From Nymphaea colorata (Eukaryota; Streptophyta; Magnoliopsida; Nymphaeales; Nymphaeaceae), in assembly GCF_008831285.2 (NCBI RefSeq), contig NC_045142.1, positions 25,619,876 through 25,683,875 of the forward strand: a stretch of DNA of 64,000 nt, read 5' to 3'. Below are positions 1-64,000 of this stretch, piece by piece. Under the pieces are notes generated by a model that saw nothing but the letters and a program-made list of their open reading frames with translations, had not been told where the DNA came from and made no database searches. Every line of letters starts with the position of its first letter. Positions within the stretch are counted from its first letter, which is position 1. The translations under genes were made by a program, and so were the position numbers.

Positions 1-2589
1 CACAATTCTTTTTTACCGCGTAATTTGAATCCAACTCCTGGTTTGGATTTCTAATTAACAAACATCTGATCAGTCAAGTGTAAATGGGTTCCATTAATCG
101 GCAGTATTCTAGTCGAATATCACATCAAGTGCCATGCTATTGGATGATCAGGAAATGGGAAAATACTCGAAATTAGGGTTCCTTTTACATGCCAATCTAT
201 ACAGAACTTGCATTGATCTATACAGAGTCCGGTCAAATTCCCAATGGATTCTGGCAGTGTTGGCAGGGATGTACATTTGCGCAACACTAACTCCTCAAGT
301 TCGCTCAGGTTTCCAACGAGATCGGGCAATGCCTTTAGAGATGTACAGTTGGATAGGTGCAAGCTCTTAAGTCCTATCAAGTTTTCGATGGGATCAGGCA
401 ACATTGACAGAGATCGACATTTGGTAAGTATTACCTCCTGAAGTGCCGTCAACCTACCCAAGGAATTGGGAAGAGCTGATAGACATCCACATACGTAGAC
501 GTGTAACTTCTTGAGTCCTGTCAAATTCCCAATGGAATGGGGCAATGTTGATAGGGATGTGCATGAGCCTATTTGTAACTCCTCGAGTAAAGACAACCTT
601 TCGATTGAATAGGGCAATGTCGATAAAGATTCACAAACAAGCACATCTAACCTCCTCAGTCCTGTCAAATTCCCAAAGGAATCAGGCAATGCCAATAGAG
701 ATTTACAACCAGCAGGATTTAACATCCTCAGCCTAGTCAAATTTTCAATGGAATCAGGCAATGCCGATAGAGATTCACAACCGCACACATTTAAATCCTT
801 CAGTCTAGTCAAATTTTCAATGGAATCAGGCAGTGTTGACAAGGATGTACATTCGAACAATACTAACTCCTCAAGTTCGGTCAGGTTTCCAATAGAATCA
901 GGCAATGCCAATAGAGATTCACAATTTTCCAGCTTCAACCTCTTAAGCCATGTCAATTTTCCCATGGAATTAGGAGGAGCCGATAGGCATTCACAATGGG
1001 ACGTGTCTAAACTTCTAAGTCTCGTCAAATTCTCTACGAAATGAGGCAATGTTGAGAATGATAACTATGATAGTGATAACTCCTCAAGTCTAGTGAAGTT
1101 TTCGATGGAATTGGGTAATGCCAACAGAGATGTACAATGAGACACGTCTAGCATCCTCAGTTCGGTCAAATTCTCAATGGAATTTGGCAATCTTGACGGG
1201 GATGAACACCAGCACAATCCTAAATGCTCAAGTTTGCTCAACCTTCCAATGGAACTGGGCAAGCTGTGTAGATGATAACAACTTGCCAAGTCTTTCATCT
1301 TCAGTTTGGTTGAATGTCCAATGGACTCAGGAATGTCCGTTAAACTGCTGCAGCCTCCAAGGCATAGTTTCTCTAGGTTCAAGGAGCGAGAGAAATCAGG
1401 AAGCTTCGTAAGTGCACTGCATCCACGAAGGTCCTGCACCTTCAGGTTAGTGAACACCTGTCCATCAATGGAAGCACCATTCTTTTTTTTTTTTTTTTTT
1501 TTGGGTAAGAAAGAAATTCTCCATCAATGAAGCAAGCAACAGAAATATGGTCCCACACATGAGTATAAATTGAAACTAACCTTTTTCTTTGATATGCAAC
1601 AGAAGTGACTCTGTGCTGTTCAATTCATGGACTTGGTACTTTTTAGCCACATGACGATGCGCATCCAGAAGCTGCACATCCCTTGTGGTGATGAGAATCC
1701 TTGTTCCTTCACCAAACCAGCCACAGCCACCAGCTAATGCTTTGAGTTGATCCCCATGGTCAACATCATCAAGAACAGCAAGCACCCTCTTGCCAAGAAA
1801 TCTCCTTTTTATCTCCGCAGACCCCTCATTGGGGTTGCGTATTTTTTTGCTTCCATCTTTGAACACCTCAGAAATAAATTCGTCCTGCAATTTGCGCAGC
1901 CCATCTTTTCTGTCCTTGACACCATCTATGATTATAGGCTTATAGCTTTTTCAAACCTGTCCTGGAGTCTGTTATGTATTTCCTTTGCGAGTGTTGTCTT
2001 GCCCACGCCTCCCATCCCATAAATCCCAACCATTTTAATGCCTCCTTCCTCAATACTTAGCAATTCCATTACTTCTTCAACCCTGTAGTGGATTCCCACA
2101 AGATGCTCTCCCACAGGCAACATTACATTATCACTGTGCTCACCTACCCTTTCCACAATTTCTTGTATCAGTTCTACCTCTTTCTAATTTGATCTGCCAA
2201 CATTTAAAAACAAAACGAGAAGGCGGGGAGTGAATGTCATGTTATATATGCGGTTACTTTTTTTGTTCTTCCGAATTCAGAAAATAAATGAATAATATAA
2301 AAAAGAAATGTAAGTTTTTTAAAGCTAACAACAAATTTTTCTAGTTTTGGTAGCTTTTCCATCTCAGCTGCCTATTTCTACAGAATTGCGGGTTTGATTT
2401 TTTATGTATTCAAGCAACTACTTACAGCAAAATTTGAACTGTTAATTAGAAAATATCATCCCATTGACATCTCTAGTTTTGTTTTGGGCTCAACTATCTA
2501 GCTTGCTAGTAGTGCAATTTGAGACTTGATTTGATCACTTTTACTTGGATTTGGGTTTAAATCAAAGTCACACAAAAAAATTCCGTTTT

Positions 2590-2885
2590 AATTTTTTTCG
2601 AGTATAATACGGTGAGCTCAAAAAAAAAAAGGTAAATTGCTAAAAAATAAAAAAATATATAAAATGCAAAAAAATAAATTAATAAGAAACTAATATCACA
2701 AACATTAAAAAATAAGTAGATTTGGAGCAAATAAAAATTATAAAAATGAAAAAGAACAGTTTGACATTAAAAAATGTGAAAATGAATAAAATGAAAAAAG
2801 AGGAAAAAGAAAAAAGTGAAAAAAGGAAAAAATAATAAAAATGGAAAATCATATTTTTCGCACTTTTTTTATTTTTAACGTTTTT
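2590..2885. repeat. A/T-rich dispersed element, copy A
   Basis: Strongly strand-asymmetric DNA, with runs of A on the plus strand. It begins next to the motif GTATAATACGGT. The same motif flanks the A/T-rich block at 42140-42520 in the opposite orientation, so both probably belong to one transposon-derived family. No coding sequence or terminal repeat is resolved. Confidence 0.4.
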
Positions 2886-2894
2886 TTTTCCTCC

Positions 2895-2935
<41 letters not shown>

Positions 2936-2944
2936 GTGTACATA

Positions 2945-3019
2945 GAGTAGTGATGAACAACAAAACTTTTAGTGGCATTTTCATTATGTTAGATCTAATA
3001 CCCGAGAGTTTAATTTAAA
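2945..3019 (+). repeat. Direct repeat, unit 1 of 2
   Basis: About 75 bp beginning GAGTAGTGATGAACAACAAA and ending in the CCCGAGAGTTT segment. It recurs at 4488-4562 with a few differences, inside the same intron. Confidence 0.75.
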
Positions 3020-3940
3020 CTTTGTACTATCATTAATGGAAAGAAGAATCAATGGAAAGAAGAATCAATCTGATTACCACTCTAAATTGTTCAAAGTACT
3101 GATCACTATCATTAATGGAATGAAGAATCAATCAGAATTATACTGTGGGCCTTTTGATGCCTTTCATAGCTTCCCTAGTTTTGCCACAACCTTGCGAAAG
3201 GGGGAACCCTGTTTATGGTGTGCTTGATGACATTGATGACATTCCCCCGCCAGTCCCAATTCCTCTTTCATCGTCCATGTTTCCTTTTCTTTAGATTCCT
3301 CTGTCTGTATTCTCCGATCTCTTGACATTTGCAATTGGTTGAGAAAATAGTATCTACTACTTAGGACTTTCCAGGTGGCTAAGAAGGAGTAGAATAGTGA
3401 TAGCAGAGGCATAGATGCTTTATGAAAGAAGGGAATGGATGGTCATTGGAATTTTCATTGAAAGGTTGTTGATACTAAAAGTCACTTAACTTATTCAAGT
3501 CAAAGTCAGACAAATCTTTCAAAGTGCTTACCAAATTTGATGGTCATTACAATTGTCTTATTATGGGTTTCCTACGCTTCCCCCTAGGCAAATAGTGACA
3601 ACGATGAATGAGAGAAGTAAAAAGAAGAAGAAAAAGGGGAAATGGAGGATATAGACGGAGAGTAAGATCTTCATATCCCAGACTGCCAGCATCAACACTA
3701 AAGCGTTTTCCAACAATTACATTTAAAATGTTGTGTTATTTGTTGGCTGCAATGGAGAGGATTTGTTGCCGATCGGTGGAATGTAATTGCACAAAATTTG
3801 TGTCATTCCATAAAAACTTTAATTTGTTGTGATTTTTCTTTTGAATTTTGATTAGTGAATATGCCATTTCATTAGCTATAATTTCAGAAATTGTAACTCT
3901 TGGAATTCTCAAAGAATTTGATGTTTCACCAGCATTTCAG

Positions 3941-4051
3941 GAGAGAGAAAGAGAGAGAGAGCCGATAACATGGGAATGTATATCAAAATTAGGGGACAAG
4001 AAGTCCCCAAGATACAAAAATTGAGGACAAGAAGTCCCCTAGTTACAGTAA
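3941..4051 (+). repeat. Dispersed repeat shared by both TNL introns, copy 1
   Basis: Starts with GA-rich DNA, then GAGCCGATAA, GGAATGTATATCAAA and two GGGACAAG-AGTCCCC modules. A close relative lies at 8553-8667 in intron 1 of the second TNL. Because the two genes point opposite ways, this copy is antisense to its host gene and the other is sense. Confidence 0.7.
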
Positions 4052-4487
4052 TTAACTGCAAGACAAAAGCAATAGATGAATACAACTTACAGAAAAACAA
4101 AATAGGAGGGGTGGAAAGAGAGTGGAAGGACAGAACAACATCATCTCCCAGTCGCAGAAAGAGGACAACGCCGCAACTGAATGGCAAAATGAACATCTCC
4201 CTGCACAAGACGAGCCACAGACTCCGGCGAAGAGAAGGTGCCCCGAAGACCCTGTTGTTGCGCTCCTTTCAAATATGCCATCAAGCTGAAATGAGCCACA
4301 ACCTCCAAACACGGCCCCAAGAAATAGACAAGTTGGGGGAATGACAAAAAAGAAAAAAAAGACAAATAGCAAAATGAACATCTCCTTGCACAAGACGAAT
4401 GGAGAGAAAGAGAAAAAGAGTGAAGGAAAAGGAAAAGGTAAAAAGTTATAGCATAATTCATACACCAATCAAAAGATTCATGATATT

Positions 4488-4562
4488 GAGTAGTGATGAA
4501 CAACAAAAATTTTAGTGGCAATCTGATTTTATGAGATCTATTACCCGAGAGTTTGATTTGAA
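4488..4562 (+). repeat. Direct repeat, unit 2 of 2
   Basis: Second copy of the 75-bp unit at 2945-3019, same orientation, 1.5 kb away. The pair suggests a segmental duplication or two related insertions in the intron. Confidence 0.75.
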
Positions 4563-5229
4563 GTTATACCCAACTTAAAATATTCCATGGTTCTAGGCAA
4601 CTGGGGAATTTAAGAATTGTGCATGTAAAATCTCTGTTACACTACAAACATGTAGGTCCAAATGCAAAGTTTGCCTTTTACTTCCTGTTTTTTTTGAAAA
4701 GGCAAAGTGGGGAAGGGAGAGAGAAACTTACTGGTGACTAATAGTGAAGCCTTTAAGTTGACCAACTTTAGTCATTGCAGTTCTCCATTCGTCAACATCT
4801 GCAGAACTCGAACTCACTTGATGGTTTTTGAATGCCATCTCAAAAGGGTCCCTTTGATGGAGCACATCAGACGGCTCGACATGGTAAAAGATGGGGATGA
4901 TCTCCTTCTTGTGCTCAAACATGGTGGCCAGTTCCATCAAACACGACTTAGAATCTGCATATCCTTTTGACAAGATGACCACACAGTACCTCGACTCTTT
5001 TATTACTTCGAGAAGCCTTTTGTCAATTTTCTCTCCGGACTTCATTTTTTCATCGTTCATCATCAATGAATGTATGGATTCCTGCATCATCGAGAGCCTT
5101 GGAGAGGTGCCCTATGAAGCTTTGTTGGGTGTCTTTTCCCCTCAAACTCAAAAATACTTCGTATGTGAAAGAGCCAACAGAAGAGATGGAGGAGGATGGA
5201 ACCAATGCTGAATTAGAAGAAGCGGCCAT

Positions 5230-7257
5230 GGCTAAACTCTTCCACTCTTCCTAAGGTTGTATCGATTTTAAAAAAGATGTTTCAGCTGGGAGAAGAAGGA
5301 AGATCAAACCTAGATAAGTGGGACGCTGAAAATTGCAGAGGAAATTTCAGTGGAAAGGGGGAGAAGGATGAAGGACCTTGTCATGATCACCTACTCTCCC
5401 TCGGTTTCAATATTAATAATGGATGGCGTGAATAAAAAACCAAGAAACCCACAGTTTTTCTCTACCGGTTTTTGTCAAATGAACCAAGGTAGATCTCAAA
5501 CTCAACTTCTGATGGCTAAAATTCTCAAATTGGATATTCTTCCGCGTGTAAACTGTTGAGATTTTTTTCTTTTTTACCAAAAACCTATACAAAATTTCTA
5601 GCTTTTTAGCTATCAGTTGAACAAATCCTGTACAACTTTTATGAGGACAGTGTATGAAACAGAGACAATATTCATCAGAATAAGCTTTGCTTCAAGTAAC
5701 GCAAAAAATTTTCTACTTTCAAATCGACCGAAAAGCCTCTCGTTGGAAAAGTGTGTCAGCTGCTTCAAACCTTTGCGAATTAATCATCCCATCAAACGTT
5801 CCTTTTAGCTGTACGGAAGAACAATGTTAAGAGCTACGTGAATAACAAACTTAATAAGTGCGATTTCCAATCAACTGGTGGAGCCAAAATTTAATTTTAG
5901 TCAGAAGGAGCACTAATTTAATAACTTTAATGTTTTTAAGGGCACTTTTGTATGTAAATAATCAAATATATCGGATTATTAAGATAACGATAAATAAACT
6001 GTTTCGAACAACATCGGATCTTGACAACATAAATTTGGTATCATTTCCATTTTTCATTTAAAATTTATTTAATGTTAATTTTTGTTTAAAGGAATCAGAA
6101 GTAGGATGATAAGTGATAACCGATATGGTGTTGATGAATTTACAACGTCGGTCGGTCGGTGGCCATCATGGATGGAGCATACCCATCAAGATCCAGATTC
6201 AGATCCAAATATCAGTTTAAAAAGAAATTGCGATGTCACGCACGGCCGTTTCTTAACGCCCAATTAATCCACTGCCCAAAAATATTTGCCTAAAAATATT
6301 TAATACGGAACCGAGCTGAAGAAATCACCAGAACTGCCGTCATCTAAAGGCAATATTGAATTTGGTGTTTGATAAAGATTGAAATTTCATACAAAAGGGA
6401 CATCCAGTTATCTGTTTTAAATTACATAAGCAATATTCAATATTGAGTCATTTGAAGGTTGGTGCAATGGCAGGGTGGGTGCTGGTAGGTGGTCAATTCT
6501 TCTTTTCGAAACATCAATATGTCGACTTCTTTGTCATGTAGAAGTTGAAGCACAATGGGGTAGCATCCTAAGACACTGAAAGCAACCATCTACTTAAGGA
6601 GAAGAAAGAGTTTGGTAAAAGTTCCGGCTCTCTTTTGAGTGGTAAGGAAAAATTTGCTCACTCATTATATCCAATATTGGCTCCCATTATATCCAATATT
6701 GAGTTCTGACTGAGAAATTTGATCCTTTCTAATCAAGGAAAAGAATTCATGCATGGGATGATTGCATATCAAAGAATTAAAAATCAGCTCATATTAAGCG
6801 AGGGCAGGATACTTGGACCAAAAACTAATTGGGTCCTTGAGTACTTCTCAAGTAGGCTGTAAAAGCCTATCATTTTTAATTATATGCAATTGAATATGGT
6901 TGTAGAGATGCATATATTCATATATATAAACAGATATACTCAATATAATAGTTGGCCTTGTTAAACCTACCATTAAGGCATAATCAAGCAGTTATAGGTA
7001 AATTAAATGTATTAAAGAGGAGGTTACAACTTTGTCATGAAAAGGGAGTTGACAAAATACATTGATGGGTGCATTCAAAAAAATGATTTAGATAAAACTG
7101 AAGAGTCATCTTTCTTGTGAGAGGTGCAAATTGGGATGGCAGCTTTTGGGGCTTTAAAGAGGTCTATTTAACCTTGTTTTGCAGCAAATAAACCTGTGCT
7201 GCAATACAGAATGGAAGGTCAAGCAAAGAGACTCTAGATAGCCAAAATTATCATTCA

Positions 7258-7314
<57 letters not shown>

Positions 7315-7899
7315 GAGTCATTTAATCGATTCTGGTGAACAGTTGAGAGAAAGACATGGATATGAAAGTGATTTAGTTTCTCCATGTCTTGAGAAAAAGG
7401 TGATTTAGTTTACATAATTTTTTCATTGTTTTTGTCTTAAATGTTCATCATAATAGAACGGATGGTTTTAATGAGTGAGTTGGGTAACATATGTATCGGT
7501 CGGCAACCGATAACAGGTTCCTTATGGTGGGCATCATTTTTAAGATGGGCGTAGGGCCGGTGGATAAGGTTTCGATTGGTGCCACCGATAAGCGCATCTC
7601 ACCAACACCTGACTGTAAATAGTTTGTGACGCGATACTGGACAACGTTCCATTGTGACGTTCCATCATAATTGAAGGATTCAGACTAAGGGATGAAGAAA
7701 TCTGTGGGTGCTACTTGTTATCGCTGCCAAAACGTTGGGCGTGGCTTGCCGAAGTTTTATTGGAAATCATCTTTTATGCACCATATATACATGGTGAACT
7801 GGTGATTGATGTATTCATGATCATGTGGTTCCTCCTCCTCTGATGTCAGTCTCGGATCCAATTCCTTCTCCCGCAAAAACAATCTGGGTGCGATCGGCC
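5230..7899. other. Intergenic region between divergent TNL loci
   Basis: 2.67 kb separate the two start codons, and promoters for both would lie here. The sequence is A/T-rich and holds a long (TA)n tract at 7260-7311 and a doubled CATTATATCCAATATTG near 6660-6700. A possible TATA-like ATATATA lies near 7785, about 110 bp before the plus-strand start. No gene was recognised. Confidence 0.6.
7260..7311. repeat. (TA)n microsatellite
   Basis: About 52 bp of uninterrupted TA dinucleotides, read directly. Confidence 0.97.
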
Positions 7900-10536
7900 A
7901 TGGGCGCTTCTTCGAGTTCAACGTCGTTCGTTCCCTCCTCTTCCTTGGCGTCCTCTTCCAGGGAATACGAAGCGTTTCTGAGTTTCAGGGAAGAAGATAT
8001 CGGCCAAGGCTTCGGGGGCCACCTCTACACAGCTCTCAGGGATGCAGGAATCCGCACTTTCAAGGACGATGGAGAGATGGTGGCGGGAGTGAACAACGAG
8101 AAGCTCCTGAAAGCAGCACAGGAGTCAAGGTGCTGCGTGGTCGTCATATCCAGTCGATATGCGAATTCAGATCGGTGTTTGAACGGACTGGCAGCCATGT
8201 TTCGGGCTAATACGGAGATCATCCCCGTCTTCTACAATGTCGACTCTTACGACGTGCGCAATCAGAGTGGCCCTTTCGAGTTTGCTTTCACCAAACATAA
8301 ACAGAATCACACCTATGAAGCTGTTGAGGAATGGATGCATGCGATGGCCACAGTTGGTAAACTTAAAGGTTTCCATGTTAATCACCAGTACGTCTCTCTC
8401 TCTTTCTTTCCCTCAAGATCTCTCCTTCTCTCCCACTGTTGATGTTTTTTGTTTCTTCACTTGCTTGTCTCATGGTTTCTGTTTCTTTACTTGCTTATAT
8501 GATTATATCTTGTACTGATATTGATATCTCTCTCTTCCTTCGTCTTTTCCAGTAACCAGAAAAGAAAGAGAGATAAAGAGCCGATAAAATGGAAATGTAT
8601 ATCAAATTTTGAAGACAAAGTCCCCTACATACAAAAATTAGGGACAAGAGGTCCCCTAAATACAGTAGAGAGAGAAAAAAAAAATTATGGTTCATCGAAC
8701 CAAAGATTTTAGTATGATAAAAGTGAGAATTTATGGTTCATCGAACCAAAGATTTTAGTATGATAAAGTTTATGGATCAAACTAAGGACCTTAGTTTGAT
8801 TGTGGGCCTTCTGATCTGAATCAAACTGGTGAATATCTCATATCCTGATCAGCATCTCAGATTAAGAAAAAGGCATTCGATTTGTTTGAGATTGGTGTTC
8901 TTAGAATTTTTATATCCTTTATTTCTTGCAGCATATGAAATCTTTTGTTTGAAATGTGAAAGAACTACACGATAAATTTGTAAACTTCTTGAAATTCATG
9001 AATCTCAAGTGATCAAAGTACGCTCCTCCGCGCGGCTTCTAGCTTGACATGTGGACTTGAGATTTATGAATCTCAAGGTACACACATATTTTGGCTCCTG
9101 TTTAGCTTGAAGCTTTAATTTGTCTTGAGCTTCTGCAATTCTTAACTTCAAACTTTGCTAGAATCGTGGATTAATAATCAAGATTTGTCCCTTATTAAAT
9201 CTGACAGTAAGATCATAGATCGGAGATAAGTTGTCTATTAATACTCGCTGATCTATTGTATATATATTTCATAGATGTAAATATACGATGAAGTTCGTCC
9301 GCAAATAACGAAATTCTTTAGAATTCTAAAGTCGAATCCATCAGTCAAATTTAGCATTTACGAAGTGATCATTTAATTAGTATCAAGCCTATCTATCCTA
9401 ATATGTATATGTCAGATTCCAATTCCATTGGAAAAGATGGGTTACCTTGGATCTGAAGATTGAACCCTAAATCCATGTAGACGTCTTAAATCAAAAATTT
9501 TAACGGCTACGTTAAAAGACCCGTGAGAAAAACAAAGAGAAAATAATCATCATCCTTTTCTCCTTGTTTTTTTCTCAACTTTTCATCAGATGGATCTATG
9601 TTTGGTGTCCTCTATTCATTAATTTTAAATTATAGTATGTGTATTTGCCAAAACTCGTTATCAACTTTAAATACCTATATTTACTATGTATATTTTAGTT
9701 ATTTCATAATTTTGAAAGAGGAGAAAGCTTAATTGATATATATTATAAGGTCCGTCCTATTATTCTTTTTGTTTGGCAGGTTGAGTAGGGAGAGACAAGT
9801 GATACAAGACATCGTGGAAAGAGTGAGCGGGTGCAGAGATAATCAGTTGCGTTTTGTAGATCGTCCTGAAAGAAATTTCGACTCCCCTGTCCGAGACGTC
9901 TCAGAACTTCTAAGTCTTGAGGAAGGAGGCGTTAAAATGATCGGAATTTATGGGATGGGAGCGGTGGGGAAGACAACAGTCGCAAGTGAGCTACTCGGCG
10001 GACTCTCCGGTAGGTTTGATGAAGTTATCATCATAAGGGGGATCAAAGACAAAGCCAGAAACGATGGGCTGCACAAATTACAACGAGAGTTCATTTCTCC
10101 AGCATTAGAAGATAACGAGGAAGAAACATATAGCTCCCGTGCGGGGATCAACGAGATCGAAAGGCGATTTCGTCACAAGAGGATACTTGCTATTCTTGAT
10201 GATGTTGACGACAGAGAGCAGTTGAGAGCATTAGCCGGTGGACGCGACTGGTTTGGTGAAGGAACGAGAATCGTGATCACCGCAAGGGATGTGCAGATTC
10301 TGGAAGCGCATCGCGTAGATAGAAAGTATGATGCCCAGGGATTGAGATGGATCAACGAATCCTCATCACCGCATCATGGCCGGTACCACTATCAAGGAAC
10401 AGATCATCATTTTCAACGTCAAAGGAACTATCCCCAACAAGAACGAGAAGAAGAAGAAGGTTTCAACACTTTTCATGCATCCCTTCGTCCCGGACAAGAT
10501 CAAGAAGAAGCTCGGATGCGCTTCAAGAGGTATTAA
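7900..10536 (+). CDS. Truncated TIR-NB protein (two exons)
   Basis: Exons 7900-8387 and 9780-10536; the join CA|G keeps frame and gives 414 residues. Start 7900 (MGASSSS) was chosen over the in-frame 7825 because it aligns with the start of the sister TNL. TIR domain is about residues 24-160. Its helix reads YANSDRCLNGL, so residue 96 is Gly where TIR NADases have the catalytic Glu (GGA instead of GAA at 8185-8187). The NB part has P-loop GMGAVGKTT (221-229), kinase 2 LAILDDVDD (299-307) and RNBS-B GTRIVITARD. After residue 351 homology stops. A 63-residue unrelated tail follows and the TAA at 10534-10536 abuts a MITE-like element. ARC2 and LRRs are absent. It may be an expressed TIR-NB remnant, a decoy or helper, or a pseudogene. 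Confidence 0.72.
8553..8667 (+). repeat. Dispersed repeat shared by both TNL introns, copy 2
   Basis: Relative of 3941-4051: GA-rich start, GAGCCGATAA, GGAAATGTATATCAAA, then two modules ending AGTCCCC and GGTCCCC, and TACAGTA at the end. It is sense with respect to its host gene. Confidence 0.7.
8685..8767 (+). repeat. 46-bp tandem duplication
   Basis: Two adjacent units, each with TTATGGTTCATCGAACCAAA followed by GATTTTAGTATGATAAA. The shared parts are identical by eye. Confidence 0.85.
8988..9077. repeat. Pair of 22-bp near-perfect palindromes
   Basis: CTTGAAATTCATGAATCTCA plus AG at 8988-9009 and a near-identical unit at 9056-9077. Each is almost self-complementary, so the pair is both direct and inverted. 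Confidence 0.7.
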
Positions 10537-10685
10537 GAGTTGTTTGACAGCACGACGCTGTGTCAGTGTCTCATAATAAATCTGTCTTAATTCTTTAGGA
10601 CAGATTTATGGAACTGTAGCACCAATCTTGGCTGTGGCCTAATCTTTGAAACAGACTAATAAAGTGTTGTGCTGCCAAACAACCC
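10537..10685. mobile_element. 149-bp MITE-like foldback element
   Basis: Ends read GAGTTGTTTGACAGCAC at left and GTGCTGCCAAACAACCC at right, an inverted pair matching 15 of 17. A second nested inverted pair (ATAAATCTGTC / GACAGATTTAT) forms the centre, so the whole unit folds into a hairpin. Flanks are TAA and TAG, an imperfect 3-bp match, so no superfamily is assigned. The truncated TNL reading frame stops at the left border. Confidence 0.65.
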
Positions 10686-13572
10686 TAGTTTATCCTAAAT
10701 GAAACAATTGATGTGGTTTCATTGCAGATTTTGTGAAGGGTTCTACAGTCCCTTGTTTGGGTTCTACCAGTGTATATACATACATATTATGGGGTGTGGG
10801 CTTTGCTTCTTGTTTTGAGTGTGTAAAGTATATGGAGCGTGGTGTCCTGAGTGGGAACGCTTAGGAAAGTGAAGCAGTTCAAATAGGTGAGCTTGATGAG
10901 TCTTTGTAGGTCGTTTGATGCAAGTGTTGTTTTCTTCTGTAAGCAATATTTTTGAGAACAGTAGTAGCCTATTCTCTAAGTAGTAATGCAATGTTATGTT
11001 TGCTTGGTTAGGTTTCCTTTGTGAGCATGTTGCTTGCTGATTGCTTACTAAAGCTTCATTCGACTTGATTAATGATGCGATATTCAAATCTAACTCTTTC
11101 TTTAGTTAAATTATCTGTTAATATTGATTAAGTGGATCTCTGTTAAATTACTTACAAGAAATTGTTCAAGGTGCTCAAACTCTGTCGAGCTTTCATCATA
11201 TGTATTAGATTCCAAAGATTTTATCGTAATCAAAGCATCATTTGAATTTGGTTGTCTGTATATAAATTTTTAATGTTAACTCCATCAAGTTTTCTCCAGA
11301 ACCTCTCTCTCTCTCTCTCTCTCTCTCTCATGTAGATGGGTGAATCTTTCTTCTGGCTATTGCATTTGATGGATGTAAAACTTTCTCATAGCCCATTTTG
11401 TTTCCCCGCAGACCAAATTGAATGAAAAAATTTTCATTGATTTCACATGTGAGTGACTCCAACTTGTCTAAATCAAGAACTTAAAAGTTGAATCATTTTG
11501 TGGGTCTTTTTCAGATTGAAACTTTGAGATTTTGGAATCAGCAATGGGCTACAAACTTGACCTAGTTGAGCCCACTAGCTGGCTAGCTAGCCCCTCTCCT
11601 TTACTACATTCTGAACAACATGTGGCACGTCAACATCTTCTTGAATGTGAATTGATTTAAGGGGAATCCTGAACCATGAGATTATCAATCTCAACCTTTT
11701 TGAGAGACGAGAAGAATGTGGCCGACTTTTAAAGATATCAAAACATTTAAAGAAAATGATCTGCCAAAATTATTTTTGGAAAAAGGACTCCGTCTTCTGA
11801 GGGATTAAGGGTACCCAAGGCATCTCAAACATGATATCCCCCAAAGGAATTCACATCCAATTACTAATCAGGATTTGGATTCGAATCTGCAGTTTCATCA
11901 CCGTAGGGCCTGAGAAAATTTGCATTCGGAACTTATACAACAGAAGCTTCTCCTTATCAATCTATTATTTTGTTAAATTTCCTAGAGATAGACTCACATG
12001 ATCTCTCTCTCTCTCTCTTTCCCTACATATATGTGTGTGTTTATGCATAAGTGCGTATGTGTGTGTGTGTGGAGAGAAGCAAAGATAGATGAGAGGAGAC
12101 CGAGTCGTGTGTACACTGTGAACGCACGAGTATATATCAAAGGAAAAAAGAAGGTTGCAGCATTTTGAAATTTTTTACAAAGTAATGTTTATTATAGACT
12201 TTTTCGCTTTTTCATAACCCATTTTTATGCTCCTAAAATGTTTTTCTTTTCCTTTAGTCAAGGGTATTTTGGTCATTTCACATCATAGGCCTGCACAATG
12301 GCACCTTAATTCCAAGATCAACACTACTCAATACTTTCAAGATGGTACCCTCCAAGACATGGCTACTAAATGCCACCTAACCCCACATTTGGTGTGTGGG
12401 GTAGAGAGAGAGAAAGGCTGGAGGAATTATTACAGCAGCTGCAGAGTGTGCTATAAGATCATCGCCAGTGGCGGAGCCACATGGTGGCTAGTGTGGACAG
12501 TTGTTCACACCAGCTTCACAAAATTAGTTTAATATATATGTTAATATTTTGATATATTTGATTGTTATGTATTTGATTGTTATACATATAAGTGCCCTAA
12601 ACAAATTAAATGCCACAAAAAAAAAATTGCGACTCAGCTAGTGATCAACGCCAACATTAGTGATCACCGCCAACATTATTAACTAGCACATTCCTTATAA
12701 TGATGCTGGCTTGACAATTCTCTCCCTTCCCCTCTTTGCCAACTTGCACATTCCTTATGATGCTGATTTGATATTGATCTCGCCCTCTCTCATTTACAAC
12801 AGAAAGAAACAAAGAACTGCAACAGACATCGACTTGTATACGAATTCCACTGAAATATCCAGCATTATAACACAGGTGTATAATATCCTGATGTTGTTGG
12901 AAGACTCTTGAAAGAGAATAATAAAATACTAAAAAGGACAATATTATACTTTCAAGAAAAAGGTCACACCGTTTCCCAGATAAAAATCACCTTTTCTATT
13001 TCTCTTATGCTATTTGTATTTTTACTGTTTCTTCATGTATTTTATTTATAATGTACGTGGACGGTAAGCAGTGTCTACCATTTTCATTTTTTGTATATTC
13101 AAGATGTTATACGATCTTCCCTTGCCAATTTCTCAAGGATAAGACTTGTATCTCTTCCTTTCTCTCGGTATATGCATATTTATTTTATATATGTATGTGT
13201 ACTTGTTTCCCAGCTCAGAATCATGCATTCTAAAGTCTGAAATCACATTTATCAAATTGAGAGTCAGATGGGATGCTCATTAAGCATTTAAATTATTTAA
13301 TTCAGTAGTTCACAGTTAAACTCCGTATAATAGTATTTGGTAGTTGATACCAAGTTGGAATCCCACTGAACTGGATCCAATATTAAATTCAGCTCTCTCT
13401 CTCTCTCTCTCTCTCTACAGCTAAATTGAAGCTGACATTCTTTCCTCACCATAATGACTTCCACTTCACCATTGAAGGTGATCATCCAATCATACTATGC
13501 TCCTTTCTTTTTCTTTTTCTTTTAACCAAAAAACACGATCATAGATTTTTTGCTGAGTATATCGCAGCTGCC

Positions 13573-13904
13573 AACTAAAAAGGTTGTAAAAGGTGATCCA
13601 GATTCAGGTTGGATCCAGCTTTTACTGAATTCGACTAATTAGATTCCATGTACTCGAACTACAACCTTGTTATATATAAAACCGGATGATAAGCATAAGT
13701 TCCAAGATTTTTATATGGAACTGGTTCGGGACTTTGTCGGATCCCAGTTGGACTTCGAACTCAACCTGGCCCGAATAAACTACATATGGATCTAAATTTG
13801 ATGAGTGATCGGATCCAAATTTCTTTATCAAGTGGCCCGACGGATAAATGGATTTAAAATTAGATCAGCAACCCCATATATCCGATCAATTTACATCCCT
13901 AGAT
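13573..13904. mobile_element. Putative non-autonomous DNA transposon remnant
   Basis: Repeated GGATCC, GGATCCAA and CCGGATGA-like motifs end at ATTTACATCCCTA. The complement, TAGGGATGTAAAT, is a common terminus of short plant DNA transposons. The left end is not resolved. Confidence 0.3.
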
Positions 13905-14168
13905 TCATGTTTGTGACGCCAAAATTCAAGTTGTCCCTTCATGTAAATTTTCTCAAGTTAAAACACAAGAACAATGTCAATAATGTCTTATTGCCTTCGG
14001 GCCAAGAGACAAACCATTAAAGTTAATTCTCAGCTAACTCAAATTCAATTTCAATAAACGCCTAAATTTTTGTTTCTACTTTTTTGTGTTTTATAGAAGG
14101 GCAGCTTTAGTCATGAATCCAAAAGAAGAAAACTGAATGTCTGATTTTGCAGTGATAGATATATAGGC

Positions 14169-14170
<2 letters not shown>

Positions 14171-14215
<45 letters not shown>
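14171..14215. repeat. (TA)n microsatellite
   Basis: About 44 bp of TA dinucleotides, read directly. Confidence 0.95.
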
Positions 14216-14217
<2 letters not shown>

Positions 14218-14877
14218 GTGAAGAGGATAAATGTAAAATATTCATATTATGCCATAAATAGTTGAATGTGATTTCTGTTTTCTTTGTTGGTGGGCAGGAA
14301 TTTTTACTTTTGGGATGCAAGGTATAAAAAAAAAATAATTATGTCCTTAAAATAAGCGGGAGACTTTTATTTTAATCGTTTTAAAAAAAACAGATTCTTA
14401 TTTTAGGAAATTCAAAAAGAGAAAATGTAACATTATTTTAGGATTATGGAGAATGGTACTCTCCCCTTAAAAAATACATATGACAGGGAATAAAATAATT
14501 TGGAAATGAGAGATTTCTTGTGGGGGTGTGGGGATGATTTATAACCAACGCTGAGTCCTTAAATTGAAAAACCCCCCACGCAACTCCTCCCTTTCTTTCT
14601 TGTTTGCTCACCAAAGCCCCTGTAAATGACGATCAGCACATTATTCTCTGAATCGGAATGGGCAGGTTTCACTTCATACTAAACCTCATCTAAGGTCCAT
14701 GTTTCGGGTCAGTTAAAGAAAATATATACAACTGCTAACAAGGTCTGGATCTTGCATACGGTTTTTATGTCCAAAACCCAACAAGGATTAGAGTCGAACC
14801 CACTTTGGGTTTCAACAAGACATCAGATCCGAGTTTGAACCGAAACATAAAGCCCGATAAGTGGTTGTATTGGATCC

Positions 14878-14881
<4 letters not shown>

Positions 14882-14945
<64 letters not shown>
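14882..14945. repeat. Compound (TA)n(GA)n microsatellite
   Basis: About 43 bp of TA followed by about 20 bp of GA, roughly 470 bp upstream of the NPH3-gene start codon. Confidence 0.95.
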
Positions 14946-15287
14946 GGGGATCTGGTGTTTGTAGCGGAAATCCAGGAAGTTTGGCCAGAAATCCTGAAAA
15001 GTGAAGGTGTGATCCTTCACGACTTTTTTCCCCATCATAGCGTGCAACGACATAGAAATGAGGGAGGCGGGGACCTTGTTGCGGAGAAGAATAATAGCAC
15101 ATACTAAATTCAGGAAAGGGATTGAAGATGCATTTGCCACCTCGCTCTCTTTCTCTCTCTAAAAAGTGGGCAGCATATAAACTAAAAAGAAAGAAAGAAA
15201 CAGCTACCAGTTCAAAAGCAGAAGCCATAAAGCCTGAATTCCCTTTGCACAGGCTATATCTCTGCCGGATTTTCTGATCAAGTTGAC

Positions 15288-15290
<3 letters not shown>

Positions 15291-15334
<44 letters not shown>
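15291..15334. repeat. (CT)n tract upstream of NPH3 gene
   Basis: About 44 bp of TC dinucleotides ending 79 bp before the start codon at 15413. Such pyrimidine tracts are common in plant 5' UTRs and core promoters. A regulatory role is inference. Confidence 0.9.
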
Positions 15335-15337
<3 letters not shown>

Positions 15338-15412
15338 GAAAGTAGGCTGGCTGTTTTTTGTATTAAGATTTGAAGCTTTTGAAGGAAGAAGAAGAAGGAG
15401 CAAGGGGAAGAC

Positions 15413-20409
<4,997 letters not shown>

Positions 20410-21525
20410 AAACAAGTAGCAGAAGAACAGGTAACAAGTGAAAATTGTGATACGAGGTGATAAAGTATGTTTTCTATATAGCTGTTTTATTTTGTTCTCT
20501 TCACTTCTGGACATAATTGTATTCAGCGAGCAAATGAATATCACTCTATTTGAATAAGAAACAGCAGCATTGACATCACATGGTACAAAAAATTCATTTT
20601 AATGAAAACAATCTGAGGCAGCAAATTTAAAATGCAAGAGACCCAGTAATGAGGCTAAATCCATATCTTTCAAGGAATTCTTTTAGTTTTGATTCTTGAC
20701 ATGCACTTGCTTGTTTGCATTCCAGGTTTTTGACGGCAAAATTTTTCTCAGATATTTTTTCCAGCAAAGTTGTTTTTCTCAGAGAATCCCGTGAAAATTT
20801 TGGCAAAGTTTAAAATGAAAAAAGTCAAAAATTAGGTAAAAATAAAATAAATCAGAAACTAATAATAAAACATAAATAAACTTAGATGAATGTGATAAAA
20901 ATAATGTTTTAGTTATGAAAAATCATTTAGTTTAAGTTCAAATTTGAATACACAATGATATTCACGTTAAAAAAGTGAAAAATATAAAAATCGGGAAAAA
21001 CAAGAAAAAACATGAAAATATATTGTCTCGTTTTTTCAAAATATCATCATTTTTTTTCTCGTTAATATCGTGATATTTTTGAAATATCGCAATATCTGTG
21101 GCACTACCTGTTTGTACTGAAAGAGCTAACCACCTCCAATATTTCTGATATAATAGAATCACAGGAGAAAAAGACAATCAAGAATTAATGAGCAAGAAAG
21201 AGCCTAACTTCCAAACAAGAAGTTCATGAATGGTCTGTTGCAAACAAAGTATGGCTTCAGCAATTTAGGAAAGGACGTGCTTAGACTCACGTTCTATTTC
21301 AAAAAGGTAGGCAACATAATATTGTTTCTTGCTAGTCAGCGTCCATAACAAAAATGAAAGAAATAGAATTCAACTACGTTGACAAGAGAATGATGTTTAT
21401 TTTCCTGATTGTTCCCATATTTCAGATATGTAAGAGACCAGATGAGTATGTCACATAGGTACGGGTGCGGGTACGGACCATTTTCAAAAAAATTGGGTAC
21501 GAGGGTACGGCCGTACACACACGCT

Positions 21526-21576
<51 letters not shown>

Positions 21577-23778
21577 CAAAAAATTTCAAAATGAATAACA
21601 TATTCACAAAACGCAGTATGGAAGTAATTAAGATACAAATATATCAGCTTTCTTGATTCTCCATCGCATCATCAAGGTTAGAAGGAGCAACAGGTCACGC
21701 TTTTAAGATATATTGACATCTCTGTGGTTATGGCTCACACTATTATCGAAGAGCCAAGTTATAGAGAAGGAATGGATTTTTGAAACATTGTATGAAAGAT
21801 TTTAAATGAAAAGTTGTGAGGAACTATGTACAACAAAGGTTTAGAGTGAAAAAGGAAACAAGAAAAGAGGGGGATTTTTAATTTTTAACTAAAAAACTGT
21901 ACAACTTTGGACTTGGTCAAAGTTGACCGAGTCTGAAAATGAACAAAAAATGATCCTGGGTACGTTGACCGTACCCGGTACTGCGTTGACCGCACCAGGG
22001 CAGTACCCAGGGCCGTACCCGTACCATACAGGTACTCCTCCTTAAGAGGAGTACCCGTGTGACATAGTGAGATGACACAACACTGAGATGTTCAACTTGA
22101 GGAAAGATAGCGGTTGTATGACATTGTACACCATGTCTACAGTAATAATGAAAAAAAAAAAGCCACATATTACATAGTTTATTACAAAAATGTAATGACC
22201 AAAATCAGAAACAACGAATTGGAAAACCTTGGTTAAGCTAATGAGAACCTAGGAAGGAACTTTCAAAATCTTTAGCTGATTTTTGCCGCCTCAACTGAAT
22301 TAATCTTTAAAGTCTCTGTGCTTAGGATCACACTTGTTACTGAAATTTTGAAACATATACATTGATCAAATAAACTCCAAGTTAAGTTCTGCCTAACTTT
22401 GAAGTCTGCAGTTTTCCTTTCTGAACCCCAAACTCACTGAGGACTATTCACATTTCAAACTTCCTTCATCAGATAGACAACAAGTTACAGATTTCTACCT
22501 TCCCATTTACTGGTTCAGCTTTGTCAACCACACCAACTATTTCTTGGAAAGAGACAGCTTTTGTGTTGCCATGTTTGCTCAAGCCAGAAGCAGCAGATTT
22601 CCACTCTTCCTAACACATAAGGTCATCTGAAGACAAAAAGAGAGAATAAGGAAGGGCATAGGAGTACAACAGTCAGATAAATGAAGCCAGTATCAGTCCA
22701 TTTTCCAACGAACAAATGCAAAAAACCATCTAATTTAAGGAGAGCTAAATCACTGTATACTATCATAAACTATCAGAGCAAGACAAATACCCAAGGCCCT
22801 ATCCTAATATCACAATGGTGTAAGCAGCTTTTATAGTGATCACTGCATGACCATTTCGTTTACTGATATACTGTCAGCTTATTTTAATGCCCTGTTGTGG
22901 ACGCACACCTCTTAAGCTGTTAACCTTTCAAGAATAGCCCAAAGGGGATCCATGCAATGGAAGGGGCTTTGCCCATCAGAAAAATAGCCAGATTTTAAAT
23001 CACATGGGCGCCACCTTTTGTGCAAGCTTAAGCAGGTATATGGCCTGGAGTGGGGGTGCTAACCACAAGGTTTTATGCCACCAGGGTTGCGACTAATTCT
23101 CACATCATCCTAAGTGTGGTTTCCTCATGAGTTGGGGGAAAAAGATTGGACCATTTGCTAATGCACATGAAGCATAAGAGAACAGCACTACAAGCGAGAA
23201 AATCTTATAATTTCAAATAATCAATCATACTTCTGAATGAACTGGAGAAAAGGTTGAGTTTTTTCATTTTCTTTAGTTGCTAATACAAATTACATGTGAT
23301 TCAAAGTTTGGCATAAGTTGATAGGGCCAAACAGAACCACATAAACTATAAAGGGATAAAATAATGCTTCAAGGAGAATAAGTGTGAAAATGGTACAATC
23401 AGCACGCAAACTACAAATTGAAATACTTCAAGCAGCAGATCTCAAATACCAAGCACATGGAAAAAAATAATGTCACAACACTGAATTAACTGAAAACATG
23501 GAAATTCCTCTTGTCCCATAAGAATTTACTAAAATTTATTTTCTTAAACGTAAAAAGAAAGCCTGAAGCCAGAAAAGAAGGTACATGACAGGTATCCTAT
23601 GTTGCTCTTACATGCTTAGAAGTTAGAATAGATAATGCCAGGTTATTTGTTTTTCCTTCAATAGACTCCAATTCTTCGAGATATTTGCGGATGTTGATGG
23701 CTTGGCTTCTCAACCATATGCATCCTACTCTTCCTCTGGAAATAAGTCCAAACATAACTTACTCAGAATTCAAAAATT
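20410..23778. other. Intergenic between convergent genes
   Basis: 3.4 kb including both 3' UTRs. An A/T-rich block (20770-21110) ends in ATATCG-type repeats. A GGTACGGGT-rich foldback element lies at 21446-22067. The stretch 22400-23770 gave no recognisable gene. Confidence 0.6.
21446..22067. mobile_element. Putative foldback element with GGTACGGG ends
   Basis: The left end TATGTCACATAGGTAC is matched by the complement of the right end, TATGTCACACGGGTAC. Both ends are rich in GGTACGGGTACGG-like motifs. The interior has a (TA)n tract at 21531-21570 and no coding sequence. A target duplication was not found. Confidence 0.5.
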
Positions 23779-26700
23779 TCACCTCTCATTTCTTCGCCTG
23801 TTATTCGTTTTGCCAGTAAAACCAACTTCCTGGCTAAAACTATTATCAAACTCTCTAAATCTTCCTTTTTTTTCATATGTGAAACGTTCCCTGTGTCGAG
23901 GATGATCAAAATTGCATAGAGCACCATCTCTGTCATTCATCCTTCTGCCAAAAGTACCATCCCAGGATTTATTTGATCTTCCTCCATAATCACCACCACG
24001 ACCTTGTCTCACAAACTTTCTCTCTCTATCCCCTCTATCAAGGTAACGGGATCTCCTAAAACTGTCATTATGATCTCTCTTGCCAAAAGAGTTGCTTAAA
24101 CCACCTCTTCTCTCTCTTGTTCCAGAATGTGGATTGTCAATGTATTTATGGCCATTGAGGTTTGAGGAAAATCTCCTGTCTGTACCATGGTCAAACCTAT
24201 TTCTTTTGCTACCTCGTTGGGATCTCACAGCACCTTGATCATCAGAATCTGATCCAAAGGACAACTCATCATCGGTATCAGAGAAACTTCTTCCTTTCCT
24301 CAAGTTTTTCCTGCCCAAACTCGAAGCAGCCACTTTCCTTTGCTTATGCCGCACGGCATGCCCAACCTCATCATCAGTATCTGAATCAAACACAAGTTCA
24401 TTTTCTGAATGAGAAGATGTCTGCCTAAATGAACCGCGATGGCTTCTTCCACCTGCTCCTTTTCTGGAATGTGTGCTGGCACCAGAATTCCAGTCAGAAT
24501 CATCGGAAAATTCATCATCAGAGTTGGGCTCTTCCACATACTGAGAGCTGTTATAAGTTGATTTTCTCATCCAATGAGATGCCCTTTCGAGAGAACCAGA
24601 ATGAGTACCCTGGTTGCCTCCAGACAAACTATCTGCTTCGCTAAAATCATCAGAATCAGAAGAAGCCACCACCTGAGAAATGCCTGATGAGGAAACCTCT
24701 GACTTGGAGTCGCCAGTTGAAATATCTAATTCGTAACTGTCAATGTCATCTTCTTCTTCATCAAAATCATCAAACCCAGTTCGAGCACCAAATGAAGAGA
24801 TTTCTCTTCCAACACCTTCTTTAGACTTGCCTCTTTGGTAACTTCTTTGCATTTGGGTGGCTTCAAAGGGTTCATCTTCAAACCTAGAAATAGGTTCTGA
24901 AGAGGCACGGCCACTAAAAGAAGATTCTTCATCTATTCTTGGGGAGTCAGCATATTCAAATGCTGCAACATCAGCCCCATCAGACTCATTGTCATCAAAA
25001 TCAAAGTTCCAAGCATTAGTAACATTTTGAATATTGGCCACTCTCTCCAGTCTTGTTCTTGGACTTGTCGGTGGCCTCTGTTGCAACTGATTCTCAAGAA
25101 ATTCATCAGGTGGGCGTTTGTGGTCACAATGAAAGCATGCCATGTTTCGCCGGTAATTCAAGAAATTGCACCTGGCAAGAATATGTCAAGCAAACCTACT
25201 TAGCTGTGAACAAACACATGAACAGTGCATGAAAATCTTTTTCCAGTATCCACATAGCAACATTTCTATTGCATCTCTGGCAAAAACAAATAGTCACAAA
25301 TTAATAAGATACTAGATACTAAAAAATTTGAGTGCAGTCCAAAACACATACTGCGGACATTCCCATTCCCCAGGCAGTAACTGCCTCTTTGGCCGCCTCG
25401 CATCGCACTGCAAACACTCAGTGTTTTTAGCAAAGTTCATAAAATCACACCTGAAATCAATAACGAAGAAGATGTCAGTGTCTAATAAAACGTGTATGAA
25501 CCTCTTAACTCTTGAGAAGCAACCAGTAGAGGATTACTACCAAACTAGGTGGGTGGAATATATTGTCCAGCATCCAGCTTGATAATTTTATTTACCAAAT
25601 AGGCAAATACCATAACAAAATGACAAAAACTGAACAAAAGTGTAGAAAAATAAATAAATAAATGCAGACATACTTTGGACAAAGCCAGTCTCCCTTCTTC
25701 ATTTCAATGTCATCACGACCAACCCGCTTCTTTGGCGGTGGAGGTGGTTGCTTGACTTTTGGTGGAGTTTTCTTGATCACTGGTGGCGGAAGGTTTGGAT
25801 CTATAGGAATGGCACTTAGTTTTACAATCTCATGCAGCAACTTACGGATGACTGTCTTCACTGGTTTCATTTTTATAATTAGCTTGTTCTCAACTGATCC
25901 ATTAATGGGATCAAATCCGTAAGTCAACAAAACGCGCATAACGTCAAGTGTCCTGGCCTCATCCTCCTTGCGTGTCAACAAATAAGCCCTCGCACAAGAA
26001 CTTCTTAAACTGCATGAACTACAGACCTGAGGACAGAATAGCATCATGGACTCAGACACAACAACTTCCTGAATTGGGAAACATGAGAGACCAACCATGA
26101 AATACATTGCAACGAACTCTTCTTATACACATAAAAATGGATTTTTAGGTTGTGAAGATATCAAGAGTAGGTAATATGTGAAAAAAAAATGACGGTAAAG
26201 TACAAGGCTATCTATTGGGTAACAAACTTATGATAAGTAATGAACAGGAAACGAGGTCACCATCTATACGTAAACACGTATATCTGCATAAGTACATACG
26301 TATTTTTAGATATGGGACATTTTGGTACAATCTTCTGTACATGCAATCTAGTTGGATTTTTTTTTCATCCCTTAAAAAATTTAAACTTATACATCTGAAC
26401 TACAACTTTAGTGAGATCAGCTTTTGAATAACCAATGCATGTTTAAATGTTACTTTCATGATTTGAAAAACAATGCATGTTTAAATGTTACTTTCATGAT
26501 CCAATAAACAATGCATGAAAATGCCCAAAATTTTGTAGGACCAAAAAGCACAACTTTTTTTTTTTCAAAAGAAAGACAAATAAAGACTTCACGAAAGGTT
26601 TTCATCATACTGGACACATTTACGCCATTGGATCAGGTAAAAACAACTTCTATTATGAAATCCAAATAAAATTTTACATAAACATAATTGTGAAAATGTG

Positions 26701-28587
26701 TGGTGTGTGTGTGTGTGTCTGTGTGCGTGTGTGTGCGCGCGTGTAACGCAAACTCATGGTTCAAGTGCATCAATACTATGATAATTTCAAATTCAAATGT
26801 GAACAAAATGGGAGTGACAAACAAAAGGCAGAGATTGAAATGGAAAAAAAAGCCTATAGATAACAGCTTCATTGTTGCAACAAAAATCAAAAGTTTTGGT
26901 CTGCTTACATCTCCTTCGTCAAGATGGACATACTTTCTTAGTAACTTTGCAGAAAATACCACCTTGTTATCCACGGAAGGACAACCATGACCAACAAGAA
27001 TCTGAATATCCTTCCTCGATAACGACCTAATAATGAAGATTAGGTCAATACCATAGAACCAGGCAATAATCAAGGATTCAAGCATCATATACAAGTGACA
27101 AAACTAAGTTACTCCAACACATTCGTGGGTAAGTTATATATAAATATCAAGCTCTAAAAAGGAAAGTGCAACTATGTGCCGGGGACAACCAAAATAAGAA
27201 ATTGTTAGGCTGGTGTCTAACTAGATGTCTTCATTGATCCAGTCGTAAAATTCCATGCATTCAATATATAAATGACTCACAGAGGTTGCATCCTCACAGG
27301 AACATAGGCTTAAATATAACTTCTCTATATAGGATAACTGAGTCAGCATCAGGTCTTTTTCAGAACCTATGAACAAAAAAAATGTGTTGATCCAGCTGTC
27401 CCGATTATCAATATGACGCTTGATCAACGTAACCAGGCGACAATACGTTTGAGGATCAACGAATGTTGTAACCTTATAGGACAAAGTTACAAACTATAAT
27501 TCCGAACAAATAAACAAATAACCAGGAAATCATCACTCCTAGAAGCCCCAGAACGTGGAGTAGAAAACTTAACGAGGACCGATATTTGATCACATGGATC
27601 CCAACGATTTTCATTGAAAGGAATGCAGTATTTATCCCCAAAAACCCCGTCTGCTGTATACCTTCGTTGAATTTAGATATGAAAAATGTCCAAAAACAAA
27701 TAAAGCTTTGTCTGCCAGTCTATTTTCAGGTTTTTGTGGTAAATGCATTCACTTTTAGTGTAAAAGCAATATTATTAATGCCATATAACCTAGAGGAGGA
27801 CTAGAATAACGTCGGGTTATAAGGATCAGGAGCCAATTTCTAACCTCAAGATGTCGAATCGGTCTCGGCCGAAGTTCAGACAAGCTGTCCGGACGGTCGC
27901 CCAATCCCTTGTGAAGGCGAACCCTTCATCGGTTAAACCCAACGCATTCACAGCAACGTTCTCGAGATTCCGATACCCTGATGGATTAACACCAACGTTC
28001 TCGAGCATCTGGTCCTCGCTCTTCTCCTGATGACCAAAATAGTTATGTTGCAGCAAACGCTCCATCAGCTCAATCCATTCCGGCCAGGGATGGACGACCT
28101 CCATCGCCAACCCTCCGCCCCCAGCCTTCTGCCCCATCTCCTCCTCTCTGATCACCTGCTTCAATCCCACGACGCCACTGGAAATGACCGTCTCAGCCAG
28201 CGAATGAGCAGGAGCCGGAGTCGGATTAGGCGCCTCGACCTCCGCCTTGGCGGCGGCGTCGCCTTTCTTCTTCTCCCTCCACGCCCTGATTTGCCTGAAA
28301 GCCTCGTCTTTACGAGCACGTTCGCGCTCGATCATGTCCATCTGGTCGAAGACGAAACTCAGTCTAGCCGAGAGCCTCGGCACGGGGCCACTGGCTTTTG
28401 CGGCAGGCTCGGACTCTGGGAACGGCTGGGCGGAGGTCGAGAAGGGGGAAGCCCCTCCGACCATGGAAGTAAAACCTACAGGCACTACCCTCCTCCTGGG
28501 AAACCACGGCAGGAAACGGAAAGAAGGTTGGTGCCATCCCCTCGACGAGGACTTCAAGAGGAAGAGCAGGGCCGTGCCGGTGGTCAT
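23779..28587 (-). CDS. VAR3: VAR3/OZ1-like RanBP2 zinc-finger organellar protein
   Basis: Exons (minus) 28587-27845, 27026-26909, 26026-25674, 25450-25352 and 25171-23779; phases close to 901 residues. ATG 28587 (MTTGTALLF) is the first in-frame ATG seen. The basic, Ser-rich N-terminus looks like an organellar transit peptide. Conserved blocks are HPWPEWIELMERLL, FGRDRFDILRSLSRKDIQIL, SAKLLRKYVHL and VCSSCSLRSSC (288-298). Two RanBP2-type fingers have WxCP and Cys 403/406/417/420 and 436/439/450/453. Residues from about 460 on are an acidic and Ser-rich, then Arg/Gly-rich, low-complexity tail. In Arabidopsis VAR3/OZ1 is a chloroplast protein needed for normal leaf plastids and for RNA editing or splicing. 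This product is longer than Arabidopsis VAR3. A paralogue in the same family cannot be excluded. Confidence 0.87.
26433..26516 (+). repeat. 39-bp tandem repeat in VAR3-like intron 2
   Basis: AATGCATGTTTAAATGTTAC and TTTCATGAT repeat twice, followed by a third partial AATGCATG. Confidence 0.85.
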
Positions 28588-30943
28588 GGTGATTGCCACT
28601 GATATGGTGGCCGGCCGGATTTGCCCCGGCGAATCTAAAACGGTAAAACCTCACAAAACCCTAGTAAAACTGCGGCTCTCCTTCCCGCCTCCTCGGTCCC
28701 TCTTTCTCAGGAAGATCGCGGCGCGCGAAAAACACAAGGGTATGCTATAGCTTGGAAATTTTTCCTTTAAGCACCCTTAGTTTTGCAATTAACTCCATGA
28801 AGGGCCTCTTCTTCAACGCATCATTGCACCGGCCTCGGTTTTTGCTGATAACCAGCAAGGATGACTTTTTTTTTCTGGTCTATAATTTTATATATTACAT
28901 ATATAATGTGTTTTTAATAACTAAGGCCTGTTCCGGCCTCCTAATCACGAACCTGGTTTTTGTTTAAATGCAAAAAAAAAAAAAAGGATTTTTTTAATAT
29001 GACCAATCTTAGGTTCGAAATTTAGTTTCTATTATTTGTGTGAGAGACACCCCAATTGGTAAAACTTTTTCTTTCTACCTCAAATTGAGGGTTGCTTTGA
29101 AACTAGAGTACCGGTGCGGTCAACATAGTTCGTGTTATTTAACTCAACTTATAGTATCTGTAGTTGTCTCTTCATCCGCCACAAAATAAAAGCGAAAAAC
29201 TTCAATTCAGACAAACACGCATTATTTTTTACGCTAAATAAGCACGTTTAAATATGATGATTTTGTTTCGTTAGTATGCTTCTTCTTTTTTGTCAATATT
29301 TATAATACGTACTTAAAAAATCATCAAAAATTTTAAAAAATTTATATACTAAACATCTAAATGTATCAGTGTACATGCATATATATATATATATATACTC
29401 AATTTGTTTACATTAATTCACGCCAATTTGGAACATGCAATACAATGGAAGACAAACAGGAAGAAAAGAATAATGTACACATACACACACACACGTATAT
29501 ATGCAAACAAGGAATCAAGCAACAGCAGTGTGACGGCCGCTGCCATTTTCTTTCCCTTGGAAACGGATGAAGATGATTTTGATTCATCAACAAATCACAT
29601 TAAAATCTTTTGCCTTGATTGGTCCCAAACTCATTGATTATATCTCTGTTGGTAGTCAACAATCTTTGTCTACATATAATTCATCGCTGCCTTGCTTCGT
29701 CTGTGTGTCTTCCATCATTGTGTAGCTCATTCTGTATCCATGTTAGTTCTCTGGTGTTCAACGTCGACTTGTTTGATAGATGAGTAGTTGTCCGCCGTTG
29801 GATTTTTAAGAGGGCATCTGGCAACAGAAACATTTACACATTACCATATTAATTTGACTACTTCTCTTATCAATTATAATCTCCAATGGCAAGTTGGGAT
29901 GCTTGATAGCAGGGACATTAACAATTTATTCTAGAGATTTGGGCATATTTATGAAACACTCCTTGATTTGTACAACGCATTTAACAACAGGGACATTAAC
30001 AATCAATCATAAAAAATTATAGCATGTTCATAAGATAACATGTTTTAATTTTCTATGAATATGCCCCAGTCTTTATGATCAACTGCAATATTCTTATTGC
30101 CAAACTCCCCCTGGTTGTCATGGAAACAGTCATTTACAAAAAAAACAAAACACATACCTTATAAATATTTAATTAAAAACTGTTATTAAGTTTGTATATA
30201 CACATTATACACGTATTGGGTGTGCTTGATTGCTTATATATATATATATATTGGCATTCCATATTTTTGTCAACATGGCAAAGAAATAAAAATACTACCC
30301 ATGGTTCGCCAGACTAAATATTTTAAGTAAAACTTAAGATCTACACTTGCCATCCTTATTTTATTTTATTCATTTTATGAAAAGATCTGTTAAAAGGTCG
30401 GACAGAGAGTAAGATTAAAGATAAGTGAATCTCAGTTCCTAAATATTTTATGTTAGAGTAAGACAAGGGCAGTCAAATAGCCTCTAAATCTTCTTACAGG
30501 TCACCTTACATTGCATGTCTAATATTGTGGAGTTTAGTTCCAAGTATCAACATTGCCTATGATATTAATTGAAGCAACTCAATTGGAACTGACATAAGTT
30601 TCTGATTCGAAATGCTGTCAACCTATGGGAGTTTTTGGACATTAGTTCAGTTGAATATCCAGAAAGATGCCGCGGCGAATAACCATAAAGTTTTGAAATA
30701 AATATTTGTCTCACCTATTTACAATAACTCAAACCTTCGGCACTCAATTGGCAATACCTATAAGTTACGAGTCGTTCTGTGAGAAAAAAGATTGGAAAAT
30801 CTGGCGGGAATGCAAGTCGAGGCGACGAGGCCATGGCGATTAGCGCGCCACCGGCCATTTCTCCTTCTCTGTTCTGCTACCTCTCTCTCTCTCTCCCTCT
30901 CTCTCTGGTATCAGAAAACCAGAAGCCTTGCCAGCGGCGGAAG
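28588..30943. other. Divergent intergenic region, VAR3-like / FANCI
   Basis: 2.36 kb between divergent starts, so it holds both promoters and 5' UTRs. It contains short (TA)n tracts near 29378 and 30236 and a (CT)n tract at about 30880-30906, just before the FANCI start. No gene was recognised. Confidence 0.6.
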
Positions 30944-33900
30944 ATGGAGGAGCCGGAGTCGGAAGAGGTGTCCTCGCAGGAACCGCTTCCACAGATCACT
31001 GATGACGATGTCCGCCTCCACGGCAGCTCGCCCTCCGCCCTCTCTTCCTTCCTCTCTGATTCGCCTGAAAACGCCAGCCTCCATCTCTCCTTCCTCATCT
31101 CCTTCCTCCACCTATTTTTCTCCCGTAGTATTCCTCCTAACCCCCAAACAATCTCTCTCATCTCTCAGTCCCTCCTCCCTTCACTCCCGGTCCGCCTCCT
31201 TCCTTCTCTCATGGAAACCCTTCTTTCCCTTTTCCAGGAGGCCCCGACCATAGATTCCGACCTCGCTCTCCCTCTCGATCTCATCCCAGTTGCTCTTTAT
31301 TTGCTCCAGTCCACCCCGTCGCTCAGGATTCCTGGATGCCACGACCAGGTACCTGCGATCGAGTACGTAGACTCTGTGCTCGATCGGATTCTTGAGCTGG
31401 AGTGGACGCATTCCTTCCTATTGAGACTCACTCATCTACTTCGTGAGTTCCCATTTGGTGAGCGGAAGAATTCGCGATCGTCCGAGTTCCTGTTAAAGGT
31501 TTTCGCGGTTATGGAGGGCGTTGATCCTCAAGACGTTCCCCCTCTTGTTTACAAGATCCTAATTCTGGCTTCGAAGGGGTTCGACAGAAAGGTTGTCGCC
31601 AATGGGATAGTTGGATTTTTCAGCGATGCGAGGGCATGGCCAGCTCTGGTTCGGAGACAGGTGGAAGGAACGACGCTGCTGCATCTGGATTTCGTGGTGA
31701 AGCAGGATCCGTTGTTGGGCCAGCAGTTCCTAAACACACTGAGGTCGAGTCCCGAGAGAATGTCACACTTTGGGGTTGCAATGTTGCTCTCTTTCGGGAG
31801 AATTCGGAGGTTTGCCGAAGCTTCCATGAGCGTTCTACGGATCGCAGTCCTCAATTCTCACCGCGATCACCGCTTGGCAAGGTCATTTTATGTTTGATTT
31901 TGCTGTCATTTTTGTTTGTGAATTTTTTCTTTTGGATTGCTGCAGTATTTATACTCGGATTTTATTTTATTTTTCATTAGTTTACAGCAGTTGCTTTTTT
32001 ATGGAATTTTGTTGTAGAGAATTTTATTTGCCATTGTAAGTTATACATCAAGTTTTGATTTCGCAGTGTTTGTAAATGGCTTCCGGATAATGTAAAGGAA
32101 GAGTGCTTCAAGTCAGTTAAAATGGTAGAACAGGCTATACTAAGAGCGGTAATTCTCTCTCCTCATTTTTCTTATGGTACAAAGTTTAATGAAAACTAGA
32201 ATGATGACAACTTTCGGGTTGGAATTTTTTCGTGCATCTAAGCTTATTATTTTACCTTTTAGATCCATGAGAGCAGCTCCGGGAGGGAGTACATTATACC
32301 CAACATAGTGGAGCTTGGGTTCCTTTTGTTAGAGTCAGCTGGTCGTTCTGACGAAAGAAAAGATGACGAGTTGTTGGGCGTTGAAGGACTGGGCATTCAA
32401 ACACTCAAGACATTGTTTGATGTCCATGACATAGCTAGAAATGAGGTGGACGGAAACTTAACATAGTTAGCCTTATGATCAATCTAATTATGGTTGCTAG
32501 ATGGCAATACGTCAGACATTAATTTTTCTGTTCATGAATATGCTGCCGCAGGTGATTGAGCAGTGCAAGTTTCGGATACTCTCTCTAAAGCCTCAACAGA
32601 GTGTGCCCATTATCAAGTATTTTCAACTGCAATTTATGTATTTTTAGGAATCTTAAAACTTCTCATGCTTGTATTACGCTGTTTCAATCGTTTTCTGATA
32701 TCCTCCGAATTTGGCAGTTGGGTTTTGATTATTGTTATTTAGTGTTCAAGCTGGGGTTTGGGAATGTTTACCTGCTAATGATAAAAGAAATTAGTGTATA
32801 AATCTATATAAATTTTGAGGTTACTAAATATTGCACTGAGCTTGGGCCTTTAGCTTGATCATTCTTAGGGATTCCGATTAAATTATTAATTATTGGAAAA
32901 TGGGAAATCTTCTGATATCTGGAAATTGTCACTTTACATTACTTTGGAAGAGAAGGCGGTTATTGATTTATTGATTCTTCAGTTGTCGCTGGAACCAAGA
33001 CTGGTGATTGGAATGACATTCTGGGTGCTTGTTACATCTCAAAGGTTTCTGCTTATGTTACTTCAGAAGGGTCGGTAAATGGGGCATGTATAGATCTTTA
33101 GATAGGTACCAAGTCTATAATGAACAAGCACTAGACATTTGACTTTGTCAAAGGAGACGATACAATGTCATTTTTCCAGTTCCATATGCTGAGTGATACT
33201 GTGATAATCTACCAGCTTCTGTCAATCAAATTCTGGCATCGGGAGGGTGGCATTGTTTGGTAAAGTGCAAACAAAAAAATTGACCAACCATTAATAGCTG
33301 AAAGGCATTGGCTGAGACAAGTTTGAGAGTTGGAGGGGTAGCTCTGCCCTTCACTACACAATGTCGTCATTCGTCAATTATCAAAAGTCATCTACACGTG
33401 TGCATGAGTATGTGTAGGTGCACATGGGTTCTTCTTTCTGTTGTATTATATAAATTCCAGTTCACGAAAAACTTGAGGGTGGGATAGCTATATCCTAGTT
33501 ATATGGATGCTTAGCTGACTGAGGATGGATGCTGCACATCTTGAGATGAATGCTTTGTGCAACTTTCTAGTTCCTTGTTCTTCTTGCACATTTACCTGCA
33601 GACTAGAAATATTATTCTGTTGCATGTAAGGGAACAGTTTTCTTTTAGTTTTTGAAGGTATCTGATTCTGCAGACTTCTCAGCCGCCTGGTACAAAGTTA
33701 TCCTTATCCGTTGCTGGAGCATGTTGCCCATCTGAAAGAGCTGTTGGACTATTTCACATTCATGCATTCTGGAACCGCTCTGAGCATTTTCATTGCACTT
33801 TTACCGCTCACCAAGCTCAGTCATGATCTTAAGGTCTCTGCAATTTGGTTATCTTTTTGCACAAGTTTCTAATAAGTGAGCCAGTGTGGCTTACTTTATA

Positions 33901-36900
33901 CTTAATTCTTTCCCCAAAACAACAGAGGTATATGATTCTGGTTGTCCGGAAGGCTGTATTTAGAAGAGAAATTGAAGTACGTGTATCTGCAACCAGTGCA
34001 ATTGTTCATCTGATCCTGTCAGAACAGAAAATTGGTAAGATGGACTCTGATTCGGTATCTGAGATATCTAGCCAAGCTAGCTGCAGCCAGCAAGCTGAGG
34101 TAAACTGTCAGATGGGAGCCACTCTCTTCCAAGAGCTAAGGGGTCCACTAAGGAGGTGTCTATCTCAGCAGGTATATTTTGGTTTCTCACTGGTCTCTCT
34201 CTCTCTCTCTGTATCTTTCTCACTCGCCCTCACACACACACAAGCACACATTGTCTTGCATCAGTCTAAGCATGTTGAATAATTGTTTTGCTTTGCAGGC
34301 ACTAGTAAAAGAGACCTTGTACCAAGGCCTTGTGAAGCTTGTTTTGTTTGATCCATCTCTGGCGGAGATTGTACTGGATTTCCTTTTGCCTCATTTTCTT
34401 AAATTCAATATATCCCAAGAGGTAACATTTGGTTCACCTCCTATCTCAGATTCTCAGACTACCAATTTGGTTGGTTAGTATAAATGGACCCAAAAGTTTA
34501 ATATTCTGCCCTTACTTATCCATCTGAACTTCTTGGACTATTGTTTCCAGAATGTGCAATTCAGCCATACAAACCATTGTCTTTGCTCATGCATTTGTTG
34601 CAGTTTGTTTTTCATTATTTAAATTAGTGCTTGATATATGTGTTTTTTGTTGACAGGAATCCAATTTTCGTCTTGTTTTGGACAATTGTATTAAAATTGA
34701 GAATGGGAAACCCTATCTTGATGAACCACTTGATTGTTTGTTTTCATGTGCTTGTTGGATTCTTTTTCTCCAGCCGCCAGGTAAAACTAAGCAGCCATTA
34801 GATCATTCATGGTCTTGCTTTGGCTTCTCTCTTTCTCAGGAGAATGAGGTACTTTCTTGCATATTGACCTCTGTTTAATAATAAATCATCAAATTTTCAA
34901 AGTCACAGCTCTGGCTAATGATTGGTGGCTAATGCAGCCAGGTGGGGTCTCCTGTGCTGAGGCATTTGCAAATGCTGTATTGCAGGTAAGGAAGTACTTC
35001 GGGACAGTGAGATTGGAAGGTATGGTATATTAGCTGTTAGTATCATTCTCCTGGAAACCTTGTTCTTGGCTGCTAATTTGCCTTTACATTTCTTCAGATA
35101 TTTTAACTAAGGAGATAGACGTACAGTCTCTGGATGGACAAACAACTAGTTACCATGCATTTATTTTGTTGGGAATTCTAGAGGTGCTGGTAAATGCTGT
35201 TGCGACAGACTTGGAAAAATCAAAGGAAGGAGAAAAAAATCAATATGAAAAAGAACTTTATAATTTCCTTAATTTGTATGATTCAATTGAGAAGGTTTAC
35301 TTTCCAAAGTCTACTAAGAATGGTTCGAAGAGAAAGAGAGTGAACTCTACTTCCTCGGATATGTTTAATGCGCCCAATTGTGAGAGCAAAGAGGGCCATG
35401 AAAATGAGTTGCTGAAGCTCAGACAAAGAAGAAGCCCTTTCCTGTCAACCGTGAGTGTTCAACATTTATTCATGATGGTGATGCAAAATGGTGATGAAAG
35501 TCACAATTGCCAAGCTGTTTCTCAGAATTATCATCAAACTTCCCAACAAAAGCCATCCGCATGTCACTCTAAGCTGATTCGTTTTGTACTCAACGCTTGT
35601 CTTCGTCAGTTAAAAACTTACTCCTTGATGGCATCTGATGACCCATTGAAGGCTTTGATATATGGAGATATCAAGTCCCTAGGGCTTCCATTGTTGCAGC
35701 TGGTTTGCCTGCTTGAATCACATTTGGACACAGAGAAAATACCAAAGATCAAGGAAGCAAAAGAGAAAGGAGCTTTTGATGATGGAGAAGGAGTACTCCA
35801 TTTGTCCCTAATGTGCCTGCATGAGTTATTCAAAATAATTCTATTAGGGTCTCATATTGAGGATACTCTAAACGAAATGATGTCCGATTGGAAACATATG
35901 TTTAATTCAGGGGAAAGTGCATGTATGGAAGATAATGAAGTTGGTCAATGTGATTTATCTGTTGGAGATCAGAAGCTGACAACAGTTTATTTGTTTTTCA
36001 AGATGGTTATAAGGCCACTATTTTGTAAACTTCTAGGACTTTCCCAATTTCGAGAATGTGAGGTAAATACAAACTTATATCCACTCGATGTCTGTGTCTC
36101 CAGAGAAGGTTTTATTTTCTTAATGCTTTTGTTTTTCCTTTTCCTCTCTCATGCCTATCAGTTTCAAGAAAACACACCTCTGGAAAAATAATAATTGTTC
36201 TGATATATAACTTTATTGCAATAATTTAATATTCACATGGCTTCAGACTTCAGTTTATATTTACAGTTTTAAATTCGTTTTATGCATAAATTTCTGGAAG
36301 CTGCAAGAATTTGCATTATGTACAGTGAACTAGATTTCTAATTTTCTATATCTGTAAAGGTTTTAGTTTGGCTTTGTTTGGGGTCTCTTGTGAATCTTTA
36401 GCCACTGCTTACCAGCCTTCTAAGTAGGGCACCTACATACTGGTATTGGTGATGCTTATTGCCATACATGCCATGTTGTTATCAGCGTTCTTGAAATGGT
36501 TTTGCTTAAGACATGATTTGTCATGTGGTGACAGGAGATTACATTTTTGTGTAGTTTGTACTTGATGCTTCTTTCAGATTTCTTGGTGTATCGGGATTCT
36601 TGTGCAATCATATATGAGCTATTTTGTCTTCATGATTATAAAATTAAATTGCATATCCAGTTCAACCTTTGTCTTTGTGGACTGGGTTAAGTTCCCTAGT
36701 TCGTTGCTAGTACTTATAATTGGGGAAGCAACTTGTGCTGCATTCCTTAAGTTGGGTTGCTGAAATGACCAGGGCACAGGCCTAGGTCATGGTTAGATAA
36801 GCAATGTATGCGTGTGTCTTTTCCTATCTTTTTTTGCCTCGCCCTCAATCTACATATTTCTAAATGGACACTGTTGTATGGAGAAAAACATAAGTGATTG

Positions 36901-39881
36901 TTTTGTGACCTTGTGTATTTGAATCTTTTTCATGGTTTGCATTGCTTTCCCATATTTCTGTCTAATAAGTGCAAGCAGTCTCTAAGGGTGGGAAGCAACA
37001 GTCTGTTGATTACACTTTTAAAACTTGTCCTTTCCAGTTTCCCATGTCCTGGTTTCTGATAGTTACTAACAATTGCCTTGGAGTAACTTAGTGCTCAACA
37101 ACAATCTATTTTCAGGTTCTCCTAGACATTGCTTTGTTGCTGGGGAAAATATTACCTTGCAGTTTGGCGAACTCTATTGGAGAATGGGCTAATCACATGT
37201 GCAGAACTACAAATTTGGCTAATCCAAAGGCTTCAGAAAGTTTGTCAGCAATAGCTATTTATTTAAGCTCATCCCCCAACGATCTAGCAATTGCTTGCAG
37301 CATGGCATCGGAGCTTCTGAAAGTCATAGGAACAGAGGAGGAAGAACCAATTAAAGAGTCTAAAGTCTACCTTACAATAAATAATTTGACAGGAAATGCT
37401 GTTGCTACTCTCATTCTTCATTCCATGGAATATTTTATTGTAGATTTAGAGTGGGCTGTCTTGAAATGGAAAACTGTTTCGAGAGATTCCAGCCTGCACT
37501 TGGAAGCAGCACTCTGTGCCAGGGCAGAAGCAGTTGTAAGCTTGGCTTCCCAGTTTGCCGAGATGAACCTCAAAGGTTATGGAACATGAAGAGGATTAAC
37601 TTTAGAGTGGGTGTTGGTAATTAAATGAAACTCACATGTATACTCTTTTTGATGTGCCAGATCCTCATGCAGAACAGTTTCTGAAATTGGCTGCAAGAAT
37701 TTATAAGAACTTGGCTTGTATAGCAAAATTTTGTATTGCATCTAAGGGTTACAAACAGACCATACCATCTAATGAGTTCCAGAAACTTGTTGAAGTTACC
37801 TGCAAGAAGCTCACATGCTCGCTATACAATTTCATGGCTCTAAAACAGGGGGTAATCTTGGTTACCTACTACTTTTGTCTTTTTAAGTGTTGCAAAGTTT
37901 GTTTCATTATCATTATTGTCATTGTCATCTTGCTGTCTCCCACACGACTGACTAGGCCATGGCTACTAGGGGATCGACTAGGTTGAGTTTCTTAGTGTGC
38001 CTCATTTAGGGCATCTGTTCAACTGCTTAGGCTGGCAATGCTATTTTACCATGCATGCTTTACTCCTTTTTATATTTTTTTTCATCAAATTTGTTTCAGT
38101 TTTTTTCTTTCTCGTAGTTGTGCTGTATATGCATGTGGTACAAGTTTGTTGATCTGTTTTTTGTTCATAGACATGCACATAAATGGTTATATACTGGCTA
38201 CCTCAATAGTACTAAGCCATATAATTTTTTTCTTTTGAATTTCAATACTCAATATTGTATACAAGCTTTGTTATGCAGAGGTTTAGATTTTTGGATCACT
38301 GGAATCAGACATACATTAAGAATTGCTGGTGATCCAAAAATCAAGGACTGAAAATGAATCCAATTCGCTAGGCTGACAAAAAAAAAAAGATCGAAAATCT
38401 TATACAAGGTTGATTTATAGGTTCCTACATCATGCTGGCATGTTATATCATTTGATTGGGTTAAGAGTTAATACAACTCAGATAGGAAAACTTGAGCAAT
38501 TTATGTATAGGATTATTTACAGAATATCTAGGTTGCATGTACATGTACTTGCATGTACTGCCTGTTTTTGTGCATGCATGCCGTGCAATTTTTTTTTCTT
38601 TTTTTGTGTGTTCTCTATGACTTCCACAATTATTGCAGGTATTTATATGTCAATGTCAATATGTTGTTTTTTCTTTTAAGATTTATTGCAGTCATATACA
38701 AGTACAATGTGCTTTTCTTTTTCTTTGCTTTTCTACAAGGACTAGTTACCTCATATTAATGAATGATGTCACTTTGTTTCTTATTGGTTTTTACAGGCTA
38801 CATTCTTTTTTCCATCTATTCCATATTATTTTGGGTACCACATAGAACGACCTATGCATGATATTGCAACCTAGGTGCTACCACTAGCCATTTTGACTGC
38901 AGAATTTTGTCATCATTGTCATCTACCCTCTTCCATGACTTCCTCATCTTCTAAGGCATGTTTGACCTAGCTGCATAGATTTGTAAAGGTTTTATAGCCT
39001 TCTAACCAGGATTTGGATAGGAGTCCATGTAATGACACAAATTTCCATTGTTAGGGGCTTTCTGTTTTTTGCATTTCAATACCTACAAAATGGTTCTTGA
39101 ATATAGTATTTTTTGAACTGTTAATCAAGATTTTATAAATTATAACCCATAAAATTTTAGATTCTTCAAAACCTGAACTTTTGAATTCTTGAAGTCCTAT
39201 TTACACATTTGGAACTGTATCCAAGAGGCTGTTTCCAGGTTGTCAGAGGGATAGTTGACCTTGTATACGGCCTTGTCGTTCAATTTCAGCCATAAGCTTG
39301 GGTGAGGGACGACCGGCAAAAAACCTTCGTTGTCATGGCAATGATTGGCTGTGTAGCTTCAACGGTTTTCGAGTCTAACTGGTCCCAGTTGCTAAAACGA
39401 AGGTTTTTTTCTTATATGACATTTCATGATAAAATTGCAGGATCAACAGGAAGTTTTGAAGAAGAAAGGGGTTGTAAATAAGATACGGAGGGAGACAAAA
39501 TGCATCCCAAACCTTGTATTTCAGATTGAAGATTATGAGAGATATCTCATTAAACTGAGCAAGCTAACTAAAGTGAACTTGCTCAGGCATGCCAAGCGGA
39601 GCACAGCCAGGGATTTCAAGATACTGGACATTAGGAGCATGAACGAACCGGGTGCATCTGGCCGCAGATCAAGCCAGGCAAGTCATGACGAATGTCAAAA
39701 GGGATCAGATGATGAATCGGAAGAGGAAGAAAATGAAGATGCTCAGGATGAAGGTGGGTCTGGTTCGCCTGAATCTGCTGAAGAAAGGAAAAATGACGAT
39801 AGTAACGAGGAATGCACAGTATTAAGAACCAAAAGGACTAAAAGAAACGTTGTTAAAGATTCAGAAGAAGATTCTGAGTAG
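30944..39881 (+). CDS. FANCI: Fanconi anemia group I protein homologue
   Basis: Thirteen exons: 30944-31881, 32067-32148, 32263-32445, 32552-32616, 33674-33833, 33926-34171, 34299-34421, 34657-34848, 34938-35019, 35098-36062, 37116-37575, 37661-37851, 39441-39881. They sum to 1376 codons in frame; human FANCI has 1328 residues. FANCI pairs with FANCD2 as a DNA clamp in interstrand-crosslink repair and meiosis. Blocks matching the family are [87 protein letters not shown] and [20 protein letters not shown]. The C-terminus is acidic with basic KRTKR. Start 30944 (MEEPESEE) was preferred over in-frame ATG 30833, because 30833 would translate a (CT)n 5' UTR. SQ motifs lie at residues 525 and 530. 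The usual ubiquitin-acceptor lysine seems to be Val496. Confidence 0.93.
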
Positions 39882-41140
39882 GTAGCGACGTAGGGTCGAG
39901 AAATTCATGGCTGTTTGGATTGAAAAGAAGGATTTCTAATTGAGTAGTGCAGGAAGAAGAGTCAGTTTAATGACCCTGGTTCTCAAGACTTTGAGTGACG
40001 GAGGCACATGACTGCTTGGGCCTTTTGGGTACAAAAAGTTTGTTCAAAGAGAGAGAGAGAGATCCTGTCAAATAGCAATCCATCAAGTGGGGAAGGAAAG
40101 CATCAGAAGCAAGCTGAAAACCAGATTCAAGTATGTTAATGCAGTTACAGGTTTAACTATCTGACTTGGTTTTCGTCTGCAAAATTTTGTTCAGTTAAAA
40201 ATTTGTAAGATAAGAAAAGGGAAGCGGAAGAAGCTTTGCTGAAACAAGTTACTAAACTTTTTGCTGTCATTTTCTAGTCGATGAATATCTTTGAATCGTC
40301 ACCGGCATCTGAGCATCGGCAGTTGGGACTGAAGTTTTCAAGGCAGGAATATCTGTACACGTCTCGATGGTTGAAGCTCGTGTCCGTTCTGCTGGTGTTC
40401 CAAAAGCGACGAAGAAAAAGAATTCTAGACGTCCAGTACTTCAAACCGATTGGAACTCTTGGTAGAAGTAGACCAGTTAATCTGCTATTACTGAGATCTG
40501 TAAAGTCATGTGAGGATTGGACAGGGTTTTGTTCATGAAAGATTTGAACTGAAGGGTGGGTCTTGTTCATTATGCTTCCCTGAACGACGAGCGATTTGGA
40601 ATACAAAACTTGTTTTTAGCGCACGGAATCTTAGGCTTGGCGACTTCACCAGCACGCACACATAGAGTAAACAAGGTTTTGGTCATTTAGCCGATTTTTA
40701 TGATTTTGGTCATGAAGCACGTGGAGATCTCATCATGCAATTTCAGATCGTACCCTTAAGATCGTACTCTTATTTTTTTATGCTTCCAATGTTTTAGATT
40801 ACTTCAGAGAACGATCTAATTGTTTTCAGTCTAAGAGTAACACACCGAAAAGTGACAGCATCCACAGGATTTGAACTTCAATTCCCTTGAACGTAAGCTG
40901 CCCAATTACACCCCTTGAAACTATCCTCTCCCTTCTTGTTTGCTGGAATTAACACTCCACAATAATGTTAAGCTTTGGCAAAATGGTGCAACACTGGCAA
41001 CAGGTTCTGTGGTACAAGCGAGGGTGCCTCTCTTAGAACAGCTTTCCATTCTGTAGAATTCCCTCCTCTACGGAATCAAACTATCATCCAATTTCTCAGC
41101 TTCTCGCATGAGATGCATATACCATAATGCTGGTAGTTAA

Positions 41141-41256
41141 GCCTAGGGATCAGGTCGGCCTGGCCCAGTTTGACACCCGAAACTCGGGCCAAGGCTCGGC
41201 CTGATTAAATTTAAAAATATTTTAAATATAAAATAATATATAATTAATTGTAATAA

Positions 41257-41298
<42 letters not shown>

Positions 41299-41433
41299 CA
41301 TAAATATTAAAAAAACATTATGTGGCTTACTTGGGCTTATCGGTTTAACTGGGTTGGCCCGATGCCCTTTTTTTTGGGCCCGAGTCGGGTAGAGTACCGG
41401 GTACCCGTCGGGGGCTTGGCCCAATGTCCAGCC
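41141..41433 (+). mobile_element. GC-ended, AT-cored short element, copy 1
   Basis: GC-rich ends (GCCTAGGGATCAGGTCGGCC at left, CCAATGTCCAGCC at right) flank an AT core with (TA)n. Shared internal motifs are ACCCGAAACTCGGGCC, ATTAAATTTAAA, TAATAAAATAAT and GGGTACCCGTCGGGGGC. It is homologous to 42893-43147 and 55369-55653. Confidence 0.7.
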
Positions 41434-42139
41434 GCATTTTTTGTAATAAGATATACTTTTTTAAGGTACTCGTACTCGAGAAGTGATCAGCTCGATCCTT
41501 GAACTGGTGCTACATAATTGCACAAAATAGGTATAAGAGTATTATTAATTAATTTTTGCCTTTTATTTTGAAACATGTAATTGTATGGATATAATTTTTA
41601 TGGTCTAAAGCTTCAAATTGAGTGATATACCACTTTATTTAAATGAAATGCCAGTCACAGTGCTCATTTAGTAGGATATTTTGACATCGAAGAGTATTAA
41701 ATAAAAGTACAAATAATGTAAACCAAGAAATTGCTTTTATTAGTTAAGAAACTGCCGCACTTAGAGATAAGTGGGGTCCTGAAAATTTGTATATCCTTAT
41801 GAGTTATGTGCACTGGATATCAACTTCCTAATGTCTATGACATACAAATTGGAAATTCACTAAAAGCTGTTGATATTTGTTTCTATGGCAACCAGCCGGA
41901 AAGATCTAACCCATTGACGGCTTTAATTTGGATCTGATAAAAAATTAGATTGTAGTAAAATAATCAATTTATGTGTGCCTAATCTGACTTTAAGATTTAT
42001 ATGGTTTGAGTCCAAAACTGGATCCAGATCCGATTGATGAGATGTGATTAGGTGGGACTTGGTAAACCCTCGATCCGGCCTCAATCTGAACTTGTTTTAT
42101 ACTTCTATAATCCACATTCGGCCACCATACTCTTTATAG

Positions 42140-42520
42140 TCTAAAATATTGTTACAAAAAACGTGTTTTATTTGAAAAAAACGTGTATAAAACGTGAAAA
42201 ATAAGTCAACTATATAAAACGTGAAAAAAAACACGTATAAAACGTGAAAAACAAGTCAACGGTATAAAACGTGAAAAAAACGTATTTTTTTAAAAAATGC
42301 CAAAAAACAAAAAATGCGTATAATACCCATTATATTTTTTTTTCCTTTTTTGCTGTTTTTTTATTAATTTTCATTTTTTATAATTTTTAAAATTATTAAA
42401 TGTTTTAAATTTTTTAAAAATTTGTCAAAATTTTTCCTTTTTATTTTCAAGATATAAAACTTTACCGTATTATACCCGTCTTTTTCCTAGCCGTATAATA
42501 TCCATACACATTTTTTGTGA
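42140..42520. repeat. A/T-rich dispersed element, copy B
   Basis: Contains several units of TATAAAACGTGAAAAA alternating with CAAGTCAACGG, about 50 bp per double unit. Poly(T) DNA follows, then ACCGTATTATACCCGTC, the complement of the GTATAATACGGT motif at 2610. Confidence 0.55.
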
Positions 42521-42559
42521 CAATAGTCTGAATCCCCATGATTCTCTACAATCCTAGTG

Positions 42560-42738
42560 GGACATCCATATATAAGCAAATAAAACTGTGGTACCAAATC
42601 CATTTGTTGTTGAAGCAGTGTGTCCCACAACTAGATGAATCTGGAATTCTTATTGGGACTCATCCAGAATATGAGCAAAAAAAACTGTGGTGCTAAATTC
42701 ATTGATTGTTTGAACAGTGTGTCCCAGAAACTCTGGAT
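42560..42738 (+). repeat. Diverged ~95-bp tandem duplication
   Basis: Two units share TGGGAC, ATGAGCAAA/ATAAGCAAA, AAACTGTGGT, a TTGTT segment and AGTGTGTCCCA. They are clearly related but differ by many substitutions. Confidence 0.65.
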
Positions 42739-42892
42739 TTCAGATCAGCCTCAGATCTGAGATCTGGGGCTATTAAATTCCTTTAGTTCATTTTCCTCAA
42801 ATATTATCAAGGTTGAGCTGATTTGGGAGGACAATATCTTGAGCGTGCCTAAATGAAATATTCAATCAATCCATTTATTCAATCGGGTCGTC

Positions 42893-43147
42893 AACCTGGG
42901 CATCAGCCAGCCCGACTCAGAAAACCCCAGCTCCAGCCCCGGGCCAGGCCTAATCCAATTAAATTTAAAGATATATATTTTAATATAAAATAATATATAA
43001 ATATAATTAACTACAATAAAATATTATAAGTATATATGTATAAATTAATAAAAAATTTTAAAAATAAATTATTAGACCCGAATCAGGCTTATCGGGCTCA
43101 CCCGACCGGGCCCAATAATGAGTCGGACTGGCCCGGTGCCAGCCTTA
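42893..43147 (+). mobile_element. GC-ended, AT-cored short element, copy 2
   Basis: Starts AACCTGGGCATCAG and ends GGTGCCAGCCTTA, with an AT core carrying ATTAAATTTAAA and TAATTAACTACAATAAAATA. It is flanked on both sides by GTCGTC, a possible 6-bp target duplication. Confidence 0.7.
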
Positions 43148-44982
43148 GTCGTCATATAAGTCCATAAATATTTAGATGGGTCCCATTTGTTTGGGTCGTG
43201 GGAACTTCCATTAAGCTTCGAAGAAAAGGCATTGGATTCCTCTTGTTTTTGTATGTAACGGGTTTTGATACTTGGATGGGATGAAAAAGCCAGTGAAAAG
43301 GAGACGAAAGGAAAACGACTGGAAGGGGCCCACTAGATTCAACATGGGGTTGCTTGGATCAAACAAATCCAATGATGAGTTTTTGGGTCCAGTTCGTCCC
43401 CTCCACACAATTTCAAGCAATTAACTCTAATTTTGAAGAAGGGAGTCGCATAGCTGATCAGACTGGCAGACCCGTGAAAGTCTCATAGTTAATTTAATTC
43501 ATGTGGTTGTTACTCCTCTAGATGGTAAATAGTCGAAGCGCGATACTCTAGTTGAGGTGTGTACAAGTCTCCACTCAAGTCTCGAAACAACCCTGTGCAC
43601 CAGTAGTAGAAGGAAAGGTAGAGGAGCTTAGGAATGTTCAGAAAATGAAAAAAAAATTATGGATAATGGTTGATCATTTTACTGACGCAATTAATTGTGT
43701 CTACCGGAATCTGCCAATCTTTTATGAAATAAGATATGACAACCGATATTCATGGTTCATTTTATTTGTATTAAAGTGAACATGTTATGTAAACTACATG
43801 ATTGATTTTGTAATGATTTTGGTTAATTGCAACGCAGATGGGTAGCTTTGCAAGGGTTTGGAAAGCATTAAGACATAAATTTCATGAACACTCTTACTCC
43901 GGATATTAATATTTTATATTTTGATGCATACTTCAAGCCACTATTCTTAACAAATATACGACGATGAATGCACTTCCAATGTTAGATTTGTAAAACAATG
44001 TTTAGAAATTTCACTAATTTCAATTAACATAGCATAGATAATTGAGAAACTTGTTTTGACAGAGATGCCTTTGGAACTGTTCCATGCATTCCCTGGTTTT
44101 GCGTGGAAAAGCAGCAAAAAAAAAACAAAGGTGCCTTTAGAACGGCATTTGGTGAGAAGAACATTGTGTTATCAAAACACATACTTCTTAGAACATACAT
44201 TTCAAGAATACCATGTTTTCATTCTAAAAAAATATATGGTGATTATGCTTAGATTTAAGAACAATATTTGTACTTAGAACATAGTGTTTTGGGATCATAT
44301 ATTTTAGAAACATGGGCAACGAACATAGTTTATTGTTTCCAGACGAAAATGTAACGACAGATCTAGAAGCGAATCTTTTGGCGAAATGATATTATTGATA
44401 AGTTTACAAACACATAAGTGTTGATAGAATAACAAAAGCATGCGTAAATTTTGGGTTCGTTCCATTCAACCAATTAAATTAGATAAGAAAACACACGGTT
44501 AAATGAACTAAATCTAAACTTAAGCATGGTTCTTTTTTTTTTTGTATCATCAAAACTTTGAGTGTATTTTTTAAGAAAGTTCAAGTTAATTTATGTGGGT
44601 CAATTATATTATGGGATATCTTTAGCTTTTAAACTTAAAGATATTTCAAAATGAAAAATTTTGAAAACCATAAAGGTAAAAAAAATTGGTATTAATGACA
44701 CTGATTTGTGCATTAATAAAAGGTCAGAGAGAGTGTTTCCGAATTGTTTAAAAGCTAATTTGAAGGAGGAAGGTTCTTCCTAAACCATCAACACACCCTT
44801 GGATCGTTCTCATCGTCTCCAATGACTTCGCGTCATAAACCAAGATTCATATGTGCCATTGCGTAATTGGGCAAGTCGGAATCTCGACACTCCGCCATTT
44901 ATTTGGCGTCGCTTTTGCCTCTGTATTTTTAGACCTCTCACAGGCGGAGGCACAGATACTCAGTGAGCAGTAAGGCGGAGAG

Positions 44983-47486
44983 ATGACGGAGGAGGGCGGA
45001 ATTATCGGGAAGCCGCCGGCGTTGGGGAAAGAGCAGAGGCGGCAGTCTAAGGTCACCATCAAAAGCGCCGACATGAAGGAGGAGATGCAGAAGGCTGCCG
45101 TCGATCGCGCCGTGGCCGTAATGATCTCCAACCCAACTTCCACCTTCCCATTCTTCTTTCTCTTCCGCCTAAATTCTTTTCGTTTGCTTTTCTTCTACAA
45201 AATTTCGTGTTCTTGGAGTACTTTTTCCTTCCTTTTCTTAGAGGGGTTTCTGTGTAGTGGCGACGAAATACTATTCTTCTTTGCCGTCATCATCGTTTTC
45301 TTGTATCTGTTTCCAGGCGTTCGAGAAGCATAGTGTGGAAAAGGACATAGCCGCTTACATCAAGAAGGAATTCGATAGGATGTACGGGCCTACCTGGCAT
45401 TGCATCGTCGGTCGCAATTTCGGTATTCTTTCTTTCTCCCTCCAATAACAGTATCATATTTGCCGGTTCTTTTGGCGAACTTTCATTGGCTCTCTTTTCC
45501 TTTTCCCTTTCTTTATTTGATTTCTTTTTGTTTCTTTTGTTTTTTCTGAGCGGAGACGTTTGGGTCTTGCATCTTGATGTACTCGGAATGATGGGGCCAT
45601 CTCCTGATCATTTGTGATGTAATGTTGCTTTTCAAAGTTCTGTAGTTGGTGGATCTTGGGGGCGTTTGGTTTCTTGAATTAGTTTTGGTGAACCCAAGTT
45701 GGGAAACATATGGTTTTGGTGCATCTGTGGAGCATTTGGGAAGCACCATTGGGAAACATTTGGTTTTGGTGCTCCCAACTTGGGATCTTTCTGTTGATAG
45801 TGAATTGCTGGAGTGTCGAAATAGAATTAGGAGCTATCTTGGTATGACTCTGTTGCTCCATTTGTCACGAAGCACCAGCATTCCCTTGTACGCTGCCATT
45901 AAAAGGTCGGATAGTCTGTTGTGAAGATTGATTTGGTGAACAAAGGATTCTTTGAGTAGATGTTGGACGTCCTACATCTAATTAATGTTACTGATTATGC
46001 CTCTTCCTTTGGTGGATATACTTACCATTGACTTGTGAAGATGGTCATACTTGTTTGTCGTCCGGAAGATGTTTTCCTGCAGTGTGGTAGTTGGAGTAAA
46101 CGGGGGTCAAGTCTAAAGGGGGATTCCATGTCAACAAGATTAGTAGTTCCTTCTTCAATATTTATGTCGAAAATTATATGATAGGAGATCCTAGTTAAAG
46201 TATGGCCGCCTACATGGAGGAGCGCATTATCTTAAGGCTTTCTGTTTCTTTGAATAGCAAAGATGGGGATGCAAGACCTTCTGGACGTTTGGATCTTTTG
46301 TTATATAATAAGTAAACCTCTGGCATCTTTTAGTCGACAAACTGCTTAAATATTGCTCTTATATGTTGACCGTTTCTCATCTTCGTTCCTTTTTATTATG
46401 TTCATAGCAATAATCCTAGAAAGTTTCAGTATCCTGGCGAGACGATTGAGAAATGTAAACTCACTTCGCTTGTGGGATTTGTATGAGTATCATCTTTTCC
46501 TCTCTCGGCTCATGTGTTGGAAATTCAATTTCCTGTTCTTTTGCTGCCTGCCTCTGCGCTTTTTCTTTTCCTTCCAAGATCGATTCATATTTTAATAAGA
46601 GGCCCTGCCCCTGCTTGACTCCTGCATCTTTTTTTTTTATTTTACATTGTTAGCTTGATAGGCGAGATCATCACACGCTATATGCTTGTACATTCTCTTG
46701 CTTAGTTCCAATGGCTTTTCCCATCGTTGAGGAGGTGACAGTGCCTTGCTTTTAATTGTTTGGCCAGTTCTACTCCTACCAAACTACTTCGTCCACTTAT
46801 TGCTCGGTTTTGATGTAATTGGCATTCAGCAATGATTTTCTTCCTACTTCTGTGATCTATATTGCGCTTTCTTGCCATGAAGTTGTAAGAAAAGTTCTCG
46901 CGTCTATGATAAGTAGGACTACTTAGTATTTCCCAAGGTCATTCGTCTGTCATACTCCAATTTCCTGTTCGATAAATTCACTAAGGAGACTGTAATTCGG
47001 AACTTGTCAACTTACTGATATCTCCTTCCTTTTTCTAGTTTAAAATTTCAATGATTCCTATGCACGGTTGTTTGGTACACCTGTCTTCCCATGATTCCTG
47101 ACCGCTACAGTTCTAAAATAGAGATGATGCCTTGTACCTGATCTGATACCTCTTCTTTTAAAAAGTTGAATCAGGAAGATAAAAATAACAAGAATCTCTT
47201 GTAAACGATATTTTTTTTTATTGATGTTTTCTTTATTGAGATTGGTACCTTCATCGGATCGCTGGTCGAACGCATGAGAACCACTAATTTTCCGCAATGA
47301 CTGCCAACATTGTCGATGTTGAAATAGGGAACCAACATCATAGCATTTTGAACTTTTTTCTGCAGCATAACGTCTGACAATTTTCTCGCCATGTTCTGTG
47401 CAGGGTCCTTTGTAACTCATGAAACAAACCATTTTGTGTATTTCTACTTGGATGAGAAAGCAGTCTTACTGTTCAAGTCTGGATGA
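44983..47486 (+). CDS. LC8-type dynein light chain
   Basis: Exons 44983-45117, 45317-45422 and 47404-47486 give 107 residues. LC8 proteins are small dimeric hub proteins that bind short linear motifs in partner proteins. Flowering plants lack dynein heavy chains, so the plant protein works as a general dimerisation hub, for example at nuclear pores. Conserved blocks are [58 protein letters not shown] and the C-terminal strand [17 protein letters not shown]. The first ~22 residues are a basic, variable plant extension. Intron 2 is nearly 2 kb and holds a small inverted repeat. It lies in tandem with MCTS1, 1.2 kb downstream. Confidence 0.96.
45655..45786. repeat. Small inverted/direct repeat in dynein light chain intron 2
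   Basis: AACCCAAGTTGGGA (45691) is inverted by TCCCAACTTGGG (45773). Between them TTGGGAAACATTTGGTTTTG-like units recur directly. It probably marks a short DNA-transposon remnant. Confidence 0.55.
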
Positions 47487-48716
47487 CGAAGCTGCAGCCT
47501 CGGTTTTAACGATATCAATGATGTTGGTGTGTTAGCGTTGATTGCTGTGATGATGATCACTGTAATGGGTACCTTAAAAGATTGATGCTGATCTTGCTTA
47601 GTGATAGAGTCAGTGCCCATTAATTCATGTAATTTTGCAATGTAAGAATGCGGACAGGATATTACTATGAAACCTGTACATTTCTGATATTTCATTTGTG
47701 TGTTAGTTTGCTTCCTAGCAAGATGGTGGCATTACAATGAACTGCTCACCATGTTTACAGTAACAAAAGGATGAATCTGTTTTGAAAAGTTAGAAGCGGA
47801 TATCAATCACAATAAAGCTAGAATTCAAGCTTCAATTGTCTATGAGTCGGATATGAATTATAATCTCCAAAAGAACAAAAACTTTGGAGGTGGGTTCCTC
47901 ACATTCAGTCGTTAGCATGCCATATCCGGTCCTCCTCCTTTACGTGCATGAATATTTTCTCGATTCTTGCTCATTGCCGCTTAAATTCTACCATCAGTAA
48001 TAACTTTCTCATGCTTCATTCAATTATAGATCCAAAATTTTGTGCGTTACCTGCGTCAAAACACTTTTTCAACACAAAGTTAAAAATTTGTATTTTGTTA
48101 AAACAATAAATTTTCTTATCGTACTTGAAATATCATCCGTGGATAACTTTCATCAGTAAGCACTTTAAAATGACTTGAAAATGATTACTTTTTAACAACA
48201 TCAAATTCACATCAAATTCAAGTACTCGAGCTTTAATCGACTGAAACGACTCATGGTGCCAAGCTCGGGTCAAGTTATGACGCGCTGGATCCCGCTACCG
48301 AGCTCAGGCCGAAGACCGGCTCTGGGCAGCCCTAATTTCCAGTAGGACCCTTGATAGTCGGACCCAGGTCGGTTACACGGCCCGAGTCCCGACCTCGTGC
48401 AGAGTTCTTTTTGTGGTTACCTCGATTGAATCTGTAAATGAAGGTCTAATAGTGTACGAGGACATATATTTGAAATTTTCTTAATTCCGGAAATACGTGG
48501 CTCCAATATACTGGCGGCTTGTTCTTTAAGTGTTTTACCCAATTTCGTGAAGAAATGCGATCTTCATGTTTGCTGCTTGAGGACGACGCTGTGAAGAATC
48601 CTCCGTTCGCCTCCCCTGTAGACGATCCTCTTGCGCATTAGCTCTTTTTCCTCCCCTGCGGTACTGACGCTTCAGAAGTCTTTCCTGCAATCTCAATCGA
48701 AGTGGGTTTTTCGAGA
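47487..48716. other. Intergenic between dynein light chain and MCTS1
   Basis: 1.2 kb containing the light-chain 3' UTR and the MCTS1 promoter. A GC-rich patch of AGCTCGGGTC and GGCCCGAGTC motifs at about 48250-48410 looks like a transposon remnant. No gene was recognised. Confidence 0.55.
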
Positions 48717-51700
48717 ATGTTTAAGAAGTAAGCTCTTTGCCTTCTCCATTCTAGGTTTCGTCGTCTCTTTTTCGTTGTCTTCTGTGAATTGATGGGGCCA
48801 TCTTCCGCTCATTCTCCTGAACGAGCGTGGCAGGTCCGACTCCTTTTGATGATTTTGATGGTGGCGTTCGTTTCCTGAATTCGTTAATGACCGTTCTGAA
48901 CCTTCTGTTCTGTTGTTGCTCTTGAATCCCGTTTGTAGTGCCCATTGTTGGTCTTGGAGATGGGCATTGAGTTCATGATTCACTTCTTGGGTCTTTGTTG
49001 TGTGTGTGTGTGCCTTTTTTTTTATGTTGAAATGAATACGAACCGGCATTGCTTCTTTAGATGTCATCGGTTTGTTGGCGGGATTTGACTCGAGAAAGTC
49101 TGCAAGAGTCAGTGGAAGAAACGACTGAAAGGAAAAGTTTCATTACTTGATAGAAGAGAAGCAATGGAAGGCGGTATGAAGGATAACTGTAAGCCGAACC
49201 AAGTTGTTATTCTAGGTAAAGAAGGAATGGAGAAACAGGACCCATATGATCGGCTTACTGTAGCTTAGATGAAGACGATCGATGAACTTATATGGTGGAC
49301 TTCATGTAGTTGTAATAAGGATGGTCGACGATTTATATTCGTAAGATTGATGAGTCCATGCTACAGAACTCGTTCCACTTGTATGGTACGAGTGACTTAT
49401 GATCGTCACCAAGAGGAGGGAATGTCGGAAATTTGAAACCGGAAGTAGAATACCTGCCCCAATATCGGAGCTGGATGTACGCCTGGTGGGTAGGGGGGCT
49501 TGTGAATTTCGCCGGATTGATGGGACATCAAACGTTGAAATTTCGAAAGGGGCATTTGTAGTTGCGATCTGCGTTTACTCTGTTGCGTGCAGTGGACCTC
49601 GATGGCTTTATCTACTTGAAGCCAGCCAAGGTATGCCGGTAAGAGGGGTTGATGGTGGTGGTGGGAAAAGAGAAGGCCTATCTACTCACACTTTTGAACT
49701 AATTAAAAACCGAAACAGGAATTCAAGGAAAAGAGGATTTGTGAATCGAATCAAGCTGGAGATGAAATCTTTAACTAAACAAATGAGCAACTTTGTTTCC
49801 AACTCTTAGGAAAATGCGCTTTGAATGAGGCTATCATCATTTTATCATAGAACGTGGTTGGTCAATCTTTGTATGGTATGCATACTTTGCAGTTTGAGGT
49901 TATTAAGTTTATGTAGCCATACAATGACTGAAAGGTTATTTTCTAAGTGAATATTTCATAACTATGTTGCTAGTTTGGCAGCTATTTATACTAAATTGCG
50001 AGAGGAGGAGACTAGCTGTATGACATCTGCGCTTAGTTTGTTCTGAATGGAGTTGGGGCATAAGTATTCTAGTTTCCTCCATAATGCATCTGGAAGCCTA
50101 GTTAGTGACAAATAGTAAAAGAGAAAAAAAAACCCTTATCTTTTTCTCTTTTTAAGTTTTGCCCTACGAGTCTCGTTCTTGAAAAGCCCCGCAGGCTTTT
50201 TCTTGCAATGCTTCCCATACAAATTTCTCATTCAATTAATAATCTTCATAACTGAGAAACGTACGACATAGTTGCACTGACTATGTTATTGCTTGCTCGT
50301 TTTGATCATGGGATGGCTTACAAGGGGTACTTGCTAAACTTTCAGGATGATTCTATTCTTCACTAAGTGCCATCTGAAGTTTTATGTGTGCATTACTTAA
50401 AGTGTACCTAGTTTTTTGTTTAGGTCCACAAGGAACTTATTTTCCCCAAATGCAGTGCACCAGCAAATGTATACGTGTTGCACTCTATCGATCTTGTACA
50501 TAAGATCATCCATACAGTTTATTCTGTCCATAGGTAGAAAATAAGGACGTTATAATATGTCTAGCATGTATTCGGACTGTCTCTTTATTATGAATTTCAG
50601 AGTGCTTTTTCTTGTTGTCTATTATTATTGTTTTTAATTGTGTTAAACTTAACAGGTTTACAGCAGAAGATGTTTCTTCACAAAATCAAGTAAAGGCATC
50701 TGTGCAACGCAAGATCCGCCAAAGTATTGCCGATGAGGTATTATATTTTTCTTGTTACACACTTTACTCAGTGTAGCATAAAGAAATCAATTAGTTCACA
50801 AAAATGGAACCTCAGTTTCAGCAATTTCACCTTATGCTATTACCTTTGCTCAATTTCCAGTATCCAGGTCTTGAACCAGTGTTGGATGACTTGCTTCCAA
50901 AGAAGTCACCCCTCATAGTTGTGAAATGGTATGTCCATTTATTTTGTTCATATATTTTTTTGCTATATGATTTTTAAGTGTTATGTTTGTCAAAAATTAC
51001 TGAGCAGACCAAAATCCTACTATAAAAACCAATATTTTTGGGATTTAGAGCTTGGATGATTACCATCTTAAAAAATCTTACGGGGAAAAGAAAGCGAAAG
51101 AAAATACAATGAAGGTATAAATTCAGAAACAGAATCACGAAGCTGAACCATTAAAAGAGCTAATATTTTTTTTGTTAACTTTGATAATATTTTTCTAGGA
51201 TTTAATTTCTGAATGCATATGCATGATCATAAGAGCCAAATGCATAGAATGATAAGCAATGAAGAAGCCTAATCATCTCATATGACTGCATAATTGGCAT
51301 GGTGCCCAGTGCTCACCATGTGTTAGGAAAAGTAACCTACCTCTTTTGTATTATGGTAGCTTGCAGTTCAGAAGCTTAGCTCTTCCTTATGTTTTTATGC
51401 TTATTTATTGTTATAGCTCCAATTCGTGAGAAAAATACCGGATATTTGATACTTTAAGTGAATAAATTTGTTAGGTTCTCAGGCCAGCTCTAACTTTTTA
51501 CATACAAAAGCCGTTATGTATATATTTCTATAGTCTTCACGTGAACCTACTGCTTCTAATTCAATTTTTGTTTTATCTTTCTAGTCAAAATCATCTGAAT
51601 TTGGTTTTGGTGAACAATGTGCCTTTGTTCTTCAATATTCGGGATGGACCTTATATGCCAACGCTTCGCCTTCTTCACCAATGTAAAGTATATCTACAGT

Positions 51701-53456
51701 TTCTCTTATCTTTTATTCTTTTGGAACTAAGGATATGACTTTCTAATTCTCTTCCTCTTATGAATAAGTGATTGCTTAGCGAATTCTGCTTTACTCCTCC
51801 TGTTAGTATTTTTCTGGGAAGTAGAGAAGCTTGCACAGAACTTTGGATTTCCTAATATTTATGGTCTAGGCTCTTTCTTCTAATTTGTTGCCATTGTTCT
51901 TGTAGATCCGGATGTGATGAAAAAATTTCAAGTGGACAGGGGTGCAATCAAGTTCGTTCTTGCTGGTGCAAACATAATGTGTCCTGGTCTTACTTCCCCT
52001 GGTGGTGTTTTGGATGATGAAGTGCTGGAAGAAACTCCTGTGGTATGGAATTCATTGTCTTCTCTGTAGGGCTTGGTGTAGGAATAGCCCTGACTGTCAC
52101 TACTTTGGTCTAGATTGGTATCTCAAAAGTTGTTTGCAGATTTGTTTGGATGCTGATATTCAATACATTCAAGCCAAGTTATATTCTATGATATTTGACT
52201 TGGATGTTTAAATGTTTCCCAGGCTATAATGGCGGAAGGAAAGCAACATGCACTTGCAATTGGTTTTACAAAAATGGCAGCAAAGGACATGTAAGTTCTA
52301 CTGATAACCACATGGATTTTTTTGCAATCCTGAACAAGAGGGGTCATGCAGTTCCCCGTGGTCACTTTGGTACTAAACTGGTACCGTGTCTCATGCAATG
52401 AAGTTATAACTGATAAGCACACTATGATTACCTTTCTTGATAAGGACCAAACAGTTTCCCTGCTTGCCTTCTGTAGATGCATGAGTACTGAGGACTCTGT
52501 AGGTTTCATTCATTGTGGTTCTGTGTCTTCTGACCATGGCGTTTATTGAAATCATGCTCCGGTGCTGTTTATATATACTCAAAGTTCAGTGCTTGGATTT
52601 TGGAAAGATAATTCCTGCTTCCATGTGTTTATAAGAAGCTGAACTTTTGGACTGTTTTTTCAAAAAATGTACGTTTATGTAAACCATCTTTGAAGCCTTG
52701 TTGCACCAACAGAATGTTATATGATGATCAACAAAAGTTATTGAAGTCCACAAAATCACTCAATTTGATGCTTCATGGTTATGATATTGGTTTTGGGTGA
52801 TCTGTTTTTGAGCAATGAGCATCCATCAAATGAAGTAGTAATATTGAAGCTAAATGTCTGGATACGCTCAGTCATGCCGGGATAGCTGGCTTTACTTTTA
52901 CCTAGTTTCCACCTTATATTTCACTGCTATTGAGATAGCATCAACTTGTGTAGGTTTTGACAGTTCAGGGTTTACATATCTACGTAGCTTGGCGTTCATA
53001 ACTGAGGCGCGTGGCTGCCTTTTGAATTCAAGTTATTTATCACAGTCCTTGTCATTGTGGATACTTGTTTACCATTACTGAAGAGCTTCATTTTAGAACT
53101 TCCTCTAAAAAATTTGTTCTGCTTGTTGATATATCATAGTCTTTTGTGATTAGCATCTAATGATGTTTTTTTTTTTAAAATGTTGCAGAAGAGCTGTAAA
53201 CAAAGGTATTGGTGTGGATAACATGCACTATTTGAATGATGGACTTTGGAAGGTAATTAATCGAATCCATGTTTCTCTTACAGTTGTTGGTTTATGTACT
53301 CTTTCAAAGGTAATAGTTGTACTAGCAACTACAACCTGCATGATGGAGTTGATATTTGCAGAATGCATTTTCATTTGTTTTGTGTTTCATTGTGAAGCAC
53401 GATATTTTAACTTCAGCTTGATGTGGGTTCTTGTACAGATGGAACGACTAGACTAA
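48717..53456 (+). CDS. MCTS1: MCTS1 (MCT-1) homologue, PUA-domain translation factor
   Basis: Eight coding exons: 48717-48727 (11 nt, MFKK), 50656-50737, 50861-50928, 51585-51682, 51906-52042, 52223-52290, 53189-53252 and 53439-53456 (MERLD, stop). They total 181 residues, the same length as human MCTS1. The protein works with DENR in ribosome recycling and reinitiation after upstream ORFs. N-terminal part: [20 protein letters not shown] and [20 protein letters not shown]. Core: [23 protein letters not shown] domain: [44 protein letters not shown] and [20 protein letters not shown]. All junctions are GT-AG and phases agree. Intron 1 (1.93 kb) follows only 11 coding nucleotides, a common site for intron-mediated expression effects. 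Confidence 0.96.
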
Positions 53457-55368
53457 GGTGATTGAGCCAATCAATATTATTGATGAATGAAGTGATTGAG
53501 TGGTAAGATACCGTTGGTTGTTCTCTTTCAAAAGTAAATGCTTTCCTTGTCTTTTGTAATTTACAAATGCAAAATATTTATGTAACACAATATCAAGAGG
53601 CATCTTGTTGACATGAATAAGCACTTTTTCTTATATGAAAGATATACAAAGGCTGTAGACTCATTCCATCTCCGGCTTGACAAACAAGCTGGACTCTCTC
53701 TCTCTCTCTCTCTCAGAGGCTTGTATTTCACTTCTTATGTCCAGCAGTGTCAGGAAACTTTTTGTCTCATATTTCTATTGTTGCAAGTATATTTTTCAAA
53801 TCTGCTTCACAATGAATGCATGTACACATGAATTCGGTGGTTGGAGCCGAAATGATGAGATTATCTACAGCCGTTCTAGTGAATCCTTTTGCTATTGAGA
53901 AGATTTGAATGCAACATATTGAGGTGCTTCTCCTTCCAAATGGCATATGTCAAAATGGTGGGTCTTTTTTCTTCACCTGATCTAGACCTGCTACATTAGA
54001 TATTATCTGAGCCAGTCGCGAGGCGTGGCACCTTAAAAACTCATGTCTACCACACCTTCCCCTGAGGAAGCTGTAGCCTTTTCCTAGTACAGGGAATGCC
54101 TATGATGGGTTTTCAACAAGAGATATTTGGATGTATCTGCCTCTTTCCTACTTCTGTAGTATGTCGGTGCCCCTTGAAGCCCCAGACTCACTGATGTAAG
54201 GAATCCATAGTAAGTTCGATCTAGTTTGAAGTTTGTGATTCTAGCTAAGTTCTATAACTTCTATTGTATCTCAGTCCGGCTCTCCATGTCTATAGCTCTA
54301 ATGGATCTGATCCTTTTGTGTCCCTACTCCCTAATGTTAGAACTTAGAACCACTGGAGTTTGTAAGGTTATACTTCCTTCCATATAAATTTTGTAAAGTG
54401 GTCTCCGTAATGTGTCTTATAATGTTTTCCAGAGTGATGTTTAATTTGCTAATCTGTTATTCAGTCTTTAACTGCTTGTTGGAGCAGCAATTATCCGAGA
54501 TAAAGGTTCAATGGTTCACACTATATAACGGTAGTTTTGATGGTAAACAATGCAAAATTGGGAGAAATTGTTCATCCTAACTGCTTGTGCATTTATGTGA
54601 AACATATGCCCCAGTCGATGTTTCTGATGATTTATTGCAAGGTGCGCTATGTTGTTGTTCCAGACGATCCTGCAATGTACAGTTATACTTTGTGTCTGTT
54701 TCTTTCAAAATGCACAGATTCTGGCCAGCAATACAGGTTTGTTTATGCTGCCTTGGAGATGCTTGCAACAGGAATTATTTCAATTATCAAATCTGTTTGA
54801 AAATAAAAACTACAGCTGATATTTAAGAACATAAGATCTTTCATGTTCTTGAAGCTTTTGTCCGCTTCATATTGTAAAAGACACTTGATTCATACATTAG
54901 GAGATTCTTGACATGGCACTGAACTAAGTGGCTCACCTTGGTTGTCTAGGCTAGAAACATGCACAGATGCAGGGTGTAGCAGGCAGCTCGGCTCTGTTCT
55001 AAGTCCAGCTCACCTTGATGGAGGGACTTGGTTGCGCAGCCGAAGTGTTTAAGCAAGTCGAAAGAGTACGAGAGCCTGGTCACTGCATAGAGCACAGACA
55101 TAATAAACTCGCCCAGTCCCAGCCAGTCGCCCACCACCATGACCTTAGACAAGGGTCTCATGTGGAATGCTGAACCTGTCTACTCACACACGCACACACA
55201 CTCTATATCTCTCTCTTTGGAAAAGAGTGTCAATCAATGTCTGTCAGTTTCACATTTCCTGTTTTTCCAGATCGATGTCAGTCGTTGTACATACATGTTT
55301 AGAGGGTCTTTTGCCCCTCTGGCTCCACATCTGATCGTGGAATTGGGTATTCTATGGCATTCCCGCAA

Positions 55369-55653
55369 GGCTGGGTGTCGGGGGCCGCCGGTGGGTACCT
55401 AGTACCCAGTCCAACTCGGGTCAAAGCCCGAAAAAAGGGGCACTGGGCTGACCGATTCTAAACACGGTTCAGTTGGGCACGATAATGTTTATTTATTTAT
55501 TTTATTAATTTATATATAAATATAATATTTTATTATGATTAATTATATTTATATATTATTTTATATACTTTTTAAATTTAATGGGCCAGGCCCAAGTTTC
55601 GGGTGTCGGTCCGCTCCTTATCGGGCTGGGCCGGGCCAGTCCTATGCCCAGGC
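55369..55653 (-). mobile_element. GC-ended, AT-cored short element, copy 3
   Basis: Inverted relative to copies 1 and 2. Read on the minus strand it starts GCCTGGGCATAGGACTGGCC, has ACCCGAAACTTGGGCC, ATTAAATTTAAA and the AT core, and ends CCCCCGACACCCAGCC. The flanks extend the inverted ends (GCAAGGCTGGG / GCAAGCCTGGG). Confidence 0.72.
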
Positions 55654-56025
55654 TTGCCTTCACGGAGGGTAATGGTAGCCTAAAGTTATGCAAGATAATG
55701 GAGATGGGTAAGCTGTTTTTTTTCAAGGGAACCAACCATGTGATCACCTCGTCCAGGTTGGTGTTGCGTTTGTTTCTCACCTGGTGAAAACCAAGGATGA
55801 AATGATTTAAGACGGAATCTTATTGGAAGAGACTTCACCAAGCAGGAACAAGCATTTCTAGATAGAAAATGCAAAAAATTCTTCGTTACTAAGTTGTTGA
55901 AATCAAGTTTCCTTGGTGTCAGTAAATTGGGACCGTAAAAAGAAATGAAGGAAAAATGCTTTTGCATGCAAGTTAATGTGTCCCCACAAACATATATGCT
56001 TGAAAAGCTATATGCTTTAAGCCTC

Positions 56026-56085
56026 ATGAATGCGACGAAAGGACTGGCATGTTTTATGAATCTGATGAAAGGACTGGCATGTTTT
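56026..56085 (+). repeat. 30-bp tandem duplication
   Basis: ATGAATgcGAcGAAAGGACT plus GGCATGTTTT occurs twice with three differences. Confidence 0.85.
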
Positions 56086-57053
56086 AAGTAATAAAATATG
56101 TGGCTCAGGTTCAAGGTCGTGGCAGAGTTGAGCCGTCCTTGGTTGTCACGTTGGCAATCATGGTTTTATTCGTATGAGCAGATAAGGAAGTGTGGACCAA
56201 GGACACTAGATTTTAGTCCTTCTCCCATGAGTTTTTCAGGTCTGGACTCTAAATTTCCTTCATAGTTCATTTGATTCCACATCCTCGTGTCCAAAAACCA
56301 AGCTGAATCAGCCAACTGGAAACTGAACCGGTGACAAATCAGCTTGATTTGTCGTCCAACAAGTTCATTTTTAATTATTTTAAAATATATTTGTCATCTA
56401 TTGTTCATTTTTAATTATTTTACAATTTTTTTTGTTTTCCATTAATTTTTTAAAGTGAATTTACTAATATTTTTTTCTATCGATTCAAGCTCCACCGCCG
56501 AGTCAGCCCATTTACTGAATCTAATCCTTGGTCAACTCAACTTTTGATTGTCACACAATGGTACGTCTAAAAACTCTATCAAATTTGACAAGCGTGCAGT
56601 CTTTTCATTGTCATCGTTGTCGGTGTGAGCTTAGTTCTGGTCCTCAGGTTGTTGGGTCCATCAGTCAGATTCAGGCTATGGACATGTACGACTCAGAAAC
56701 AGCATGCTTACTGAACCAACTTGTGCTAAAGTCTTCCAAGCTGCTTAGTGCGTTTCTCTAAAGCAGTCTAATCTAGCTGCCATTATGGAAACGTAGGAAA
56801 ACAAAAGACTTCATAAGAAGAAAGCCAATTCATCTTTTTCGCAATACATTATTACAGCAGCTACCAAAATTGAACTATGATGAAGGTGAATTTGTACATG
56901 TCTTGAGGCAACACACTGCATACACAGAGACACGAGGGCGCTCGTAATGCACCAAAAGATCCATGTGGAAGAGGCCAGAAAACCAAGTTCTCCAACTAAT
57001 CTATCCACGTACAAGAAAGTCTCTGCTCCCCCTTCATTTTTCATCTCTTGTCT

Positions 57054-59352
57054 TTACACTTCGGTATGGTCTTCCTTGGAGAAGTCGGTATCAGCTTTTG
57101 ACGTATCATCCCTGTTTTCACAAGCATCTGTCCCTACTAAAAGCTTAGCCTTGAGGGCCTCTTCCTCCCAATTGGTATTCCAGATCACAGTGAAAGCCAT
57201 GAGAGCAGCAGCGATTTGTGCTCCAAGGAGACCATAGCAGAGGCCCAAGAACCCAAACTGGAAGGTGAAGGCCATAATTAAGGCAATGGGAGAACCTACA
57301 AGGTAGAAGGAAATTAGATTGATCCTAGCACCAGTGTTGGGTCTGGCACTGCCTCTAAGCACGCCACATCCTGTAGTTTGTGGACAATTGCCCAATTCAC
57401 ATAAGCCAATTACAGGCAGAACTTGCATGGTAAGCTTCAAAATCTCTTCATCTGTACTGAAAGCTTGTCCCCACAGCCTTCTTCCTACTATGGTCCAAAC
57501 CAGACCTACCAGTGATATCCCGAAGGCCAGCACCATGGCCACAAGTGCAGCCAGGTGTGCCTGACTTGGCTTTCTAGATCCTAGCTCGGTGCCAACTCGA
57601 GTTGAGACCGATGCACTGAGTGCTACCGGAAATGCATACAGCAAAGATGTTGTTTGTATGACTATGGCTGCAACTGCGACTGTTACATGTGGGTCAGGAA
57701 GGTAGCCAGCTGAAAGTGTCATGAACTCATACCACCACCACTCCAAGCAAACACCTACACAACTTGGCAGTGCAAGACGCAGCAATGTTATCCAATGACC
57801 ATTGTTGTCACCTTTAGAGATGAGGTCCTGCCATGACATTTTCAGATGATCAGTTTTAATGAATGTATGAAGCGACCAAAGAAACCAAAGACGAATGCAG
57901 GGCATCATCAAAATGATCTTTTATAGTTGTAACTTGTTACTAACTGGAGTTTTTTTGTTTTCCTCAGTAGCTTTTACCACATAAAGGATTGAAATATGAT
58001 ATTCATGGAACTAACGGATAAATTTGTGGACCTGAAAGGTCATAAGTGAATTGAGGACTTTATTAGAAATTTAGCAGCACTGCTTGATCAAAATATTAGA
58101 ATATGCATAGTGATATATTTTAAATAAGATGTGCCTGTTCCTGTCCTCTTATTCTGTTTGTCCTCACAAGCTCTGAATGTCTACTGGACTACAAATTACG
58201 CTGGAGCAATAAAAAAAAGAAGTGACAAGTAACGACATTGGTGTGAAAGCTTGTGATTGAGACAGCCTGGGCAAAACTGAGCATGTCTACCAGAAAAAAT
58301 ACAATTATCTGGAAAAATGGAATTGCAAAATCCTGCATGTTCTGACAGAAGTTCAACACAGATTCTTCTTCCTGACACAGATCCAAAGTGATCGGTTCCT
58401 TTTTTGTACTAGATTCTTCATCGAGAATATTTTATCCTATCAACTCTTAATTTAAAGGTGTTCTATCAAATTGGTCCTGCATCTATTTTCGAAGAGTCAG
58501 AATTTTGGCATTAAGCAGTACCTGTTTGCATCCAGTTGGTGGACAGGAGCCAGTGTAGAGCATGTACATGAGAAGAAAAATGAGTGTGTTCAAGTTGGTG
58601 CAACAGGATGCAATGGCGATCCCAGGGATGCCTAGTTTGAGTACAAAAGCAAGCAAGAAGGTCAGGGGAACGTGAAAAATGACAGCAATGGTGGTGCTCC
58701 ACATAAGAGGAGCAGTATTTCCTCTGCATCTAAGATATATACGAAGCGGATGGAGAAAGCTGTTGATGATAAGATCAGGTAGGGCAAAGACAGAATAAAG
58801 GCTAGCCATCTTTGTGATAGAAGGATCTTGCCTAAAATAGACCAAGACGGGTTGCAGGTTAAGCCATAAAAGTGATACAGGCAATGAAGTAAAGAGTAGC
58901 AGGAGAATTGTGCGTCGAAGACTGAGATGAACAAGATTAAGATTTTGAGAACCAAAGGCTTGGCTGCAAATGGGTTCCATGCCCAAGGCTAAGCCACTGA
59001 GAAGTGAGTAGCCAGTGATGTTTGTAAACCCAATGGCAAGTGCACCACCAGCTAGCTCAAGGCTGCCAAGTTTGCCCATGCACAGGACAGAGGTCATGGA
59101 TCTCAGATATGTTATGAGATGCATGGTGGTGAGGGGGATAAAGATCTCCTTTAGTTGCTTTGCCTCCTCCACGATCTGCATGAAGTTTAGAACAGATTAG
59201 AGCAGACGTTGTCAGTTATACAAAGAACAGAAGAAACATTAAGATGATGCATAACTCCTGATCTTTTGAGTTGAAATAGCAAGGAGGGGATTTCTTCATA
59301 CCTGTTTCATTGATGGTTGCTTTGGACTATGGGGATTATCAGTAGGTGCCAT
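57054..59352 (-). CDS. MATE / DTX (DETOXIFICATION) family transporter
   Basis: Exons (minus) 59352-59302, 59175-58522 and 57827-57054 give about 492 residues, usual for plant DTX proteins. These are H+ or Na+ coupled multidrug and metabolite antiporters with 12 membrane helices. Blocks seen: EIFIPLTTMHLITYLRS, GLALGMEPICSQAFGSQN, LRCRGNTAPL, PSCVGVCLEWWWYEFM, ASVSTRVGTELGSRKP, CPQTTGCGVLRGSARP and ISFYLVGSPIAL. The EPICSQAFGSQN and LEWWWYE motifs place it in the DTX48-56-like clade; the substrate is unknown. Exon 1 has 17 codons (MAPTDNPHSPKQ). The exon 3 acceptor was set at TGGCAG|GAC. An alternative AAAAG|ATC near 57918 would add 30 hydrophobic residues and fits the family less well. The promoter abuts a long inverted repeat. 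Confidence 0.93.
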
Positions 59353-59424
59353 AATTGTGTCCCAAAGTTGTGTGTGTATGAGAGCGAGAGAGAGGTGTTG
59401 AACTCATAAATGCGAGTAAGGGGA

Positions 59425-59432
59425 TTTATATA
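59425..59432 (-). promoter_or_regulatory. TATA box of the MATE gene
   Basis: TATATAAA on the minus strand, 73 bp upstream of the ATG at 59352. A (GA)n stretch lies between them in the expected 5' UTR. This is a canonical plant TATA sequence at a suitable distance. Confidence 0.65.
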
Positions 59433-59489
59433 GTGCATGGGCAGAGGGTAGATTCTACGTGCGGAGGCCGCTATTGATGTTCTATTTTC

Positions 59490-60277
59490 TCAAGGAGATG
59501 AGGTTAAATCATTTTGTCAGTTAAAGGAACCCAGTGAATCTGCAGTACTCTCTGTTGTAGCTTTGGTCCCGGCAGGTTGAGAGAAACCGATGTCATTTCA
59601 CTTTAATTAAAAAGGTAGAGAGTTACGGGATTGGGACGTTTGGATGACCACCACGTCATAAACTATCCGATTTTATTTTCTCTGTGGACTCCGAGGTGTC
59701 CCGTACCATAATTCACAAGAGAAGGAGAGAGCAAAAAAAAAGTTTCTACTTATATTACTTTCGAATCTGAACTCCATGTGCTTCTGCTATTTCATGCTTG
59801 TAAACCCCTTAAATTTACGAACTTTCCATATCGTTTATCTGCAAAGAACATATCATATATGACAGTGTAATCATATACTCACATGACAAGTTACATGTAT
59901 GATTACACTGTCATATATGATATGTTCTTTGCAGATAAACGATATAGAAAGTTCGTAAATTTAAGGGGTTTACGAGCATGAAATAGCAGAAGCACATGGA
60001 GTTCAGATTAATATAAGTAGAAACTTTTTTTTTGCTCTCTCCCTCTCTTGTGAATTATGGTACGGGACACCTCGGAGTCCACAGAGAAAATAAAATCGGA
60101 AAGTTTTTGACGTGGTGGTCATCCAAACGTCCCAATCCCGAAACACTCTACCTTTTTAATTAAAGTGAAACGACATCGGTTTCTCTCAACCTGCCGGGAC
60201 CAAAGCTACAACAGAGAGTACTGCAGATTCACTGGGTTCCTTTTAACTGACAAAATGATTTAACCTCATCTCCTTGA
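59490..60277. repeat. Long inverted repeat IR1 (arms ~385 bp, 22-bp spacer)
   Basis: The left arm 59490-59875 and the complement of the right arm 59898-60277 match over their full length, with about a dozen substitutions and a few small indels by eye. Outer ends pair TCAAGGAGATGAGG; inner ends pair GACAGTGTAATCATA. The spacer is 59876-59897. The left arm begins 58 bp upstream of the MATE TATA box, so it overlaps that promoter. A transcript would form a very long hairpin. No coding content was recognised. Confidence 0.93.
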
Positions 60278-60280
60278 TTT

Positions 60281-60412
60281 GCATATGAACAATACAGAAA
60301 GTTCATAAGCTTAAGGGGTTTACAAGCATGAAATAGCAAAAGCACATGGAGTTCAAATTCTAGAAGTAATGTAAGTAGAACTCTCTCTCTCTTGTGGGTC
60401 ATGCTACGGGAC
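60281..60412 (+). repeat. Partial third copy of the IR1 arm
   Basis: AAGGGGTTTACAAGCATGAA, AAGCACATGGAGTTCA and GTAAGTAGAA repeat the inner half of the right arm (about 59925-60066) in direct orientation, but with more divergence than the two arms show to each other. Confidence 0.85.
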
Positions 60413-60858
60413 GCGCAGTGCAATAATTTACACTTGGTTTCACTTCTCCTGGCATCAGATATCCTTTTATCTTAGAACATCCATTTCCGCTGGTTTGGCC
60501 CTGAACTGCTGTGCAGTGGTTGCATCGTTGTCCGTAGACTTTTACCATGTTCATGAAAAGAACATATCCAAGGTCTCCCCATCACCTTTTTTCGCCTTCA
60601 CTCTCCACTGAGTTACTCCAAATGGATGAGATTCCTGGTTGGGCTTTTGATGCATAAAGCTAGTTTCCTTCTAAGCAGCAATTGACTGTGACAGTCCATG
60701 TATGCTACTCTTCTGCGGTCATCTTTGGTTATGCAGTCCTCATCTTGAGCACCACAGGAATCATCAGTGAAGGTAAAGCACATGGGCATCGCTTGGGTTG
60801 GCATATGCAACTTTTTATAAAAAATGGGGACTACCCTCATCTGATTTCAGAGCAAGTA

Positions 60859-60898
60859 TGACTGGAATAAAATAGAACAGGAAATTTAGGCCTTGACA
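60859..60898 (+). repeat. Partial third copy of the IR2 arm
   Basis: GACTGGAATAAAATAGAACA followed by GGAAATTTAGGCCTTGAC resembles the IR2 left-arm segment starting at about 60958. It is a short, diverged direct copy just outside the hairpin. Confidence 0.6.
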
Positions 60899-60914
60899 CA
60901 AGGGAGCCATTCAT

Positions 60915-61416
60915 CTATCAAACCGCACTTTACACCAGCCAAAAAAGACTGGAATGAAATAGAAAGAACAGGTGGAAGTTTACCCCTTGAACCTTAGCTA
61001 TCAAAATTCAGAAGGGATTTCACATGTTCTAGTCATGAGGTGTTTCTATCTCAAGATGAAAATGGAAATCCTACTCCCACCAAGACCACGGCCATGCTTT
61101 TTCACGGCTCAATGGGCGCACTCTTTCAGTCTTTCAAGCTGAAAGGTGAATGTGATGTCAGTGGAGGATTTTTCTTCCAAAATGTCTTCCACTTTTCAGT
61201 TTACTTCAGGCAAGGGATACTTTGATAGCTGTGAAAAGGCATGGTTGTGGTCTTGGTGGGAGTACGATTTCCAGTTTCACCTTGAGATAGCAACATCATG
61301 ACTAGAACATGTGAAATCCCTTCTGTATTTTGATAGCTAAGGTTCAAGGCGTAAACTTCCTGTTCTTTCTATTTCATTCCAGTCCTTTTTGGTTGGTGTA
61401 AAGCGCGGTTTGATAG
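60915..61416. repeat. Long inverted repeat IR2 (arms ~190 bp, ~117-bp loop)
   Basis: The left arm 60915-61109 matches the complement of the right arm 61227-61416 with roughly 17 substitutions and a 3-bp indel by eye, near 90% identity. Matching blocks include CTATCAAACCG, GACTGGAATGAAATAGAAAG, CAGAAGGGATTTCACATGTT and CTCCCACCAAGACCAC. The loop is 61110-61226. The size and loop resemble a young MIRNA or hairpin-siRNA precursor. No conserved miRNA sequence was recognised. Confidence 0.92.
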
Positions 61417-63684
61417 AAACCATATTCATCGGACGTGGAGATCAAAAGCGCCTAATTTTTCTATTTTTGTTCTTTCTGATGGAAGCTGATGAAAAGTGCG
61501 CCTTTTGAAGAGCTTTATACGTCAACCTGATCTCCAGAATTCTCCCTCCCTTTCTCTCTCTCTCTCTCTCTCACATATACCAAGTGTAGGCATTACCTGT
61601 TCATGTTATATAAGTGCGCAACAGTGGATGGTACCAACTTCCTGTTTTGCTTTCTAGAATCATCTGTGAGTTTCTAACCAGCGATTTTTAGCTGCTACAC
61701 ATGCGCCGTGCTCAACAAAGATGGGGCAACTTGCTTTTAGGTTCGCACGACATGTCTGCCTTTACAAATAACGAGAGGTGGTACGTTGCGCATCAATGTC
61801 AAGTCAAATCTTAGACCCTGCCTCCCCAGCACATTCTGTCAGCAGGATCCTTTTACTGCAGTGATAAAATGAAATAAGATCTGATCACGTGTATACAGAG
61901 GGCTCTACAACTCAAGAGCCAACTTAAGCTAGGCTCGAAGTCGAATTGTTTGAAAACTCAAGCTTGCAAACACCATGAACTTGACTCGATTAAACTTGAG
62001 TAAGCTTGTTTAATTTAGGCTACAGACAAACATTATATGTAAATACACGATGACAATATAAAATGACAATGCCCAGATTTATAAAAGTAGAAAGAAGCCT
62101 GTTTCAGGAAACAAGCTGCTCTCTGGTCGTGCCCATCTCATGCGGTTCGAGTTTGAAGTTTGAACTAAGGTGCTTACTGAAGCATCTATTACCAGACTCT
62201 TCTAACTTTGATGGATGGCCATGGCCAAGAACAGTTGGGCTGCAGCCTCAAGTTTCATCCAGCAATCAGTGTGACCTACCAAAACTGTTTCACTAATGCT
62301 CATAATGGAGAGCGGTACCATTCTAAAAAAGTGGACCACGTATCTCTTTGAGAAAGTGATCTGACACATTATTGTACGTGGAACTGCATAGCATATATTG
62401 CTCAAACCAAATCAAGCTGAAGTTACCAACATCAGGTCTATATCAGTGTTTCTACTATGGTACTGTATCCAATATGATTTAGGGTTTGATAGTTTCAAAA
62501 ATACTGTGTGTTTTGCTTCTTAATTAGTCTAAATTGCTTATTATTGCTTTTAAATAAACTCGAGAAGTAGATTCTTCTTGGCTGGGACATCATACCAGCT
62601 GTCAGCAAATCGACGTGGTGCCAATACCGATATTGACAACACTGGTCCATGCAGCAGACGGCATTATGCCGCGAAATCTACATGATGTGAACACTGATTG
62701 GATGCCACGGACCACCGTACTATAGGCGCCACGTTGAGTATTCAAAGACTGCAGACATGTCTGCACGGTGGCCATAGTTGATCTGGCAACTTCACTTCAC
62801 TGCCCACCCCTTGGTCTGGACCATGGAGGGGAACCTACCAATGCTTATACAGCTGGTAAATGAAAGAGCAGTGGGCAGTTACATGTTCCTCTAGATGGGT
62901 CATGTGATACCTTGGCTGAGCTAAGTTAGAGTAGAACCCAAGCAGAAACAGCTCTCAGGATGGTTAGCATGTGTGTGTGAGAGAAAAGTTATATTTTGTA
63001 AATAAAAATATGCTACATGCTTTATTGCTGAAAACTTGCATGATATAAGAATGTAACCGCATTAAAACAAACTGTCACGACAAAAAAAAATAAGATTCAC
63101 ATGTAAAATAATTCAATTCAACCATTCTCCTTTGAAACACTAAATATGTCCATGTGATTGCTTAAAGCAGTCAACTATATCTAAAAAAAGTTGATTTTCT
63201 TGGTAGAAAAGAGATGAGGTTATGAAGTAATTCAAGGGAAACGTTGATCTGAATCCTTATGGAACCAGTGGCAGAACTCATTAGGATGCACTTTTCTGGC
63301 CCAAGAAAATATCTTTTTCTTCCCCAAAAAACCAACCACCATCTGGATCATGCACAGTTTTTTCTCAGACATGAACTAATCAATCTCCTCAATAATGTGG
63401 TGGACTCTGTCCTTCATATGTCCCACTCAAGAGGATTTGACTGCTTGATTTGATGAGTATAGGTATGCAGGTTATGGAGGTGTGCAATACAACCTAGACA
63501 GAGCTTCACATAAATAGTGAGTTTGGGTTGACTGCAGTAAATGAGTGACAGAGGGAGGGGGACCTAATGATTATCATATAAATCTTTTTCATTAATTTCA
63601 TTTTCCATCAATAGATTTGTTTTACAAATAAGCAATACAGATATATAATTATTCGATTCCTCCTCCCAATATCTCTATTCCAAC

Positions 63685-63751
<67 letters not shown>

Positions 63752-64000
63752 TCAATTAAGAAATTAGATCAGGTTCAAAATTAAGAATGACATTTGATCG
63801 GTTTCGGATTTGGATTCAGATTTTGATTAGATTTAACTTTAAATAAGTATAATATATCCAATGCCCTTACACTTTGAAAACCAGTCAGATTCAGTTCAAA
63901 ATTTATATTTAAATTGAGAAATGAATGTAAAAAACAGATTCATTCTGAATTCAGATTTAACTTTTCTTTATTTGTATTCAAATCTAAATATGTGAATGTT
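61417..64000. other. Intergenic, no gene recognised
   Basis: 2.6 kb. It holds a short (CT)n near 61552, a patch of AAGCTTG and CTCGA motifs (about 61920-62036) typical of short plant DNA transposons, and a compound (CT)n(AT)n microsatellite at 63683-63740. The end (63755-64000) is a GGATTTGGATTC-type repeat. The short ORFs show no domain. Confidence 0.55.
63683..63740. repeat. Compound (CT)n(AT)n microsatellite
   Basis: About 20 bp of CT followed by about 37 bp of AT, read directly. Confidence 0.95.

Follow-up and report, generated by a model that had tools for sequence, protein, structure and literature searches.

Inverted repeats with long arms can be read as incipient microRNA (MIRNA) genes, as transposons, as regulatory elements or as plain duplications of local DNA, and one such repeat (IR2) in Nymphaea colorata raises the question of which of these it is. 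The window analysed, the whole stretch of 64,000 nucleotides, corresponds to C5:25619876-25683875 of the 407.8-Mb genome. Its gene content, namely TIR/NB-ARC/LRR coding stretches, an NPH3-family gene, a MATE transporter gene and a homologue of FANCI, marked it as plant DNA. IR2 appears to be an ordinary local inverted duplication that is decaying.

A strong predicted hairpin upstream of a MATE transporter gene

The features that define the locus are as follows.

57054-59196, minus strand: MATE-family transporter gene, with two coding stretches (58483-59196 and 57054-57920)
59490-60277, no strand: IR1, a neighbouring inverted repeat unrelated to IR2
60914-61109, plus strand: left arm of IR2 (196 bp)
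61110-61226, no strand: loop of IR2 (117 bp), dissimilar to the arms
61227-61417, minus strand: right arm of IR2 (191 bp), reverse complement of the left arm

The first-pass annotation had described 190-bp arms of about 90 % identity around a 117-bp loop, and this anatomy is borne out. Global alignment of the arms gave identity at 177 of 190 aligned sites (93.2 %), with 90.8 % obtained by BLAST, which counts gaps. The divergence of 6.8 % (13 of 190 sites) comprises eight transitions and five transversions, accompanied by two indels of 3 and 2 bp. Folding of positions 60900-61430, which had been suggested as a check, produced a strong hairpin on the plus strand (-337.4 kcal/mol, z -31) and on the minus strand (-326.4 kcal/mol, z -30), and none of 100 shuffled sequences folded as well in either case. 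Five of the eight arm transitions leave a G-U pair on the plus strand, so that no clear bias towards plus-strand pairing was seen among them. A Pfam search (E up to 1) with one 75-aa reading frame that crosses an arm and the loop gave no match. An assembly artefact is disfavoured by the divergence of the arms and by a second copy of the repeat in which mismatches are shared.

The start of the MATE gene is likely to lie near position 59181, as inferred from the sequence, which places IR2 approximately 1.7 kb upstream of the gene and within the 3-kb distance used for gene-proximal inverted repeats. Elsewhere in the window, TIR, NB-ARC and LRR coding stretches are clustered at 120-10536 on both strands (minus up to 5.1 kb, plus at 7.8-10.5 kb). 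Inverted pairs of at least 60 bp were listed across the window at a threshold of E below 1e-6, and of these no long pair other than IR1 and IR2 has its arms close together. What remains consists of simple repeats and of pairs whose arms are more than 2.5 kb apart; two pairs within the resistance-gene cluster have arms separated by 2.7 and 7.6 kb, and the remaining non-simple pairs by at least 12-14 kb.

Copies of the repeat and its likely origin

With a 531-bp query spanning IR2, a genome search listed two places: the window itself and, 38 kb downstream, C5:25718728-25719258, which is 96 % identical across the entire query, flanks included. When the query was reduced to the left arm (E up to 10), four matches were listed, and these were the arms of the two copies only. 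As the flanks are common to both, the second place is a segmental duplicate and not a second insertion. The search skipped very common words and scored best candidates only, and it passed over a 44-bp copy of the arm in the flank of IR2 and, for IR1, a third diverged region; 'two copies' hence means two readily recognisable copies, since short diverged pieces that are seen locally are omitted by such a search.

Pieces of the window between 28.4 and 64 kb recur at C5:25700152-25720655 in mostly conserved order and with 81-97 % identity by BLAST. The longest pieces have identities of 95.6, 95.0, 97.3 and 93.2 %, while the piece that runs from the differing part of IR1 through IR2 is 87.2 % identical. 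No counterpart of window positions 40.1-55.3 kb was found in this interval by BLAST, and the piece at 62322-62560 is inverted relative to the window. The duplication (window 28429-64000) takes in the FANCI-like and MATE coding stretches. In the duplicate, the MATE gene (C5:25716391-25717969) is without the equivalent of window 56771-58047, which carries the second coding stretch, and is therefore probably a pseudogene. The duplicate of IR2 is complete, with no indels relative to the window. Further fragments lie downstream: the resistance-gene cluster (window 5-12 kb) recurs in part at C5:25725474-25730804, and a third fragment of the first MATE coding stretch, inverted, is found at C5:25730803-25731125.

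The region also has a third copy, at C5:25730803-25734099, which is more diverged and is without the following block.

60427-61609, no strand: block holding IR2, missing from the third copy, with a 4-bp ATAA junction overlap common to both sides

This third copy is not a clean empty site of IR2, since the missing block starts approximately 490 bp to the left of the repeat and ends approximately 190 bp to its right. With that qualification, the absence of IR2 there would be in keeping with insertion upstream of the MATE gene of a MITE or other terminal-inverted-repeat element, such as a long-armed Mutator-like one, of which only relics are left. The size and anatomy of IR2 suit a long-armed element, and MITEs have a similar size range and inverted ends. 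A diverged or degraded family could also escape a genome search that skips common words and scores the best candidates. However, the two copies listed share their flanks and do not represent independent insertions, while the rule for MITEs stated in the cited part of PMC12550479 calls for at least three copies with distinct 50-bp flanks; within the sensitivity of the search, IR2 has two copies with shared flanks. Dispersal through the genome as a MITE, which the first-pass annotation had named as the observation that would tell against its reading, gains no support from the full-length and arm searches, both of which list only IR2 and its segmental duplicate.

The ends of the repeat were also considered. 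No target-site duplication abuts the arms of IR2 at their boundaries, as would be found in MITEs. The best direct repeat at the edges is ATTCATC (7 bp), found at the edge of the left arm and just beyond the right arm. This repeat counts in favour of a transposon but does not abut the right arm: a 6-bp shift of the right boundary is needed, and 8 of 400 random boundary pairs gave repeats of at least 7 bp. A freer local-alignment test of the IR2 flanks found nothing, with 2208 of 5000 random pairs scoring as well. Two flanking segments with similarity to the arms were detected.

60853-60896, plus strand: third arm copy, partial and diverged, within the left flank, in direct orientation to the left arm
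61451-61511, minus strand: weak match in the right flank, possibly another copy of the outer arm

The left-flank segment is closest to the right arm: its score against that arm was reached by none of 1000 shuffles and none of 1000 window segments, and the score against the left arm by three shuffles and two window segments out of 1000 each. Like the right arm, this segment does not have the 3-bp insertion, and it has G where the left arm of the window has C. The match in the right flank is weaker, with scores reached by five shuffles and one window segment out of 1000 each against the left arm, and by 20 and 18, respectively, against the right arm.

A partial copy of an arm in the flank is unexpected for a transposon, and we regard insertion of such an element as unlikely. 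Local copying, by contrast, suits IR2 because the partial copy in the left flank is in direct orientation and, judged on the sequence, would need the fewest assumptions to account for the flank copies and for the absence of an abutting target-site duplication. We therefore favour, with somewhat better than even confidence, the reading that IR2 is a drifting local inverted duplication of non-transposon origin upstream of the MATE gene. The proposed event is a single-lineage duplication of local intergenic DNA in which a segment of arm length would have been copied in reverse beside itself, as the anatomy indicates, possibly by template switching during replication or repair.

Probable drift of the arms and the question of function

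The segmental duplicate allows the history of the arms to be followed. An alignment of the four arms from the window and the duplicate has 24 variable columns. Left and right arms are separated in both duplicates at nine substitution positions and two gap positions. Another nine columns are unique to a single arm (window left, four; duplicate left, two; window right, none; duplicate right, three), and the remaining four are of other kinds. Differences between the duplicates over 60413-61540 amount to 34 in 1118 sites (3.0 %). The left/right differences common to both copies, together with an arm divergence that exceeds the divergence between duplicates (6.8 % against 3.0 %), indicate that the inversion came first. 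On the evidence of the shared mismatches, IR2 was already in place when the segmental duplication carried the block 38 kb downstream.

Both copies have gained substitutions since then at about the rate of their flanks. Changes between duplicates numbered 13 in 387 sites of the arms, 5 in 117 of the loop and 16 in 614 of the flanks. Substitution rates were much alike at arm and non-arm sites (13/387 versus 21/731; Fisher P=0.71), in a test that rests on the 13 arm changes. In no column had both partners of a pair changed between the duplicates. Any change confined to one arm necessarily weakens a previously intact pair, so that a count of weakened pairs carries no evidential weight of its own. 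At four columns the window has a mismatch where the duplicate has a pair. On parsimony, these are later changes in the left arm of the window, with repair in the duplicate as the alternative; the flank copy agrees with the window-left-arm change at its one informative column.

Indels gave a different picture from substitutions. None separates the duplicates within the 504 bp of IR2, compared with five in 784 bp of near flank, one of which sits in a microsatellite, and six in the next 567 bp. The chance of zero indels in IR2 is 0.08 from the near flank alone and 0.03 from both flank sets. This absence may be due to constraint or to chance, and counts weakly against pure drift. Transitions were in excess at CpG when IR1 and IR2 were pooled (5 of 36 versus 7 of 194 sites, P=0.025), which is a weak hint of past methylation; the excess is not significant for IR2 taken singly (P=0.089), and P=0.12 for IR1. 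For the 24-nt siRNAs and CHH methylation expected of gene-proximal plant inverted repeats, this excess is an indirect sign.

The first-pass annotation had proposed a young MIRNA gene born by inverted duplication of a target gene. The inverted duplication is supported by the present results, whereas no parental gene was listed in the genome at E up to 10 and a MIRNA identity does not find support. Long arms, scattered mismatches and a strong fold speak for this reading, in which a transcribed hairpin is cut precisely by DCL1 to yield one miRNA that silences the source gene of the arms. It is in line with the hypothesis, described in the cited part of PMC12825306 (a study from 2026), that MIRNA loci begin as inverted duplications processed by siRNA Dicers, and the absence of indels between the IR2 duplicates also counts in its favour. 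IR2 shares an inverted duplication with a loop with the MIRNA genes of the Allen model, as described in the cited part of PMC3237417. It differs from these in having no parental gene among the matches found, no conserved miRNA/miRNA* island and a hairpin that is too long. At 504 nt (60914-61417), the hairpin exceeds the 300 nt that miRScore allows for plant MIRNA precursors, although a longer precursor leads to a warning and not to failure in the cited part of PMC12594335; the read rule in the same source asks for at least 10 reads of miRNA/miRNA*, making up at least 75 % of hairpin reads.

Conservation within the arms does not single out a miRNA/miRNA* segment over the rest. The longest run invariant across the four arms was 26 columns (permutation mean 27.6, P=0.55) and the longest perfect run between the arms of the window was 30 (permutation mean 38), so that no conserved 21-nt segment was seen in either the four-arm or the two-arm run test. 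Arm substitutions match those of the loop and flanks. The first-pass annotation had recognised no known miRNA in the repeat; in agreement with this, nothing anywhere in the window reached the gathering score of an Rfam family. A permissive Rfam search of 60800-61550 yielded five weak matches, of which the plant one was MIR396. This match, in the IR2 stem near the loop, reached 16.8 of the 80 bits required (E 2.2), covers only the outer stem of the model and was judged to be due to chance.

No gene elsewhere with extended similarity to the arms, and hence no parental or target sequence, was listed in the plant's own genome with the left arm as query and E up to 10, a search that distant matches may escape. 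Separately, a profile of the IR2 arms had a weak match (9.6 bits, E 0.02) to positions 19169-19228, within the NPH3-family coding stretch, which scored higher than any of 39 Markov controls (at most 7.3) and higher than the reversed window (7.0). As a parent of IR2 this stretch is unproven; it differs at 5 of 24 core bases and was unlisted in the genome search with the arm. Taken together with the length of the hairpin and the lack of a conserved segment, a MIRNA reading of IR2 is unlikely, and we give its full form, with precise DCL1 cutting and silencing of a source gene, very little credence indeed.

The position of IR2 approximately 1.7 kb upstream of the MATE gene also brings up a selected cis-regulatory role, in which 24-nt siRNAs would methylate the upstream region and alter chromatin folding. 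A MITE upstream of the sunflower gene HaWRKY6 reportedly provides a precedent for such methylation by 24-nt siRNAs with altered chromatin folding. The lack of indels between the IR2 copies is compatible with selection of this kind, but substitutions in the arms are no rarer than elsewhere, and the duplicate retains IR2 despite a MATE copy that is without its second coding stretch. Counts from Arabidopsis lend the reading some plausibility: according to the cited part of PMC12595863, there are 885 inverted repeats, of which 634 are situated no more than 3 kb from a gene, and approximately 486 of the 634 make 24-nt siRNAs. Given this prior, production of siRNAs from IR2 in some tissue is plausible. 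The Arabidopsis gene-proximal repeats (Arce et al. 2023, as cited in that part of PMC12595863) resemble IR2 in lying within 3 kb and forming near-perfect dsRNA; approximately 68 % of that set is likely to be derived from transposable elements, particularly MuDR-type MITEs, whereas the genome searches listed no dispersed copies of IR2. A selected regulatory role for IR2 is, in our assessment, quite improbable, and most likely the repeat is without a selected function.

If transcribed, IR2 would, by analogy, feed siRNA-type Dicers and local methylation rather than a MIRNA pathway. A near-perfect fold-back duplex is a substrate for siRNA-generating Dicers, as exemplified by Arabidopsis IR71 in the cited part of PMC12825306. 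IR71 has the same type of intramolecular fold-back as IR2 and is processed by DCL2/3/4 with help from DCL1, but it forms approximately 3 kb of dsRNA with known siRNAs, as compared with a predicted duplex of approximately 190 bp in IR2. From the behaviour of plant inverted repeats, transcription through IR2 would be expected to give a near-perfect 190-bp duplex and DCL2/3/4 siRNAs, which could methylate the repeat and possibly its surroundings.

An unrelated inverted repeat alongside

IR2 is mildly interesting because of the unrelated inverted repeat IR1 alongside. The first-pass annotation had placed IR2 about 640 bp from IR1 and had called it unrelated and older, and the measurements agree on each point. 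The two are 636 bp apart, and similarity between them was not significant, with the scores of three arm comparisons reached by 115, 449 and 410 of 1000 shuffles. Divergence between arms (K2P) is 0.072 for IR2 versus 0.021 for IR1, in which 8 of 379 sites differ; the apparent youth of IR1 could, however, stem from gene conversion between its arms. Arm divergence in IR1 is not above the divergence between the duplicates, and arm-to-arm gene conversion may have taken place.

Matches to IR1 were listed only in the window and in the region of the C5 segmental duplicate (genome search, E up to 0.01). The duplicate IR1, at C5:25717725-25718220, is missing its centre (window 59625-60121). Its mirror extends outward to the equivalent of window position 59380, into the DNA immediately before the MATE gene, where it terminates with a CT microsatellite, while the window IR1 has instead a diverged tandem copy at 60278-60412. 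As the mirror of the duplicate enters DNA upstream of the MATE gene and ends in this microsatellite, IR1 looks like locally copied DNA.

A tentative suggestion, which we hold to be possible but doubtful, is that the region upstream of the MATE gene acts as a hotspot, giving rise repeatedly to transposon-free inverted duplications of its own DNA. This suggestion draws on the occurrence within 636 bp of two unrelated inverted repeats, each with a diverged partial copy in its flank, and on the longer mirror of the duplicate IR1 with its CT-microsatellite end.

IR2 would form a hairpin, yet it is not recognisable as a dispersed transposon and shows no slowing of substitution, for which its segmental duplicate provides an internal yardstick. 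Such repeats are thought to be raw material for siRNA loci and MIRNA genes, and the pair formed by IR1 and IR2 may help in asking how local inverted duplications form. If a hotspot does exist upstream of the MATE gene, it would be a natural nursery of hairpin loci.
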